From contig NZ_CP059467.1 in NCBI RefSeq assembly GCF_017894365.1, positions 806,001 through 870,000 on the forward strand: a stretch of DNA of 64,000 bases, written 5' to 3'. The stretch comes from Aromatoleum bremense (GTDB taxonomy: Bacteria; Pseudomonadota; Gammaproteobacteria; Burkholderiales; Rhodocyclaceae). Position 1 is the first letter of the stretch. Every line of letters begins with the position of its first letter. Under the pieces are notes generated by a model that saw only the letters and a program-made list of their open reading frames with translations, was not told the DNA's origin and did not search any database. Shown here in pieces: positions 1 to 64,000 of the stretch. The translations under genes were made by a program, and so were the position numbers.

Positions 1-650
1 TCGAAGCCGCCCACCGCGGCGTCCTGTTCCTCGACGAAATCGGCGACCTGCCCCTCGACCTACAGGGGAACCTGCTGCGCTTTCTGCAGGAAAAGACGAT
101 CGTCCGCGTCGGTTCCACGGAGCGCATCCGCCTCGACGTGCGGGTGATCGCGGCAACGCATGTCGACCTCGAGCGCGCCGTCGAGCAGGGCCGGTTCCGC
201 GAAGATCTTTTCTATCGGCTCAACGTCCTGCACCTCAAGGTGCCGCCCCTGCGCGAACGCACCAGCGACATTCCGCTGCTCGCCAATTCGATCTTCGCCC
301 AGAACCGGCACCAGAAGAGTTCGCAGGTGAAGGGTTTCAGCTCGGAGGCGGTCCATGCGATGTGGGAATACCCGTGGCCGGGCAACGTGCGCGAACTGAT
401 CAACCGCGTTCAGTACGCCATGATCATGACCGAGTCCAAGCTCATCGCCGCCGCCGACCTGGGCATCGCCGTGCCCGAGATGCACGGCGTCAGCCCGACG
501 CTCGACGAAGTGCGCGCGACGGTCGAAAAGGAAGTCATCGTCAGCAGTCTCCATAAGTACCGCAACAACGTTTCGGAAGTCGCCCGGCAACTCGGCATTT
601 CGCGCGTGACGCTGTATCGCATGATCGATCGTCTGAAAATCGTTCTTTAG
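1..650 (+). CDS. Sigma-54-dependent transcriptional activator, 5' truncated by window edge
   Basis: The reading frame is open from base 3 and ends at the TAG at 648-650, leaving the last 215 residues. The visible part is the second half of an AAA+ sigma-54 activator domain: a Walker B segment (GVLFLDEIGDLP), the arginine-finger segment FREDLFYRLNV and a PLRER motif. A C-terminal Fis-type helix-turn-helix follows (VARQLGISRVTLYRMI). The sensory domain, Walker A and GAFTGA motif lie outside the window, so the signal it reads is unknown. It lies 48 bp upstream of the fapF-like gene on the same strand. A strong sigma-54 promoter drives the opposing amyloid-like operon, which makes this the obvious candidate activator for that operon. 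Confidence 0.93.
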   Translation, partial: EAAHRGVLFLDEIGDLPLDLQGNLLRFLQEKTIVRVGSTERIRLDVRVIAATHVDLERAVEQGRFREDLFYRLNVLHLKVPPLRERTSDIPLLANSIFAQNRHQKSSQVKGFSSEAVHAMWEYPWPGNVRELINRVQYAMIMTESKLIAAADLGIAVPEMHGVSPTLDEVRATVEKEVIVSSLHKYRNNVSEVARQLGISRVTLYRMIDRLKIVL

Positions 651-698
651 CCGTGCCCGGCCGGCCACATCGAAGACAGGAAATACAAGGGGATAACC

Positions 699-2024
699 AT
701 GAAAACCTCGGGACGCCGGTCCGGCGCCGTCGTGGGCTGCAGCGTGGCCGGGCTGGTGCTGGCCGCATCGAGCCCGTTCCTCCACGCTGCCGATGACGCG
801 GCTTTCGACGGCAGCGTCGATACACTTAGACAGCGGATCGAGGAACAGAGCCGGCAGATCGAATCGCTGAAGCAGGATCTGTCGCGCCAGCAGGCAGTAC
901 TGCACGACATGCGCCGTGCGCTGGACATCAGCGGCATCAGCGGCCGAGGTCCTGCGCCCGCCGTGCCCGCCACGGTCGCCGCGCCGCCGCCCCCGACAGG
1001 CAGCACACCCGCGCAACAGGTCGCCCAGGCACCGGTGCAGCGTCCTGTCGGCGAGGCGCCGACCCGCACCGACAACCGCCCGCCACCGGTCGCGCCGATC
1101 TTCGAGCAGCCGGGCGTGCTGACGCCGCGGGGGACGTGGATCCTCGAGCCTTCGCTGCAGTATGCGTATTCATCGAGCAATCGCATTGCACTGATCGGCT
1201 ACACGATCATCCCCGCACTCCTGATCGGTCTGATCGATGTTCGGGAGGTCAAGAGCAACTCACTGACCGCGGCGCTGACCGTGCGGCGCGGCATTACGAA
1301 CCGCTTCGAACTCGAAGCGAAAATTCCGTACGTCTATCGCTGGGATTCGAGCGTGAGCCGGGAAGTGGCAGCAGGAAGTGCCAATCCCGAGGTATTCGAC
1401 ACGGACGGGAACGACATCGGCGACATCGAGTTGACCGGCCGGTACCAGCTCAACGACGGCGGGGCCGACCAGCCGTACTACATCGCGTCGCTGCGCTTCA
1501 AGTCGCGCACCGGTACGGATCCGTTCGAAGTCGAAATCGACAGAACGATCAGATCGACGACCGGGGGCGTGGGTCTTCAGACCGAAATTCCCACCGGCTC
1601 GGGTTTCTACTCTCTCCAGCCGGGCCTGACGGTGCTGATTCCTTCCGACCCCGTTGTCTTTTTCGGCGGCATCAGCTACCAGTACAGCTTCAAGCGGGAC
1701 AACGTGAAGCAGAAGACGAACGAGGGCGACATCGAACTCGGCGAGGTCCAGCCGGGTGGTGCTTTCGGTTTCAACTTCGGCATGGGTCTCGCACTGAACG
1801 AGCGCTCATCGTTCAGCATCGGCTACGACCACCTGTCGGTCGGAAAGGTCGAGCAGAACGGCCAGACAGCAGCGACTTCGGTACGCGTTCAGCTCGGTAC
1901 CCTGCTGCTCGGCTACTCCTACCGTATGGCGCCGAACCGGACTTTGAACCTGTCGGTCGGCGCCGGTCTCACGGAGGATACGCCGGACCTGCAACTGACC
2001 TTGCGGATGCCGATCACGCTGTAG
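699..2024 (+). CDS. fapF: FapF-like outer-membrane channel for functional amyloid export
   Basis: The protein has 441 aa. A signal peptide ends near residue 30 (FLHA/ADD). A coiled coil spans roughly 38-76 with heptads rich in Q, E, R and L, followed by a Pro/Ala-rich linker (about 82-132). The rest is a C-terminal beta-barrel domain beginning at IFEQPGVLTPRG and containing the family signature IGYTIIPALLIGLIDVREV. This order (signal, coiled-coil plug, linker, Phenol_MetA_deg-type barrel) is that of FapF, the trimeric amyloid-secreting porin of Pseudomonas. Family members are often labelled only 'transporter'. The ATG at 699 has an AAGGGG ribosome site. It faces the operon encoding the protease and the candidate fibre protein. 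The Fap assignment is from remembered family features, not a search. Confidence 0.78.
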   Translation: MKTSGRRSGAVVGCSVAGLVLAASSPFLHAADDAAFDGSVDTLRQRIEEQSRQIESLKQDLSRQQAVLHDMRRALDISGISGRGPAPAVPATVAAPPPPTGSTPAQQVAQAPVQRPVGEAPTRTDNRPPPVAPIFEQPGVLTPRGTWILEPSLQYAYSSSNRIALIGYTIIPALLIGLIDVREVKSNSLTAALTVRRGITNRFELEAKIPYVYRWDSSVSREVAAGSANPEVFDTDGNDIGDIELTGRYQLNDGGADQPYYIASLRFKSRTGTDPFEVEIDRTIRSTTGGVGLQTEIPTGSGFYSLQPGLTVLIPSDPVVFFGGISYQYSFKRDNVKQKTNEGDIELGEVQPGGAFGFNFGMGLALNERSSFSIGYDHLSVGKVEQNGQTAATSVRVQLGTLLLGYSYRMAPNRTLNLSVGAGLTEDTPDLQLTLRMPITL

Positions 2025-2066
2025 AGCACGTTCGCCGGCGCGGTGCCGGGCACCCAAGCCGGCCTT

Positions 2067-3077
2067 TCACCTCAGCAGCGAGCTGTTCAAGGCATCCCTC
2101 AACGACTCCCCGAGCCGGTGGGCTCGCAGCAGATCCATGCTGTTGGCCTGCGCGTTGATCGTCGTGACCGTCTGAATCTTCTGATTGTCCAGGCTGTTCT
2201 GGATCACCGTCGCGAAGGAGCCGGAGGCGAGCACGCCCGGATCGAAGCTGTTGTCCGCCCCGATCTGGATCACGCCCACGCTGGTGCCGACGGGCAGCAC
2301 CTGCGGGCCTGCCGCCCCCCCAGCCAACTGGCTCAGATCCGCGACGTTCAGCGTCGTCGTGCTCGACAGCACGCCGTTGATGAGGACCACGCGCTCGATA
2401 CCGAACGAAAGCATCAGTCCGCCCGGCGTCTCGAAGCCGCCGCGCAGGCCGCCGAGCGTGTCGTCATCGACCAGCAGACCGGCGAACAACATCTTCTCGC
2501 CCTCGGGCGGGCGGCCTTCTGCGAGTGCCTGGGGGACCGGTTCCAGATCGTGGTCGCGCCCCGCTACGGTGGATAGCGCCGGCGACGGGAGCGGTTCGCC
2601 GAGCGCGGCGAGCGGCACGGGCTGGTACGAATCCGGCGTCGACACGGCGAAAGGCGTGGCGCTCGCAGCACCGGGAAGCCTTTCGTCCGCGCCGTTCGCG
2701 ACCGGGACCGGCGCGGACTCCGGCAGCGCACCCTCTTCGGAGGCTCCAGGCGGAACATCGAGTGACAGGACGTATTCGGCCAGGCGCCGCGATATCGTTC
2801 CCGGCCGACTCCCGTCGTCCGACGTCGCAGCCAGCGCGTCGAGCACCCCGGGGTGTGGCCGGCAGCCGATCCCTTCTGCATCCAGCGGCCAGTCGGCGAG
2901 CGCGAGGAGTTCGGCGGGCGGCATGTCGCCGGCACACAGTGCGGGGAAGAAGCCCTCGACCACGTCATCCGTCGCATATGCATGCTCCAGCAACCGGAGC
3001 GGAATTTCCGGGATTCCCGCACCCACGACGAGCATCGCCATGAGCCCGGCCACGCGTTTGTTCCGCAAAGTGATCAT
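2067..3077 (-). CDS. FapE-like secreted protein of the amyloid operon
   Basis: The protein has 336 aa and an N-terminal hydrophobic segment (GLMAMLVVGAGI) that may act as a signal or anchor. Residues 100-200 are Pro/Ala-rich and look disordered. The conserved-looking part is the C-terminal third, with SVGVIQIGADNSFDPGVL, then TVIQNSLDNQKIQTVTTIN and SMDLLRA. Two cysteines sit near residues 48 and 72. It is the last gene of the operon, 9 bp after the C39 protease gene. In Pseudomonas, FapE is a minor fibre-associated component encoded next to fapD, and the position and C-terminal motif agree with that. The assignment is weaker than for FapD or FapF. Confidence 0.55.
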   Translation of the reverse strand: MITLRNKRVAGLMAMLVVGAGIPEIPLRLLEHAYATDDVVEGFFPALCAGDMPPAELLALADWPLDAEGIGCRPHPGVLDALAATSDDGSRPGTISRRLAEYVLSLDVPPGASEEGALPESAPVPVANGADERLPGAASATPFAVSTPDSYQPVPLAALGEPLPSPALSTVAGRDHDLEPVPQALAEGRPPEGEKMLFAGLLVDDDTLGGLRGGFETPGGLMLSFGIERVVLINGVLSSTTTLNVADLSQLAGGAAGPQVLPVGTSVGVIQIGADNSFDPGVLASGSFATVIQNSLDNQKIQTVTTINAQANSMDLLRAHRLGESLRDALNSSLLR

Positions 3078-3086
3078 CGAAGAGAC

Positions 3087-3779
3087 TCAAAAATCCATCG
3101 GCCCGCGCCGCAGCAGCAGGACATCCGTTGCATTGCCGCCGATCCCCTGCCCGATCGGCGCCGGGGGCCGGACCCGCCAGTCCTCGTCCCGGTCGAAGCG
3201 GGCACGCTCGGGCTTGTCGTTGATGACGAGCAGGATGCCGTTGGTCCAGAAGCGCTCGAAGTCGGCGCGATCGAGAACGCGCGTCCCCATTGCCGGATCG
3301 CCGATGACCACCCGCTTCGCCCGCAGGCCCTTGACCACGACGAAGTGCGCGTAGCCGTTTTCCCTGATCAGCGCGATTGCCGGGACACGTGCCGCGGAAA
3401 GCTGGTCGAGCGACGCGCGCACGCCCTCGGCACGAAAACCGCTGCCGTCGAGATAGAGTTTCATGTCGAGCATCGAAAATCCCTCACGCCGGATCTTCGC
3501 CTGGTCGCCGCGCTCGAACATGTGCTTGAACACCTCGACTTCGTCGACCTTGCGGTCGTAATGATGCGTGAGCAGCGTTGCGACCGCCGCGGAGCCGCAA
3601 CTGAAGTCGTATTGCTGACGCAGCGTCGACACGAAGCGCGCCCCTTTCAGGCTCGTCACGGGCACTGCATAACTGCTCCCGGACGGCCCCAGAATCCTCG
3701 CCGAGTCGGACTGCGCCCCCGCGGGCTGGCACACCGACGCGCCCAGCAGGGCGATGAAAAACAGCGTGCGGACTTTCAT
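3087..3779 (-). CDS. fapD: C39-family cysteine peptidase, FapD-like
   Basis: The protein has 230 aa, with a signal peptide of about 22 residues (MKVRTLFFIALLGASV...AGA). The C39 peptidase fold is marked by the oxyanion Gln and catalytic Cys61 in RQQYDFSCGSAA, catalytic His145 in GYAHFVVVKG, and Asp161 in VIGDPAMG. C39 peptidases normally cut double-glycine leaders. FapD is a stand-alone periplasmic C39 protease required for Fap fibre secretion, and this protein has the same size and layout and no ABC transporter domains. Its GAGG ribosome site overlaps the stop codon of the preceding small gene, so the two are probably translationally coupled. Being single-domain and exported argues against a bacteriocin exporter. 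Confidence 0.8.
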   Translation of the reverse strand: MKVRTLFFIALLGASVCQPAGAQSDSARILGPSGSSYAVPVTSLKGARFVSTLRQQYDFSCGSAAVATLLTHHYDRKVDEVEVFKHMFERGDQAKIRREGFSMLDMKLYLDGSGFRAEGVRASLDQLSAARVPAIALIRENGYAHFVVVKGLRAKRVVIGDPAMGTRVLDRADFERFWTNGILLVINDKPERARFDRDEDWRVRPPAPIGQGIGGNATDVLLLRRGPMDF

Positions 3780-3789
3780 GACAGCCTCG

Positions 3790-4176
3790 TCATTTCACCT
3801 CGAGATTGAGGATCACCGCGTTCTGGATCAGGACACCGTTTCCGCTGTTCTGGACCACGGTTCCCAGCACATTCGCATTGGCGAATGCGCCCTCGGTGAT
3901 CAGGTTGTACCCGGTGACGGCATCCGACACGGAAACCTCGCTCATCGAACCGACCGCGCGTATTTCGCTGATGTGCGTATCGGCGCCGCCGCGTTGACCC
4001 GAAAGCACCGCGTCATCCACCGTAGCCCCATCCATCAGTCTCTGCACCGGCCGCTGCAGCGCGAAGGATTCCGCATCCCCGAGCATCACGACGTCGTCGG
4101 CATGCACGAGGCGGGTGCCGCCGGCCAGGACGGCCAGCGCGATACCGAGTGTCAGCAGGGGCAGTACCTGTCTCAT
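3790..4176 (-). CDS. Small secreted protein of the amyloid operon
   Basis: I chose the ATG at 4176 because GAGGAG lies 7 nt upstream; the longer frame would need a TTG. The product has 128 aa, with a signal peptide (about residues 1-26, ending LVHA/DD). A mature region of about 100 residues ends in TVVQNSGNGVLIQNAV, a Gln/Asn-rich beta-strand-like motif resembling the C-terminus of the large repeat protein encoded just upstream (ALVQQSANVQANLTVQ). It sits between the repeat protein and the FapD-like protease. It could be a chaperone or nucleator (the role of FapA or FapB) or a minor subunit. I recognise the genetic context rather than the protein itself. Confidence 0.7.
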   Translation of the reverse strand: MRQVLPLLTLGIALAVLAGGTRLVHADDVVMLGDAESFALQRPVQRLMDGATVDDAVLSGQRGGADTHISEIRAVGSMSEVSVSDAVTGYNLITEGAFANANVLGTVVQNSGNGVLIQNAVILNLEVK

Positions 4177-4242
4177 GGCTTCACTCCTCGACTGCAAAGG
4201 TGAAGCCGGGAAAAGACTTCTCCCCCGGCTCGATCGTGCTGC

Positions 4243-5562
4243 TTACTGGACCGTCAGGTTGGCCTGCACGTTTGCGCTTTGCTGCACGAGTGCACCGATG
4301 CCGCTGTTCAGCGAGGTCATCGAGATGCCCGCCGAGTTGGCCAGGCTGCCGCCGCCGACGGTGTTGGACATGTTGAAGGTCCCCGCATCGACCATCGCCG
4401 TGCCGCCCGCACCGCCCGCACCGCCCGCACCGCCTGTACCCGCACCGCCGGCCCCGGCACCCGCAGTGTTCGTGCCGCCGTCGCCGCCATTGCCAGCCGT
4501 ATTGGTGCCGCCATTGCCGCCGTTGCCGCCGTTGCCGGCCGTACCATTGCCCGCGGTGGCATTGCCGCTGGTCGCCCCGCCGCCGTTGCCGCCCGCGCCC
4601 GCGGTGTTGGTTGCCGTGCCACCGGCACCGCCGGTCCCGCTGCCGCCGCTGGCGGTCGCATTCGAGTCTCCCGAAGTGCCCGCCCCTCCGGCTACACCGC
4701 CGGCACCGTCCGGGATGCCCGATCCTCCGCTCGCACTGTTGCTGGCACTGCCCGAGCCGCTGCCGCCGGTGCCGTCACCACCATTCGCGTTTGCCGTGTC
4801 GGCATTCCCGCCGTTGGAGCCGATGGCGCCATTCGCCTCGCCGGTCGTCGCAGCACCACCGATGCCGTCGCCGCCGTTGCTGCCCATGCCGCCTTCCGCA
4901 CCGCCGGCTGCTCCACCGGCGCCGCCCGCGCCATTGGCACTCCCGCCGATCCCGTCGCCGCCGTTGCCGGTTCCGCCGGCCGCTCCGTTGCCGCCATATG
5001 CGTTGCCGTTGTTCGTCGCGATGTTGCCGATGCCGCTCACGGACACGCCGCTCACCGTGCCGTTGAGCGTCGCAATCGCCATTACCTCGGTGGTATTGAA
5101 TGCGTTGGTGAAAGTAGCCGTCGAGGTCGAGCCGTTGTTCGCGGCTGCCGTGCCATAGCCCTCGGCGCGCGCCGTTCCGTCGTTGTTGCGATTGTCGCCG
5201 GCGCTCTTGTCGTTGTCCTGATCCGAGTTGTTCGAGTTGTCGGAATTGTCGGTGAGCGAATTGTCCGAGTTGTTCGAGTTATCGGTCATCGAATTGTTCG
5301 AGTTGTCCGAATTATCCGAATTATCCGAATTGTTCGAGTTGTCGGAGTTGTTCGAACTGTCGGCGAAGCTGCTGTTGTCCTGCGTTGCGGTCGAAAACTC
5401 GTTCGCCTGCGGGCTGGTGTCGCCGCCCTGCGTCGCTGTGGCCGTTGCGGTTTGCGTGTTGTCGTCGGTAACGTCCGTGACCGTATTCACCGGATTCGCC
5501 CAAGCCTGCCCAGCAAGACCAAAGGCCAGTCCGATCGCGGCTGAAATCAATGTTTTTCTCAT
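4243..5562 (-). CDS. Secreted Asn/Ser- and Gly-rich repeat protein, candidate amyloid fibre subunit
   Basis: The ATG at 5562 is preceded by AAGGGGA and begins a classic signal peptide (MRKTLISAAIGLAFGLAGQAWA, cleavage after residue 22). A start 25 codons further upstream would run through the sigma-54 promoter and is rejected. The mature protein (439 aa precursor) has a Thr-rich segment, then an Asn/Ser/Asp tract (about 63-120, units such as NNSDNS). A short hydrophobic segment (157-182, ending SGIGNIATNNG) follows, then about 200 residues of Gly-Gly-X and Gly-Asn-Gly repeats resembling mycobacterial PE_PGRS domains. The tail is a conserved-looking Gln/Asn-rich strand region (391-439). It is the first gene behind the sigma-54 promoter. 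Low complexity plus the protease and porin neighbours suggest a fibre or matrix protein. It does not look like a plain FapB/FapC. Confidence 0.72.
   Translation of the reverse strand: MRKTLISAAIGLAFGLAGQAWANPVNTVTDVTDDNTQTATATATQGGDTSPQANEFSTATQDNSSFADSSNNSDNSNNSDNSDNSDNSNNSMTDNSNNSDNSLTDNSDNSNNSDQDNDKSAGDNRNNDGTARAEGYGTAAANNGSTSTATFTNAFNTTEVMAIATLNGTVSGVSVSGIGNIATNNGNAYGGNGAAGGTGNGGDGIGGSANGAGGAGGAAGGAEGGMGSNGGDGIGGAATTGEANGAIGSNGGNADTANANGGDGTGGSGSGSASNSASGGSGIPDGAGGVAGGAGTSGDSNATASGGSGTGGAGGTATNTAGAGGNGGGATSGNATAGNGTAGNGGNGGNGGTNTAGNGGDGGTNTAGAGAGGAGTGGAGGAGGAGGTAMVDAGTFNMSNTVGGGSLANSAGISMTSLNSGIGALVQQSANVQANLTVQ
4393..5004 (-). repeat. DNA encoding glycine-rich (PGRS-like) repeat domain
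   Basis: About 610 bp of imperfect GGN-GCN-rich codon repeats encode Gly-Gly-Ala/Asn/Thr/Asp triplets. Short stretches are nearly identical (repeated 'gccgccattgcc' and 'caccgcccg' units on the plus strand), so slippage or recombination could change its length in frame. Confidence 0.85.
5203..5376 (-). repeat. Short tandem repeats encoding the Asn/Ser/Asp tract
   Basis: Degenerate 9- and 15-bp units (plus-strand 'gagttgtc', 'gaattgtc', 'gagttgttc') repeat across about 170 bp and encode NNSDNS/TDNSNNS units. Unit lengths are multiples of three, so expansion or contraction would change tract length without a frameshift. Confidence 0.85.
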
Positions 5563-5620
5563 TGCGCTTCCCCTTCGAGAGCCAGGGCCAGCCCCATGCC
5601 AGGCCCAGGTATCGATATTG

Positions 5621-5636
5621 CGCAAGAGCTGTGCCA
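5621..5636 (-). promoter_or_regulatory. Sigma-54 (-24/-12) promoter of the amyloid-like operon
   Basis: On the minus strand the sequence reads TGGCACAGCTCTTGCG. It matches the sigma-54 consensus TGGCAC-N5-TTGCW at all but the last position, with GG and GC elements 12 bp apart as required. It predicts a start near 5610 and a leader of about 48 nt before the ATG at 5562, which has its own ribosome site. A sigma-54 activator gene lies at the other end of the locus. Confidence 0.85.
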
Positions 5637-5777
5637 TTCATGCGCGGTGACGCCAAGGGACTGATTAAACGCCGACTATTTTGTCGCCGCGGCGTTGGTC
5701 TAGACGCCACGCACGCCTGACTGTTCAGGAGTTGTACAACCCGGCCGGCGCAAAACCCCGGCTGTTCCGCCCGATTC

Positions 5778-5809
5778 AAAGCCAAGCCTTTGTATGGCCT
5801 GGTTTTTTT
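5778..5809 (+). terminator. Rho-independent terminator-like hairpin with no gene upstream
   Basis: A stem formed by AAAGCCAAGCC and GGCCTGGTTTT (one mismatch, 7-nt loop) is followed by a run of seven T on the plus strand. No plus-strand gene ends nearby, since the adjacent operon runs the other way. It therefore implies a small RNA or a prematurely ended leader starting somewhere in 5640-5770. Confidence 0.55.
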
Positions 5810-5832
5810 ACGGCAACCCGGGCCATGGTGAA

Positions 5833-5852
5833 GTGTTTCGTCCGTGAAACAC
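5833..5852. repeat. Perfect 7-bp inverted repeat upstream of cysK
   Basis: GTGTTTC and GAAACAC are separated by 6 bp. It resembles a regulator operator. The arms recall the ParB site parS, but the spacing is 2 bp too long for that. Confidence 0.5.
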
Positions 5853-6111
5853 CTCGCACCGCATGTTGTGCCCCCATCGTGCCCCGGCTGCAGTGCCGCA
5901 AGCATGGGGTGCGCTTGCCCGCCGCTTCGCGCGCGAATGCCTCGCAATCCTGGATCATCGAAGAGGTTCTTGGCTAAACCGGCGCCGACTGTCGTAATCT
6001 TCCTGTCCGACGCTGCTCTCGTTCATTCGTTGATCCGTGTCTCGGCCCTGGCGCCCCGAGACGGGCCGGTGCCGTGAGCATTCATTCCACCACCTTTCAT
6101 GGAGCCTGATT

Positions 6112-7089
6112 ATGTCGAACTGGTATTCCGACAACGCCTTGTCGATCGGCAAGACGCCCCTGGTCAAACTGAACCGCGTCACCGACGGCGCCCCGGCAAC
6201 CGTCCTCGCGAAGATCGAAGGCCGCAACCCGGCCTATTCGGTGAAGTGCCGTATCGGCGCCGCGATGATCTGGGACGCCGAGCAACGCGGCCTGCTCGGC
6301 CCCGGCAAGGAAATCGTCGAGCCGACGAGTGGCAACACGGGCATCGCGCTGGCGTTCGTCGCCGCCGCGCGCGGCATCCCGATCACGCTGACGATGCCCG
6401 AGACGATGAGCGTCGAGCGGCGCAAGCTCCTCGTCGCGTACGGCGCGAAGCTGGTCCTGACCGAAGGGGCCAAGGGCATGAACGGCGCGATCGCGAAAGC
6501 CGAGGAAATCGCTGCGTCCGACCCGGGTCGCTATGTGCTGCTGCAACAGTTCAACAACCCCGCCAATCCGGCGATCCACGCGTCGACGACGGGCCCGGAG
6601 ATCTGGAGCGACACCGACGGCAACGTCGATATCTTCATTTCCGGCGTCGGTACCGGCGGGACGATCACGGGCGTGTCGCGTTACTTCAAAGAGACGCGCG
6701 GCAAGCCGATCTTCTCGGTCGCCGTCGAACCGGAAGCCAGCCCGGTGCTGACCCAGACGCGCGCCGGAATGCCGCTCAAGCCGGGACCGCACAAGATCCA
6801 GGGACTGGGCGCCGGCTTCGTGCCGAAGGTGCTCGACCTGTCGCTGATCGATGCGGTGGAGACGGTCAGCAACGAAGACGCGGTTCTCTACGCGCGCCGG
6901 CTCGCGCGCGAGGAGGGCATCCTGTCCGGCATCTCCTGCGGCGCCGCCGTGGCGGTGGCCGCACGCATCGCCCAGCGCCCGCAGAACGCTGGCAAGACGA
7001 TCGTCGTGGTGCTGCCGGACTCGGGTGAGCGCTACCTCAGCTCGATCCTGTTCGAAGGCCTTTTCGACGCTTCGGGCGTGGCTATCTGA
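6112..7089 (+). CDS. cysK: Cysteine synthase A (O-acetylserine sulfhydrylase)
   Basis: A PLP enzyme of 325 aa that makes L-cysteine from O-acetylserine and sulfide in the cytoplasm. The PLP lysine is Lys45 in [10 protein letters not shown], the substrate loop is PTSGNTG, and the phosphate-binding loop is [11 protein letters not shown]. The C-terminal [10 protein letters not shown] is diagnostic of CysK/CysM. The ATG at 6112 has GGAG 7 nt upstream; the longer frame adds 25 unconserved residues. The [11 protein letters not shown] form favours CysK over CysM. It appears monocistronic, with transaldolase about 190 bp downstream. Confidence 0.93.
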
Positions 7090-7162
7090 ACGGCCCCGGC
7101 GCGCGGCCAGGCTCGACCGCAACACGGGATGCAATCGGGCGGTCGACTGCCGGAATCGCGCC

Positions 7163-7189
7163 CTGGCGGTCCCCGCGAGGGGCCGCCAG
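7163..7189. repeat. Strong GC hairpin after cysK
   Basis: CTGGCGG-T-CCCC and GGGG-CCGCCAG pair around a GCGA loop with one bulged base. There is no T run, so if it ends cysK transcripts it is not a canonical intrinsic terminator. Confidence 0.5.
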
Positions 7190-7193
7190 GCGA

Positions 7194-7214
7194 GCCGGTC
7201 GCCGGTCGCCGGTC
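7194..7214. repeat. Three tandem copies of a 7-bp unit
   Basis: GCCGGTC is repeated three times perfectly in the gap between cysK and tal. This is a short slippage-prone repeat with no evident function. Confidence 0.7.
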
Positions 7215-7283
7215 GCGCAAGCTTTCGGCGACCGCCGATTCATAGCACAATAAATTCTTGAGCAACCCTCACCGCAGCCCTCC

Positions 7284-8363
7284 ATGAATCCTCTGCTCCG
7301 CGTACGCGCCGAAGGCCAGCAGGTCTGGCTCGACAACCTTTCCCGCACCCTTCTCAACGAAGGCCACCTTGCGCGGTTGATCGCCGCGGACGGCATCGCC
7401 GGCGTCACCACCAATCCGGCGATCTTCCACAAGGCCATCGCAGGCGGGCGCTACTACGAAGAAGACCTCGCCCGTCTCAAGGGCGAAGCGATCGACGCCG
7501 AAACCCGCTACGAGCGGCTCGTGATCCCGGACGTGCAGCGCGCCTGCGACCTGCTGCGCCCGCTGTTCGACGAGAGCGGCGGCAACGCCGGCTACGTGAG
7601 TCTCGAAGTATCCCCGGCGCTCGCGCACGACGCGGCGCGGACCGTCGCCGCCGGGATGCGCCTGAAACACGCGGTCGGGCGCGACAACGTGCTGATCAAG
7701 GTGCCCGCAACCCCCGCCGGTATCGAAGCCATCGAGCAGCTGACCGGACACGGAGTGAGCGTGAACGTGACGCTGATGTTCTCGCTGGCGCATGTCGACG
7801 CGGTCGCCGAAGCCTACCTGCGCGGCCTCGCGACCTGGCAGCAGGCGGGAGGCGAGGTGGGCCGCGTGATGTCGGTCGCGAGCCTGTTCCTGAGCCGCGT
7901 GGACACGCTGCTCGACAGTCAGCTCGGCGAGATCGGCAACGACGCGGCGCTCGCGCTGCGCGGGAAATCCGCCGTCGCGATGGCGAAGCTCGCGTACCTG
8001 CGTTATCGCGAACGCTTCCACGGTGCCGCGTTCGCCAGCCTGCGCAGTGCCGGCGCGCGGCCGCAGCTCATGCTTTGGGCGAGCACCGGGACGAAGAACC
8101 CTGCTTACAGCGACCTCATGTATGTCGAACCGCTGATCGGGCCGGAGACGGTCAACACGCTGCCCGACGCGACGCTCGCTGCGCTGCGCGACCACGGCAC
8201 TGTCGCCCGCACGCTCGACCGGGACGTCGATGCGGCGCAAGCGCAGTTCGCCGCACTGGAAGGGCTGGGCTTCGACATGACGGCGGCGGGGAAGCGCCTG
8301 CAGGACGAAGGACTGCGCCAGTTCGAAGAAGCCTTTGCCGGGCTTCTCGAGCTCACTGCCTGA
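7284..8363 (+). CDS. tal: Transaldolase
   Basis: The protein has 359 aa, the longer transaldolase form. It transfers dihydroxyacetone between sugar phosphates in the non-oxidative pentose phosphate pathway. Landmarks are the GVTTNPAIF motif near residue 40, the Schiff-base lysine Lys139 in NVLIKVPATPAG, and NVTLMFSLAHVDAVAEAY. WASTGTKNPAYSDLMYVE near the C-terminal side binds phosphate. Its end overlaps the convergent DUF3135 gene by 11 bp. It is probably transcribed alone. Confidence 0.93.
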   Translation: MNPLLRVRAEGQQVWLDNLSRTLLNEGHLARLIAADGIAGVTTNPAIFHKAIAGGRYYEEDLARLKGEAIDAETRYERLVIPDVQRACDLLRPLFDESGGNAGYVSLEVSPALAHDAARTVAAGMRLKHAVGRDNVLIKVPATPAGIEAIEQLTGHGVSVNVTLMFSLAHVDAVAEAYLRGLATWQQAGGEVGRVMSVASLFLSRVDTLLDSQLGEIGNDAALALRGKSAVAMAKLAYLRYRERFHGAAFASLRSAGARPQLMLWASTGTKNPAYSDLMYVEPLIGPETVNTLPDATLAALRDHGTVARTLDRDVDAAQAQFAALEGLGFDMTAAGKRLQDEGLRQFEEAFAGLLELTA

Positions 8364-8685
8364 GCTTCGGGCCTCGCCCGTTCGCCCAGCCGTCCGGCCG
8401 CACCGCTTTCGGTATCTCACCGAGCGCCCGCAGCCGCTCGCATTGCAACTGGAGCAGTTCCAGCCGCTCCCTCATCATCGCGCACAGCACGCCGGTTGCC
8501 CGCAACGGGCCGCCGGCGCTCGCCCGGATGCAGTCGATCCTGCGCTGAAGCTCCCGTAACCGGCCGCGTTCGGCCGCCGGATGGGCCGCGATGAACTGCT
8601 CGATGACCTCGGAGCGGGCGCGAAAGAACGCTTCCGGATCCCGCTGCGCGAGACTGCTCCAGTACCCGAAATCGAAGCCGGCCAT
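8353..8685 (-). CDS. DUF3135-type small protein
   Basis: The protein has 110 aa from the ATG at 8685 (MAGFDFGYW...). It is charged, mostly helical, and has an Arg/Glu-rich central region (LRELQRRIDCIRAS). The pattern of a 'FDFxxWxxLAxxDPxxFxxxR' N-terminus matches DUF3135 proteins, whose function is unknown. A longer reading frame reaching 8751 has no ribosome site and is not conserved-looking. It overlaps the end of tal convergently and lies downstream of cheA on the same strand, but with a gap of about 120 bp it may not be part of that operon. Confidence 0.72.
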   Translation of the reverse strand: MAGFDFGYWSSLAQRDPEAFFRARSEVIEQFIAAHPAAERGRLRELQRRIDCIRASAGGPLRATGVLCAMMRERLELLQLQCERLRALGEIPKAVRPDGWANGRGPKLRQ

Positions 8686-8806
8686 GACGCCCCTCCAGCA
8701 CGGCGATGGCCATGCATGTTTCATCGTAGGCAGCAGGAGGGGGTGACGCAAGCGCAGCTGCGTCCGGCCTGCGCGTTTGGCCGCGCGGGCGAAAAACGAG
8801 CTCGGC

Positions 8807-10717
8807 TCAGGCAGCGACGGCGTGCTGCGGGGTCAGCGCCAGACGGGCCATGCCGCGGAAGTCTCCGGAACTGCCGAGCAGTTCCTTCATGTCGAGGATC
8901 AGCACGATCTGGCCGTTCGAAAGCGTCGTCACGCCGGCGACACCTTTCGGCCTGAAATCGTCGAGCGACTTGATGACGGCGTCTTCGCGGCCGGCGAAGC
9001 TGTCGATCGCGAGAATGAAGGACAGTTCGGCGGCCTGCATCAGCACGCCATACCCGGGCGCCCGCTCGAGCGGCCAGCCCAGCATGCCGGCCAGAGGCAG
9101 GATCGGCAGCACTTCGCCGCGCACCACCATCGTCGCGCGTCCGCCCACTTCCTGGACCTCGCGCATGTCGATCGGCAGGATTTCCCTGACCATCGACAAC
9201 GGCACCGCGAACGGCTGCTCGCCCAGCCGCACCAGCAGGACCGGCAGGATCGCCAGCGTCAGCGGCAGGCTGATGACGAAGGTAGTGCCCTTGCCGAGCT
9301 GCGACTTGATCTCGATGCTGCCGTTGAGCTTCTGGATGTTCGTCCGCACGACGTCCATCCCGACCCCGCGGCCCGAAACATCGGACACCTGCGACGCCAT
9401 CGAGAATCCGGGCAGGAACACCAGATTGAAACTCTGGCGCTCGTCCATTGTGTTCGATTCCTCATCGGTGATGAGACCCTTCTCCAGCGCCTTCGCGCGC
9501 AGTCGCTCGGGGTTCATGCCACGCCCGTCGTCGGCGACGAGCAGGATGATGTGATCGCCCTCCTGGCGCGCCTCGAGACGCACCATCGACTTTTCCGGCT
9601 TGCCGTTGGCGATGCGTTCAGCCGGATCCTCGACGCCGTGGTCGACGGCGTTGCGAATCAGATGGATGATCGGGTCGGCCAGATCCTCGATCATCGTCTT
9701 GTCGATTTCGGTTTCCTCGCCGTCGAGCACCAGTTCGACGTCCTTGCCCATGTTCCGTGCAAGATCGCGCGCGATTCGCGGGTATTTCTGGAACAGCCGG
9801 CCGACCGGCTGCATGCGGGTTTTCATCACGGCGTTCTGCAGGTCCGAGACGAGCAGGTCGAGCTGGCTGACTGCGAGGTCGAGCGAATGCAGTGTCTCGG
9901 TATCGTTGCGGCCGCTCAGGATGTCGCTGCGCAGCGCGTTGAGCCTGTTCTTCGTCAGGCCGATCTCGCCCGACAGGTTCAGCACCTGGTCGAGCCGCGT
10001 GGTATCGACACGGATCGAGTTGTCGCGCTGCTTCTCGATGTCGCGCCGCCCGGCCGGAGCCGCAGTATCGGGCTTGTCGTTCCCACGCCGGCCGATCGCG
10101 GCCTGGATGACTTCCTCCGGCGGCCTGGCCGGCTGCGCGGGGACGATCACCGCCGGTTTGACTGCCCCGGGTGTGCGGGCCGGCAAACCGGTGACCACAC
10201 CGTGCAGCGCTTCCCAGTCCGGCTCCCCGCGCTGCGAGACGTCCGCACGCCCCGCCCGCGCAGGCTCCCCAGCGGGAGCCCGCGGCGGCTCAACAGAGGG
10301 AGCCCGCGGCGTTGCCGCCGAAAGGTCTCCCGCGATCGCCTGCTTCAAGCGCGCAATCAGCGCCGGCTCGGCCGGGGCGGGCTGGGCATTGTGCGCGAGG
10401 TGCGAGAACATCGCACGTACGGTTCCCGTGGCTTCGAGGATCACGTCCATGACTTCGGGCGTGACCTGCACCGCGCCAGTGCGAAGATTGTCGAACAGGT
10501 TCTCGGTCAGGTGGCACAGCGTCACCAGTTCGGCAGCATTGAGGAAGCCTGCCCCGCCCTTGATCGTGTGGAAGCCGCGGAATATCTCGTTCAGCAAGCC
10601 GCGGTCGTCGGGTGCCCGCTCCAGATCGACGAGCTTGTTATCGACACCGGACAGCAGATCCCCGGCCTCGATCAGGAAATCCTGCAGGAGATCTTCCATT
10701 CCCGCGAAGTCACTCAT
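8807..10717 (-). CDS. cheA: Chemotaxis histidine kinase CheA
   Basis: The protein has 636 aa. It autophosphorylates in response to receptors and passes phosphate to CheY. Domain order: P1 Hpt with phospho-acceptor His50 (GFHTIKGGAGF); a Pro/Ala-rich linker (130-235) in place of an obvious P2 docking domain; P3 dimerisation (about 236-300); P4 HATPase with the N box HLIRNAVDHG (Asn356) and VADDGRGM; and a P5 CheW-like domain (LPVLLVRLGEQPFAVP). It is the last gene of the motA-to-cheA operon, downstream of cheZ. No cheW is present in the cluster, so the two CheV proteins may supply the receptor-coupling role. Confidence 0.96.
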   Translation of the reverse strand: MSDFAGMEDLLQDFLIEAGDLLSGVDNKLVDLERAPDDRGLLNEIFRGFHTIKGGAGFLNAAELVTLCHLTENLFDNLRTGAVQVTPEVMDVILEATGTVRAMFSHLAHNAQPAPAEPALIARLKQAIAGDLSAATPRAPSVEPPRAPAGEPARAGRADVSQRGEPDWEALHGVVTGLPARTPGAVKPAVIVPAQPARPPEEVIQAAIGRRGNDKPDTAAPAGRRDIEKQRDNSIRVDTTRLDQVLNLSGEIGLTKNRLNALRSDILSGRNDTETLHSLDLAVSQLDLLVSDLQNAVMKTRMQPVGRLFQKYPRIARDLARNMGKDVELVLDGEETEIDKTMIEDLADPIIHLIRNAVDHGVEDPAERIANGKPEKSMVRLEARQEGDHIILLVADDGRGMNPERLRAKALEKGLITDEESNTMDERQSFNLVFLPGFSMASQVSDVSGRGVGMDVVRTNIQKLNGSIEIKSQLGKGTTFVISLPLTLAILPVLLVRLGEQPFAVPLSMVREILPIDMREVQEVGGRATMVVRGEVLPILPLAGMLGWPLERAPGYGVLMQAAELSFILAIDSFAGREDAVIKSLDDFRPKGVAGVTTLSNGQIVLILDMKELLGSSGDFRGMARLALTPQHAVAA

Positions 10718-10814
10718 GACGTTCTCGCATTATCGTTGCAGACTGCCGGGACGAAAGTCGCGGCGCGGCATATCGTCGCATCAAACGGCGGTTGCCCGCC
10801 GCCACCTTTGGTTT

Positions 10815-11663
10815 TCAGAAACCGAGGCTGTCGAGCAGGTCGTCGACCTGCTCCTGGGTCGTCACAACGTCGTCGCGTCCCTCGGAACTGATCACAGGGC
10901 CGTTGAGCAGGTTGCCGTGCCTATCGCCCCGCATCTGGGGCGGCGTCACTTCCAGCAGCACCTGGAGCAGTTCGGTTTCGAGTTTCTGCGCAAGATCCAC
11001 GACCTTCTTGATGACCTGCCCGGTCAGGTCCTGGAAATCCTGGGCCATCATGATTTCCATCAGCTGTTCGTTCGTCGCCCGGCTGTTCCTGGCGACTTCG
11101 CCGAGAAAATCCCGCGTGTTGCCCGACAGCGCCTTGAACTCGTCGACCGACAGTTCGTTTGCGAACAGTTTGTCCCACTGCGCCTCCAGGTTTCGCGCAT
11201 CGGCATGCATCCTGTTCTGTATCGGCTGCGCGATGTCGGTCGCGTTCAACACCCGGCTTGCCGCCTGTTCGGTCATTTGCGCGATATAGCTGAGCCGCTC
11301 GCGGGCGTCCGGAATCGCCTGCACCGCCTCCTGGAGCAGGCCGTCTGAACCCAGCGCGCGCAACGTGTTGTGCACCTGGCGCGTCATCTGGCCAATCCGT
11401 GTGAATACGGCATCGCAGCTGTGTCCGGGGAGTGCGGGTGGCGGGTCGATCCTTTTCGGCGCCGGCTCGCAGCTGACGGCAGCATCGAACTGCGCGGCGA
11501 CCGCATCGAACAAGGATTGCAATTCGTCGTCGTCACCGCTCGATGCGCCGGGATCGGCAACGACCTTGAATTCCGATTTCGCCGGACCGGATGCGATGCT
11601 GTCGAACAAGGCCTGGAGATCATCAGAATCACCGGTCTCGTCGAGCTTCAGCTTTTTCGCCAT
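10815..11663 (-). CDS. cheZ: CheY-P phosphatase CheZ
   Basis: The protein has 282 aa, somewhat longer than the roughly 214 aa of E. coli CheZ because of an acidic N-terminal extension. The catalytic motif MAQDFQDLTGQVIKK carries the conserved Asp and Gln that dephosphorylate CheY-P. The extreme C-terminus (QVDDLLDSLGF) is the CheY-binding peptide, almost identical to that of enterobacterial CheZ. Two internal segments of the N-terminal region (DDLQALFDSIA and DELQSLFDAVA) look like copies of that kind of peptide. They could add CheY docking sites, which is inference. Confidence 0.95.
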   Translation of the reverse strand: MAKKLKLDETGDSDDLQALFDSIASGPAKSEFKVVADPGASSGDDDELQSLFDAVAAQFDAAVSCEPAPKRIDPPPALPGHSCDAVFTRIGQMTRQVHNTLRALGSDGLLQEAVQAIPDARERLSYIAQMTEQAASRVLNATDIAQPIQNRMHADARNLEAQWDKLFANELSVDEFKALSGNTRDFLGEVARNSRATNEQLMEIMMAQDFQDLTGQVIKKVVDLAQKLETELLQVLLEVTPPQMRGDRHGNLLNGPVISSEGRDDVVTTQEQVDDLLDSLGF

Positions 11664-11696
11664 TATCGGATTCCCTATTCATTCAGGCAGCGCCAT

Positions 11697-12098
11697 TCAG
11701 GCAACCGCTTTCTTGCCAATTTTTTCGAAGATCTTCTCGAGCTTTTCGGCCATCGTCGCCGCCGTGAACGGTTTCACGATGTAGCCGCTCGCACCCGCCT
11801 GTGCGGCCGCGATGATGTTTTCCTTTTTCGCTTCGGCGGTGACCATCAGCACCGGCAGGTGCCGCAGATGGGGCGTCTGGCGGATCGTCTGCAGCAGCGT
11901 CAGGCCGTCCATGTTCGGCATGTTCCAGTCGGTGACGACGAAGTCGAACGACGCGTTGTTGAGCTTCTGCAGCGCGACCGCACCGTCCTCGGCCTCGTCC
12001 ACGTTCGTGAATCCGAGTTCCTTGAGGAGGTTGCGCACGATGCGGCGCATGGTCGAAAAATCGTCGACGACGAGAAATTTCATCTTGGGGTCGGACAT
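11697..12098 (-). CDS. cheY: Chemotaxis response regulator CheY
   Basis: A single receiver domain of 133 aa. The acidic pocket is Asp12-Asp13, the phosphorylation site is Asp57 ([12 protein letters not shown]), and the switch Thr ([11 protein letters not shown]) and Lys (YIVKPF) are in place. CheY-P binds the flagellar motor switch. It is encoded between cheV and cheZ in one transcription unit. Confidence 0.96.
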
Positions 12099-12133
12099 CC
12101 TGTTCTCCGTATTCGTCTCGCAGCCGGCCCGGC

Positions 12134-13084
12134 CTAGTGCCCCTTCGACAACAAGGGGCGCAGCGTATCGGCCAGCGCGTCAGCGTCGAATTTTGCCACG
12201 TATGCATCGACACCGACCTGTTTTCCCATGGCGCGATTCGCCTCCGATGACAACGACGAATGCATGACGACGGGAATGCCGTTGAAGCGCGCGTCGGCCT
12301 TGATGTTGCGCGTCAGCACATAGCCGTCCATCTCCGGCATTTCGGCATCCACCAGTATGAGGTCGAGTTCTTCCCCCACCTGGCGCCCGCACTGCTGCGC
12401 GTGGCTCGCGATGCCCTGCAGCCGTGTCCAGGCCTCGAGCCCATTGACCGCATGCTTGTGCTTGACGCCGAGCTTGTCGAGGACCTCGGCGATCTTGCGC
12501 CGCGCCACGCCCGAGTCGTCGACGAAGAAAATGTCGTATTCATGGCCGCCGGCGATCGGCGAAATATTCCCGACGACCGCGTCGCCGAACGTCGTCGCCA
12601 GCACCGTCTCGACGTCGACGATCGAAACGAGCTTGCCGTCGGGCGACTCGGTGATCGCGGTGATGTAGCTTTGCACATTGCTCGACACGTTGTCCGGCGC
12701 GCGGACCTTGTCCCATTCGACACGAATGATGCGATCCACGCTGTCGACGAGGAATCCGAGCGTGCGCTTGCTGTATTCGGTCACCATCATCGAGCCGCCG
12801 AGCGGCGCGCCGGGCCGGGCAAGGCCGAGGATCTTTGCCAGCGACAGAACCGGGATCACGTTGCCTCGCAGCGAGATCAGCCCTTCGACGCCGACGGGCA
12901 TGTTCGGCGTGCGCGTGATGAAGGGCGCGGTGCAGACCTCGCGGACCTTGAACACGTTGATGCCGAAGGTTTCGCCGGTTCCCAGCGAAAACAGCAGGAT
13001 TTCCATGCGGTTCGAACCGGCGAGGCCGGTGCGTCCATCGACGACGTTCAGCAGGCCGCTCTCGTCGGGATTGAAACTCGACAT
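12134..13084 (-). CDS. cheV: CheV coupling protein (second of two)
   Basis: The product has 316 aa from the ATG at 13084, which has GGGAG 7 nt upstream. The N-terminal CheW-like domain (about 20-160; [26 protein letters not shown]) couples receptors to CheA. The C-terminal receiver has FFVDDSG and phospho-site [16 protein letters not shown]. The gene sits 14 bp downstream of the other cheV, and the paralogues align along their length, pointing to a tandem duplication that has since diverged. The receiver may give phosphorylation-dependent adaptation. Confidence 0.93.
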
Positions 13085-13098
13085 ATCGGTGCTCCCTC

Positions 13099-14067
13099 TC
13101 AACATGCCCGGGACGAGGCGCCGCCCTCGACAAGCAGGCGGCGCAGTGTCTGCGCGAGGCGCCGGGGTTCGAATTTGGCCACGTATTCATCCACCCCGAC
13201 GGATTTCCCGAGTTGCTGGTTGGACATCCCGGACAACGACGAATGCATGAGAACCGGGACCCCGTCGAAGCGCGAGTCGGACTTGATCATCTTGGTCAGG
13301 ATGTAGCCGTCCATTTCGGGCATTTCGACATCGGTCAGCACGAGGCCGACCAGTTCGCTGACCTTGCGTCCCGTCGCGTCGGCATGCATCGCGATCTTCT
13401 GCAGTTCCTGCCACGCCGCCCGGCCGTTGATCGATCCAACATAGGGCACCCCGAGCGCCTCGAGCGTGCGTTCGATCTGCTTGCGGGCGACCGACGAGTC
13501 GTCGGCGAAATAAACCGTCTGCGCCGCGTCGTCGAGCGGTTCGATGCCCCGGAACAACAAGGGATCGTCCTGGGTCGTCGTTTCCGACAGCACTTTCTCG
13601 ACGTCGAGCATCATCACCAGCCTCTCGCCAGGCAGCTCGGTCACGGCGGTCACCAGGCCGCCGAGGTTCGCGGTCAGCATATCCGGCGGAACCCTCATCT
13701 GCGCCCAGTCGAGCCGCAGGATCGTGTCGACGGCCTCGACGAGGAAGCCCTGGGTGTGGCCGTTGTATTCAGTCACGATCATGATGTCGCGCCGCGCCTC
13801 GGCGCCTATCCCGGCATATCTGGCGAGATCGACGACCGGCACCAGTACGCCGCGCAGGCTCACCATCCCCTCGACCGACGCGGGCATCTCGGGCGCGGCG
13901 GTGATGGCCGGCGTGCGCATGACTTCCCGCACCTTGAACACGTTGATGCCGAAAGTTTCCCGACGGCCGGTACGCGCGTCGGTCCCCAGCGTGAACAACA
14001 GGATCTCCAGCTTGTTCGTGCCGGCGAGCCGTGTGCGCGCTTCGATATTCCTGAATAGTTCGGACAT
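13099..14067 (-). CDS. cheV: CheV coupling protein (first of two)
   Basis: The protein has 322 aa with the same architecture as its neighbour: a CheW-like domain ([30 protein letters not shown]) then a receiver (YFADDSSVARKQ, phospho-site [16 protein letters not shown]). It differs by a short insert (DARTGRR) before the ETFGI motif. It is separated from the upstream cheB by 108 bp and from the second cheV by 14 bp. With no cheW in the cluster, one or both CheV proteins probably serve as the scaffold. Confidence 0.93.
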   Translation of the reverse strand: MSELFRNIEARTRLAGTNKLEILLFTLGTDARTGRRETFGINVFKVREVMRTPAITAAPEMPASVEGMVSLRGVLVPVVDLARYAGIGAEARRDIMIVTEYNGHTQGFLVEAVDTILRLDWAQMRVPPDMLTANLGGLVTAVTELPGERLVMMLDVEKVLSETTTQDDPLLFRGIEPLDDAAQTVYFADDSSVARKQIERTLEALGVPYVGSINGRAAWQELQKIAMHADATGRKVSELVGLVLTDVEMPEMDGYILTKMIKSDSRFDGVPVLMHSSLSGMSNQQLGKSVGVDEYVAKFEPRRLAQTLRRLLVEGGASSRAC

Positions 14068-14175
14068 TTGGCTCTCCGCAAGATGCGGGTATATGTTCCG
14101 GCAACGGGTTCGTGCCGCGGGGTTGGGATGGATAACGTCAATGGCGGCCGATTCTTGAGGGCTGATGCGCGCGGT

Positions 14176-14772
14176 TTATTGCGGCGCCGTGTTCGGCCCG
14201 GCGCGCTGCAGGATGTGCAGCGCGATGGCCTTGAGCGGGACGACTTCGCGTGCGGCGCCAATACTCGCTGCCTCCCGCGGCATGCCGTACACGACGCACG
14301 AGTCGTGATCCTGGGCGATCGTCCATGCCCCCGCGTGGCGCATCTGCAGCAACCCCTGTGCGCCGTCCTTGCCCATCCCCGTGAGCAGGACTCCGATCGC
14401 CGCGGTGCCGACTTGCGCCGCTGCCGAGCGGAACAGCACGTCGACCGAGGGGCGGTGGCGATTGACGGCTTCGTCCCGCGACAGCACGCACTGGAAGCCG
14501 CCCCCGGTACGCCGGATCGCGAGATGGGAATGGCCCGGCGACAGATACACGTTTCCCGCCAGCACGGGCTCGCCGTCCTCGGCCTCCTTCACGGTCGGCG
14601 CGCACAGTCCGTCGAGCCGGCGGGCGAAGGAAGAGGTGAAGATTTCCGGCATGTGCTGCACGATCAGGATCGGCGGCGAGCGTTCGGGCAGCCCGACAAG
14701 GATCTCCTTGATGGCTTCGGTGCCCCCCGTCGAGGCCCCGATGAAGACGATGCGCGCCGCGCCACTGCGCAT
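14176..14772 (-). CDS. cheB: CheB-type methylesterase domain without receiver
   Basis: The product has 198 aa, only the catalytic half of CheB, which is normally about 350 aa. The serine-hydrolase residues are present: Ser14 in [10 protein letters not shown], His in VQHMP and Asp in [10 protein letters not shown]. It would demethylate (or deamidate) receptor glutamates opposite CheR. The start is uncertain. The ATG at 14772 has a GAGG 11 nt upstream; another ATG at 14802 would overlap the cheR stop but lacks a ribosome site. Upstream sequence in this frame is inside cheR, so the receiver has not simply been missed. Regulation by CheA phosphorylation cannot work in the usual way. Confidence 0.87.
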
Positions 14773-14785
14773 TGCCGTGCCGGCC

Positions 14786-15613
14786 TCAGGCGCGGCTTGC
14801 ATCGACGCACTGATAGACCGTACGGCCCATCGAACGGAACAGGTCGACCGCGTGCAGGAAGCTCTCGGAGTGGCCGGCGAAGAGCGCTCCATCCTGGCGC
14901 AGCAAAGGCACAAAGCGCTTGAGGATCGTGTACTGCGTCGGCTTGTCGAAGTAGATCATGACGTTGCGGCAAAAAATCGCGTCGAGCGGCCCCTGCACGA
15001 GCCAGTTGGCTTCGAGCAGGTTGATGCGGCGGAAACTCAGCAGGCGCTGCAACTCCGGGCGCACCTGCAGTTCCCCGGGCAGTCCGTCGGCCGGGCGGAC
15101 GAAGTAGCGCCGCAACCGCTCCGCCGACAGGCGTTCGAGGCGATCCTGTCGATACCGGCCGCGCTGCGCCTGGGCGAGCACGCTGGTATCGATGTCGCTC
15201 GCGAGGATCTGCACCGGAGGGCTCAGCGTGTCGAACGCCTCGCATGCGGTGATCGCGAGCGAATACGGCTCCTCGCCGGTGGAAGCGGCGTTGCACCAGA
15301 TCCTGATCGTGCGCTTTTCCTCGATGCCGCGCAGCCGCTGGGCAAGCAGGTCGAAATGGTGGGGTTCGCGGAAGAACGAGGTGAGGTTCGTCGTCAGCGA
15401 ATTGACGAAGACCTCCCATTCCGGGCGATCGCGCTCGAGCCGGACGAGATATTCCGCGAAAGTCCGGTCGCCGCACGCCCGCAGGCGCCGGGCGAGGCGG
15501 CTGTACACCATGTCATGCTTGGCCGGCGACAGCGCGATGCCGGCGTGGCTGTGGATCAGCGCCCGGATGCGGTCGAAATCCGTCGTCGTGAACAGGAATT
15601 CGCGGTCGCGCAT
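14786..15613 (-). CDS. cheR: Chemotaxis methyltransferase CheR
   Basis: The protein has 275 aa. It methylates receptor glutamates using S-adenosylmethionine. An N-terminal helical CheR_N domain (to about residue 75) precedes the Rossmann methyltransferase domain with [29 protein letters not shown] (SAM loop) and [11 protein letters not shown]. It is encoded between motB and cheB and is the first che gene of the operon. Confidence 0.95.
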
Positions 15614-15630
15614 GCTTGTCGTCGATGGGC

Positions 15631-16641
15631 TCAGGGTTGCAGGGCGGCACGCGCCCGTCCGGCCGGCATCGCGGAGGCCGCCCCGATATCGCGGCGGAGC
15701 TTCTCGTCGTCGACGGGCATTGTCGCGCCGACGTCGAGCAAACCGCGCTGCGCCCGCACCGCCTCTTCGGTCTTCCGGTTCATGACGACGATGCTGATAC
15801 GGCGGTTGGTTGGATCAAACAGGTCGTCCTCCTTCATGGGCACCGTCTCGGCCAGGCCGACTACCCGGATCACCTTCCCCGGCTCCAGTCCGCCGGCGAC
15901 CAGTTCCCGGCGCGACGCGTTCGCACGGTTGCTCGACAGCTCCCAGTTCGAGAAGCCGCGCTCGCCACCGGCGTATTTCGCGGCATCGGTATGGCCGGAG
16001 AGGCTGAGCCGGTTCTGCACGTCATTGAGCGCCCGTCCGATCGCCCGCAACAGGTCGCGGGTGTAAGGCTGCAGCGCATCGCTCGCGGTATTGAACATCG
16101 GCCGATTCTGCTCGTCAACGAGCTGGATGCGCAGCCCTTCGGACGTGATGTCCATCAGGATCTGGTTGCGAAAGCTGCGCAGCTTCGGGTCGGCCTCGAC
16201 GATCGCCTCGATGCGGCCTTTCAGGTCGATCAGCCGCGCCCGCTCGCGCATTGCTTCCGCCCCTTCGTTATCGCCCTCCAGTCGCTGGATCTCGCGTCCC
16301 TTCGCCGCATCGAGGTTGATCGAACGGCGCTCGTCGACGTCGCCGCGCTTGCGCTGTCCGAGGGAACGGGAGAGGTCTTCGCCGCCGCCCTTGATGACGC
16401 TTGAACTGTCGCCCGATCCGCTTCCGCCCTGCATCGCGATTTTCAGCGGATTCTGGAAATGGTCAGCGATCCCCTCGAGGTCGCCCTGCGCGGTCGAGCC
16501 GAGGAGCCACATCAGCAGGAAGAAAGCCATCATCGCGGTGACGAAGTCCGCGTACGCGATCTTCCATGCGCCGCCGTGCGCTGCCGCCGCGACCTTGTTG
16601 ATGCGCTTGACGACGATAGGTTGTTGCGTATCGTCGCTCAC
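15631..16641 (-). CDS. motB: Flagellar motor stator protein MotB
   Basis: The product has 336 aa from a GTG at 16641 with GAGG 9 nt upstream; the longer ATG frame lies inside motA and is rejected. One transmembrane helix (about 33-50, FVTAMMAFFLLMWLLG) follows the proton-channel Asp32 in AYADFVTA, the same residue number as in E. coli. A plug/linker region leads to an OmpA/MotB peptidoglycan-binding domain (LSLSGHTDAAKY, NWELSSNRAN). It pairs with MotA, encoded 70 bp upstream. Confidence 0.95.
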   Translation of the reverse strand: MSDDTQQPIVVKRINKVAAAAHGGAWKIAYADFVTAMMAFFLLMWLLGSTAQGDLEGIADHFQNPLKIAMQGGSGSGDSSSVIKGGGEDLSRSLGQRKRGDVDERRSINLDAAKGREIQRLEGDNEGAEAMRERARLIDLKGRIEAIVEADPKLRSFRNQILMDITSEGLRIQLVDEQNRPMFNTASDALQPYTRDLLRAIGRALNDVQNRLSLSGHTDAAKYAGGERGFSNWELSSNRANASRRELVAGGLEPGKVIRVVGLAETVPMKEDDLFDPTNRRISIVVMNRKTEEAVRAQRGLLDVGATMPVDDEKLRRDIGAASAMPAGRARAALQP

Positions 16642-16711
16642 GGCCGGGCGCCTCCACGTCGCGCAGAGGCCGGGCGAGGCGTGAGGCGCGGCAAGCTCGT
16701 CATTGCGGCCG

Positions 16712-17566
16712 TCAACCCTTGCGGTTCTTGATGTCCTGCTCGAGCTCGGCGAAGCCCGGACGCTCCGTCGAATACAGCACCTTGCGCCCGAACTCGATCG
16801 CCACCTGCGGCGCATACCCGTTCATGCTCGCCAGCAGCACCACCTTGATGCACTCGAACACTTTCCCGCCCTCTTCGACGCGCTGTTCCAGCTGGCTCGC
16901 GATGGGCTGGACGAAACCGTAGGAAATGAGGATGCCGAGGAAGGTACCGACCAGCGCGCCGCCGATCATCTTGCCCAGTACCGCCGGCGGTTGGCCGACC
17001 GAACCCATGACGTTCACCACGCCCATCACCGCGACGACGATACCGAACGCGGGGAGCGCATCGCCGACCTTCGCCACGACGTGCGGTGCGGTGTGCGCCT
17101 CGTGGTGATGGGTATCGATTTCCTTGTCCATCAAGCTTTCGAGCTCGAACGCGTTGAGGTTTCCGCCGACCATCATGCGCAGATAATCGGTGAGGAACTC
17201 GATCGCGTGGTGGTTGGCCATCACGCTCGGATACTTCGTGAAGATCGGGCTGGATGCGGCATTGTCGACATCGTTCTCGATCGACATGAGGCCTTCCTTG
17301 CGCACTTTCGCCAGCACCTCGTACAGCAGGCCCAGCAGGTCCATGTACATCGCCTTGTTGTACGGCGAGCCCTTCACGACCCCCGGCAGGGCTGCCAGCG
17401 TCGCCTTCAGCGCCTTGCTGCCGTTGCCCGCAACGAAACCGCCGATCATCAGGCCGACGATCGCGAGGTACTCGAGCGGCACCCACAGGGCCATGAGACT
17501 GCCATGAATCGAATAGGTCCCGATCGACGCGAGAAGGATGATGACATAGCCAACGATCAGAAACAC
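16712..17566 (-). CDS. motA: Flagellar motor stator protein MotA
   Basis: The protein has 284 aa, starting at a GTG at 17566 with AGGGG 7 nt upstream. There are four membrane segments: two at the N-terminus (MFLIVGYVIILLASIGTYS and LAIVGLMIGGFVAG) and two after residue 165 (GIVVAVMGVVNVMGSVG and MIGGALVGTFLGILISYGFV). A charged cytoplasmic loop lies between (VRKEGLM) and contacts FliG. It is the first gene of the mot-che operon. A terminator after flhC separates the two transcription units, so the class II promoter should lie in 17567-17660. Confidence 0.95.
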   Translation of the reverse strand: MFLIVGYVIILLASIGTYSIHGSLMALWVPLEYLAIVGLMIGGFVAGNGSKALKATLAALPGVVKGSPYNKAMYMDLLGLLYEVLAKVRKEGLMSIENDVDNAASSPIFTKYPSVMANHHAIEFLTDYLRMMVGGNLNAFELESLMDKEIDTHHHEAHTAPHVVAKVGDALPAFGIVVAVMGVVNVMGSVGQPPAVLGKMIGGALVGTFLGILISYGFVQPIASQLEQRVEEGGKVFECIKVVLLASMNGYAPQVAIEFGRKVLYSTERPGFAELEQDIKNRKG

Positions 17567-17668
17567 CGGAAAACCCCTGTCGATTCATGTACGAAGGCGC
17601 TCCCGCGCTTCGCAGAAATACTGCCACTGTAACGACTCCGGCACGCCGGACTTGAGCTCCGACAAACG

Positions 17669-17695
17669 AAAAGGCCGCCGGCAGGCGCGGCGGCC
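17669..17695 (-). terminator. Intrinsic terminator downstream of flhC
   Basis: A perfect 7-bp stem (GGCCGCC / GGCGGCC, 9-nt loop) is followed on the minus strand by TTTTCGTTT. It lies 22 bp beyond the flhC stop, separating flhDC from motA. Confidence 0.75.
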
Positions 17696-17716
17696 TCGAG
17701 CACGGCGATCCGTTGC

Positions 17717-18262
17717 TCAGTCCGCTTCGGCGAATGCCGCCTTGGCGGCCCGCTTGGTCTTTCCGGCCCGCGAAGGCATATTGCACAGACCGCATACGAA
17801 GTGGTGGGTCGGATCATAGGCGTGGGCGACGAAGCGTCCGCCGCAGCTCGTGCAGGGGGCGAACTGGAGCAGGTCGGCGTCGAAGAACCGCACCAGCGTC
17901 CAGGCGCGCGTCAGGCTGAGCACCGGGTCCATCGCTTCGGCCTCGACGTGATCGAGATACAGATGGTAGGCCTTGATGATCGCATCCAGCCCCTTGAGGC
18001 CGGCCTTGTCCTGGAAGAAACTGAAGAAGGCCATGAACAGCGACGCGTGCATGTTCGGCTGCCACGTCATGAACCAGTCGGTCGAGAACGGCAGCATCCC
18101 TTTCGGCGGCGACATGCCGCGCACTTCCTTGTAGATCTTCAGAAGGCGCTCGCGGCTCAGCTTCGTCTCGGCTTCCAGCATCTGCATGCGGGCGCCGAGG
18201 CGGACCATTTCCGCTGCGCGCTGGATGTCTTCGGCTTCGCCGATGATGCTCTTGTTTTTCAA
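17717..18262 (-). CDS. flhC: Flagellar master regulator subunit FlhC
   Basis: The protein has 181 aa. With FlhD it forms the FlhD4C2 activator of class II flagellar genes. The zinc site is formed by CTSCGG and CGLC in the C-terminal third. The start is a TTG at 18262 with a strong GGAGGAG 6 nt upstream, 20 bp after flhD. The use of TTG may keep FlhC low relative to FlhD. The C-terminus is Lys/Ala-rich. Confidence 0.95.
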   Translation of the reverse strand: MKNKSIIGEAEDIQRAAEMVRLGARMQMLEAETKLSRERLLKIYKEVRGMSPPKGMLPFSTDWFMTWQPNMHASLFMAFFSFFQDKAGLKGLDAIIKAYHLYLDHVEAEAMDPVLSLTRAWTLVRFFDADLLQFAPCTSCGGRFVAHAYDPTHHFVCGLCNMPSRAGKTKRAAKAAFAEAD

Positions 18263-18282
18263 TTTGCTCTCCTCCGGCCGGG

Positions 18283-18603
18283 CTATCCGGCCAGTTCCTG
18301 CACGGGCTTGCCGGCGGCGATGATCGCGGCGTGCAGGCTGGACGTCGCGGCATCCCGCCCGTTGCCGGCGATCAGGCCTGCCAGCATTGCATCGTCGAAG
18401 CGGAAACCCGGCAGCACCATCTGGCTGCTCGCCATTTTCACCAGCCTGGCACTGGACAAGCCCTCGATAAGCTCGGCAACGCCATTGCCGATCCCCAGTC
18501 GCAGCATCGCCGTCTCACGGTCGGCGCGCAGCATCTGTTGCGCCAGCATCATGTAAGCGAGGTTGAGTTCCTGGATCTCGGACTGAAAATCTTGGCGTTT
18601 CAT
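18283..18603 (-). CDS. flhD: Flagellar master regulator subunit FlhD
   Basis: The protein has 106 aa, the family's usual length. The conserved segment EIQELNLAYMMLAQQMLRAD and the ETAMLRLGIG motif are recognisable. The start at 18603 was chosen by alignment to known FlhD proteins; no Shine-Dalgarno is visible before it. It is first in the flhDC operon. The AT-rich region just upstream is unusual for this chromosome and likely carries the promoter. Confidence 0.93.
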   Translation of the reverse strand: MKRQDFQSEIQELNLAYMMLAQQMLRADRETAMLRLGIGNGVAELIEGLSSARLVKMASSQMVLPGFRFDDAMLAGLIAGNGRDAATSSLHAAIIAAGKPVQELAG

Positions 18604-18619
18604 CGTTTGGTCATTACCG

Positions 18620-18647
18620 TGAATAGGGTAACCAAAATTAGAGTCAA
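18620..18647 (-). promoter_or_regulatory. Possible sigma-70 promoter of flhDC
   Basis: On the minus strand TTGACT (18647-18642) is separated by 16 bp from TATTCA (18625-18620). The predicted start is only about 10 nt before the flhD ATG, so the leader would be very short. The real promoter may lie further upstream in the AT-rich stretch 18630-18665. Confidence 0.35.
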
Positions 18648-18863
18648 TTGTTAGCAATTGCAAGCGAGATCCACGACGGGAGCGGCAAGATTGCACACTT
18701 CACGGGCTATCTGTTGTATCGACGCCACGCCTGTACGAACAGCTGCCACGTATGTTAAACGAATACGTTTTGCGGAAGGTTGGCGGGCCTTTTGCCACCC
18801 TCGCCACCGGCGCCCCGGCGTTCCGGGCTAGAATCCAGCAACCCCAAGCCTTCAGCCACTGCC

Positions 18864-19415
18864 ATGAAGTTCTGCTCGAACTGCGGCGCGACCGTCGAGT
18901 TGCGCATTCCTCCCGGAGATTCGCTGCCGCGCCATGTGTGTGGGAACTGCGGCAGCATTCATTACGTGAATCCGAAGATCGTCGTCGGTGCGATCCCGGA
19001 ATGGGAAGACCGCATCCTGTTGTGCCGGCGCGCGATCGAACCGCGCCACGGCTTCTGGACGCTGCCGGCGGGCTTCATGGAAAATGCCGAGACGACGGCA
19101 CAGGCTGCGGCGCGCGAGACGCTCGAAGAAGCCTGCGCGCGGATCGAGGTCGGCGAAATATTCACGCTGATCAACGTCCCGCACATCAGCCAGGTCCACA
19201 TCGTTTATCGCGCGCGCCTGCTCGACCTGGACTTCGGACCGGGCGAGGAATCGCTGGAGGTCGGATTGTTTGCGGAACATGAAATCCCGTGGGACGAGAT
19301 CGCTTTCCGGACGATCGCGCTGACGCTGCGGCATTATTTCGACGACCGCCGCCGCGGCACTTTCTGCTTCCGCACCAGCGATCTCGCCCTGCCCCCACCG
19401 GTCGGCACTGCCTGA
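18864..19415 (+). CDS. NUDIX hydrolase with N-terminal zinc ribbon
   Basis: The product has 183 aa from the ATG at 18864. The N-terminal zinc ribbon is CSNCG...CGNCG (residues 4-35), typical of the NudC-like/ADP-ribose pyrophosphatase group. The NUDIX box runs from GFMENAETTAQAAARETLEE and has the REtxEE core that binds Mg2+ and cleaves nucleoside diphosphate-X substrates. The exact substrate cannot be told. It stands alone, divergent from flhD. Confidence 0.88.
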   Translation: MKFCSNCGATVELRIPPGDSLPRHVCGNCGSIHYVNPKIVVGAIPEWEDRILLCRRAIEPRHGFWTLPAGFMENAETTAQAAARETLEEACARIEVGEIFTLINVPHISQVHIVYRARLLDLDFGPGEESLEVGLFAEHEIPWDEIAFRTIALTLRHYFDDRRRGTFCFRTSDLALPPPVGTA

Positions 19416-19542
19416 ACCACTGCTGCCGCCGCCGATCGAATGACAATAAGGCCGGCCGACACTGCCGCCGGTCCGCAGCACCGGTCCGGCAGGACCGTGC
19501 CGGCGCCGCCCGCGCCGGCAGAACAGAAGCGCAGGAGGTATC

Positions 19543-20190
19543 GTGCCGACAGCGGCTCATGACAACGCAATCAAATCCGAACGACGGCCAGGCCAGCCGC
19601 GGGCAAGGTCCCCTGTCGTGCAACACCCCTGGATCCTCACGCTCGACAGCCGCGGCCTGCCCCACCGCTGGATAAGTTGGCAGGCAGCGTGCCACTACTA
19701 TGCCCTGGACATGGTGGCGTGGGTGGTCGGAAACCAGCAGTTCCGCTTCGTCGGGGGAATCTGCCGGGCTACCGGGCTGCGCTCCGAAATCACCGCGAAC
19801 AGCATCATCGCGATCAAGGGGCGCAGCTTCCGTCCGGACAGCCACAGCCAGGTTCCGCCGCTGAACAACCGTGAACTGTTTCACCGCGACCGCTATATCT
19901 GCGCCTATTGTGGCGACCGTTTTTCGGGCCACATCCTGACGCGCGAGCACATCGTCCCGGTTTCGCACGGCGGCCGCGACGTGTGGATGAACGTCGTGAC
20001 ATCGTGCCGGCCCTGCAACCAGCGCAAGAGCGGGCGCACGCCGGAACAGGCGCGGATGCCGTTGCTGTATGCGCCGTATGTACCGAACAAGGCCGAATAC
20101 CTGATCCTGTGCAACCGCAGCATCCTCGCCGACCAGATGGATTTCCTCGCCCGCCACCTGCCGCACCAGAGCCGGCTGCACGTTCCCTAA
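19543..20190 (+). CDS. HNH endonuclease family protein
   Basis: The protein has 215 aa and starts at a GTG at 19543, four bases after AGGAGG. The C-terminal HNH domain has two zinc CxxC knuckles (CAYCG and CRPCN) around the catalytic EHIVPVSHGG and the downstream Asn. Residues 28-110 form the N-terminal domain found in this widespread chromosomal HNH family (HPWILTLDSRGLPHRWI). No phage or restriction genes adjoin it, so it may be a housekeeping or DNA-processing nuclease; its biological role is not established here. Confidence 0.85.
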   Translation: MPTAAHDNAIKSERRPGQPRARSPVVQHPWILTLDSRGLPHRWISWQAACHYYALDMVAWVVGNQQFRFVGGICRATGLRSEITANSIIAIKGRSFRPDSHSQVPPLNNRELFHRDRYICAYCGDRFSGHILTREHIVPVSHGGRDVWMNVVTSCRPCNQRKSGRTPEQARMPLLYAPYVPNKAEYLILCNRSILADQMDFLARHLPHQSRLHVP

Positions 20191-20279
20191 AAAGTGAGCG
20201 CACCCTTCCAGCATCTCCCCGCCGGCTTCCTCGAGCCGGCGCGTTCTGGCCTGTCGGAACACGCTGACGGAGGCGGGCA

Positions 20280-21581
20280 ATGAGCGGGCTGCGGGCGATC
20301 CGCGGCGATATCGTGCACTTCCTCGGCGACCCGGCGGACTTGGGCGCCGACGCGCTGGCGCACTTTCCGGACGGGTTGCTGATCGTACGCGACGGCCTCG
20401 TCGCCGGGCTCGGCCCCGCACCCGACCTGCTGCCGAAGCTGCCCGCCGGCACGACCGTCGACGACTACCGTGGCAAGCTGGTCCTGCCTGGCTTCATCGA
20501 CACGCACATCCATTACGCGCAGACCGACATCGTCGCCAGCTACGGCGAACAGGTGCTCGCGTGGCTCGAGAAATATACCTACCCGACCGAACGGCGTTTC
20601 GCCGATCCGGCTCACGCGGCGGCGGTCGCGGAGTTCTTCTGCGACGAGCTGCTGAGAAACGGCACGACGACCGCGATGGCGTTTGCGACCGTGCATCCGG
20701 CTTCCGTCGACGCGCTGTTCGCCGCGGCGCGGAAACGGCACATGCGGATGATCGCCGGCAAAGTGCTGATGGACCGTAACTGCCCGGACTTCCTGCGTGA
20801 CCCCGCCGACGGCGGCGATGCGGAATCGAAGGCGCTGATCGAGCGCTGGCACGGCCGCGATCGCCTGCTGTATGCGGTGACGCCGCGTTTCGCCCCGACC
20901 TCGACGCCTGCGCAGATGGCGCTTGCCGGGCGCCTCTTCGCCGATCATCCCGGCGTCTATCTGCAGTCCCACCTCGCCGAGAACGAGCGCGAAGTGGCCT
21001 GGGTCGCGAGGCTCTACCCGGAAGCGCGCAGCTACCTCGACGTCTATGAACGCTACGGCCAGCTCGGCGCGCGCAGCGTGTTCGCGCACTGCGTCTGGAT
21101 CGACGACACCGATCGCGCCCGCATGTCGGCGACGGGAGCGGCGGTCAGCTTCTGCCCGACCTCGAACCTGTTCCTCGGCTCGGGCCTGTTCGATCTCGAC
21201 CGCGCGCAGGCCGCGGGCGTGCGGGTCGGGCTCGGCACCGACGTTGGCGGCGGGACCAGCTTCTCGATGCTGCAGACGCTCAACGAAGCCTACAAGGTGC
21301 AGCAACTCAGGGGGCAGCGGCTGCCGGTCGAGCGCGGCTTCTACCTCGCGACCCGCGGCGGCGCGCGCAGCCTGTATCTCGACGACCGCATCGGCAGTTT
21401 CGACACCGGACGCGAAGCCGACCTGGTGGTGCTGGACCCGGCCGCGACGCCGTTGCTCGCCCGGCGCACGGCCGTCGCGACGACCCTCGCCGAACGGCTG
21501 TTCGCGCTAATGCTGCTCGGCGACGACCGCGCCGTCGCGGCAACCCACATCCTCGGCGAACCCGCCTGGCGGCGCCCCTGA
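20280..21581 (+). CDS. guaD: Guanine deaminase
   Basis: The product has 433 aa, an amidohydrolase that converts guanine to xanthine. Metal ligands are DTHIHYAQT (HxH), the His of QSHLAENEREV, the His of FAHCVWIDD, and the Asp of GLGTDVGGGTSFSML. The residue pattern and length match bacterial GuaD rather than cytosine deaminase. The end is convergent with the acetoacetyl-CoA ligase gene, 46 bp away. No other purine-catabolic genes are adjacent. Confidence 0.92.
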   Translation: MSGLRAIRGDIVHFLGDPADLGADALAHFPDGLLIVRDGLVAGLGPAPDLLPKLPAGTTVDDYRGKLVLPGFIDTHIHYAQTDIVASYGEQVLAWLEKYTYPTERRFADPAHAAAVAEFFCDELLRNGTTTAMAFATVHPASVDALFAAARKRHMRMIAGKVLMDRNCPDFLRDPADGGDAESKALIERWHGRDRLLYAVTPRFAPTSTPAQMALAGRLFADHPGVYLQSHLAENEREVAWVARLYPEARSYLDVYERYGQLGARSVFAHCVWIDDTDRARMSATGAAVSFCPTSNLFLGSGLFDLDRAQAAGVRVGLGTDVGGGTSFSMLQTLNEAYKVQQLRGQRLPVERGFYLATRGGARSLYLDDRIGSFDTGREADLVVLDPAATPLLARRTAVATTLAERLFALMLLGDDRAVAATHILGEPAWRRP

Positions 21582-21627
21582 CCGGCGCTGCCGGCGAATG
21601 CATGGGCGGGTCGCGCGGCAGCAGGCC

Positions 21628-23628
<2,001 letters not shown>

Positions 23629-23647
23629 CTTTTTTCTGTCTCCTCGT

Positions 23648-24325
23648 TCAGAACGGGGCGCTCGCCTGGGCGACCGATTGCGGTGCCACGCCCTGCTCGA
23701 CCGCCGCGCGCTGCTGCGCCGCGAGCGCCCGTCGAAATCCGTCGCGCGCCTGCAGGCGCTGCCAGTACGCGAGCGTCGCCGGCTTGAAGCGGTCCCGAAG
23801 CCCGATGTCGTCGGCGAGCAGCAGCGCGTAGCCGACCGACACGTCGGCCGCGGTGAAGCGAGCGGCGCACAGATATTCCTCATGCTCGAGCAGCGGCTCG
23901 AGCGTGCGCAGCCGCGACAGGAACCATCGCGTATAGTCATCGGCCGCCTGCGGCAGCCGGCGTTCCGGCGGCTCGAAGCGGCTGTAGCGCAGGATCAGCG
24001 TCTGCGGGAACGTCAGCGTCGCCTCGCCGAAATGCAGGAAGTTCAGGTAGGCGCCGAACGCCGGCTCGTCGCTCCCGACGTCGAGTTGCCGCGGCGAATA
24101 GCGCGCGGCGAGGTACTGGCAGATCGCCACCGATTCGGTCAGGCGCGTGTCGCCGTCGAAGAACGCCGGGATCGTGCCGAGCGGATTGACCGCGAGATAC
24201 GGCTCGGCCTCGCGCCGCGGCGGGAACGGCAGCACCTTCAGCTCGTACGGCAGCCCGAGCTCTTCGAGCATCCATAACGGGCGGAACGAACGTGCGCTCA
24301 GACAATGGTAGAGGGTCATCGTCAT
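23648..24325 (-). CDS. Glutathione S-transferase family protein
   Basis: The product has 225 aa. The thioredoxin-like N-terminal domain ([44 protein letters not shown] with the cis-Pro and the ES glutathione-binding pair) is followed by an all-helical C-terminal domain. A GGAG lies 10 nt before the first ATG. It sits 19 bp upstream of the acetoacetyl-CoA ligase and is co-directional with the liu genes. It has no known step in leucine breakdown, so its role there is unexplained. Confidence 0.9.
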
Positions 24326-24397
24326 CGGTATCCGGCTCCTGAAGTCGTGTAGGGGGCGGCAGGACTGCGAGGGGTGGGTCGTCCGGCCGCGTCGTTG

Positions 24398-25309
24398 TTA
24401 ACCCGCTGCGCGGCCCGCGCGCAACGCGCGTGAAACGCGGGAGGCCGGCTCGCGCCCGAGCAAGCCGCTGATCCACGCGCCGGTGTCGACGAGCCGGTCG
24501 AGATTAACACCGCTCTCGATGCCGAGTCCGTTCAGCAGCCAGACGACGTCCTCGGTCGCGACGTTGCCGGATGCGCCTTTCGCGTACGGGCAGCCGCCCA
24601 GGCCCGCAACCGACGCGTCGAACACCGCCAGCCCAAGTTCGAGCGACGCGTAGATGTTCGCGATCGCCATGCCGTAGGTGTCGTGGTAGTGGCCGGCGAG
24701 CCGCGCGACCGGTACGCGGCGCATCACGGCTTCGAGCATCCGCTGCGCATTCAGCGGCGTGCCGGTGCCGATGGTGTCGCCGAGGCTCACTTCGTAGCAG
24801 CCCATCTCGAACAGCGTGCCGGCGACGAGCGCGACCGCTTCCGGCCGGATTTCCCCTTCGTACGGGCAGCCGAGCACGCACGACACGTAGCCGCGCACCC
24901 TCACGCCCGCCGCCTTCGCTGCGTCCATCACCGGTTCGAAGCGCGCAAGCGATTCGGCGATCGAGCAGTTGATGTTCTTCTGGCTGAAAGACTCGGACGC
25001 CGCGCCGAACACCGCGACCTCGTTGGCGCCGGCGGCGAGCGCTGTTTCGAAGCCTTTGAGGTTCGGCGTCAGCACCGGGTAGGCGACGCCCGGCCGGCGC
25101 TCGATCCGCGCCATGACGAAGGCCGCGTCCGCCATCTGCGGCACCCATTTCGGCGACACGAACGACGTCGCCTCGATCGCCTTCAGGCCGGCGTCGGCGA
25201 GCCGCGCGATCAGCTCGATTTTGGTGTCCGTCGCGACGACCGCCTTCTCGTTCTGCAGCCCGTCGCGCGGACCGACTTCGACGATCTTCACCGCTTTCGG
25301 CAGCTTCAT
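24398..25309 (-). CDS. liuE: Hydroxymethylglutaryl-CoA lyase
   Basis: The product has 303 aa, a TIM-barrel lyase that cleaves HMG-CoA to acetyl-CoA and acetoacetate. Motifs are [11 protein letters not shown] (metal Asp), [16 protein letters not shown], the His pair in [10 protein letters not shown], and the active-site cysteine loop [19 protein letters not shown]. It lies 22 bp after the acyl-CoA synthetase gene. This is the last leucine-specific step of the pathway encoded here. Confidence 0.95.
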
Positions 25310-25331
25310 CGCTTGTCCCTCGTCGTGGTAA

Positions 25332-27020
25332 TCACGCGGTGCGCGCCTCGTCGAGCCCCAGCTCGCGCTTCATCTGCTCGCGGATCTGGAACTTCTGGAT
25401 CTTGCCGGTCACCGTCATCGGGAAGGCATCGACGAACTTGATGTAGCGCGGCACCTTGTGATGCGCGATCTGGCCCTGGCAGAACGTGCGGACGTCGTCG
25501 GCGGTCAGTTCTTCGCCGTCGCGCACGATGATCCACGCGCACAGCTCCTCGCCGTACTTCGCGTCCGGCACGCCGACGACCTGCACGTCAAGGATCTTCG
25601 GGTGGCGATAAAGGAACTCCTCGATCTCGCGCGGATACAGGTTCTCGCCGCCGCGGATCACCATGTCCTTGATGCGACCGACGATGTTGCAGTAGCCCTC
25701 GTCGTCGATCGTCGCGAGATCGCCGGTGTGCATCCAGCCGGCCGCATCGATCGCGTCACGCGTCCTGTCGACGTCGTTCCAGTAGCCGAGCATCACGGAG
25801 TAGCCGCGCGTGCACAGTTCCCCGGCGACGCCGCGCGGCACGATGCGTCCGTCGTTGTCGACGATCTTGACCTCGAGATGCGGCTGGACGCGGCCGACCG
25901 TCGACACGCGCCGCTCTACGGGATCGCCGGTGCCGCTCTGGAAGCTCACCGGCGACGTCTCGGTCATGCCGTACGCGATCGTCACTTCGCGCATGTTCAT
26001 CTTGTCGATGACGCGCTTCATGACCTCGATCGGGCACGGGCTGCCGGCCATGATGCCGGTGCGCAGGCGCGATAGGTCGAAGTCGCCGAAGCGCGGGTGG
26101 TCGAGCATCGCGATGAACATCGTCGGCACGCCGTACGCGGCGGTGCAGCGCTCCTCGGCGAGCGTCTCGAGCACCGCGAGCGGTTCGAACGCTTCGCACG
26201 GGTAGATCATCGTCGCGCCGTGCGTCACGCAGCCGAGGTTGCCCATGACCATGCCGAAGCAGTGGTACAACGGAACAGGGATGCACAGGCGGTCGCCTTC
26301 GACGAGGCGGATCGCTTCGGCGACAAAGAAGCCGTTATTGAGGATGTTGTGGTGCGACAGCGTCGCGCCTTTCGGCTGGCCGGTGGTACCGGACGTGAAC
26401 TGGATGTTGATCGGGTCGTCGAACTGCAGCGTTTCGCCGCGCACCGCGAGTTCGGCGAGTTCTTCGCGCGACGGCGTCGCGAGCAGGTCGTCGAAGTTCA
26501 ACATCCCGGCGCTGCGCTGCGCGCCCATGCGGATGACCCAGTTCAGCGACGGCATCCGCGCGGCTTCGAGTGCGCCCGGCTCGCAGTCGGCAAGCTCCGG
26601 CGCGAGGTCGGCGAGCATCGCGAGGTAGTCGCTGCCCTTGAACGACGGCGACAGCACCAGCGCGCGGCAGCCGACCTTGTTCACCGCGTATTCGAGTTCG
26701 CTGCGGCGGTACGCGGGGTTGATATTGACGAGCACGAGGCCGGCCTTCGCGGTCGCGAACTGCGTCAGCGCCCATTCGAGATTGTTCTGCGACCAGATGC
26801 CGACACGATCCCCCGCGCCCAGCCCGAGGCGCATCAGCGCGCACGCGAGCGCATCGACTTTCAGCTTCAGCTCGGCATAGGTCAGCCGCACGTTCTGGTG
26901 GCGCACGACGAGCGCCTCGCGCTGCGCGTGGCGCTCGCACGCCTCGTCGAAGAAACGGCCGATCGTCTGCCCGATCAGCGTTTTTGCGGATGCGCCGTGG
27001 ACGTAACTCAACTGCGTCAT
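25332..27020 (-). CDS. AMP-dependent acyl-CoA synthetase of the liu operon
   Basis: The product has 562 aa from the ATG at 27020 (GGGAG 7 nt upstream). It has a complete ANL ligase set: [18 protein letters not shown] (ATP loop), [38 protein letters not shown] and the catalytic C-terminal Lys in [10 protein letters not shown]. Such synthetases in liu clusters are thought to activate short branched-chain acids such as isovalerate or methylcrotonate. The substrate is inferred from context. It follows the carboxylase alpha gene by 17 bp. Confidence 0.9.
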
Positions 27021-27037
27021 TTGTCTCTCCCCTCCAA

Positions 27038-29041
<2,004 letters not shown>

Positions 29042-29053
29042 TGTTGTCTCCCC

Positions 29054-30661
29054 TTACATCCGGAACAGGCCGAATTTCGTCTGCGGGATCGGCGCATTCA
29101 GCGTTGCCGACAAGGAGAGCCCGAGCACGCGCCGGCTCTGCGCCGGGTCGATGACGCCGTCGTCCCACAGGCGCGCGGTCGCGTAGTAGGGGTGACCCTG
29201 CACTTCGTACTGCTCGCGGATCGGCGCGCGGAACGCTTCCTCGTCCTCCTTGCTCCACGTGCCGCCTTTCGCCTCGATGCCGTCGCGGCGCACCGTCGCG
29301 AGCACGCTCGCCGCCTGCTCGCCGCCCATCACCGAGATGCGGCTGTTCGGCCACATCCACAGGAAGCGCGGCGAGTACGCGCGGCCGCACATGCCGTAGT
29401 TGCCGGCGCCGAAGCTGCCGCCGATGATCATCGTCAGCTTGGGCACCTGCGCGGTCGCGACCGCGGTGACCATCTTCGCGCCGTCCTTCGCGATGCCGCT
29501 GTTCTCGTACTTCCTGCCCACCATGAAGCCGGTGATGTTCTGCAGGAAGATCAGCGGGATGCCGCGCTGCGCGCACAGCTCGACGAAGTGCGCGCCTTTC
29601 TGCGCCGATTCGCCGAACAGGATGCCGTTGTTCGCGACGATGCCGACCGGATAGCCGTAGAGTTGCGCGAAGCCGGTCACGAGCGTCGTGCCGTAGCGCG
29701 ACTTGAATTCATCGAAGCGCGAGCCGTCGACGACGCGCGCGATGACTTCGCGCACGTCATAGGGCTTGCGCGTGTCGCTCGGGATGATGCCGTAGATCTC
29801 CTCGGGGTCGTAGAGCGGCTCGTCGCCGCCGCCGAGGTTCATGCCGACTTCTTTGACGCGGTTCAGGTTCGCGACGATGCGCCGCGCGATGTACAGCGCG
29901 TGCGCGTCGTTCTCGGCGAGGTGGTCGGCGACGCCGGAGACGCGCGTATGCACGTCGCCGCCGCCAAGATCCTCAGCGGTGACGACTTCGCCGGTCGCCG
30001 CCTTCACCAGCGGCGGGCCGCCGAGGAAGATCGTGCCCTGGTTCTTGACGATCACCGTCTCGTCGCTCATCGCCGGCATGTACGCGCCGCCGGCGGTGCA
30101 CGAGCCCATCACCACCGCGATCTGCGGGATGCCCAGCGCGGACATGTTCGCCTGGTTGTAGAAGATGCGGCCGAAATGCTCCCGGTCCGGGAACACTTCG
30201 TCCTGCGTCGGCAGGTTCGCACCGCCCGAGTCGACGAGATAGATGCACGGCAGGTTGTTCATCTGCGCGATCTCCTGCGCGCGCAGGTGCTTCTTGACCG
30301 TCATCGGGAAGTAGCTGCCGCCTTTCACCGTCGCGTCGTTCGCGACGATCATGCATTCGAGCCCTTTGACGCGCCCGATGCCGGCGATCACGCCGGCCGA
30401 CGGGGCGTCGCCGTCATACATGCCATATGCGGCGAGCTGGCCGATCTCGAGGAACGACGTGCCCGGGTCGAGCAGGTGATTGACGCGGTCGCGCGGCAGG
30501 AGCTTGCCGCGCGCGGTGTGCTTGTCGCACGCTGCCGGGCCGCCGCCGCGGCTCACGTCCGCGGCCTTGTTGCGCAGGTCGGCGACGAGCGCGCGCAGTG
30601 CGTCAGCATTCGCCTTGAACTCGGGGCTGCGCGTGTTGATGCTGGATTTCAACACGCTCAT
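29054..30661 (-). CDS. liuB: Methylcrotonyl-CoA carboxylase carboxyltransferase beta subunit
   Basis: The product has 535 aa from the ATG at 30661, which overlaps the isovaleryl-CoA dehydrogenase stop by one base (TGATG). It carries paired crotonase-like carboxyltransferase halves: N-terminal [33 protein letters not shown], and C-terminal [13 protein letters not shown] and [22 protein letters not shown]. These are typical of MccB/LiuB. It transfers CO2 from biotin to methylcrotonyl-CoA, giving 3-methylglutaconyl-CoA. Confidence 0.95.
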
Positions 30662-31833
30662 CACAGCGTCTCCGCGAACAGCTCTCGCCCGATCAGCATG
30701 CGGCGGATCTCGCTGGTGCCGGCGCCGATCTCGTACAGCTTGGCGTCGCGCCACAGCCGGCCCACCGGGTACTCGTTCGTGTAGCCGACGCCGCCCAGCG
30801 CCTGGATCGCCTCACCGGCCATCCACGTCGCCTTCTCGGCCGAATACAGGATCGCGCCGGCCGCGTCCTTGCGCAGCGCGCGCGCGTGGTCCGTGCGGTC
30901 GCAGGCCTGGCCGACCGCATAGACGTAGGCGCGCGTCGCCATCCACGTCGAATACATGTCGGCAAGCTTGCCCTGCATCAGCTGGAATTCGCCGATCGGT
31001 TGATTGAACTGCTTGCGGTCGTGCAGGAAGGGCACGACGACGTCCATGCATGCGGACATGATGCCGAGCGGGCCGCCGCACAGCACCGCACGCTCGTAGT
31101 CGAGACCGCTCATCAGCACCTTGACGCCGCCGCCGACCTGGCCGAGCACGTTTTCTTCCGGCACCTCGACGTCGTCGAAGAACAGCGGGAAAGTGTTCGA
31201 GCCGCGCATGCCAAGCTTGTCGAGGTGCGTGCCGTGCGTGAAGCCTTTCATGCCCTTCTCGACGATGAACGCGGTCACGCCGCGCGGCCCCGCGTCGAGG
31301 TCGGTCTTCGCATAGACGACCAGCGTGTCGGCATCGCCGCCGTTGGTGATCCACATCTTCGCTCCGTTGAGGACAAAGCGGTCGCCCTTCTTGTCCGCAC
31401 GCAGCTTCATCGACACGACGTCGGAACCGGCGTTGGGCTCGCTCATCGCCAAGGCGCCGACGTGCTCGCCGGAGATGAGCTTCGGCAAGTACTTCCTCTT
31501 CTGCGCGGCGTTGCCGTTGCGGCGGATCTGGTTCACGCACAGGTTCGAATGCGCGCCATACGACAGCCCGACCGATGCCGACGCGCGCGAGACTTCTTCG
31601 AGCGCGATGATGTGCGCGAGATAGCCCATGTTCGTGCCACCGTATTCTTCCTCGACGGTCATGCCATGCAGGCCGAGCTCGCCGAGCTTCTTCCACAGGT
31701 CGGCCGGGAATTCGTTCACCCGGTCGATCTCGGCCGCGCGCGGCGCGATCTGGTCGGCGGCGAAAGCCTGGACGGTGTCGCGCAGCATCTCGATCGTTTC
31801 GCCGAGGTTGAAGTTGAGGCTCGGAATGTTCAT
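30661..31833 (-). CDS. liuA: Isovaleryl-CoA dehydrogenase
   Basis: The product has 390 aa, a flavin acyl-CoA dehydrogenase oxidising isovaleryl-CoA to 3-methylcrotonyl-CoA. Motifs are [27 protein letters not shown] (FAD and substrate loop), [20 protein letters not shown] and [21 protein letters not shown]. The last of these is diagnostic of the IVD subgroup. Electrons go to ETF. It is the first gene of the liu operon and is divergent from an AraC-family regulator gene 168 bp away. Confidence 0.95.
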
Positions 31834-31945
31834 GGGGTCTCCTCGTTCCTGTGTCGTGGATGGCTTCGTGTTCGGGACGTCCGCAGGAGAAGCTTAGACC
31901 GGTCCCGGCAGATCGTCGTGATCGCACTAGAGTAGGCCGCCGCGC

Positions 31946-31960
31946 GGCGCGTCACGCGCC
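31946..31960. repeat. Inverted repeat in the liuA/araC-family divergent region
   Basis: GGCGCG and CGCGCC are separated by TCA. It lies between the divergent starts at 31833 and 32002. Its position suits an operator, but such GC palindromes arise often by chance here. Confidence 0.3.
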
Positions 31961-32001
31961 AACATGGTTGCAAATCGTGCCAACGCTTCTATCATCGCCC
32001 G

Positions 32002-33066
32002 ATGTCTTCGCTGCTTCCTTCGCCTGCCGACCCGACGCGTGGCTTTGCCGCGACACCGATCGCGTTCATCCGCGCGATCGTCGCCGCGTACCGTCGCTAC
32101 GGCATCAATCCTGCCAACGCGCTGCGACAGGCGCACATTCCGCCCGCGATGCTGGAGAACCCGGACGGGCGCGTCACCGCGGCGCAAATGGAGATCATGT
32201 CCGGCGTCGCGATGCAGGAACTCGACGACGAGGCGCTCGGCTGGTTCTCGCGCCGGTTGCCGTGGGGCAGCTACGGCATGCTGTGCCGGGCGTCGCTGAG
32301 TTCGCCCGACCTCGGCGTCGCGCTCAAGCGCTGGTGCCGCCACCACCGCCTGCTGACCGACGACATCGTGCTGCGGCTCGACGCGACGCAACCGGTCGTG
32401 GAGCTGACGATCGAGGTGCGTCGCTACCTCGGCGAGATGCACGAGTTCTGCCTCCTGACGAGCCTGCGCTACCTGCTCGGCTACGCATGCTGGGCGATCG
32501 ATTCGCGCATTCCGTTGCTGTCGGCGCGCTTTCCGTTTCCGCCACCGCCCCATCGTGGCGTCTATCCGCTGCTGTTCCAGGGGCCGATCACGTTCGATGC
32601 CGACCGTGCAGGCATCAGCTTCGACGCGCAATACCTGTCGCTGCCGCTGCGGCGCGACGAACAGGCGTTGCGCCAGATGCTGCAGCGCGCGCTGCCGCTG
32701 ACGGTGCTGCAGTACCGCCGCGACCGGCTGCTGGTGCAGCGCGTGCGCCAGCTGCTGTGCAGCGACCTGGCGCCCGGCACGACGGCCGACAGCCTGGCGG
32801 AACGATTGCACGTATCGCCCCGCACGCTCCATCGCCAGCTGCAGGAGGAAGGGGCGTCGCTGCAGCGGCTCAAAGATGAGGCACGGCGCGAACACGCCGC
32901 AGATCTGCTGCGCCGCAGCACGCGGCCGATCAAGCAGATCGCGCTGGCCGTGGGCTTCCGCAACGAAAAGAGCTTTTCGCGCGCCTTCCGGCAATGGACC
33001 GGCGAATCGCCGAGCGCTTTCCGGGAGCGGATCGTCGCGCTCGGCGAGGATCGGCACGAGCGCTGA
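32002..33066 (+). CDS. AraC-family transcriptional regulator, candidate liu regulator
   Basis: The protein has 354 aa. The N-terminal half (about 25-210) is the 'arabinose-binding domain-like' sensor found in OruR/ArgR-type AraC regulators (SSPDLGVALKRWCRHHRLL, LPLRRDEQALRQML). The C-terminal half has two helix-turn-helices (DSLAERLHVSPRTLHRQLQ and IKQIALAVGFRNEKSFSRAFR). It is divergent from liuA. Pseudomonas liu operons usually use a MerR-family LiuR, so if this regulator controls the operon it is a replacement. That link is inferred from position only. Confidence 0.9.
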   Translation: MSSLLPSPADPTRGFAATPIAFIRAIVAAYRRYGINPANALRQAHIPPAMLENPDGRVTAAQMEIMSGVAMQELDDEALGWFSRRLPWGSYGMLCRASLSSPDLGVALKRWCRHHRLLTDDIVLRLDATQPVVELTIEVRRYLGEMHEFCLLTSLRYLLGYACWAIDSRIPLLSARFPFPPPPHRGVYPLLFQGPITFDADRAGISFDAQYLSLPLRRDEQALRQMLQRALPLTVLQYRRDRLLVQRVRQLLCSDLAPGTTADSLAERLHVSPRTLHRQLQEEGASLQRLKDEARREHAADLLRRSTRPIKQIALAVGFRNEKSFSRAFRQWTGESPSAFRERIVALGEDRHER

Positions 33067-33198
33067 ACGCCGCATGCCTGGCAGCAGCGTGCGCTCGCGG
33101 CGCCGCCCACGGACCGCTCGCCCTTGTTTTTTTGCTCCGCCCGCATACGCTGAACAACATCACCGTCGTGCCGCGGCCGCAGCGGACAGGCGCCTGAT

Positions 33199-33232
33199 CG
33201 GGCAGGCGCATGCGCCATCCGCCGCCTGCCCG
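33199..33232. repeat. 10-bp perfect inverted repeat before the phosphoribosyltransferase gene
   Basis: CGGGCAGGCG and CGCCTGCCCG flank a 14-nt loop, 36 bp upstream of the start at 33269. It would form a stable hairpin in the leader mRNA or could end the upstream transcript. Confidence 0.5.
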
Positions 33233-33268
33233 AGTTGCACCTCACGGCAAGCCTGGAAGGAGGAAATC

Positions 33269-33916
33269 ATGCTATTTGCCGACCGTATCGACGCCGCGCA
33301 GCGCCTCGCCGACGCACTCGACGCCTGGCGCGGGAAACACGCGCTGGTGCTCGCGATTCCCCGCGGCGCCGTGCCGATGGGCGCCGCACTGGCCGAAGCG
33401 CTGCAGGCCGACCTCGACGTCGTGCTGGTGCGCAAGCTCGGCGCGCCGTGGCAGCCGGAGTACGCAGTCGGGGCGATCGACGAGAGCGGCTGGTCGTTCA
33501 TCTCCGATCCCGATGCCGCCAGCGAGGAGTACCTGGAGGGCGAGCGCGCGCGGCAGCTCGAGCGCCTGAAGGAACGGCGCCGCTCGTATTCGCCGCGACA
33601 TCCGCCGGTCGATCCCGCCGGCCGCATCGTCATCGTCGTCGACGACGGGCTCGCCACCGGGGCGACGATGATCGCCGCGCTGCACGCGGTCCGCAGCAAA
33701 GGACCGCAGCGGCTGATCTGCGCGGTGCCGGTCGGAGCACCTGCGAGCGTGGAAAAAGTGAAGCCTTACGCCGACGAGGTCGTGTGCCTGTATACGCCGC
33801 CGAATTTCCACGCCGTCGGGCAGTTCTATGGCAACTTCGATCAGGTCGAGGATGACGAGGTCGTGGCCTGCCTCGAGCGGTTTCGCACGAGACCGGGCGC
33901 GCAGGCAGCGGACTGA
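33269..33916 (+). CDS. Phosphoribosyltransferase domain protein
   Basis: The product has 215 aa from the ATG at 33269 with GGAGG 6 nt upstream; the longer frame reads back through the AraC gene and is rejected. It is a type I PRTase fold with the PRPP loop IVIVVDDGLATGATM and N-terminal IPRGAVPMGAALAEAL. This stand-alone family often accompanies stress genes and its substrate is not known. YSPRHPPVDPAGR precedes the PRPP motif as in that family. No purine or pyrimidine genes adjoin. Confidence 0.88.
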   Translation: MLFADRIDAAQRLADALDAWRGKHALVLAIPRGAVPMGAALAEALQADLDVVLVRKLGAPWQPEYAVGAIDESGWSFISDPDAASEEYLEGERARQLERLKERRRSYSPRHPPVDPAGRIVIVVDDGLATGATMIAALHAVRSKGPQRLICAVPVGAPASVEKVKPYADEVVCLYTPPNFHAVGQFYGNFDQVEDDEVVACLERFRTRPGAQAAD

Positions 33917-34021
33917 AAGGCGGCGCCGCAGCGGGAGGATCGCGCCGCAGGGGCGCGCCAGGAGCATCGTTTGCGCTAAGCTCCCGCCTTCGTTCGCCGA
34001 CCCCCACTGCCGGAGCCCAAA

Positions 34022-34627
34022 CTGACTTCACCGCAACCCTCGATCGCGACCCTTGCAGCCGGTCACGGCCCGCGCTCGCCGCTCGATCTGTTCATCGCTT
34101 TCACCGTGCTCGCGCTGCAGGGCTTCGGCGGCGTGCTGGCGGTCGCCCAGCGCGAACTCGTCGATCGCCGCGGCTGGCTGACGCGAGAGGAATTCATCGC
34201 CGCGTATTCGCTCGCGCAGCTGCTGCCGGGCCCCAACGTCGTCAATCTGTCGCTAATGCTCGGCGACCGCTTCTTCGGCTGGCGCGGCGCACTGGCGGCG
34301 ATCGGCGGCATGCTGCTCGTGCCGCTGGTGCTGGTGCTGGTGCTCGCGGCGAGCTACAACCGGCTTTCGGATTACCCGGTCGTCGCCGGCGCGCTGCGCG
34401 GCATGGGCGCCGTCGCCGCGGGGCTGATGCTGGCGATGGGCTTCAAGATGCTGGGCACGTTGCGGCGCAACCCGCTGGGGCTCGTGCTGTGCGCGCTGCT
34501 CGGCCTGGCGACGCTCGTCGCCGTCGCGGTGTTGCGCGTGCCGCTGGCGTGGGTCGTGATCGGGTTCGGCGTCTTCGCCTGGGGGCTCGCCCGCTGGTGC
34601 ATCGCGCGGCAGGAGCGGCAGCCATGA
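34022..34627 (+). CDS. chrA: Chromate transporter family protein, N-terminal half (ChrA-N)
   Basis: A half-size CHR-domain protein of about 201 aa. Conserved LALQGFGGVLAVAQRELVD and SLAQLLPGPNVVNLSLM are present, plus five to six hydrophobic helices. The first in-frame ATG/GTG/TTG is a GTG at 34106, which would cut off the first membrane helix (LDLFIAFTVLALQGF). No ATG, GTG or TTG precedes it after the stop at 33977. A CTG at 34022 has GGAG 6 nt upstream, so I propose a rare CTG start. The gene overlaps the next by ATGA. It forms a two-gene split ChrA; whether it exports chromate or another anion is unknown. Confidence 0.75.
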   Translation: MTSPQPSIATLAAGHGPRSPLDLFIAFTVLALQGFGGVLAVAQRELVDRRGWLTREEFIAAYSLAQLLPGPNVVNLSLMLGDRFFGWRGALAAIGGMLLVPLVLVLVLAASYNRLSDYPVVAGALRGMGAVAAGLMLAMGFKMLGTLRRNPLGLVLCALLGLATLVAVAVLRVPLAWVVIGFGVFAWGLARWCIARQERQP

Positions 34628-35175
34628 CGCCGGGCTTCATGCTGTCCGACCTGCCGCAGTTCTTCCTGCACTTTCTGACGCTGTCGCTGCTGTCGATCGG
34701 CGGAGCGATGTCGACGGCGCCGGAGATGCATCGCCTTCTCGTGCACGATCGCGGCTGGCTCACCGATGCGGACTTCACGACTGCGATCGCGCTCGCGCAG
34801 GCGGCGCCGGGGCCGAACGTGCTGTTCGTGCCGGTGCTCGGCTTCCAGGTGGCGGGTCTGCCCGGAGCCGCCGCCGCGCTGGTCGGCATCCTGCTGCCGT
34901 CGACGCTGCTGTCGCTCGGCGTCAGCCGCTGGGGTAGCCGGCGCCGCGACACGCCGGCGGTGCGCGCGTTCACTGCGGGACTCGCGCCGGTCACCGTCGG
35001 GCTGATGTTCTCGTCCGGCTGGGTGCTCGCGCTGCCTTTCGTGCGCGAGCCGGCCCACCGCGTCGGTGGCATCGTGCTGATCGCGGCGACGGTGGTTGCG
35101 ATGCTGCGCACGCGCCTCGCGCCGATCTGGCTGATCGCCATCGGCGCCGTGGCCGGCGCGCTCGGCTGGGCGTAG
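34624..35175 (+). CDS. chrA: Chromate transporter family protein, C-terminal half
   Basis: The protein has 183 aa, starting at an ATG that overlaps the stop of the previous gene (ATGA), so translation is coupled. A second CHR domain has LTLSLLSIGGAMSTAPEMHR, AIALAQAAPGPNVLFVPVLGFQ and a hydrophobic C-terminal region. In full-length ChrA the two homologous halves are fused. Here they are separate polypeptides that presumably act as a heterodimer, as known for short-chain CHR pairs. Confidence 0.85.
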   Translation: MTPGFMLSDLPQFFLHFLTLSLLSIGGAMSTAPEMHRLLVHDRGWLTDADFTTAIALAQAAPGPNVLFVPVLGFQVAGLPGAAAALVGILLPSTLLSLGVSRWGSRRRDTPAVRAFTAGLAPVTVGLMFSSGWVLALPFVREPAHRVGGIVLIAATVVAMLRTRLAPIWLIAIGAVAGALGWA

Positions 35176-35315
35176 GCCCGGGTCTCGCTGCCTCCCCCGC
35201 CCCTGGTCTGCGGGGCGCGCCACCCCCGGCCGAAGCGATCCCGGCCGGTGAGCCTCCGATTTGTCGTCTAAATATAAGGAACGGTCCCGACCCACGATAC
35301 GAAGGAGAACAAGTG

Positions 35316-35699
35316 ATGAAGGATTTCACCGTTCTGGCCGGGCGTCTCCTGCTGGCGCTGATCTTCATCCTCAGCGGCTGGGGGAAGATCAAAGGCTATG
35401 CCGGCAGCCAGCAGTACATGGAATCGATGGGCGTGAGCGGCGCGCTGTTGCCGCTGGTGATTTTCGCCGAACTCGGCGGCGGCCTCGCGATCGCGTTCGG
35501 CCTGCTGACGCGGCTCGCCGCCGTCGGGCTGGGCGTGTTCTGCCTGCTCGCCGCGGCAATCTTCCATACCGACTTCTCGAACCAGATGCAGGTCATCCAG
35601 TTCATGAAGAACCTCGCGATCGCGGGCGGCTTCCTCGTCCTGAGCGTCCACGGGCCCGGCGCATTCAGCATCGACGCGTGGCGGCAGCGACGGACCTAG
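35316..35699 (+). CDS. DoxX-family membrane protein
   Basis: The product has 127 aa from the ATG at 35316, eight bases after AAGGAG; an adjacent GTG three bases earlier is less well placed. Four membrane helices and the DoxX signature (LLALIFILSGWGKIKGY, QYMESMGV, ELGGGLAIAFGLLTRLAAV) are clear. DoxX proteins are quinone- or thiosulfate-linked, but this is a generic member. It lies 57 bp upstream of cydA and may be co-transcribed. Confidence 0.9.
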   Translation: MKDFTVLAGRLLLALIFILSGWGKIKGYAGSQQYMESMGVSGALLPLVIFAELGGGLAIAFGLLTRLAAVGLGVFCLLAAAIFHTDFSNQMQVIQFMKNLAIAGGFLVLSVHGPGAFSIDAWRQRRT

Positions 35700-35756
35700 A
35701 ACGCGAACCCGGTCCTGTCCTCGTTGCAACCGACGACAAGCTGAAGGGGCTCGACC

Positions 35757-37184
35757 ATGTGGGACATCGACGCGCTGCTTCTCGCCCGGATCCAGTTCGG
35801 CTTCACGATCTCGTTTCATATCGTGTTTCCGGCGATCACGATCGGGCTCGCCAGCTACCTGGTCGTGCTCGAAGGCCAGTGGCTGCGCACCGGGCAGGAG
35901 GTGTTCCGCGACCTGTACCATTTCTGGTCGAAGATCTTCGCCGTCAACTTCGGCATGGGCGTCGTCTCCGGCGTCGTCATGGCGTACCAGTTCGGCACCA
36001 ACTGGAGTTACTTTTCCGATTTCGCCGGCGGCGTGACCGGACCGTTGCTGGCCTACGAAGTCCTGACGGCGTTCTTCCTCGAGGCCGGCTTTCTCGGCGT
36101 CATGCTGTTCGGCTGGAAGCGGGTCGGCCCCGGCCTGCATTTCCTGTCGACGGTGATGGTCGCGGCCGGCACGCTGTTGTCGGCGACGTGGATCCTCGCG
36201 TCGAACAGCTGGATGCAGACACCGGCGGGCTACGAGATCGTCGCCGGACGCGTCGTGCCGACGGACTGGATCGCGGTGATCCTGAACCCGTCGTTTCCGT
36301 ATCGCCTCGTCCACATGGGCATTGCGGCTTTCCTCGCGACTGCGCTGATCGTCGGCGCCTCCGGCGCCTGGCACCTGCTGCGCGGCCGCGACACGCCGGC
36401 GATCCGCAAGATGCTGTCGATGGCGATGTGGATGCTGCTCTTCGTCGCGCCGCTGCAGGCGGTGGTCGGCGATTTCCACGGCCTCAACACGCTCGACCAC
36501 CAGCCGGCGAAGATCGCCGCGATGGAGGGGCACTGGGAGAACGTGCCCGGCGAGGGCGTGCCGCTGACGCTGTTCGGCTGGCCCGACATGGAGCGCGAGG
36601 AGACTCACTTCGCGGTCCGGGTGCCGCGGCTCGCGAGCCTGATCCTCACGCATTCATGGGATGGCCAATTCCCCGGGCTGAAGGAGTTCCCGCGCGAGGA
36701 CCGGCCGAATTCGACGATCGTGTTCTGGTCGTTCCGGATCATGGTCGGGCTGGGATTCCTGATGATCGCGCTCGGCGTGTGGGCGCTGTGGGCGCGCTGG
36801 CGCGGCGAGCTGTTCCGCTCGCGCGCGCTGCTGCGATTCACGCTGTGGATGGGGCCAACCGGCCTCGTCGCGATGCTCGCCGGCTGGTTCACGACCGAAG
36901 TCGGCCGGCAGCCGTGGCTCGTGTACAACGTGATGCGCACCGCCGACGGCGTGTCGTCGCACGGCGCGGGGCAGCTCGCGACGACGCTCGCGCTCTTCGT
37001 TCTCGTCTATTTCGTCGTCTTCGGCGCTGGCACCGTATACCTGCTGCGCCTCATCGGGCACGGACCGGTGACGCACGAAGGGACGGAGCCCGTGCCCGGC
37101 GGGCCGGGCCGGCCGCGCACTCCGGCACGACCGCTGTCGGCAGCACCGGATGCGGCCGACGACACTGCCACCGCGCGCACCTGA
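35757..37184 (+). CDS. cydA: Cytochrome bd-type quinol oxidase subunit I
   Basis: The protein has 475 aa and binds hemes b558, b595 and d. Features seen are N-terminal RIQFGFTISFHIVFPAITIG (with the conserved His), the GRQPWLVYNVMRT segment and the quinol region WPDMEREETHFAV. The loop after WENVPGEGVP is short (short Q-loop), which suits the cyanide-insensitive CioA-like group. The last 40 residues are a Pro/Ala-rich tail. It is followed 11 bp later by cydB. Confidence 0.94.
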   Translation: MWDIDALLLARIQFGFTISFHIVFPAITIGLASYLVVLEGQWLRTGQEVFRDLYHFWSKIFAVNFGMGVVSGVVMAYQFGTNWSYFSDFAGGVTGPLLAYEVLTAFFLEAGFLGVMLFGWKRVGPGLHFLSTVMVAAGTLLSATWILASNSWMQTPAGYEIVAGRVVPTDWIAVILNPSFPYRLVHMGIAAFLATALIVGASGAWHLLRGRDTPAIRKMLSMAMWMLLFVAPLQAVVGDFHGLNTLDHQPAKIAAMEGHWENVPGEGVPLTLFGWPDMEREETHFAVRVPRLASLILTHSWDGQFPGLKEFPREDRPNSTIVFWSFRIMVGLGFLMIALGVWALWARWRGELFRSRALLRFTLWMGPTGLVAMLAGWFTTEVGRQPWLVYNVMRTADGVSSHGAGQLATTLALFVLVYFVVFGAGTVYLLRLIGHGPVTHEGTEPVPGGPGRPRTPARPLSAAPDAADDTATART

Positions 37185-37195
37185 GGCTGAACGAC

Positions 37196-38203
37196 ATGGG
37201 CATCGATCTTCCGCTGGTGTGGGCCGTGATCATCCTGTTCGGCGTGATGATGTACGTCGTGATGGACGGTTTCGACCTCGGCATCGGCCTGCTGTACCCG
37301 TTCTTCGCCGACCGCACAGACCGCGACGTGATGATGAACACCGTCGCGCCGGTGTGGGACGGCAACGAGACCTGGCTCGTGCTCGGCGGCGCCGGGCTGC
37401 TCGCCGCGTTCCCGCTCGCGTACGCGGTGGTGTTGAGCGCGTTCTACCTGCCGCTGATCCTGATGCTGCTCGGCCTGATCTTTCGCGGCGTCGCGTTCGA
37501 ATTCCGCTTCAAGGCGGACGACGCGCACCGCCACCTGTGGGACAAGGCGTTCATTGGCGGCTCGCTCGCGGCGACCTTCTTCCAGGGCGTCACGCTCGGC
37601 GGCTACATCCAGGGCATCGAGGTCGTCGATCGCGCGTACGCCGGCGGCGCGTTCGACTGGCTCGCGCCATTCCCGCTCTTCGTCGGCGCCGGCCTCGTCG
37701 TGACCTATACGCTGCTCGGCAGCACGTGGCTGATCGTCAAGACGCAGGGGGCGCTGCAGGCGCGGATGATCGCCATCGCGCGTCCGCTGACGTGGCTGCT
37801 GCTGGCCGTGATCGTCGCGATCAGCGTGTGGACGCCGCTCGCCCGCGAGGACATCGCGCAGCGCTGGTTCACGTGGCCGAACCTGCTGTGGTTCGCTCCG
37901 GTGCCGATCCTCATCGTGCTGACGGCGTGGCAGCTGCTGCAGCGGCTGCGCCGCGCGCCCGACGTCGCGCCTTTCGTGCTGACGCTGTTTCTCGTGTTCC
38001 TCGGCTACACCGGGCTCGGCATCAGCCTGTGGCCGAACATCGTCCCGCCCGGGATCACGATCTGGGAGGCCGCCGCCCCGCCGCAGAGCATGGGGTTCAC
38101 GCTCGTCGGCGCGCTGCTGATCATCCCGCTGATCCTGATGTACACCGCATGGGGTTATTACGTGTTCCGCGGCAAGGTGGACGAAACGCAGGGCTACCAC
38201 TGA
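37196..38203 (+). CDS. cydB: Cytochrome bd-type quinol oxidase subunit II
   Basis: The product has 335 aa with eight or nine membrane helices. N-terminal VMDGFDLGIGLLYPFF and NTVAPVWDGNETWLVLGG are CydB hallmarks, and QGVTLGGYIQGI and GYTGLGISLWPNIVPP follow. It pairs with CydA to form the oxidase. Its stop overlaps the start of the next small gene by one base (TGATG). Confidence 0.95.
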   Translation: MGIDLPLVWAVIILFGVMMYVVMDGFDLGIGLLYPFFADRTDRDVMMNTVAPVWDGNETWLVLGGAGLLAAFPLAYAVVLSAFYLPLILMLLGLIFRGVAFEFRFKADDAHRHLWDKAFIGGSLAATFFQGVTLGGYIQGIEVVDRAYAGGAFDWLAPFPLFVGAGLVVTYTLLGSTWLIVKTQGALQARMIAIARPLTWLLLAVIVAISVWTPLAREDIAQRWFTWPNLLWFAPVPILIVLTAWQLLQRLRRAPDVAPFVLTLFLVFLGYTGLGISLWPNIVPPGITIWEAAAPPQSMGFTLVGALLIIPLILMYTAWGYYVFRGKVDETQGYH

Positions 38204-38364
38204 TGCGCGAGCCGGTGGATATGCGGCGGACCGCGACGCCGGCGCACGGATGGCTCAGGCGCATCGCGTGGCTCGTGCTGATCTGGGCCGCCAGCGTCGC
38301 CGCGGTCGCGGCCGTCGCGGCGGTACTGCGCGTCGCGATGCGCTCGGTGGGGTTGGCACCGTAG
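38203..38364 (+). CDS. Tiny single-helix protein linked to cydAB (DUF2474/CydX-like)
   Basis: The product has 53 aa: a basic N-terminus, WLRRIAWLVLIWAASVAAVAAV as one membrane helix, and a short tail. It starts at the ATG overlapping the cydB stop. Small single-helix proteins are common third subunits of bd oxidases (CydX, and DUF2474 proteins in cio operons). The WLRRIAWLVLIW pattern agrees with DUF2474. Translational coupling supports a subunit role. Confidence 0.75.
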   Translation: MREPVDMRRTATPAHGWLRRIAWLVLIWAASVAAVAAVAAVLRVAMRSVGLAP

Positions 38365-38519
38365 CCGAACTGCCCATGCCTGGCGCTCATGACCGGGCCC
38401 GGACAGCCGATCAGCCGAGACGGAAGACCGGCACGAGCCGGCCCGTGACGACCCCGGGCCTGGTTGCGGATCTCGTCGCCGCGCCATTTTCCGGGACGAC
38501 CCCTTTCTAACGATCCCTT

Positions 38520-40073
38520 TTAAGCTTTCTGATTTCGCCCCATCTGCTTGGCGCGGTACATCGCCGCATCGGCGCGGCCGAGCAGGCTATCCACGTCCCG
38601 GCCGTCGTGGGGATACAGGCTGCAGCCGACGCTGCCGGAGATCGTGGCGGACCCGGCCCCGAGTTGGAAAGGCTCGCGCAAGGTGTGCAGAATCTTGTTG
38701 GCGACGGCTTCAACGTGCCTGCGGTGCGTCGGGCCATCGAGCAGGACCACGAATTCGTCCCCGCCCAGCCTGGCGACCATGTCTTCCGCGCGCACGCAGT
38801 CGGTAAGACGCTTTGCGACATCAATCAATAGCGCGTCGCCGCAGGCGTGTCCCATCGTGTCGTTGACCGCCTTGAACTGGTCCAGGTCCACGAAGAGCAG
38901 CGCAAAGCTTTCATGTTTGCGGTGCGCCCGCGCGATCGCCTGCTTGGTCCTGTCCGTTAACAAGTTGCGGTTTGGTAGTCCGGTAAGCACGTCGTGATCG
39001 GCGGCGTGTATCAGCTGTTCGGTAAATTTCTGCGCCTCCGTCACGTCACGAAACACCGAGACGGCGCCCACCAGTTTGCCAAGGCGGTCAAGTAGCGGCG
39101 TGGCCAGTTCTTCAACGACGTACTTCGCTTTGTCCTTTCCATACAAGACATATTGCTTCCTTTGCGGCGTGGCCGAATGCAGGCTGTCTTCCAGCGCGGT
39201 GGCAATGCGCTCGCCTTGATCGTCGAAACATTCGAACATTTCATTCGGCGGACGGTGCAGGACATGCTCGCAACGCTGGCCGAAAAGTTGTTCCGCGGCA
39301 GGATTGATGTATTCGATGCGACCGTCGGCATCGATCAAGGCGACGCCTTCGCCGATGGAACTCACGGTGGTCTGCAGCCTGTCCTTTTCCTGGAAAAGCC
39401 GTTCTTCGGCGCGCTGGCGTCGCGTGACTTCCGCTTCCAGTTCCTGTTTGTCGAACCGGAGATGCAACGAGGTGCGAATCACGCGGTGGAAATTCCAGGC
39501 AGAAAACGACATGGCTGCGAGGAAAATCAATGTCATGACGCCCATCGCCGTCTGCAACGGCGTGCGCAGTGTCAGATATTGAATGGCAAGCGGCAACAGG
39601 GCAGGCAACAGGAACGCCAGGCAGGCTTCCATTCGTGGCGCCAGTACGCTGACGCCCCCCGCGGCCATGCCGGCTAGAACAAAAGCAACGAATACCTGAT
39701 GCGCGATCGAATCGAGTGGAAACAGCACCCAGCCCGCCGCACCCCAAACAATGCCGGCTACCGCCGCGCCGATCGAATAGACAATGTTCCAGAAACGAGC
39801 TTCATCCGCGCTCCGTTTGACTCTGCCATAACGCCATGTAACCAGGACCCGGAACGCTGTGACGAACAACAGGCAGCCATACCAGGCAAGCACGACGGCA
39901 ATGGGAATAAACGCAAGCTGGATATAACCGAGGATCGCTCCGTTGATCAGCGTTACGGTATAAGCGAGAGGCGCATTTTCATAGAGCAGCCTTACCTGCT
40001 CCGCATACAACGGGTCGGGATTGCGCTTTTCGATGCTCCCGTGTCTCATTTTGCGGAGGAAATCCGAGCTCAT
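38520..40073 (-). CDS. Membrane diguanylate cyclase with PAS domain
   Basis: The product has 517 aa from the ATG at 40073 (a GGAGGAAAT lies upstream). The N-terminal half has five to six membrane helices (about 35-190). A PAS domain follows a short coiled coil (TVSSIGEGVALIDADGRIEYINPAAEQLF), then a GGDEF domain with the active motif ARLGGDEFVVLL. The inhibitory I-site RAED is five residues before GGDEF, so it should make c-di-GMP with feedback control. No EAL domain follows. Its GC content is visibly below its neighbours, so it may be acquired. Confidence 0.92.
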   Translation of the reverse strand: MSSDFLRKMRHGSIEKRNPDPLYAEQVRLLYENAPLAYTVTLINGAILGYIQLAFIPIAVVLAWYGCLLFVTAFRVLVTWRYGRVKRSADEARFWNIVYSIGAAVAGIVWGAAGWVLFPLDSIAHQVFVAFVLAGMAAGGVSVLAPRMEACLAFLLPALLPLAIQYLTLRTPLQTAMGVMTLIFLAAMSFSAWNFHRVIRTSLHLRFDKQELEAEVTRRQRAEERLFQEKDRLQTTVSSIGEGVALIDADGRIEYINPAAEQLFGQRCEHVLHRPPNEMFECFDDQGERIATALEDSLHSATPQRKQYVLYGKDKAKYVVEELATPLLDRLGKLVGAVSVFRDVTEAQKFTEQLIHAADHDVLTGLPNRNLLTDRTKQAIARAHRKHESFALLFVDLDQFKAVNDTMGHACGDALLIDVAKRLTDCVRAEDMVARLGGDEFVVLLDGPTHRRHVEAVANKILHTLREPFQLGAGSATISGSVGCSLYPHDGRDVDSLLGRADAAMYRAKQMGRNQKA

Positions 40074-40285
40074 GATCGACCTGCCGCAGCGGGCGCGAAG
40101 CTGAATGGGCTGTACATACCCATTATTGTCGACTCGCCCCCCAGATGCGACGGCGCCGCAACAATCGATTACCGCCCGCGTGCAGGCGCTGCTCGATGCT
40201 CCTTGTCGTCGCATTGCGGATGAGACCGGCGCGATACCCCCCGCTCCGCCGAAGCGGGCGCCGCGAACATGCCCCTCCCCGCGGG

Positions 40286-40891
40286 TCAGGCGCTCGCGAG
40301 CGCCGTCGGGCGACCGAAGAAGAAGCCTTGGTAGAGATCGAAGCCGAGCGCGAGGCACCGCCGCGCCCGCTCGAGCGTATCGACCTTCTCGGCGAGCAGT
40401 CGCGGCGGGTAGAGCCTCAGTCGCTGAACCAGCAGTTCCAGCGCGCGCGGGTCGAGCTGCAACACGTCGATCTTGACGATGTCCACGAGCGCGAGGAGCG
40501 GCTCGTAAGCGGGCGCAATCGCACAAAAATCATCGAGCGCAAGCCGGTAACCCAAGTGCTTCAGTTCGGCGCAGCGATGCACGACGGCGTCGTCGACCTC
40601 GATCGTCTCGAGCAACTCGAGGACGACCCCTTGCTTGGGCAGGCGCTCGAAGTCGCGGCTCAACAAGGTTTCGGTGTCGAGGTTGACGAAGCCGCTACAG
40701 CCTCCGACGACGCTGCGCAGGCCGAGCTGCCCGAAAACACGCGCGATCACCTGGGCGGTTGCCCGCGCCCCGTCGCCGATCCTCGCTTCGCCGGAGCCGT
40801 CGTCGCGAAACAGCAGCTCGTACGCGACCACAGTGCGTTGCCGATCCAGAATCGGCTGGCGTGCGACGAACACCTCGTTATCGTTGCCCAT
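40286..40891 (-). CDS. EAL-like domain protein lacking the HDOD half
   Basis: The product has 201 aa from the ATG at 40891 with GGAGG 5 nt upstream. It matches the N-terminal half of YuxH/CdgJ-type proteins (VFVARQPILDRQRTVVAYELLFRD) whose second half is an HDOD domain. Here the frame stops straight after FYQGFFFGRP-like sequence with no HDOD. The catalytic EAL motif is changed (YELLFRD), so it probably has no phosphodiesterase activity. The 146 bp downstream show no HDOD remnant. It is either a shortened gene or a natural EAL-only adaptor. Confidence 0.78.
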   Translation of the reverse strand: MGNDNEVFVARQPILDRQRTVVAYELLFRDDGSGEARIGDGARATAQVIARVFGQLGLRSVVGGCSGFVNLDTETLLSRDFERLPKQGVVLELLETIEVDDAVVHRCAELKHLGYRLALDDFCAIAPAYEPLLALVDIVKIDVLQLDPRALELLVQRLRLYPPRLLAEKVDTLERARRCLALGFDLYQGFFFGRPTALASA

Positions 40892-41357
40892 GATAGCCTC
40901 CGTCGGGGTCGCGGAACGTTCCGTCCGCTCAACCTTCAATATGCAATTTCCGGGCCGAGCTCTTGGATCGATCGGAGGCCGCGAGGTGCGTGAAAACGAT
41001 GCCGGTGCGCCCGCTCATGCGGGAAAACCGGGTCATCTGACCCGATCGCTCCCATTTCGGGGACGTCGACACCACGGTCGAGCGGCTCGCCGCGGCTTTC
41101 GGCGACACGGCGCCGTCCCAAAGCCGGTATGGCACGCCGCCCTGCCTGCAGTACGCAGGATCCGCCTGCAGGACCTGCCCTGGCGGCCGTTCCAGCCGTC
41201 TGGATGGCTTACAACGAGAATCCCGCCGCTGTCGGAATATTTGACACCTGCCCCGCATCGGTCGCCGCCCACGGCGAGCATCAGGCGCCGCCATACAGTC
41301 TGCGCGACTCGCCCCTGCGCACGCGCCCGCTCCTGCAGCGGCGCTGCGACGATCCGC
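40892..41357. other. Gap without a convincing gene between EAL gene and aldehyde dehydrogenase
   Basis: About 466 bp hold only overlapping short frames with Arg/Ser-rich shadow composition. It should include the promoter of the EAL-like gene near 40892-41050. A partly symmetrical motif (TGTCGGAATATTTGACA) lies at 41234-41250. I see no transposase or RNA signature. Confidence 0.5.
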
Positions 41358-42788
41358 TCAGCGCGCGGGCCGCAGCTGGATCGCCTTGTACTCGAGGAAT
41401 TCCTCGAGCCCGTACACGCCGTTCTCGCGCCCGAGTCCCGACTGGCGGTAGCCGCCGAACGGCGCGAGCGGGTTCCACGGCGCGCCATTGACATCGACCT
41501 GGCCGGTGCGGATGCGGCGTGCGACCGCGAGCGCATGTTCGTCGGTGCCGGCCCACACGCTGCCGGCGAGCCCGTAGATCGAATCGTTCGCGATGCGAAC
41601 CGCGTCCTCGTCGCCGTCGTGCGGCAGGATCACGAGCACCGGGCCGAAGATCTCCTCCTGCGCGACGCTCGCCTTCGGGTCCTCGACGACGAGCACCGTC
41701 GGCGCGACGAAGAAGCCGTCCCCGCCGAGCGCCGCGTCGACGCCACCACACGCGAGCCGCGCACCTTCGTCGAGGCCGCGGCGGATGTAGTCGACGACGC
41801 GGTCGCGCTGCGCCTGCGACACCAGGGGGCCCAGGCGGCTGCCTTCGGCGAGCGCCGGGCCGACCTTGAACGACGACGCGGTGGCCGCGGCGAGCGTCGC
41901 CGCCTCGGCGAGCTTCGCGCGCGGCACGAGCAGGCGCGTATGCGCCGAGCAGGTTTGCCCGGAATTCAGCAGGCAGTTCGACACAGTGCCCTTGACTGCC
42001 GCGGCGAGATCCGCGTCGTCGAGCACGATCGCCGCCGACTTGCCGCCGAGTTCGAGCGCGACCTTTTTCACCGTCGCCGCGGCAAGCTCGGCGACCCGTC
42101 GCCCGGCGCGCGTCGACCCGGTGAAGGACACCATGTCGACGCGCGGGTCCGATGCGAGCACTTCGCCGACGACCGGGCCGTAACCGGTGATGAGGTTGAA
42201 GACGCCGGCCGGTAGCCCCGCTGCCTCGATGATCTCGGCGAGAATGAACGCGTTGATCGGCGCGACTTCGGACGGCTTGAGCACGACCGTGCAGCCCGCG
42301 GCGAGCGCCGGCGCGACTTTCAGCGTGATCTGGTTGAGCGGGAAGTTCCACGGCGTGATCGCGCCGACCACGCCGACCGGCTCGCGCACGACGAGCGAAT
42401 TGCCGACGCGCGCTTCCCATTCGAACTCGCGCGCGAGCTTCGCGTAATGCTGCCAGCTCGCGAGCGGCCCGCCGACCTGGATGCGCGAGGCCATTTTCAG
42501 CGGCATGCCGACTTCGTGCGCGATCGCCAGCGCGAGCTCGTCGCTGCGCGCCTGGAAGCCCGTGGCGATGCGCTCGAGGTATTGCGCGCGTTCCGCCGGG
42601 GACGTGCGCGACCACGAGTCGAACGCGCCGCGCGCCGCGGCGATCGCGGCTTCGGCGTCCGCCGGCACGCCTTCGGGAATACGGGCGTAGACCGACGCGT
42701 CGCTCGGGTCGATGACGTCGATGAAGCCGCGGCCTTGTGCAGCGACCCAGCGGCCATCGATGAAAAACTTGTCGCGTAAGAGAGTCAT
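41358..42788 (-). CDS. Aldehyde dehydrogenase family protein
   Basis: The product has 476 aa, an NAD(P)-dependent ALDH. Features are PWNFPLNQITLKVAPALAAG (cofactor site), FTGSTRAGRRV, the catalytic base Glu in KVALELGGKS and the nucleophile Cys in NSGQTCSAHTRL. EEIFGPVL and the C-terminal PFGGYRQSGLGRE are also present. The substrate is not deducible. It is not obviously co-transcribed with nnrS, 70 bp upstream on the same strand, but could be. Confidence 0.92.
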   Translation of the reverse strand: MTLLRDKFFIDGRWVAAQGRGFIDVIDPSDASVYARIPEGVPADAEAAIAAARGAFDSWSRTSPAERAQYLERIATGFQARSDELALAIAHEVGMPLKMASRIQVGGPLASWQHYAKLAREFEWEARVGNSLVVREPVGVVGAITPWNFPLNQITLKVAPALAAGCTVVLKPSEVAPINAFILAEIIEAAGLPAGVFNLITGYGPVVGEVLASDPRVDMVSFTGSTRAGRRVAELAAATVKKVALELGGKSAAIVLDDADLAAAVKGTVSNCLLNSGQTCSAHTRLLVPRAKLAEAATLAAATASSFKVGPALAEGSRLGPLVSQAQRDRVVDYIRRGLDEGARLACGGVDAALGGDGFFVAPTVLVVEDPKASVAQEEIFGPVLVILPHDGDEDAVRIANDSIYGLAGSVWAGTDEHALAVARRIRTGQVDVNGAPWNPLAPFGGYRQSGLGRENGVYGLEEFLEYKAIQLRPAR

Positions 42789-42858
42789 GGAGCTGCCCTC
42801 GGCTGGAAGGAAAACCCGTCGACTATAACGAACCGGTAACGTTGCACGCCGGCACCGC

Positions 42859-44019
42859 TCAGTGTTCCTTGCCGTCGATCCGCGCCTGCAGCAGGAAAGG
42901 CGTGTAGCGCCACGCGAGAAGGCCGAAGCAGGCCGCCCAGCACAGCGCGGACAGGTCGATCCACAGCACGTAGCGACCGGGGTCGAGCTGCGTCAGCACG
43001 ATGCGCAGCACGAAGCCCGCGAGCATGATCCACAGCGCGAACCTGTCGGCCGGCTCGAACACCACCTTGCGTCCGGTGTGGCCTTTCGAGATACGCACCA
43101 GCATCGCCGGGACGACCAGCCCCATCGTGCCGAAAGTGAACACGTGCAGCGCCAGCGCCCCGGTCCAGGCCGGCGGGGCCCAGGTGTCGAGTGCGGCGAG
43201 CAGCAGCTGCGCAATGATCGCGAGATAGCCGAGATACATGACCGCGAGGTCGAGCCGGCGCAGCCCGAGTTGCGGCTTCCAGAACACGAAGCGGATCGCC
43301 AGGAGCAGCGCCAGCACGCACGAGATCGTCGCCGCCAGCGACGGCGGCATCAGGCCGGCGAGCGCGAGCGACACCGCGAGCAGCTTGATTGCGGTGTCGA
43401 GCAGCGGATGGCGCAACAGCTCGACCTGGAAGATGCCTTTCATGAACTGCGTCAGCGTGCGCTCCATCATCACGAGGAACGCGACGCGGAACAGCCCGAG
43501 CGCCATCAGCCAGCCGGCGCGGAAGTGTTCCGGACTCAGGATCAGGTACTTCGCGAGCAGGAAAGCGGGCAGGATCAGCAGGAAGAAGTAGTTGTCGCGA
43601 AAGCTGTCCGTCGCGCGGTGGCGGACGAGCGTCCACATCAGCATCGCGACGATCGCGGCGAGGAACGCGACATTGGACAGCGCGAACAGCGCGGGCGGCC
43701 AGCCTGCGCCGAAGAGCATGCCGATCCGCTCGAACAGCCACAACGCCACCAGCAGCATCAGCGCCGGCCCGTGATGGCCGCGGATCTGGACCCAGTTCTT
43801 CGACGCCGTGAGCAGAAAGCCGCCGATGACCGCCCAGCCGAAGCCGAAGAACATCTCGTGCGCGTGCCATTGCACGCCGGAAAAGCGCTGCGACGGCAGC
43901 GCCGCATGATCGGCGAAGATCGCCGCCCATGCCAGCGGAAACACGATGCCGGACAGGCAGGCGAGGATGAAGAAAGGTCGGAAGCCGACCAGCCATACGG
44001 GGTGTGTGGAGAATTTCAT
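42859..44019 (-). CDS. nnrS: NnrS family membrane protein
   Basis: The product has 386 aa with about 12 membrane helices. The family hallmarks RPFFILACLSGIVFPLAW, WHAHEMFFGFGWAVIGGFLLTA and FTFGTMGLVVPAMLVRISKGHTGR supply conserved histidines for heme and copper. NnrS proteins protect against nitric oxide stress and are common in denitrifiers. No nir or nor genes are in the window. It is the upstream neighbour of the aldehyde dehydrogenase gene. Confidence 0.93.
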   Translation of the reverse strand: MKFSTHPVWLVGFRPFFILACLSGIVFPLAWAAIFADHAALPSQRFSGVQWHAHEMFFGFGWAVIGGFLLTASKNWVQIRGHHGPALMLLVALWLFERIGMLFGAGWPPALFALSNVAFLAAIVAMLMWTLVRHRATDSFRDNYFFLLILPAFLLAKYLILSPEHFRAGWLMALGLFRVAFLVMMERTLTQFMKGIFQVELLRHPLLDTAIKLLAVSLALAGLMPPSLAATISCVLALLLAIRFVFWKPQLGLRRLDLAVMYLGYLAIIAQLLLAALDTWAPPAWTGALALHVFTFGTMGLVVPAMLVRISKGHTGRKVVFEPADRFALWIMLAGFVLRIVLTQLDPGRYVLWIDLSALCWAACFGLLAWRYTPFLLQARIDGKEH

Positions 44020-44183
44020 GCTCAGCGTCTGGTTGCGTGGCGCTTGTGCGGACAGGAATGGACGGAAACTGTGAAACCGCGCGGATCATAACCCGTGATC
44101 GCGAACCGGCGCGCGGGGGAATAGACTTTATCGCCGGCGCGCCGCCGCCCGCAGCCGGACTGAAACGACAAGGAGAAATCCGA

Positions 44184-44969
44184 ATGCCCAGATTTGCCGC
44201 GAACCTGACGATGCTGTTCAACGAACTCGATTTCCTCGAGCGCTTCGACGCGGCCGCGCAGGCCGGCTTCAGGGGCGTCGAGTTCCAGTTCCCGTATGCG
44301 CTGCCGAAGGAGGCGATCGCCGAGCGGCTCGACCGCGCCGGTCTCGTGCAGGTACTGCACAACCTGCCCGCGGGCGACTGGGAGCACGGCGAGCGCGGCA
44401 TCGCGTGCCACCCCGACCGCATCGGCGAGTTCCAGGACGGTGTGGGGTGCGCGATCGAGTACGCGCAGGCGCTCGGCTGCACGCAGCTCAACTGCCTCGC
44501 CGGGATCGCGCCGCCGGGGGTCGATCCGGACACGCTGCGCGAGACTTTCGTCGCCAACCTGCGCTTCGCCGCGGGCAAGCTCGGCGAGGCCGGCATCCGC
44601 CTGCTGATCGAGCCGATCAACACCTGGGACATCCCGGGCTTCTATCTGAACCGCACCGCGCAGGCGGCCGCCCTCATCGACGCGGTCGGCTCGGACAACC
44701 TCTTCATCCAGTACGACATCTACCACGCACAGCGCATGGAAGGCGAACTCGGCAACACGATCGCGCGCCACCTGCCGAAGATCGCGCACATGCAGCTCGC
44801 GGATACCCCCGGACGCAACGAGCCCGGCACCGGGGAGATCAACTTCGCCTGGCTGTTCGCCCACATCGACCGCCTCGGCTACGACGGCTGGATCGGTTGC
44901 GAGTACCGCCCCGCCGCGGGCACCATGGACGGACTCGGCTGGATCGACGCGCTGGCGCGGGCGCGCTGA
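44184..44969 (+). CDS. hyi: Hydroxypyruvate isomerase
   Basis: The product has 261 aa from the ATG at 44184 with AAGGAG 8 nt before it. A TIM-barrel (xylose-isomerase-like) enzyme that interconverts hydroxypyruvate and tartronate semialdehyde. Characteristic MPRFAANLTMLFNELDFLERF, LLIEPINTWDIPGFYL, QYDIYHAQRMEGEL and HMQLADTPGRNEPGTGEIN are present. It starts a module with glycerate kinase and GlcG. Glyoxylate carboligase and tartronate semialdehyde reductase are not in the window. Confidence 0.93.
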   Translation: MPRFAANLTMLFNELDFLERFDAAAQAGFRGVEFQFPYALPKEAIAERLDRAGLVQVLHNLPAGDWEHGERGIACHPDRIGEFQDGVGCAIEYAQALGCTQLNCLAGIAPPGVDPDTLRETFVANLRFAAGKLGEAGIRLLIEPINTWDIPGFYLNRTAQAAALIDAVGSDNLFIQYDIYHAQRMEGELGNTIARHLPKIAHMQLADTPGRNEPGTGEINFAWLFAHIDRLGYDGWIGCEYRPAAGTMDGLGWIDALARAR

Positions 44970-45021
44970 ACGCCTGAGACCGATGAGGGCGACAACCAGC
45001 TTTACGCGCAAGGAAGCCGCG

Positions 45022-46284
45022 ATGCCCCGCACTGCGCGCGAAGTCCTGCGAAACATGTTCGCCGCCGCTGTCGCTGCCGCCCAGCCCGAGCGCTGCGTCC
45101 CGCCCCACCTGCCGGCGCCGCCGCAGGGGCGCACGATCGTCATCGGCGCCGGCAAGGCGTCGGCGGCGATGGCGCAGGCGCTCGAGCGCCACTGGCCGGG
45201 CGAGCTGTCGGGGCTCGTCGTCACGGCTTACGGCCATGCGGTACCGTGCGAACGCATCGAGATCGTCGAAGCCGCGCACCCGGTGCCCGACGGCGCGGGG
45301 CTCGCCGCCGCCCGGCGCATGCTCGAACTCGTGCACGGCCTCGACGCGGACGACCTCGTGATCTGCCTGATCTCGGGCGGCGGCTCGGCGCTGCTGCCGC
45401 TGCCGGCGCACGGCCTCAGCCTCGACGACAAGCAGGCGGTCAGCCGCGCACTGCTCAGGTCCGGCGCGACGATCGCAGAGATGAACTGCGTGCGCCGCCA
45501 CCTTTCGGCGATCAAGGGCGGACGGCTCGCGGCCGCCTGCCATCCCGCGCGCATCGTCAATCTGCTGATTTCGGACGTCCCGGGCGACGATCCGGCGGAC
45601 ATCGCCTCGGGTCCGACGGTCGGCGATGCGACGACCTGCGCCGACGCGCTCGGGATCGCGCGCCGCTACCGCATCGAGCTGCCGGGTGCGGCACGCGAGC
45701 TGCTCGAAAGCGGCGCGGGCGAGACGGTCAAGCCGGGCGACGCGCGGCTCGAGCGCGTCTCGACGACGCTCGTCGCGACGCCGCAGATCGCGCTGCAGGC
45801 CGCGGCAAGCATCGCCCTGGGCGCCGGCTACACGCCCGTGCTGCTCGGCGACAGCATCGAAGGCGAAGCGCGCGACGTCGGCAAGGTCATGGCGGGCATC
45901 GCGCGGCAGGTGCGCCGCCACGGCCAGCCGGTCGCGCCGCCGTGCGTGCTGCTGTCGGGCGGCGAGACGACGGTGACGGTACGCGGCAACGGTCGCGGCG
46001 GACGCAATGTCGAATTCCTGCTGGCGCTCGCGCTCGCGCTCGATGGCGAACCCGGCGTACATGCGCTCGCCGGCGACACGGACGGCGTCGACGGGCAGGA
46101 GGAGATCGCTGGCGCGTTCGTCTCGCCAGACACGCTGGCGCGCGCCCGGTCGCTCGACATCGCGCCGCGCGACCGGCTCGACGACAATGACGCTCACGGC
46201 TTCTTCGAGGCGCTCGGCGACGCGCTCGTGACCGGCCCGACGCTGACCAACGTCAACGATTTCCGCGCAATCCTGGTGCTCTGA
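45022..46284 (+). CDS. ttuD: Glycerate 2-kinase / hydroxypyruvate reductase (MOFRL family)
   Basis: The product has 420 aa from the ATG at 45022, with AAGGAAG upstream. N-terminal GckA domain with IVIGAGKASAAMAQAL and ISGGGSALLPLPA; C-terminal MOFRL domain with LLSGGETTVTVRGNGRGGRN, AGDTDGVDG and LTGPT/NVNDFRA-type ending. The family was named TtuD (hydroxypyruvate reductase) but many members phosphorylate glycerate to 2-phosphoglycerate. Context with hyi suits the glycerate pathway from glyoxylate. Confidence 0.9.
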   Translation: MPRTAREVLRNMFAAAVAAAQPERCVPPHLPAPPQGRTIVIGAGKASAAMAQALERHWPGELSGLVVTAYGHAVPCERIEIVEAAHPVPDGAGLAAARRMLELVHGLDADDLVICLISGGGSALLPLPAHGLSLDDKQAVSRALLRSGATIAEMNCVRRHLSAIKGGRLAAACHPARIVNLLISDVPGDDPADIASGPTVGDATTCADALGIARRYRIELPGAARELLESGAGETVKPGDARLERVSTTLVATPQIALQAAASIALGAGYTPVLLGDSIEGEARDVGKVMAGIARQVRRHGQPVAPPCVLLSGGETTVTVRGNGRGGRNVEFLLALALALDGEPGVHALAGDTDGVDGQEEIAGAFVSPDTLARARSLDIAPRDRLDDNDAHGFFEALGDALVTGPTLTNVNDFRAILVL

Positions 46285-46313
46285 CCCGGGCACCCGAAAC
46301 GAAGGAGATGGCA

Positions 46314-46724
46314 ATGAAGGATATCAAGGCACTGACGCTCGACGACGTCAAACGCATCGCCGCGGCAGCCGAAGCCGAGGCCGTCGCGAACGGCTGGGCG
46401 GTGAGCATCGCGGTGTGCGACGCCGGCGGCCACCCGCTGTGGCTGCAGCGCATGGACGGCGCGCCGCTGATGAGCGCCGTCGTCGCCCCTGAAAAAGCCC
46501 GCACCTGCGTGATGACCGGCAAGCCGAGCAAGGTTTTCGAAGACATGGTCAACAGCGGCCGCTACGCCGCACTGGCGATGCCGGTCGTGCCGCTCGAAGG
46601 CGGCGAGCCGATCGTCATCGACGCCAACGTGATCGGCGCGGTCGGCGTGTCCGGCGTCAAGGCCGGCGAGGACGCGCAGGTCGCCCGCGCCGGCGTCGAA
46701 GCCCTGACCGGAGCCGCGGCATGA
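46314..46724 (+). CDS. glcG: GlcG/HbpS-type heme-binding-fold protein
   Basis: The product has 136 aa from the ATG at 46314, six bases after GAAGGAG; an earlier ATG at 46308 abuts the ribosome site. A GlcG (DUF336) domain with AVSIAVCDAGGHPLWLQRMD, EKARTCVMTGKPSK and IGAVGVSGVKAGEDAQVARAG. GlcG accompanies glycolate and glycerate genes but its function is not firmly known. Third gene of the hyi module, 29 bp after the kinase. Confidence 0.9.
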   Translation: MKDIKALTLDDVKRIAAAAEAEAVANGWAVSIAVCDAGGHPLWLQRMDGAPLMSAVVAPEKARTCVMTGKPSKVFEDMVNSGRYAALAMPVVPLEGGEPIVIDANVIGAVGVSGVKAGEDAQVARAGVEALTGAAA

Positions 46725-46815
46725 GACGCCATCGCCAGTCGCGCATGGCTTCGCGCGCCCGGACGACACCGCCGGCGCATCCGCGCCCGACCGCACCCCG
46801 ACCGCGCGCGCTGCT

Positions 46816-47595
46816 TCATGCGGCTTCTTCCGCGAACGCGGCGGTCTCCGTCCGGATCTGCGGGCTCGCCCAGCGCACGATTTCCATGCGCCCGTCGGCA
46901 TGCTCGACGATCGCGCTGCAACTATCGACCCAGTCGCCGCAGTTCATGTAGCGCACCCCTTCGATCTCATGGTCCGCGGCCCAGTGAATGTGGCCGCAGA
47001 TCACTCCGTCGAGCCCCTTCTTGCGCGTCGCATGCGCGATCGCCGATTCGAAGTCGAATATGAAATTCACCGCCCGCTTGACCTTCTGCTTGGCGTAGCC
47101 GGCAAGCGACCAGTAACCGGGAATGTGCAGCACGCGGCGCAGCCACGACAGCCAGTGGTTGATCCGCACGAGCGCGTTGTAGCCGACGTCGCCGAGCACC
47201 GCGAGCCAGCGATGGTGCCGCGTGACCTGATCGTATTCGTCGCCGTGGACGAGCCAGTAGCGGCGCCCGTCGGCGGCTTCATGCACCCATTCGCTTTCGA
47301 CCCGGATGTCGCCGAAGGCCGTGCCGATGTGCTGGCGCAGCGCTTCGTCGTGGTTGCCGGGAATGAACAGCACGCGGCAGCCGTGGCGCGCGCGGCGCAG
47401 CACTTTCTGCACCACCGTGTTCTGCGCGGCCGACCACTGGATGCTGCGACTCATCGCCCAGAAATCGACGATGTCGCCGACCAGATACAGATGCTCCGAC
47501 GGGTATTCGCGCAGGAACTCCAACAGACGCTCGGCCTGGCACGCGCGGGTGCCGAGGTGGACGTCGGAGATGAACACCGAGCGCACCGCAGGCAT
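46816..47595 (-). CDS. LpxH-like metallophosphoesterase
   Basis: The product has 259 aa. Calcineurin-type motifs: FISDVHLGTR, LVGDIVDFW, FIPGNHDE, LVHGDEYD and VICGHIHWA. The spacing and the FWAMSRSIQWS segment match UDP-2,3-diacylglucosamine diphosphatase-like proteins. As it is paired with a glycosyltransferase gene 2 bp upstream rather than lipid A genes, a role in a glycolipid pathway is as likely as lipid A. Substrate unknown. Confidence 0.88.
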   Translation of the reverse strand: MPAVRSVFISDVHLGTRACQAERLLEFLREYPSEHLYLVGDIVDFWAMSRSIQWSAAQNTVVQKVLRRARHGCRVLFIPGNHDEALRQHIGTAFGDIRVESEWVHEAADGRRYWLVHGDEYDQVTRHHRWLAVLGDVGYNALVRINHWLSWLRRVLHIPGYWSLAGYAKQKVKRAVNFIFDFESAIAHATRKKGLDGVICGHIHWAADHEIEGVRYMNCGDWVDSCSAIVEHADGRMEIVRWASPQIRTETAAFAEEAA

Positions 47596-47597
47596 CG

Positions 47598-48827
47598 CTA
47601 CCGCACCGGGGCTGCGGACGGCGGCAGCTCGCGGCCGCCGGCGCGTGCATGGTCGACGACCTGCCGCAGCGCATCCGCAAAGCGGTCATGGATGCGCTCC
47701 CAGTCAAGCGATGCGCTGCGAACGCGCGCATTCGCGGCGAGCCGCATGCGCAGCGCGTCATCGCGCGCAGCCCGCGCCGATTGCGCGACGAATCCCGCGG
47801 CGTCGCCCGGTCGGGCGAGCAGGCCGTCCCGCCCGTCGCCGATGACCTCGGACGCGGCGGCGCAGTCGTATGCGACCACGCACAGACCGCTCGCCATCGC
47901 TTCGAGCGTCACGTTGCCGTAGGTCTCCGACAGGCTCGGAAAGAGGAACAGGTCGGCCGATGCGTAATGCGCCGCCAGATCGTCGCCGAGCCGTATTCCG
48001 GCGAAATGATGTTCGGGATGGTTTTCCTGCAATGCCCGGCGCGACGGTCCGTCGCCGACGATGACGAGCCGCGCATCCGGTCGGCCGCGACGGATCGCCT
48101 CGAAGGCTTCGAGCACGAGCGGCAGGTTCTTCTCCGGCGCGAGCCGCCCGACGCTGATGACCGCCAGCCCGCCATCGCCGACACGCCACGAGCGGCGCAG
48201 CGCGGCGTCGCGCCGGGCGGGATGAAAGCGCTGTGTATCGACTCCGCGTGCTATGACATCCAGGTTGCGATAGCCGCGCTCCGCCAGATCTCGCGCCATG
48301 GCGCGCGTCGGCACGAAGGTGACTGCGGTGCGGTTGTGCAGCCGCTTGAGGTACGCGGACAGCGGCTGCTTCATCCAGCCCACGCCGTAGTGTTCGGCGT
48401 AATGATCGAAGTTGGTGTGGAAATCCGATGTCGTCGGGATGCCGAGCTTGGCCGCGGCCGATACCGCCGACCAGCCGAGCGGTCCTTCGGTGGCGACATG
48501 CACGACGTCGGGCCGCTGGCGGAACCACATTCCGGCAAGCCGTGCTTTGGCCGGCAGCCCGAAGCGCAGTCCCTCGTAGCTCGGAATCGCCATGCCGCGC
48601 GCGAGCACTTGCTCAAGTCCGGGGCTATCGGCGGCATGCTCCGCCACGGCCTGGCGCGGCCGCACGAGCTGGACGTGGTGGCCGCGCGCGATCAGGCCTT
48701 CGACGATCCTGCCGAGCGTCATCGCCACGCCATTGACCTCGGGCGACCAGGTTTCGGTCACCAGCGCCACGCGCAGGCTCGACGGCCGCTGGCCGCATTC
48801 TTCGGTCACGAAATCGATGGCTTTCAT
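47598..48827 (-). CDS. Family GT4 glycosyltransferase
   Basis: The product has 409 aa. Two Rossmann domains: N-terminal VALVTETWSPEVNGVAMTLG and DFHTNFDHYAEHYGVGWM; C-terminal ISVGRLAPEKNLPLVLEAF and the EX7E region FPSLSETYGNVTLEAMASG. Closest in style to alpha-mannosyl- and sulfoquinovosyl-transferase-type GT4 enzymes (MgtA/SqdX group) that act on lipids. Two bases separate it from the downstream phosphoesterase gene, so they form one operon, probably for glycolipid synthesis. Confidence 0.9.
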   Translation of the reverse strand: MKAIDFVTEECGQRPSSLRVALVTETWSPEVNGVAMTLGRIVEGLIARGHHVQLVRPRQAVAEHAADSPGLEQVLARGMAIPSYEGLRFGLPAKARLAGMWFRQRPDVVHVATEGPLGWSAVSAAAKLGIPTTSDFHTNFDHYAEHYGVGWMKQPLSAYLKRLHNRTAVTFVPTRAMARDLAERGYRNLDVIARGVDTQRFHPARRDAALRRSWRVGDGGLAVISVGRLAPEKNLPLVLEAFEAIRRGRPDARLVIVGDGPSRRALQENHPEHHFAGIRLGDDLAAHYASADLFLFPSLSETYGNVTLEAMASGLCVVAYDCAAASEVIGDGRDGLLARPGDAAGFVAQSARAARDDALRMRLAANARVRSASLDWERIHDRFADALRQVVDHARAGGRELPPSAAPVR

Positions 48828-48937
48828 GAGCCCGAAGGCTAGGCGGGGCGGGCGAAAAATCCGTGACGATCGAATGAAGCTTGTGTTACACCGCTAGCGA
48901 TACGACCGACCCGTTCCCGTCACCCGGAGATCTGCCG

Positions 48938-49198
48938 ATGAAAATCTTCACCCGCCTGCTCTGCGCTGCCGCGCTCGGCCTCGTCGCGGCCGCCTGCAGC
49001 AAGGTCACCGTCGAAAACTACGACAAGATCAAGGTCGGGATGACGTACGAGGAGGTCAAGCAGCTGCTCGGCGCACCGAACCAGTGCAGCGACGTGATGA
49101 CGGTGAAAAGCTGCACGTGGGGCGACGAGAAGCGGCATGTGCAGGTGAGCTTCGTCGCCGACCAGGTGGTGCTGTTCAACTCCGAGAACCTGCGCTAG
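48938..49198 (+). CDS. Small SmpA/OmlA-fold lipoprotein (DUF3862-like)
   Basis: The product has 86 aa. The signal peptide ends in a lipobox (LVAAAC), making a lipoprotein of about 67 mature residues. It has YDKIKVGMTYEEVKQLLGAP, the repeat seen in SmpA/BamE and beta-lactamase-inhibitor folds. Function unknown, probably periplasmic-face of a membrane. The start at 48938 follows CCGGAGA. Its 3' end overlaps the convergent EamA transporter gene by 23 bp. Confidence 0.82.
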   Translation: MKIFTRLLCAAALGLVAAACSKVTVENYDKIKVGMTYEEVKQLLGAPNQCSDVMTVKSCTWGDEKRHVQVSFVADQVVLFNSENLR

Positions 49199-50096
49199 CG
49201 GCGCGGGCCTGCAGCTGCCTGCCGCGCAGCGCGATGGCGCTGATCAGGCCGAGCGCGACGGCGATGCACAGCATGCCGAAGGATTCGGGTCCGCTCGGGC
49301 GCTCGCCGAGTTCGAGCCAGCCGCTCAGCACGCCGACGGCCGGAATCGCGAGCGACGACAGGCCGGCAAGGCCGGCGGGCATGCGGTCGAGGATGAACAC
49401 CCACATCAGCCACGCGAGCCCCGTCGCCAGCAGGCCGTTGTAGATCAGCGCGGCGATGAAATATGGCGTCAGGCGCGGTGGCTCGGACGGCAGCCACCAT
49501 GCGATGACACACAGCACCAGCGAGCCCAGCAGCATCTGCCACGCGGTCAGCGACAGCAGGTCGACGCTCACGCGGGCACGCAGCCGCTTGAGCACGATCG
49601 CGCTCGCCGCCCAAGCGACGCTGCCGAGCAGCGCCAGCGTCGTGCTGAAGAGATCGCCCTGCGGTTTGGACGGGTCGAGGATGAAGACGAGCCCGACCAG
49701 CGCCAGCGCGACGGCGACCCACTGCAGGCCGCGCACCCGTTCGCCGAGAAACACCCACGCCATCGGCAGCAGCCAGAACGGCATCGCATAGACGAGCACT
49801 GCCGTCTTGCCGGCACCGCCGCTGACGAGCGCCCACTGGATCAGCGCCGTGAAGGCGGTGGTCTGCAGCAGGCCGAGCAGCAGCGTCGGGCCGAGGGCGA
49901 CCGGGCGCAGCGGCTGACGCCGCAGCGCGAGCACCGCGAACAGCGCGAGCGCCCCGAACAGTGTGCGGATCGCCGAAAAATCGAACGGATCGGCATAACG
50001 CATGACGTTCTTCATGACGACCCAGTTGTAGCCCCAGATCAGTGACAGCAGCACGAGGATTCCGGCCGCCAGTTTGAGTTCGAGATTTTTTTTCAT
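49176..50096 (-). CDS. EamA/DMT-family transporter
   Basis: The product has 306 aa from the ATG at 50096. Ten membrane helices formed by two EamA repeats, with LIWGYNWVVMKNVMRYADPF in helix 1 and AWLMWVFILDRMPAGLAGL in the second half. Such proteins export amino acids or other small metabolites; the substrate cannot be told. It is divergent from amtB across a 229-bp gap. Confidence 0.9.
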   Translation of the reverse strand: MKKNLELKLAAGILVLLSLIWGYNWVVMKNVMRYADPFDFSAIRTLFGALALFAVLALRRQPLRPVALGPTLLLGLLQTTAFTALIQWALVSGGAGKTAVLVYAMPFWLLPMAWVFLGERVRGLQWVAVALALVGLVFILDPSKPQGDLFSTTLALLGSVAWAASAIVLKRLRARVSVDLLSLTAWQMLLGSLVLCVIAWWLPSEPPRLTPYFIAALIYNGLLATGLAWLMWVFILDRMPAGLAGLSSLAIPAVGVLSGWLELGERPSGPESFGMLCIAVALGLISAIALRGRQLQARAASAGSRS

Positions 50097-50146
50097 TGTC
50101 TGCCCTGTTGGAACATGTGCCGCCGGCCCGCCCGCCGTATTTTCGA

Positions 50147-50230
50147 GGCACTGCGACGAGGCGTGCCGCACCGTGATTGTGCATCCGGCTTGCCGACATG
50201 CACCACGACCGGGATTCCGGTGGTGCGCCG
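50147..50230. repeat. Dispersed intergenic repeat, copy 1 (with hairpin 50200-50226)
   Basis: Beginning GGCACTGCGACGAGGC and ending near CACGACCGGGATTCC, this stretch is clearly similar to 53559-53630. The 3' part also folds: GCACCACGACCGG pairs with CCGGTGGTGC around GATT, with a 3-nt bulge. It sits in the divergent region between the EamA transporter gene and amtB. Confidence 0.6.
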
Positions 50231-50325
50231 CAGCGCTGGATATTCCCAGGATATTGAAACAAAACGTTTAATTTTTTCGGTTCGGTTTTTGCTTAGTTGA
50301 TCGGATTTGCCAGTGGAGTCCGTTC

Positions 50326-51528
50326 ATGGAGCAGTTCAAGACCTCGGCCGACGTCCTCTTTGTATTGCTCGGCGCCATCATGGTGCTCGCGATGCACGCG
50401 GGATTCGCCTTCCTCGAAGTCGGCACGGTGCGCAAGAAGAACCAGGTGAACGCGCTGGTGAAGATCATCAGCGATTTCGCGATGTCCTCGATCGCGTATT
50501 TCGTCGTCGGCTACTCGATCGCCTACGGCAGCGATTTTTTCGTCGGTGCCGACCGCCTCGTCGCCGGCTCGGGCTATGAACTGGTCAAGTTCTTCTTCCT
50601 GCTCACTTTCGCCGCGGCCATTCCCGCGATCATCTCCGGCGGCATCGCGGAGCGCGCGCGCTTCGGGCCGCAGCTGATCGCGACATTCGTGATCGTCGGC
50701 TTTCTCTACCCGTTCTTCGAAGGCGTCGTCTGGAACGGCAACTTCGGTTTCCAGAGCTGGCTCGAAGCCGCGTTCGGCGCGAAGTTCCACGACTTCGCCG
50801 GCAGCGTCGTCGTGCATGCCTTCGGTGGCTGGATCGCGCTGCCCGCCGTGCTGCTGCTCGGCGCGCGCCGCGGGCGCTACCACAAGAACGGCGCGATCTC
50901 CGCGCATCCGCCGTCGAGCATCCCGTTCCTCGCGCTCGGGGCGTGGATCCTGACCGTCGGCTGGTTCGGCTTCAACGTGATGAGCGCGCAGCGGCTCGAC
51001 GCCGTCAATGGGCTCGTCGCGATCAATTCGTTGATGGCGATGGTCGGCGGCACGCTCGCCGCGCTCGCCGCCGGGCGCAACGACCCGGGCTTCGTGCATA
51101 ACGGCCCGCTCGCGGGACTGGTCGCGGTGTGCGCCGGCTCGGACCTGATGCACCCCGGCGGTGCGCTGGTGGTCGGTGCGGTCGCCGGCGGCCTGTTCGT
51201 GTTCCTGTTCACGGTCGCGCAGAACCGCTGGAAAATCGACGACGTGCTCGGCGTGTGGCCGCTGCACGGCCTGTGCGGCGCGTGGGGCGGCATCGCGGCC
51301 GGAATCTTCGGCTCGACCGCGCTCGGCGGCCTCGGCGGCGTCAGCTTAGCGGCGCAGACGATCGGAACGCTCGCCGGCATCGTCGTGGCGCTCGCCGGCG
51401 GCACGGTGGTCTACGGCGCGATCAAGGCGACGATGGGGCTACGGCTCGACCCCGAACAGGAATTCGCCGGCGCCGACCTGTCGCTGCACAGGATCTCGGC
51501 GACCGCGGAGCGCGAAACGTCGTGGTGA
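50326..51528 (+). CDS. amtB: Ammonium transporter
   Basis: The protein has 400 aa with eleven membrane helices. The twin channel histidines are in SVVVHAFGGW and VWPLHGLCGAWGG. The recruitment-site Asp precedes the first (KFHDFAG). N-terminal AFLEVGTVRKKNQVN is typical of Amt proteins, and there is no cleaved signal peptide. GGAG lies 7 nt before the ATG. No glnK is adjacent, which is unusual because most bacterial amtB genes follow glnK. An AT-rich stretch (50255-50290) upstream may be the promoter. Confidence 0.94.
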   Translation: MEQFKTSADVLFVLLGAIMVLAMHAGFAFLEVGTVRKKNQVNALVKIISDFAMSSIAYFVVGYSIAYGSDFFVGADRLVAGSGYELVKFFFLLTFAAAIPAIISGGIAERARFGPQLIATFVIVGFLYPFFEGVVWNGNFGFQSWLEAAFGAKFHDFAGSVVVHAFGGWIALPAVLLLGARRGRYHKNGAISAHPPSSIPFLALGAWILTVGWFGFNVMSAQRLDAVNGLVAINSLMAMVGGTLAALAAGRNDPGFVHNGPLAGLVAVCAGSDLMHPGGALVVGAVAGGLFVFLFTVAQNRWKIDDVLGVWPLHGLCGAWGGIAAGIFGSTALGGLGGVSLAAQTIGTLAGIVVALAGGTVVYGAIKATMGLRLDPEQEFAGADLSLHRISATAERETSW

Positions 51529-51552
51529 GCGGCCGTGATCGCAGGAAGCAGG

Positions 51553-52752
51553 TTATGCCGATTCGTTCCGCCACGAGTCCCCCGGCATGATCCGCTTCAT
51601 GAACTCATCAAAGAGCGGGACGGTGAAGGCCGTATCTCCATGCGATGGGCTCCACACCATACCCTTGTTGATGATCTTCCCTCGTGTGGGGGCAAGGGCC
51701 GAAACCTCCCGGCCAAGGACGGCGGCAATATCGCCGGAGCGGTGTGGCCCGGGCCCCAGTTCGGCCATCGCTCTGAGGTAACGGCGCTCCAGGGGGGTCA
51801 TGCGGTCGAATCGCACCCGGAAGAAGCTTTCATCAAGGGCAGCGATCGCGACAGTGCTGGCTCGCTCTACATTGGACAGCGTAATCGGGCTGGCATCGGC
51901 CAAATCCCAAGCGTGCTTCCCCCATTCCTGAAGAAAGTAGGGATAGCCCCGCGTATGAGCAATGATCGCCTTGACCGCGTCGTCGTCGAACTTGACGCCC
52001 AGCGCCTCGGCTGGCGCTTCCAGGGCTTTGCGTGCATCAGCGCTGGCAAGGGGGCCGACCTCCGGGTAATCGAAGAGCCGCTCGGCATAGGATTTGGCAC
52101 TGCCGGCCCGTTCCCGTAACTGAGGGAGACCCGCGCCGACGAGCATGACCGGCAAGCGCAGCTGGGCACACCGATGCAGCGCAGAAATCAATGCCGCAAA
52201 TTGCGCTTCGTTGATGTACTGAAGTTCATCGATGAACATTACCACTGCCGTGCCGGCCTCTTTCGCAGCGATCCCGACCTGTTCCAGAAGGGTAGCCAGA
52301 TCGGTTTCCAGATCGCCGTTATCGGCAAGTCCGGGTTCGGGTTCGTAATCGATGCCGACTTCGATGTCGTGGTATGTGATCCGCAAAGCCTTGGCAAAAC
52401 CCGCCAGGGCGCTGAGCCCTCGCTTCGCCACGTCCTTTGCTGCTTCGACTCGGCTCAGACGCAACAGCGCGACTCGTAACTGAGGGGCCAGGAGCGCCGG
52501 CAATGATCGCCCCTCAGGGGCTTCCATGCGGACGGTCTGCATTCCGTCGGCTTCGGTATCGATACGCATCCGTTCGAGGAGTACGGTTTTACCGACTCCC
52601 CGAAGCCCCACCAAGAGGACACTCTTGGCCGGATTGCCGATCCGGATCCGCTGCAGCGCGATTCGCACGATGCGGCGCAACTCGTCTCGGCCAGCCAGCT
52701 CTGGCGGCGGAGAGCCGGCTCCTGGGGCGTATGGGTTACGTACAGGATCCAC
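51553..52752 (-). CDS. Orphan AAA+ ATP-binding protein
   Basis: The product has 399 aa, probably from a GTG at 52752. Walker A LLVGLRGVGKTVLLERM, Walker B VVMFIDELQYI, then a helical lid and a C-terminal winged-helix-like region (MTPLERRYLRAMAELGPGPHRSGDIAAVLGRE). The layout resembles Orc1/Cdc6-like or ATPase_2/AAA_16 proteins found scattered on bacterial chromosomes. The function is unknown. GC is somewhat lower than in neighbouring genes, suggesting acquisition. A 15-bp palindrome lies directly upstream and may be its operator. Confidence 0.82.
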   Translation of the reverse strand: MDPVRNPYAPGAGSPPPELAGRDELRRIVRIALQRIRIGNPAKSVLLVGLRGVGKTVLLERMRIDTEADGMQTVRMEAPEGRSLPALLAPQLRVALLRLSRVEAAKDVAKRGLSALAGFAKALRITYHDIEVGIDYEPEPGLADNGDLETDLATLLEQVGIAAKEAGTAVVMFIDELQYINEAQFAALISALHRCAQLRLPVMLVGAGLPQLRERAGSAKSYAERLFDYPEVGPLASADARKALEAPAEALGVKFDDDAVKAIIAHTRGYPYFLQEWGKHAWDLADASPITLSNVERASTVAIAALDESFFRVRFDRMTPLERRYLRAMAELGPGPHRSGDIAAVLGREVSALAPTRGKIINKGMVWSPSHGDTAFTVPLFDEFMKRIMPGDSWRNESA

Positions 52753-52764
52753 GGTTATACCAAC

Positions 52765-52801
52765 CTTACCAATGTTATCGTCGCAAGATAATATTGGTAA
52801 G
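52765..52801. promoter_or_regulatory. 15-bp inverted repeat upstream of the AAA ATPase gene
   Basis: CTTACCAATGTTATC and GATAATATTGGTAAG (one mismatch) flank a 7-bp spacer, starting 13 bp upstream of the GTG at 52752. AT-rich in a GC-rich genome, so it is unlikely by chance. Good candidate for an operator, possibly autoregulatory. The rest of the gap to 53050 shows nothing else. Confidence 0.6.
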
Positions 52802-53050
52802 CTTAGTTGATATCAAGCGCTGGCCATTGAAGGCCGATGAAACTCCTGTGCGAATAGCCAGCAGCGGGTAAGCTCGCGAACCCGCCATGCGATGTTTTCA
52901 AGGCGCCGGAAACCGGCGCCCTGCTCCCGTCGGGACCCGGCTGGCCCCACGCCCCCGGCGGACGCCGCGGCACCTTCGGTTCGATGCGGTGTCCCTACAG
53001 CAACTCGCAATCCACCGCTCGCGAACGCCGCCGCCCCCGGAGAACCCCCG

Positions 53051-53536
53051 ATGCTTCGTACCCTCAACGACCTGTTTCGTTCGCTGTTCGATGCCCCTCC
53101 CCCCACCGATGAACCGGCCGGCCAGCACGCGCTGCAACTGGCGACCGCGGTGCTGCTCGTCGAGGTGATGCGCAGCGACGCGAAGATCGGCGCGCAGGAA
53201 CGGCGCACCGTGCTCGCGGCCCTGCGCGACAAGTTCGCCCTCGCCGACGACGAACTCGAGCGCCTGTTTGAACTGGCCGAAACACACGCCCGCGAAGCGA
53301 CCGATTTCCATCATTTCACCTCGAAGATCAACAAGGGTTTCAGCGCCGAACAAAAATTACGCATCGTCGAATTGCTGTGGCAGGTCGCGCTCGCCGACGG
53401 CCACATCAGTCATCACGAAAACCACCTGATGCGCAAGCTCGGCGACCTGCTCCACATTCCTCACGCCGCCTACGTCGCCGCGAAGCAGCGCGCCCGGCAG
53501 CACATGAACGTGCCCGACGCGCCAGCCGCTCCGTGA
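53051..53536 (+). CDS. TerB-like (tellurite-resistance-type) helical protein
   Basis: The product has 161 aa from the ATG at 53051. It carries a TerB fold: ALQLATAVLLVEVMRSDAKIGAQERRTV, then ADGHISHHENHLMRKLGDLLHIP near the C-terminus, with the acidic/His metal-binding type helices of TerB. Stand-alone TerB proteins like this are chromosomal and not evidence of tellurite resistance. The gene is GC-rich like the core genome and marks the left edge of the lower-GC island. Confidence 0.85.
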   Translation: MLRTLNDLFRSLFDAPPPTDEPAGQHALQLATAVLLVEVMRSDAKIGAQERRTVLAALRDKFALADDELERLFELAETHAREATDFHHFTSKINKGFSAEQKLRIVELLWQVALADGHISHHENHLMRKLGDLLHIPHAAYVAAKQRARQHMNVPDAPAAP

Positions 53537-54039
53537 TCGCACGGTGATCGCGCATCACGGCACCGCGACGAGGCATTACGCACCGCAATCGTCCGTCCTG
53601 CCGGGCTGCACCACCGCCGGGATTGCGCCGAATCGGGCGACGATCAGCGAGATTGGAAATCGGCGCCAACGCGTGTGCGCGATCGGTTTCCGTGAACGAT
53701 TGCTCCCGACCTGATGCAGATCTTCGTGCCGCGCCGGACTGAAGGGCAAGTGACGAAGTACAGCGACCGTTCGAGACACTGAATGGCGGCAGTGTTGCGG
53801 AAAGCCGCCGCACGGCGCTCAGCGCCGTCGAACGGCCGGTCCGCGGTTATCCAACTGGTGGTATCGACCCAGAAGAGACCTTCACCAACGTGGCTGTGAG
53901 CTTCTGGTTTTCCGCCTGAGCGGAAACTGGCGATCAGGCCCATCTTCGTCCGCAATCCATACGTCAGCTGCCGCACCTCCCACCCAAAGCGGCAGCGCCT
54001 CGATTTTTATGGAAGTTGTTGACCTGTAATTCCGATGGG
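53537..54039. other. Gap at left edge of the defence island
   Basis: About 500 bp with only short overlapping frames. The first 95 bp carry copy 2 of the dispersed repeat. From about 53640 the base composition falls toward that of the island. No transposase, integrase or tRNA was recognised. A short direct repeat marking an integration site was not found by eye. Confidence 0.5.
53559..53630. repeat. Dispersed intergenic repeat, copy 2
   Basis: It starts GGCACCGCGACGAGGC, continues through GCACCG and ends CACCGCCGGGATTGC. The copy at 50147-50230 has the same blocks in the same order with substitutions and a small gap. Confidence 0.55.
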
Positions 54040-56826
54040 TCAGCTGACCAACTCTTCGAGAGAACTGACGACTCGAAACCGTACTTCCTCGAAGTTCTTG
54101 AAATGGCGCTTGCCGCATTCGATGCGCAAATCCTCAATCGGCCGCAGCAGCCCGAGTTGCACATGGCCGGTGTTGCCGGTCTTCTTGGTTTCAGCCACGA
54201 AGTACAACACCTTGTCGTTCTTGTAGGCCACCGCCCAGTCGGGGTTGTACGGGCCGACGGGCGTTTCGATCTGAAACCAGCGCGGCAGCTTGATGTAGAA
54301 CAAAACGTCGTCGTTGTCCTCGCAGGCTTGAGCAAACAAGCGTTCGGGGCTGGAATTCGAGTCGATGACGATGTGCGAGAACAGCGTTTTATCCTGCTTG
54401 CCCACGGCACAGACATTGGACGCGAAAACCTCCATCAAGTCGTCAGCTTCAAACCGGCGCATTTCGTAGAAAGCATTTTCCAGCTTGAGGTATTTCACCC
54501 CGCTGCCTTCGGAATTGTCGCCGTAGACCAGAAACTCCCGCTTCTCGGCATTGACCAGTTCCGACACCTGATCCACAAACGCCTGCGGATTATTGACGGC
54601 ATCCGCCAATCGCCCGGAATCCAGCAGAATGCGCGCCACGGTGGACTTCGCCAGCCCTGTTTTGTTCTGCACTTGGCCGACAAAATCCGGCATCACGTAC
54701 TTTGCCTCCACCGTCTGTGTGCGGAAGCCCGTTTGCGTGCCGGATACGCCGGTTGCACCAATCGCAATTTCAGCGCGAGTCAGTGCCATCTTGGGGCGCT
54801 CGATGGCGGGCAACTTCGTTTTAACACGGCTCGCCGCCTTTGCGATCAACTCGCTTGTCTTGTATTCGACTCGGTAACGAGTGCGTGCCCGAATCCTTTC
54901 CCAAAGCTCCAAAAACTGGCTGTCCGTGTCGTAGCCTTTGCGCAGTCGCACGGTCACTTTGTTGCGTTCGTTTTGAACCATGTCGCGCTTGAACTTGACG
55001 CCGGCATCAAGCATTTCGGTCTGTAACTGGTTGGCGAAGTCCTCGTAGCTCTCGTTTGCAATCACGGTCAGGCGGTTGATCGCGCGGTCATTCACCCGCA
55101 CAAATTCATCGCCCACGCCTTTGACGCACAGACGCAAACCGCGCCCGATCTCCTGCCGTTTCTTGATTTCAGAGCTGCTTTCGGCGAGCGTGCAAATCTG
55201 GAATACGTTGGGGTTATCCCAACCCTCGCGCAGCGCGGAGTGACTGAAAATGAATGCCAGCGGTTCAGTTAGGTCCAGCAGGCGTTCCTTGTCGCGCATG
55301 ATGAGTTCGAAGGTGCTGGCTTCGGCATCGGCGTTAGTTTTTCCGGTCAGCGTCTCGAAAGGCGACACCGCCCGCTTGTCCTGAGAAAAATAGCCGTTGT
55401 GAACTTTCGCGCCATCATGTGGCATCAGGCCGATGTATTCGGCTTTGGCGCGGTACTGCTCATAGATTTCTTCAAACCATTCGCCGAACTTGCCCTTGGT
55501 CGCCGTGCCGTCCTCGGCGTAAGCACGATAGTTGACCACGCGGTCGATAAAAAACACCGACAGCACCTTGATTCCCATCGGGTGCAGTTTCTGTGCTTTC
55601 TCAAAGTGGCGGCGCACCGTTGCCTCGATCTGCAAACGCAGGATGGCATCCGTCAATGCGCCGTGCGGACTCCCGGCCCGCACCTTCACGTCGTTGGCAA
55701 AGGTGATGAAACCTTCCCCCGCGTCGATTTCATTGACGATGAAACCATCGCGATAAATCTCGCGCTGGTTTGAAAGCGCAAACAGGTCGTCGCCGTTCTT
55801 CACGCTCACGCTGGCTTTTTCTGGCCCGCTCGATTGGTTGCGCCAGATCGAGAGCTTGGCCTTGACGCTTCGCGCACCGGTCTTGAAGCTTTCCACTTCG
55901 ACAAAGGCTCGATTCGCATCCTTCAGCTCAATGACTGAATCCACACCAATCTGCTTGACCAGTCCCAATTCGTAGGCGCGTACCGGGTCCAGCGAATAAA
56001 TCAGGTTGTAGGCGTTTCGGTGGGTCGCTGAATAGCGCAACGTGCACATAGGGTTGAGCCGCGCGATTGCCTGCTTGCGAATGTCGGTTTCCAGATTCTG
56101 CGGCTCGTCCAAGATGACAATAGGGTGAGCTGACTGAATAAACTCGATGGGTTTGACCCCGGTTTCCCGTAACTGGTTGATGACGTTGCCTTTGCTCTTC
56201 TTGACCTTCTTAGCTTCAGCAGTAGTGCTCGGCTCTGTCGAATCCTTGGCAAAAGCATCGATGTTGATGACCAGGATCTGGATGGCATCGGACAGCGCAA
56301 AATTTCTCAGCTCGTTGACTTTTGCCGAGTCATAAACCTTGAACTCAACACGCTCATAATCGTATAGCGTCTTGAAGTGGTCCTGAGTGATTTGCAGGCT
56401 TTTCAGCACGCCCTCGCGGATCGCCACCGAGGGCACCACGATCACGAATTTCTTGAACCCGTAGGTCATCGATAATTCATGGATCGTGCGCAGATAAACG
56501 TAAGTCTTGCCGGTACCGGTTTCCATCTCGACCGTGAAGTTGGGGCAAGCACCAATCGAAGCGCCATCGTCCAGCATCATCGTTTCAAGTGCGGGCGACA
56601 GCGCAATGCCATGCGCGGTTTGTATGGCATGCAAGTTTTTCAGCCATTGCTCATCATCGATGACGCGCTGGTTTGCCACGCCTAACTCATTGAGCTGCAA
56701 ACTGGAAAGCTCGTCTTCCCGCGACACTGCCGCATGAGAGGAATCCGGCTGCCCGTCGAACAGCGCAACGACGGCACGTATGGCTTCGAGCTGATAGTCC
56801 TGATTCGCATCGAATTGCAGTTTCAC
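54040..56826 (-). CDS. res: Type III restriction enzyme Res subunit
   Basis: The product has 928 aa. I chose the GTG at 56826 because it overlaps the stop of the preceding gene as GTGA and the protein then begins KLQFDANQDYQLEAI, the usual N-terminus. The helicase part has Walker A METGTGKTYV, the DEAD-like box VILDEPQNLE, SATHRNAYN and the late motif QEIGRGLRL. The C-terminal nuclease has the PD-(D/E)xK pattern in NPDWAV...FVAETKKT. It appears intact. It cuts DNA with Mod when unmodified sites are present. It is the last gene of the six-gene operon. Confidence 0.95.
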   Translation of the reverse strand: MKLQFDANQDYQLEAIRAVVALFDGQPDSSHAAVSREDELSSLQLNELGVANQRVIDDEQWLKNLHAIQTAHGIALSPALETMMLDDGASIGACPNFTVEMETGTGKTYVYLRTIHELSMTYGFKKFVIVVPSVAIREGVLKSLQITQDHFKTLYDYERVEFKVYDSAKVNELRNFALSDAIQILVINIDAFAKDSTEPSTTAEAKKVKKSKGNVINQLRETGVKPIEFIQSAHPIVILDEPQNLETDIRKQAIARLNPMCTLRYSATHRNAYNLIYSLDPVRAYELGLVKQIGVDSVIELKDANRAFVEVESFKTGARSVKAKLSIWRNQSSGPEKASVSVKNGDDLFALSNQREIYRDGFIVNEIDAGEGFITFANDVKVRAGSPHGALTDAILRLQIEATVRRHFEKAQKLHPMGIKVLSVFFIDRVVNYRAYAEDGTATKGKFGEWFEEIYEQYRAKAEYIGLMPHDGAKVHNGYFSQDKRAVSPFETLTGKTNADAEASTFELIMRDKERLLDLTEPLAFIFSHSALREGWDNPNVFQICTLAESSSEIKKRQEIGRGLRLCVKGVGDEFVRVNDRAINRLTVIANESYEDFANQLQTEMLDAGVKFKRDMVQNERNKVTVRLRKGYDTDSQFLELWERIRARTRYRVEYKTSELIAKAASRVKTKLPAIERPKMALTRAEIAIGATGVSGTQTGFRTQTVEAKYVMPDFVGQVQNKTGLAKSTVARILLDSGRLADAVNNPQAFVDQVSELVNAEKREFLVYGDNSEGSGVKYLKLENAFYEMRRFEADDLMEVFASNVCAVGKQDKTLFSHIVIDSNSSPERLFAQACEDNDDVLFYIKLPRWFQIETPVGPYNPDWAVAYKNDKVLYFVAETKKTGNTGHVQLGLLRPIEDLRIECGKRHFKNFEEVRFRVVSSLEELVS

Positions 56827-57638
56827 AACCCATCCCCCATAATTCGATAGGGGTGTTGGCCGCGCTGACAACGCCCCCAGGAACTCAACAATAGTTTCGT
56901 GTGCCGCTCGATCCAAGAACGCATGTCATTATCCCAAGATGGTGGCCCTTCCATGCGCTCGAAACGATCAATCCGGTACTTAGCAAGCGTTTTAGGCCGT
57001 CCTGTGGGAGTTAGCCGTTGGGGATCAACCAGATGGACATGCGGGTACCCATGATCTAGCGGGTACATCTGTATAGGGTAGTTCGCCAATTCGCCGATTG
57101 TGTTCCCTTCGGTCAAACCTCTACCCCAATCAACCAAATTCTGCTGCCAACGGGTTGCATGGGCGCAATTGGCAACATGTTGGATTTCGCACGCTTGCTC
57201 GGCAATGTCTTCACCCTCCAAACGACATGCCGAAGCGGTAATCGAAGAAGAAAGCCAGTCGGAATTGGCTACCGGAAAACTAAAAGCCCAACTGCCAACA
57301 AGATGAGAAAAGCTCAAACCGACGGCCTTCTGGTTGTTGAAATAAACATCAGTATCTAGGCTATCCATGGGGCAAACATTGCGAAGTCTTGGCAACAACC
57401 GTTGATACTCAGTCCTTCCCAGCCATTCCCTTACCCAAGCAGAAAGGGGCTTGGCACCGCACAGCTCATGCCAATGACCTGTCGGCAACGCCATAGTTAC
57501 ATCGGGTTGATGTCGACTGACCTGCTGCAGACAAGCAAAGAGCTCCAGCGTCCATGTTTTCCAATCTGCTTCCAATTCTGGCGGCATCCCCCCAGGTGGC
57601 GCAGATAGTTCATTGAAGTACAGCACGAGCGATTTCAC
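56823..57638 (-). CDS. Unknown protein of the restriction operon cassette
   Basis: The product has 271 aa from a GTG at 57638 with GAGGTG 4 nt upstream. I do not recognise the family. It is soluble with no membrane segment or obvious repeats. Motif-like parts are GSWAFSFPVANSDWL, CEIQHVANCAHATRW, YPHVHLVDPQRLTPTGRPKT and a C-terminal HPYRIMGD. Its stop overlaps the Res start and it begins 8 bp after the ATPase gene, so the three products are made together. It may be the effector or partner of the ATPase in this cassette. Confidence 0.8.
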   Translation of the reverse strand: MKSLVLYFNELSAPPGGMPPELEADWKTWTLELFACLQQVSRHQPDVTMALPTGHWHELCGAKPLSAWVREWLGRTEYQRLLPRLRNVCPMDSLDTDVYFNNQKAVGLSFSHLVGSWAFSFPVANSDWLSSSITASACRLEGEDIAEQACEIQHVANCAHATRWQQNLVDWGRGLTEGNTIGELANYPIQMYPLDHGYPHVHLVDPQRLTPTGRPKTLAKYRIDRFERMEGPPSWDNDMRSWIERHTKLLLSSWGRCQRGQHPYRIMGDGL

Positions 57639-57646
57639 AGTGCACC

Positions 57647-58774
57647 TCAGTCCAGAAGCGCATCAAGGCTTTTTTCCCACTGATCGAAAAACCCATCCGG
57701 CCAGTTGGTTAGTTGCCCGTCGGGCAATACGGAAGGCAATTCCACATAACAATCCCCGCTGGACACATCTCGTGTGAAGTAGCACAGCCTCACATCATCG
57801 GCCTTCAATGCGCCTTTCTTGACAGCAAGGCGGATGCCATTCAATACATGGTCGCTATGGGTCTCAACCAAAATTTGTACGCCATCGGAAGCGCAAAGCC
57901 CCAGCAACTCGCCCATCTTTACTTGCCCCTGCGGGTGCAGATGGGCCTCAGGATTCTCGATTAGCAACAAGGAGCCGGCCGGTGCGGCCAGGCAGGCCAC
58001 CAGAATGGGCAGACTGTAGGTAAGGCCAAATCCAACATGGGTTGGCCGGTAAAAACGTGGCTCAAGACCGCGTGCCTGTCCGACATACTGGAATTGAAGG
58101 ATCACCTCGTCCGTGCCTTTCAGTAGCTCTGCCCGCAAGCGAGCACCGGGGCTGATCTGCTGCAACCAGCCGGCCACTTGGTCCAGCAATTGGGGCGTCG
58201 GCGCGATCTTGGCCCACATGGCGTCATCCAAGGCGCCGCACTCTTTCGTGCAACGACGTTTTTCCGAAACAGACTGATCTCTGTTGCTGGCAAGAAAATC
58301 TGCAGTGAACTCCCCATGACTACCTAACAGACCGTCTTGCCGCGCTTGCTGATCTGCTTGAGGATAGAGGGTTCGAGGAACAATGCGGTCCGCTTGCAGA
58401 TATTGAAAATGAGGGTTGACTGCAAAGCCATGAGGGGGCGATGGCGACTCGATGAACTTCAGTTGATTCGCTTCAGGTAGTGCTTCGCACACCCAGCAAT
58501 ACTCCGTGTCACCCTCCAGGACTGCCACCGTAATGGTCTCGTCTTTGGCGCCCTCACTCAGAACGTCCATTCCCTGACCGAGGGCGACGAGGGGGCCACC
58601 GAGCTGCATGCCATGACCTTGCCCGACCTGATAAGACTGGCGTATAGCCGCGAGGCTCTGCAAAACCGTGCTCTTGCCCGAGCCATTAAGGCCAGCCAGC
58701 ATCGTCAATGGTGCTAAAGGTAGATCCAGGCTTCGCGCTGCTTTGAAGTTGTACAGGTGAATACGATCAAGCAT
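57647..58774 (-). CDS. DUF3696 AAA-family ATPase
   Basis: The product has 375 aa from the ATG at 58774, overlapping the end of the DUF262 gene by 8 bp. SMC/ABC-like ATPase: Walker A LAGLNGSGKSTVLQSL, the Walker B region SLLLIENPEAHLHPQGQ, and the H-loop VETHSDHVLNGIR. The C-terminal LPDGQLTNWPDGFFDQWEKSL is the DUF3696 signature. Such OLD-like ATPases act as sensors or activators in several anti-phage systems. Its direct partner is probably the DUF262 protein upstream or the unknown protein downstream. Confidence 0.9.
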   Translation of the reverse strand: MLDRIHLYNFKAARSLDLPLAPLTMLAGLNGSGKSTVLQSLAAIRQSYQVGQGHGMQLGGPLVALGQGMDVLSEGAKDETITVAVLEGDTEYCWVCEALPEANQLKFIESPSPPHGFAVNPHFQYLQADRIVPRTLYPQADQQARQDGLLGSHGEFTADFLASNRDQSVSEKRRCTKECGALDDAMWAKIAPTPQLLDQVAGWLQQISPGARLRAELLKGTDEVILQFQYVGQARGLEPRFYRPTHVGFGLTYSLPILVACLAAPAGSLLLIENPEAHLHPQGQVKMGELLGLCASDGVQILVETHSDHVLNGIRLAVKKGALKADDVRLCYFTRDVSSGDCYVELPSVLPDGQLTNWPDGFFDQWEKSLDALLD

Positions 58775-59996
58775 GGAGCACCTCCTCAAAAATCGCGTTT
58801 ATCACCTCAAGCCGCTTGTTGGATGCCCAACCTTTGCCGGTCGCGTAAAGCAGAGCATTGGCAAAATCATTGTCGCCGGAAAACTTCTGGCCGAATTTTT
58901 CTATGACTTGATCCGAACGCTCCGCCAGGGCATTGATCTCAATATCAGGGCGCTGCGCAAGAGCGACGGCTTCGGTTTCAAATAGGCCGCGATTGATCGG
59001 GCGTCTTGCCTCATTGGGCTTAGAATATTTGCGGAAGGCCATCCGTCCAAAGACACGGGGCGCGCTCTTCATTGCACGGTCAAACGCCGCTTCCGTCTCC
59101 TGCCATTTTTGATCGTTCCATCCCACCGCGCGTTTATCAACAAACTCATTCAAAAACTCCTCCAGGTTCTCATCGGGATGTCGCTTCTCATCGCTAGGCA
59201 GGGAAAATAGAGCAGCAAAGCGAAGCACTAATTCGTGATCCTCTAGCCGTTCGCCTTTAATTTTTCCTTCGGTGGCGGAGAGAAAATCCTTGGTTATCGC
59301 CATGCGGCGAACGTGTTCACGCCACTTGCCGGCGGTATAGATGGCATTGCGGATTTCCTGAGCTTTAAGGGGTAGCCCGCCCTGGTTGATGCGGGAAAAA
59401 ATATTGAACTTGACATTGGCAGGAGTCCCGAAGCGGATGACATGCAAGGTCAACTCCGTTTCCATGATGCGCCGATGCAACGGACGAGGCAGGTCATCGA
59501 AAGCCTTGTGATCCAGCTCATTCTTCAGGGATTGCAGTCCTGTAAGTCGCAGGGGGGCGAGCTTAGTGTTTAACGCTTTGTTTAACCCACTGACTCGCAC
59601 GAAGTGGGCAATGGCACACAAGCGTTGCAGCCCATCGACCACTTCGTAGTTCCCATCCTTATCTTCAGAAACATAGAGGGATGGGATGGGAATACGTAAC
59701 AATATGGACTCGATCAGTCCGCTTTTTCGAGCCTCGCTCCATAGATTCGCCCGGCGCTGAAAGTCTGGGGAAAGATTAAGCTCGCCGTGCCCAAGACGCG
59801 CCATGAGTAAATCCACTGTTCGCTGGTGGGTGATGACGTCAATCAGCTTCGGGTCGAAGGGGGCGCGAATTTCCCCGGCATCATCCAATGGTTCTGCCTC
59901 CAAGCCACTGCCAGTGCTATCGGAAGTCAGTTCCTCCAGCGGCGCTGCCTCATCATTATTGGAGACTTCAATTTTTTCATCATTGTTTGACGTCAT
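58767..59996 (-). CDS. DUF262-domain protein (GmrSD/ParB-like nuclease fold)
   Basis: The product has 409 aa. After an acidic low-complexity N-terminus (about 1-45), the DUF262 domain has LSPDFQRRANLWSEARKSGLIESILLRI, the catalytic-type motif EVVDGLQRLCAI (DGLQR in place of the common DGQQR) and IFSRINQGGLPL. These proteins are the N-terminal half of GmrSD restriction enzymes and appear alone in other defence systems. No DUF1524 (HNH) domain follows, so any nuclease activity would be from DUF262 alone. It starts 9 bp after mod. Confidence 0.9.
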   Translation of the reverse strand: MTSNNDEKIEVSNNDEAAPLEELTSDSTGSGLEAEPLDDAGEIRAPFDPKLIDVITHQRTVDLLMARLGHGELNLSPDFQRRANLWSEARKSGLIESILLRIPIPSLYVSEDKDGNYEVVDGLQRLCAIAHFVRVSGLNKALNTKLAPLRLTGLQSLKNELDHKAFDDLPRPLHRRIMETELTLHVIRFGTPANVKFNIFSRINQGGLPLKAQEIRNAIYTAGKWREHVRRMAITKDFLSATEGKIKGERLEDHELVLRFAALFSLPSDEKRHPDENLEEFLNEFVDKRAVGWNDQKWQETEAAFDRAMKSAPRVFGRMAFRKYSKPNEARRPINRGLFETEAVALAQRPDIEINALAERSDQVIEKFGQKFSGDNDFANALLYATGKGWASNKRLEVINAIFEEVLHA

Positions 59997-60005
59997 TGCC
60001 CGCTC

Positions 60006-61886
60006 CTAAATGCAGGTGAACTTGATGCCGGCATCACGGCACTGCAAGTCGAGATTGCTCTTGAGTGGATCTGAATCGTGGAACACTCCGTCGATGGCAA
60101 TGATTTCGCGCGGCTTCATATCGACCAGCGGCTGGATCATGGCGTCGGAAAACGAATCAAGCACGAAAAGCATCTTGCGACTGTGAATGGCAAACACCTT
60201 GCCGCGCGCCACCTCCAGCGCCTCCACCGGCGTCGTCAGCTCCTGACCAAATTTCAGCAGCAGTTCATAGAACATGGCTTCGATCTCGGCGCCTTCTTTC
60301 TCGGTCTTGGCGAACAGTTTGATTTGCTCGGCCAGTTGTTCCGGCGTGTCGATGCCATCGCCGCGCCATTGTTTGAAGTTCGAGGGGGCGAGCACGAAGG
60401 ACTTGAAACCGAGGCTTTTTGTTTCGGTAGTCACAAGGTCGGCTGAGTTCTGTGTGCGCTGGATGACGCGCTTTATCCGTTCACGAGCAATATTGGCGAT
60501 CGTTCCGTATCCAGCCGTGGCCGCTGCGCTTCCAGCGGCAACTGGCTCAGGCAATTGCACAAGAATTGATCTGCGGACGATTCCATTTCGAGCGTTCAAG
60601 CGTGCTATTGCATCAAAACTGGACGCCGAACCCGCGAAGAAGTCCAAAAAAATGTCTTGGTCACCAAGTACCTGGTCGGCTAATCGCGCAATGAGCCCAG
60701 ACGGCTTTGGGAAGGAGAACACCTCGGCGCCGAAAGTTTCTCGCACCTCCTGAGTCCCATCGGCCGTATGGACGCCATCGATAATTGTGCGAAAAGATAT
60801 GAACTCCGACTGCATGTGTTTCCGAAACTTTTTTTCACGGGGACGGCCGTCGTCCTTCGCTGGGAAGAGGACGCATCCGTCTGCAATCAAGGCCTTCATT
60901 TTTTCCTCAGAGTACCTCCAACCAGTGGCGGGATTTGGAGGAAATACCCTACCGGTAATTGGCTCCACGATGTCGTAATGAAGATTGGGGCGTTGATCTC
61001 TGGTTGCTAGACCGAGCATGCTTCGGCTCATCCACGCGCCGCGAGAATCATTATCCGGATTGGAAAACTTCGATTCATCGCGCTCAATGCCTCGCAACGA
61101 AAATTCCGACGTACGAGAATAGCCAAGGATGTATTCGTGATCGGTCGAAACATTTGTTATCGCGCGGGCATCGGTAAACTGCCGCGCTTTCCAAACAAAT
61201 TCGGCGACGAAATTTTCTTCACCAAAAACCTCGTTCATTAAACACCGCAGGTTGTACACCTCATTGTCATCACATGACACGAAGATCACGCCATCCTCGC
61301 GCAACAGATTGCGCGCGATATACAGGCGGGGCAGCATCATCGACAGCCAGTTGCTGTGATAGTGGCCGCTCTCCTTGCCGTTCTTGCGGAAAAAGCCTTC
61401 TCGCATCAGGGTGCCATCATCGCTCAGGTCGTTGATGCGGCGCAGGTAATCTTCCTTGCTTTCCTGAAAGCGGTCGGGGTAAATGAAGCTGTCCGAGCCA
61501 GTGTTATAGGGCGGGTCGATATAAATCAGCTTGACCTTGCCGAAGTAGGCTTTCTGCAAGACTTTCAGCACTTCCAGGTTTTCGCCTTCGATGAACACAT
61601 GCTGCGCTTCATCGAAGTTGACCGAGATGCCACGCTGGGGTCGCAGCGTGGCGCGAGATGGCGTTTGCAATACCTTGTATGCGTTGGCCTTGCCTGCCCA
61701 GCTCAAGGCATAGCGTTCGCCGCCTTCGACCACCGCCTCGCTGCCGAGTGCGCGCTTGAGTGCAGATACATCAAGCTGGCCTTCTGAAAAGGCCTCCGGA
61801 ATCAAAGCCGCCAGTTGGGCGCGACGTTCCTCTGCGGGATCGGGCGACTGGGCAAGGCGGCTGGTGTCGGTCTTCGTGTCGGTCAT
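60006..61886 (-). CDS. mod: Type III DNA methyltransferase Mod subunit
   Basis: The product has 626 aa from the ATG at 61886, which overlaps the RHH stop by one base (TAATG). Beta-class N6-adenine methyltransferase: catalytic DPPYNTGSDSF comes before the SAM motif DIFLDFFAGSASSFDAI. The region between about 215 and 410 should contain the target recognition domain. It modifies one strand of an asymmetric site and guides Res. Separated from res by three unrelated genes, whereas mod and res are normally adjacent. Confidence 0.95.
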   Translation of the reverse strand: MTDTKTDTSRLAQSPDPAEERRAQLAALIPEAFSEGQLDVSALKRALGSEAVVEGGERYALSWAGKANAYKVLQTPSRATLRPQRGISVNFDEAQHVFIEGENLEVLKVLQKAYFGKVKLIYIDPPYNTGSDSFIYPDRFQESKEDYLRRINDLSDDGTLMREGFFRKNGKESGHYHSNWLSMMLPRLYIARNLLREDGVIFVSCDDNEVYNLRCLMNEVFGEENFVAEFVWKARQFTDARAITNVSTDHEYILGYSRTSEFSLRGIERDESKFSNPDNDSRGAWMSRSMLGLATRDQRPNLHYDIVEPITGRVFPPNPATGWRYSEEKMKALIADGCVLFPAKDDGRPREKKFRKHMQSEFISFRTIIDGVHTADGTQEVRETFGAEVFSFPKPSGLIARLADQVLGDQDIFLDFFAGSASSFDAIARLNARNGIVRRSILVQLPEPVAAGSAAATAGYGTIANIARERIKRVIQRTQNSADLVTTETKSLGFKSFVLAPSNFKQWRGDGIDTPEQLAEQIKLFAKTEKEGAEIEAMFYELLLKFGQELTTPVEALEVARGKVFAIHSRKMLFVLDSFSDAMIQPLVDMKPREIIAIDGVFHDSDPLKSNLDLQCRDAGIKFTCI

Positions 61887-62095
61887 TATTTTTTGCCTGC
61901 GGTAGTTTTTTGGCGGCCAGTCAACGGCTTGTTCAATTCTGAAATGGTGACGTTGTTCCGCCCGCAATACTCCCGAATCATCACTTCAACCATATTGGCG
62001 ATGCTGCGGTGTTCCTGCTCCGCGGCGGTGCGGAGAGCTTCTTTCAGGCCGGGTTCGATGCGAAAGCTCAGCGTGGCGGTCTTGGCGTTGGCCAT
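61886..62095 (-). CDS. Ribbon-helix-helix DNA-binding protein at head of the operon
   Basis: The product has 69 aa from the ATG at 62095 (GAGGA upstream). TATLSFRIEPGLKEALRTAAEQEHRSIANMVEVMIREYC is a classic Arc/CopG-type fold with the beta strand followed by two helices; the C-terminus is basic. It shares a TAATG junction with mod. RHH proteins of this kind are often repressors of their own operon. It could hold back Mod-Res expression, or be an orphan antitoxin with no toxin nearby. Confidence 0.85.
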   Translation of the reverse strand: MANAKTATLSFRIEPGLKEALRTAAEQEHRSIANMVEVMIREYCGRNNVTISELNKPLTGRQKTTAGKK

Positions 62096-62740
62096 TTTTT
62101 CCTCAAGGGCGCTTGTACTGCGGAAGTGTGGCAATGTACCGGAACGTCCGGCATAATCCAAACGAAATAGTCCACCTACCCAAGAGTGGGCAAGCATGCC
62201 CAGTCAGCAGGCGGGTTAGGGTCGAGCCGCCGGTGGCTCGCAACAACCGAATAGCACCCGCCCATTCTTGCCCGTTACTTCTGTTGTTTTCTGCCACGTA
62301 GTCGGCCGGTGCCGAAAATCTGACGCGATCATCTTCTGCCGGCGACAGCAAGCAGTTCTTTACCGGCCACTCAATGCTGGTGATGTTGCGGCAGCAATGG
62401 CCGATCAGGAGGCGAGGGTCTCGATGGCATCCCCGGCAGGTGACAGAGTTGAGCGGTCGTTCAGTTGACCGCTTCGGCCAGCAGGTCAACGGCTGTTGAT
62501 GGCCGTTATGGATAGCTGTTCAAGGCCGTAAACAGCCAGTCCGCCGCGATCGCCCTCGCGTTCTTTCCTGCATCACCTTACCGATCAAAAGGCCTTTCGC
62601 ACCCAGTGGAAAACTCTGCTGCTACTGGCTCCAAAAACCAAGGAAACCAATAGCATCAGCAAAATCAACACCGTCCGACGGACTCGCACCTCCATCCGGT
62701 GACGCCAGCCTCGCCCGGGCGAAAGTGCAGAAAGCGCGAT
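62096..62740. other. Intergenic region at right edge of the defence island
   Basis: About 645 bp without a supported gene. It must carry the promoter of the RHH-mod operon near 62100-62160. The part 62200-62560 has the low-complexity, hairpin-rich look of dispersed intergenic remnants seen next to islands, with two clear hairpins (62452-62473 and 62488-62507). Frames found here are Arg/Ser-rich and unconvincing. Confidence 0.5.
62452..62507. repeat. Two adjacent hairpins in the right island flank
   Basis: AGCGGTC/GACCGCT (8-nt loop) is followed 14 bp later by AACGGC/GCCGTT (8-nt loop). The similar shape and spacing suggest a repeat element rather than a terminator, since no T run follows. 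Confidence 0.5.
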
Positions 62741-63955
62741 TCACGGCCGGGTGAATGCCTGGCTGAAATCGGCCTTGAGGTCTTCCAGGTGCTCGAGGCC
62801 GATCGATAGCCGGACGAAGTTCGGGGCGATGCCGGCGGCTTTCATCTGCGCTTCGTTCATCGTGCCGGACCACATCGCGGCGGTGTGCACGACCAGCGAC
62901 TCGACGCCGCCGAGGCTCACGCCGTGAGTCGCGAGTTCGAGCGCGGCGACGAACTGGCGGGTCGCGTCGAATCCGCCCTTGACTGCGAATGCGATGACGG
63001 CGCCGTAGCCTTTCATCTGCTTTTTTGCCAGCGCGTGCTGCGGATGGCTCTCGAGGCCGGGGTAGAACACTTGCTCGACCTGCGGCTGCGCTTCGAGCCA
63101 GCCGGCAAACGCGAGCGCCGTCGCGTTGATCCGCTCCATGCGCACGGGCAAGGTCCGCAGGCCGCGCAGCAGCAGCCACGCGTCCATCGGCGACAGCACC
63201 GCGCCGAGCGTGACGTGCATGCGCCAGATGCGCTCGGCGAGCACCTCCGAGCAGCACACGACGCCGGCCATCAGGTCGTGGTGCCCGCCAAGATACTTGG
63301 TCGCGCTGTGCACGACGATGTCGATGCCCAGTGCGTGCGGCTTCTGGTTCAGCGGCGAAGCGAAGGTGTTGTCGGCGACGGTGAGGATGCCGCGGCTGCG
63401 TCCGAGGGCGGCGACGGCTTCGAGGTCCGTCAGCACCAGCGTCGGGTTCGCCGGCGTTTCGAACATCATCAGGCGCGTGTTCGGCCGGATCGCGGCTTCG
63501 ATCGCCGCGAGATCGCTCTGCTCGACGAACGTGACGCTGACGCCGAACTTCGGCAGCACTTCGTCGAACAGCTTCGCGGTGCTCATGTAGTGGCGCTGCT
63601 GCGCGATCACGTGGTCGCCGGCCGCGACCAGCGCCAGCACCGTCGTGCTGATCGCCCCCATGCCCGAGGCGGTCAGCAGTGCGGACTCGGTGCCTTCGAG
63701 CTCGGCCAGGATGGCCTCGACGCGCTGGTGCGTCGGGTTGCCGTAGCGCGTGTAGAAGCCGGGGTGGCGCGGTGTGTTCGCGCGCTCGGCGAAGTCATGG
63801 GCGTCGGACGCCCTGAAGGTGGCGGTGTAGTAGATCGGCGCGACGATCGCGGCATCGTCGGAGAGATGCGCATCGCCGTGCAGCACGCGCGTCTCGTCGT
63901 GCCACGCGGGATTGGCGGAATCATTCGCTCTGGTCGGTGTGTTTGCCATGTCCAT
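62741..63955 (-). CDS. Trans-sulfuration PLP enzyme (O-succinylhomoserine sulfhydrylase / cystathionine gamma-synthase)
   Basis: The product has 404 aa, Cys/Met-metabolism PLP family. YYTATFRASDAHDF and FYTRYGNPTHQRVEAILAELEG form the N-terminal region; the PLP lysine is in VVHSATKYLGGHHDLMAG; SLGGVESLVVHTA and FVRLSIGLEHLEDLKADF are at the C-terminus. It makes homocysteine or cystathionine from an activated homoserine and a sulfur donor, or acts as a lyase. Which of these cannot be settled by eye. The promoter region is cut by the window end. Confidence 0.88.
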   Translation of the reverse strand: MDMANTPTRANDSANPAWHDETRVLHGDAHLSDDAAIVAPIYYTATFRASDAHDFAERANTPRHPGFYTRYGNPTHQRVEAILAELEGTESALLTASGMGAISTTVLALVAAGDHVIAQQRHYMSTAKLFDEVLPKFGVSVTFVEQSDLAAIEAAIRPNTRLMMFETPANPTLVLTDLEAVAALGRSRGILTVADNTFASPLNQKPHALGIDIVVHSATKYLGGHHDLMAGVVCCSEVLAERIWRMHVTLGAVLSPMDAWLLLRGLRTLPVRMERINATALAFAGWLEAQPQVEQVFYPGLESHPQHALAKKQMKGYGAVIAFAVKGGFDATRQFVAALELATHGVSLGGVESLVVHTAAMWSGTMNEAQMKAAGIAPNFVRLSIGLEHLEDLKADFSQAFTRP

Positions 63956-64000
63956 CCGGGGGTCTGTGGTTTCTCTGTGCGTTTTGTCGGTTGTCGGCCG

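Follow-up and report, generated by a model that had tools for sequence, protein, structure and literature searches.

A type III restriction-modification operon of Aromatoleum bremense with a Menshen defence cassette nested between mod and res

Within the window, a 64,000-nucleotide stretch of the Aromatoleum bremense chromosome (contig NZ_CP059467.1, positions 806,001 to 870,000), six intact genes follow one another on the minus strand. The first (61886..62095) codes for a 69-aa ribbon-helix-helix (RHH) protein, a probable regulator or antitoxin-like protein to judge from weak Pfam matches (RHH_5, 1.5e-4; RHH_1, 0.0016; both below the cut-off). It is followed by mod (60006..61886), coding for a type III N6-adenine methyltransferase of 626 aa (Pfam N6_N4_Mtase, 2.1e-24; PADLOC MTase_III, 5.5e-166), and the run closes with res (54040..56826), coding for a 928-aa type III restriction subunit that joins an SF2 helicase to a C-terminal endonuclease domain (Pfam RE_endonuc, 8.7e-32, and ResIII, 1.3e-11; PADLOC REase_III, 3.3e-261). 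DPPY and Walker A motifs are visible by eye in the mod-res proteins, and the sharing of one operon by a mod methyltransferase and a res helicase-endonuclease assigns it to type III restriction-modification (RM). Between the two lie nsnA (58767..59996), nsnB (57647..58774) and nsnC (56823..57638). The RHH gene and mod overlap by 1 nt (TAATG), 9 nt (59997..60005) separate the mod stop from the nsnA start, nsnA and nsnB overlap by 8 nt (ATGCTTGA), an 8-nt gap precedes the GTG start codon of nsnC, and a 4-nt GTGA overlap (56823..56826) holds both the nsnC stop and the res start codon. Coordinates and open frames thus confirm what an earlier note on this DNA had claimed, namely three genes between mod and res with junctions under 10 bp: all six frames are open, and neighbours overlap or stand at most 9 nt apart. 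A separate module on the same strand, tightly joined between modification and restriction genes, makes this an RM-embedded defence. Judging from the spacing, co-expression of the nested cassette is probable, as the note had proposed, and all six genes would share a single transcript. A promoter scan returned two promoter-like sites (shuffle mean 4.6), both on the plus strand and none on the operon strand, and a terminator scan 18 terminator-like sites against 11.1, a contrast of no informative value.

By its profile matches, the cassette is Menshen, an already known system of three genes, NsnA-NsnB-NsnC, reportedly described by Millman et al. in 2022. NsnA (409 aa), a DUF262 (GmrS-like) protein, matches the PADLOC NsnA model at 1.3e-112 over residues 21-407 and Pfam GmrSD_N/DUF262 at 3.9e-22, and its VDGLQR motif (residues 120-125) is invariant among 35 aligned sequences. 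NsnB (375 aa), a RecF/OLD/SMC-like ATPase with a C-terminal DUF3696, matches PADLOC NsnB at 2e-108 over residues 1-374 and Pfam AAA_21 (6.1e-19) and DUF3696 (2.4e-12). The third protein matches PADLOC NsnC at 1.5e-10 over residues 4-168, and the three genes are contiguous in the order A-B-C. The note's hunch of Menshen was thus well founded, and Pfam upholds its domain calls for the DUF262 protein, the DUF3696 ATPase, mod and res. The AriA and Old models of PADLOC also match the ATPase parts of NsnB, the NsnA/B/C models scoring far better; neither Pfam nor PADLOC found a TOPRIM match in NsnB or NsnC, and PARIS or an OLD nuclease was rejected. Against solved structures, an OLD-family endonuclease, an AAA family ATPase and PtuA match NsnB over its first ~44 residues, and the NsnA and NsnC profiles gave no sequence match.

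The 271-aa NsnC consists of an N-terminal NsnC part and a C-terminal DUF4160-like part with the motif MYPLDHGYPHVHL; it gave no match in Pfam or NCBIfam. Its relatives were gathered from 94 candidates, 77 of which passed a length filter; L018, L020, L026, L032, L046 and L059 were excluded as not NsnC or uncertain, and 73 proteins, including those of the window and L108, were scanned. Most of the 73 lack any Pfam match, and those found at E 0.01 are YoeB_toxin (6), Gp49 (4) and DUF4160 (2); precomputed annotation places PF13711 on 14 of 43 homologues. We know of no activity for DUF4160. By analogy with these relatives, NsnC may be a toxin-type effector, and the YoeB-like toxin end on the NsnC of one nested locus hints at how Menshen may kill.

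Menshen also occurs on its own. The nearest relatives with readable DNA (L005 and L004) are free-standing, with no adjacent RM partner; closer NsnA proteins (up to 85%) exist in metagenomes as sequences lacking readable gene context. NsnA matched 18 of 72,556 plasmid records, and none of the 11 copies inspected among these 18 has an adjacent RM partner. Because the nearest readable relatives and all inspected plasmid copies stand alone, the cassette is a self-contained module. Among 80 NsnA loci from genome contigs, NsnB follows NsnA in 79 and the NsnC profile matches in 47. That Menshen always accompanies RM was rejected, as mod or res of the window or of the second copy in this genome match near none of the 80 loci within the fetched flanks, a count in which some loci are cut off by the end of a contig and RM genes of other families might have gone unmatched. 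A class survey matched 19 of 369 genomes, from which 8 stretches in 7 genomes other than our own were followed at 300 bits or more, 11 genomes below 220 bits and PD-T4-2-like in appearance being left out; an order survey matched 9 of 399 genomes (6 of the 9 non-own places were taken), and a phylum survey with a close NsnA profile yielded two genomes out of 398 at E 1e-100, our own and one other, which was left out. NsnB matches appeared in 14 of 61 relatives at E 1e-3, with only the two copies of our own genome clearly NsnB by score.

Nesting in RM operons nevertheless recurs: a search of neighbourhoods inside and outside type III operons, as suggested in the earlier note, finds it in several RM types. 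Type I operons with the order hsdM-hsdS-NsnABC-hsdR occur in L076, L080 and L081; in L131, NsnABC also lies between hsdS and hsdR, 252 nt separating hsdS from nsnA; L133 reads methyltransferase, a 284-aa protein, NsnABC and a ResIII protein; and L063 reads DUF3780-NsnABC-DUF1156. The second Menshen copy of the same genome adjoins another type III mod, directly downstream. Tight nesting concerns 4 of the 80 loci (L063, L076, L080 and L081), and no type III operon is among their hosts. On the upstream side the most frequent neighbour family is Methylase_S (5 of 51); on the downstream side HSDR_N turns up in 4 of 37 neighbours, a scan of 37 out of 39 loci that omitted L137 and L152, which lack NsnB. 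Contigs end at L132 and L150. AU tests on the NsnB tree, which contains long branches, reject a single origin of nesting (p 1.2e-5 and 2.5e-5); this sequence comparison shows that Menshen became nested in RM operons repeatedly and independently.

The position between mod and res is itself variable in content. In L176, whose res is 80.9% identical, the site is empty, the mod stop being followed by 9 nt and the res ATG where the window carries the cassette. In L179 (res 71.7% identical), HEC-01A/HEC-01B lie as cargo between mod and res and this unrelated cargo likewise terminates in GTGA at the res start. Comparison of the window mod with those of two relatives shows conserved ends and a divergent middle region. 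The statement of the earlier note that mod and res are normally adjacent holds for 9 of 23 countable related pairs, which have no ORF of at least 80 aa between them (including L180, with 168 nt, and L212, with 216 nt, scored empty), and fails for the other 14, which carry cargo. This survey set aside L200, L204, L208 and L210, where no res lay within reach, L206, whose mod is in fragments, L178, whose mod is broken, and L184, which is on the same plasmid as L177; it includes L211, which matches only a piece of res, and its nine plasmid records were hand-picked out of 37 mod and 120 res matches. PADLOC applied to the cargo of six slots gave defence-model matches in five (L179, L182, L183, L185 and L189; not L175), each either strong or as a DUF262/restriction relative. 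HEC-01, HEC-05 and PDC-S02 are among the occupants of the slot in relatives; the Hma-embedded candidates (HEC) and PDCs reportedly come from the guilt-by-embedding study of Payne et al. in 2024.

The operon lies in a strain-variable chromosomal island (53755..62523, bounded by alignment to L196) with a G+C content of 52-56% against 67% in the flanks. The flanks can be aligned in four genomes of the same genus and the middle cannot, the island being absent or replaced in all four, with ~0.56 kb between the flanks in L198. No direct repeats of at least 14 nt were found as target-site marks inside 53500-54100 or 61800-62760, and none of the 27 direct-repeat families in 53400-62800 obviously joins the two ends.

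We consider it quite probable that this is a Menshen cassette in an exchangeable mod|res cargo slot of a type III RM operon within a strain-variable island. The identity patterns suggest that homologous recombination would swap the cargo, acting in the 3' end of mod and the 5' end of res, both of which are conserved. The RM promoter would then drive the cassette after mod and before res, and translation of res would be coupled to the end of nsnC. Upon infection, the ATPase NsnB and NsnA, as a DUF262 NTPase, might sense the infection itself or foreign or modified DNA and license NsnC to bring the infected cell to a halt. NsnC is seen here as an adaptor whose main part is conserved and whose toxin-like C-terminus can be exchanged, resembling YoeB or Gp49 in some relatives and DUF4160 in the present protein. 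Menshen would act as a second layer, probably an abortive one, with RM and Menshen complementing each other under common regulation and moving as a pair, without being one enzyme. In excerpts of a review (PMC10952713), the DUF262 gene of Menshen is required for phage resistance and its partner is a predicted OLD nuclease.

The earlier note had instead suggested a composite defence system. Tied functionally to the type III Mod-Res enzyme, Menshen would then fire if a phage inhibitor blocked restriction or if Res cut foreign DNA, as PrrC guards EcoprrI. The tight translational spacing, GTGA included, and the independent, repeated nesting across different RM types would suit such a guard; in excerpts, a type IC locus harbours PrrC (PMC12707154), and embedded TgvAB alone is reported to protect 10- to 100-fold less than the whole RM cluster against several phages (PMC11411939). 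In the TgvAB excerpts, however, HsdR inactivation left whole-cluster protection unchanged, and the authors suggest protein stoichiometry as the cause of that difference in protection. The rarity of tight nesting, the absence of RM partners beside the closest relatives with readable DNA and beside the 11 plasmid copies examined, and the unrelated cargo in the same slot of relatives speak against the composite system, which we regard as unlikely. Neutral hitch-hiking, a chance landing in the RM operon of a variable island whose structure has no functional meaning, would agree with the low G+C of this island and with Menshen-like cassettes on plasmids; it would hardly explain junctions so exact that no start or stop is lost, the independent reappearance of the cassette at hsdS|hsdR and close to mod, or defence-type cargo in most PADLOC-scanned slots, and seems to us quite improbable. 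One of the outcomes that the note had named as fatal to its own idea, an already known system that merely ended up in this place, is for the most part what Menshen represents, yet the landing place is recurrent. Finally, DUF262 with its VDGLQR motif could evoke a GmrSD-type modification-dependent restriction module and not Menshen; excerpts place RloF between hsdS and hsdR (PMC4619093) and describe TgvAB as placed similarly (PMC11411939). Since Pfam matches no DUF1524/GmrSD_C or HNH domain in any of the three cassette proteins, which PADLOC calls NsnA/B/C, membership of GmrSD type IV restriction (DUF262 plus DUF1524), a comparison proposed in the note, was rejected, and this reading is scarcely credible.

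If the slot is real, defences inside RM operons could be understood as the changing content of a single exchangeable site, and new defences might be sought in the DNA just ahead of res or hsdR; related mod-res pairs that are empty, filled with Menshen or filled with HEC-01 would form a clean set for distinguishing co-regulation, synergy and co-inheritance only. More speculatively, and with considerable doubt, types I and III RM operons might possess a dedicated cargo slot after the modification or specificity gene, where Menshen and other independent defence modules repeatedly swap in and out homologously with start and stop codons in register and nuclease translation is coupled to the cargo end. 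RM would thereby supply the promoter, the timing and the addiction function for a second immune layer that can be interchanged and is perhaps triggered on restriction failure.

Our literature search, whose scope did not extend to the principal papers on Menshen and on embedding, found no paper joining DUF3696 with restriction-modification and, by title, nothing relevant on genes that separate mod from res; the excerpts of PMC10952713, PMC13268207, PMC12839542 and PMC10855318 do not describe Menshen nesting in RM operons. The embedding of defence genes in RM operons is already published, and the type III host and Menshen are the variant here. Compared with Menshen as known, the window agrees in the three families and in their order, but its copy lies inside a type III RM operon, its NsnC has a DUF4160-like C-terminus and its NsnB lacks a TOPRIM match. 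The embedding principle is that of the Hma-embedded candidates and PDCs, some of which occupy the mod|res position in relatives. In excerpts of PMC12255303, the RptR-controlled RM-DarTG2 island of E. coli begins with a small regulator gene followed by modification genes and carries DarTG2 between hsdS and hsdR; it shares with the window the small first gene, the modification genes and the embedded cargo, whereas the first gene of the operon here is a weak RHH match and a putative regulator. As with RloF, TgvAB, DarTG2 and PrrC, defence genes lie inside an RM operon, but those hosts are of type I and carry other cargo, whereas here the host is of type III and the cargo is Menshen.

The operon lies on the minus strand from 62095 to 54040 and comprises six genes, in the order RHH protein, mod, three cassette genes and res, with all six open reading frames intact. 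An earlier note had placed three genes between mod and res, with every junction an overlap or a gap below 10 nt, and measurement bears this out: TAATG (1-nt overlap), a 9-nt gap, an 8-nt overlap, an 8-nt gap and GTGA (4-nt overlap). The six genes would share a common transcript, with coupling of res, and their G+C content is 52–56% versus 67% in the flanks. PADLOC identified the cassette proteins as NsnA (1.3e-112), NsnB (2e-108) and NsnC (1.5e-10), names that we take to designate the three Menshen genes, turning a suspected likeness into an assignment, and the outer genes as type III methyltransferase (5.5e-166) and restriction endonuclease (3.3e-261). Pfam domains across the operon (DUF262/GmrSD_N, AAA_21 plus DUF3696, N6_N4_Mtase, ResIII, RE_endonuc) are concordant; the Pfam search returned no match for the 271-aa NsnC. 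The VDGLQR motif of NsnA is kept in 35 of 35 aligned sequences. Membership of the cassette in GmrSD or PARIS was rejected because neither DUF1524 nor TOPRIM was matched, and the comparison with GmrSD, a kinship raised as possible, thus ended negatively.

In relatives, the place between mod and res is either empty or holds other cargo. It is empty in a genome of the same family (L176; res 80.9% identical; mod 58%, its ends conserved and its middle diverged), where res starts at an ATG 9 nt beyond the mod stop; the window has the nsnA ATG at the same 9-nt spacing, and its GTG start of res overlaps the nsnC stop. In a second relative (L179; res 71.7%), the slot is occupied by HEC-01A (1.9e-173), an ATPase, and HEC-01B (4.7e-64), a DUF4276 protein, and this cargo likewise terminates in GTGA at the res start. 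Among 23 countable related mod-res pairs, 14 have an ORF of at least 80 aa in between and nine have none, counts that are a description and not a rate because the sample, shaped by search thresholds and hand-picked plasmids, is non-random. A PADLOC scan of six slots (L179, L189, L183, L182, L185, L175) found HEC-01AB in L179 and an Aeromonas plasmid (L189), HEC-05 in a Planctomycetes plasmid (L183), PDC-S02 in a Chryseobacterium plasmid (L182) and a lone DUF262 protein in Rhizobium (L185); L175 carries SLFN_AlbA_2 by Pfam, without a clear PADLOC match, and a Thiodictyon plasmid (L186) carries RhuM. With seven of the 14 cargos scanned, Menshen was the occupant in the window alone. Proteins of ~555 aa, AlbA/Schlafen-like or look-alikes, lie between mod and res at L175 5883–7547, L203 2366–4033, L211 and L213, as judged by a domain scan for L175 and by first residues for the others. 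The mod of the window (60006–61886) shows, per 50-residue window, ~12–50% identity to L176 and L179 over residues ~225–475, likely the target-recognition region, and ~50–100% at both ends; specificity and cargo are therefore both variable in this lineage. In the window a lone RHH gene precedes mod; the Thiodictyon plasmid (L186 886–1661) has a DUF1778 plus GNAT pair at that position.

The same genome holds a second Menshen copy (C1:4013004–4017595; L108 8613–12138, about 4.014–4.018 Mb) in the order res-like (ResIII, 4.2e-8), SoFic (6.2e-120), type III mod (PDLC03632, 1437 bits), NsnA, NsnB and NsnC (PDLC03896, 1.7e-117). Like the cassette of the window it follows a type III mod, here with no res flanking the other side, and an IS66 element splits its NsnA gene. 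A third type III mod-like match, a 581-aa open frame, lies at C1:1407829–1408974 (L109). Fic proteins recur by RM or Menshen operons: the SoFic between res and mod of the second copy (L108 15026–16135), one immediately behind NsnC (L134 4403–5530) and a weaker Fic-like ORF (41 bits) immediately ahead of mod (L179 1102–2226).

Nesting of Menshen in RM operons recurs in other genomes. Among the best 80 of 158 stretches of genome contigs encoding an NsnA relative, NsnB comes next after NsnA in 79 and 47 match the NsnC profile; phmmer with the mod and res proteins of the window and the second copy matched none of the 80. Three Bacteroidota (L076, L080, L081) show the order hsdM-hsdS-nsnA-nsnB-nsnC-hsdR with 2–11 nt on each side of the cassette, the hsdR of L076 being spread over two ORFs. 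Another cassette (L063) sits between DUF3780 (155 bits, below the cut-off of 200) and DUF1156 (1346 bits), and in L017 hsdM-hsdS lies ~1.5 kb upstream and hsdR ~4 kb downstream, other ORFs intervening. Class and order surveys (14 stretches) added hsdM-hsdS-NsnABC-hsdR with 252 nt from hsdS to nsnA (L131), SNF2 helicase–N6_N4 MTase–284 aa–NsnABC–ResIII protein (L133), and a cassette at a contig start preceded by HsdM and HsdS fragments with weak matches of 2e-4 and 1e-4 (L134); the other 11, some cut by contig ends, had no RM neighbour by the same queries. Among co-directional genes within 400 nt (25 families listed each side), Methylase_S appears 5/51 times upstream, the next listed family twice, and HSDR_N 4/37 and DEAD 6/37 times downstream. 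On plasmids, 18 records matched and the 11 inspected read DUF262-DUF3696-hypothetical, none with an adjacent RM gene annotated in the incomplete PLSDB tables. A Hachiman-like DUF1837-helicase pair stands just upstream of the cassette on a Paracoccus plasmid (L157 1900–9149), brxL lies ~2 kb from an Acinetobacter copy, and a Cupriavidus plasmid carries a free-standing Menshen (L161 5962–9187) and an empty-slot SNF2-mod-res cluster (L187 44–7991) ~4 kb apart.

In a tree of 88 NsnB the window groups with L005 and L004, both of them loci without a detected RM gene; the remaining nested copies branch elsewhere, and exact placement is unsure because several branches are long. NsnA relatives from metagenomes are closer still to the window (79–85%); L005 and L004 are its nearest kin with readable context. 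The nested state needs seven changes for nine rows (window, L108, L131, L133, L134, L063, L076, L080, L081). AU tests reject a single-clade origin of nesting, both for L131, L076, L080 and L081 (p 1.2e-5) and for the window plus the second copy (p 2.5e-5).

As to the chromosomal site, the right-hand flank gene is found at E 1e-120 in five of 17 same-genus genomes, own included, and the window mod in none of the 16 others at E 1e-80. The interval 53755–62523 is a hot spot with different contents in each of four same-genus genomes: between the flanks, L198 has ~0.56 kb, L196 has 3.2 kb of different DNA, L197 has 6.5 kb that includes PDC-M26A (980 bits) and a PDDEXK_7 protein, and L199 has ~2.8 kb within a rearranged region.

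NsnC varies at its C-terminus. Of 43 homologues, 14 carry precomputed PF13711 (DUF4160), and an alignment of 31 conserves an N-terminal NELS region plus a C-terminal MYPLDHGYPHVHL...KYR region. Among 73 NsnC drawn from numerous loci, the N-terminal pattern is shared (66 of the 72 filled rows have N9 and S12) and the C-termini differ: at E 0.01, Pfam matched YoeB_toxin in six, Gp49 in four and DUF4160 in two, members possibly overlapping, and neither the window NsnC nor most of the 73 had a match. Both YoeB and Gp49 are members of the RelE-like toxin group. In L080, the NsnC model covers residues 1–186 and YoeB_toxin 204–286. NsnC would thus be an adaptor whose effector end is exchangeable; the title of a 2025 Menshen paper, on 'domain polymorphism', suggests that the notion is already published.

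We favour a model in which RM and Menshen would act as complementary layers under a single regulator, NsnC being the abortive effector, because of the literature on DUF262, TgvAB and RptR. The DUF262 part of GmrSD, BrxU and SspE is an NTP-binding or NTP-hydrolysing module linked to nuclease activity, and Menshen no longer protects once its DUF262 gene is lost (PMC10952713). Embedded TgvAB retains protection with HsdR inactivated, although against several phages the two genes by themselves fall 10- to 100-fold short of the complete cluster (PMC11411939). RptR exemplifies how a short gene at the head of such an operon can act as its repressor (PMC12255303). Alternatively, failure of restriction may trigger Menshen. 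The anatomy of the locus and the recurrence of nesting are observed directly; the common transcript, its coupling, sensing, toxicity and the recombination route are what we infer. A literature search that did not include the two most relevant papers found no description of Menshen as RM cargo or of a slot at the mod|res junction; Menshen itself is already known, and RM-embedded defence is familiar both from type I operons and as a method of discovery.
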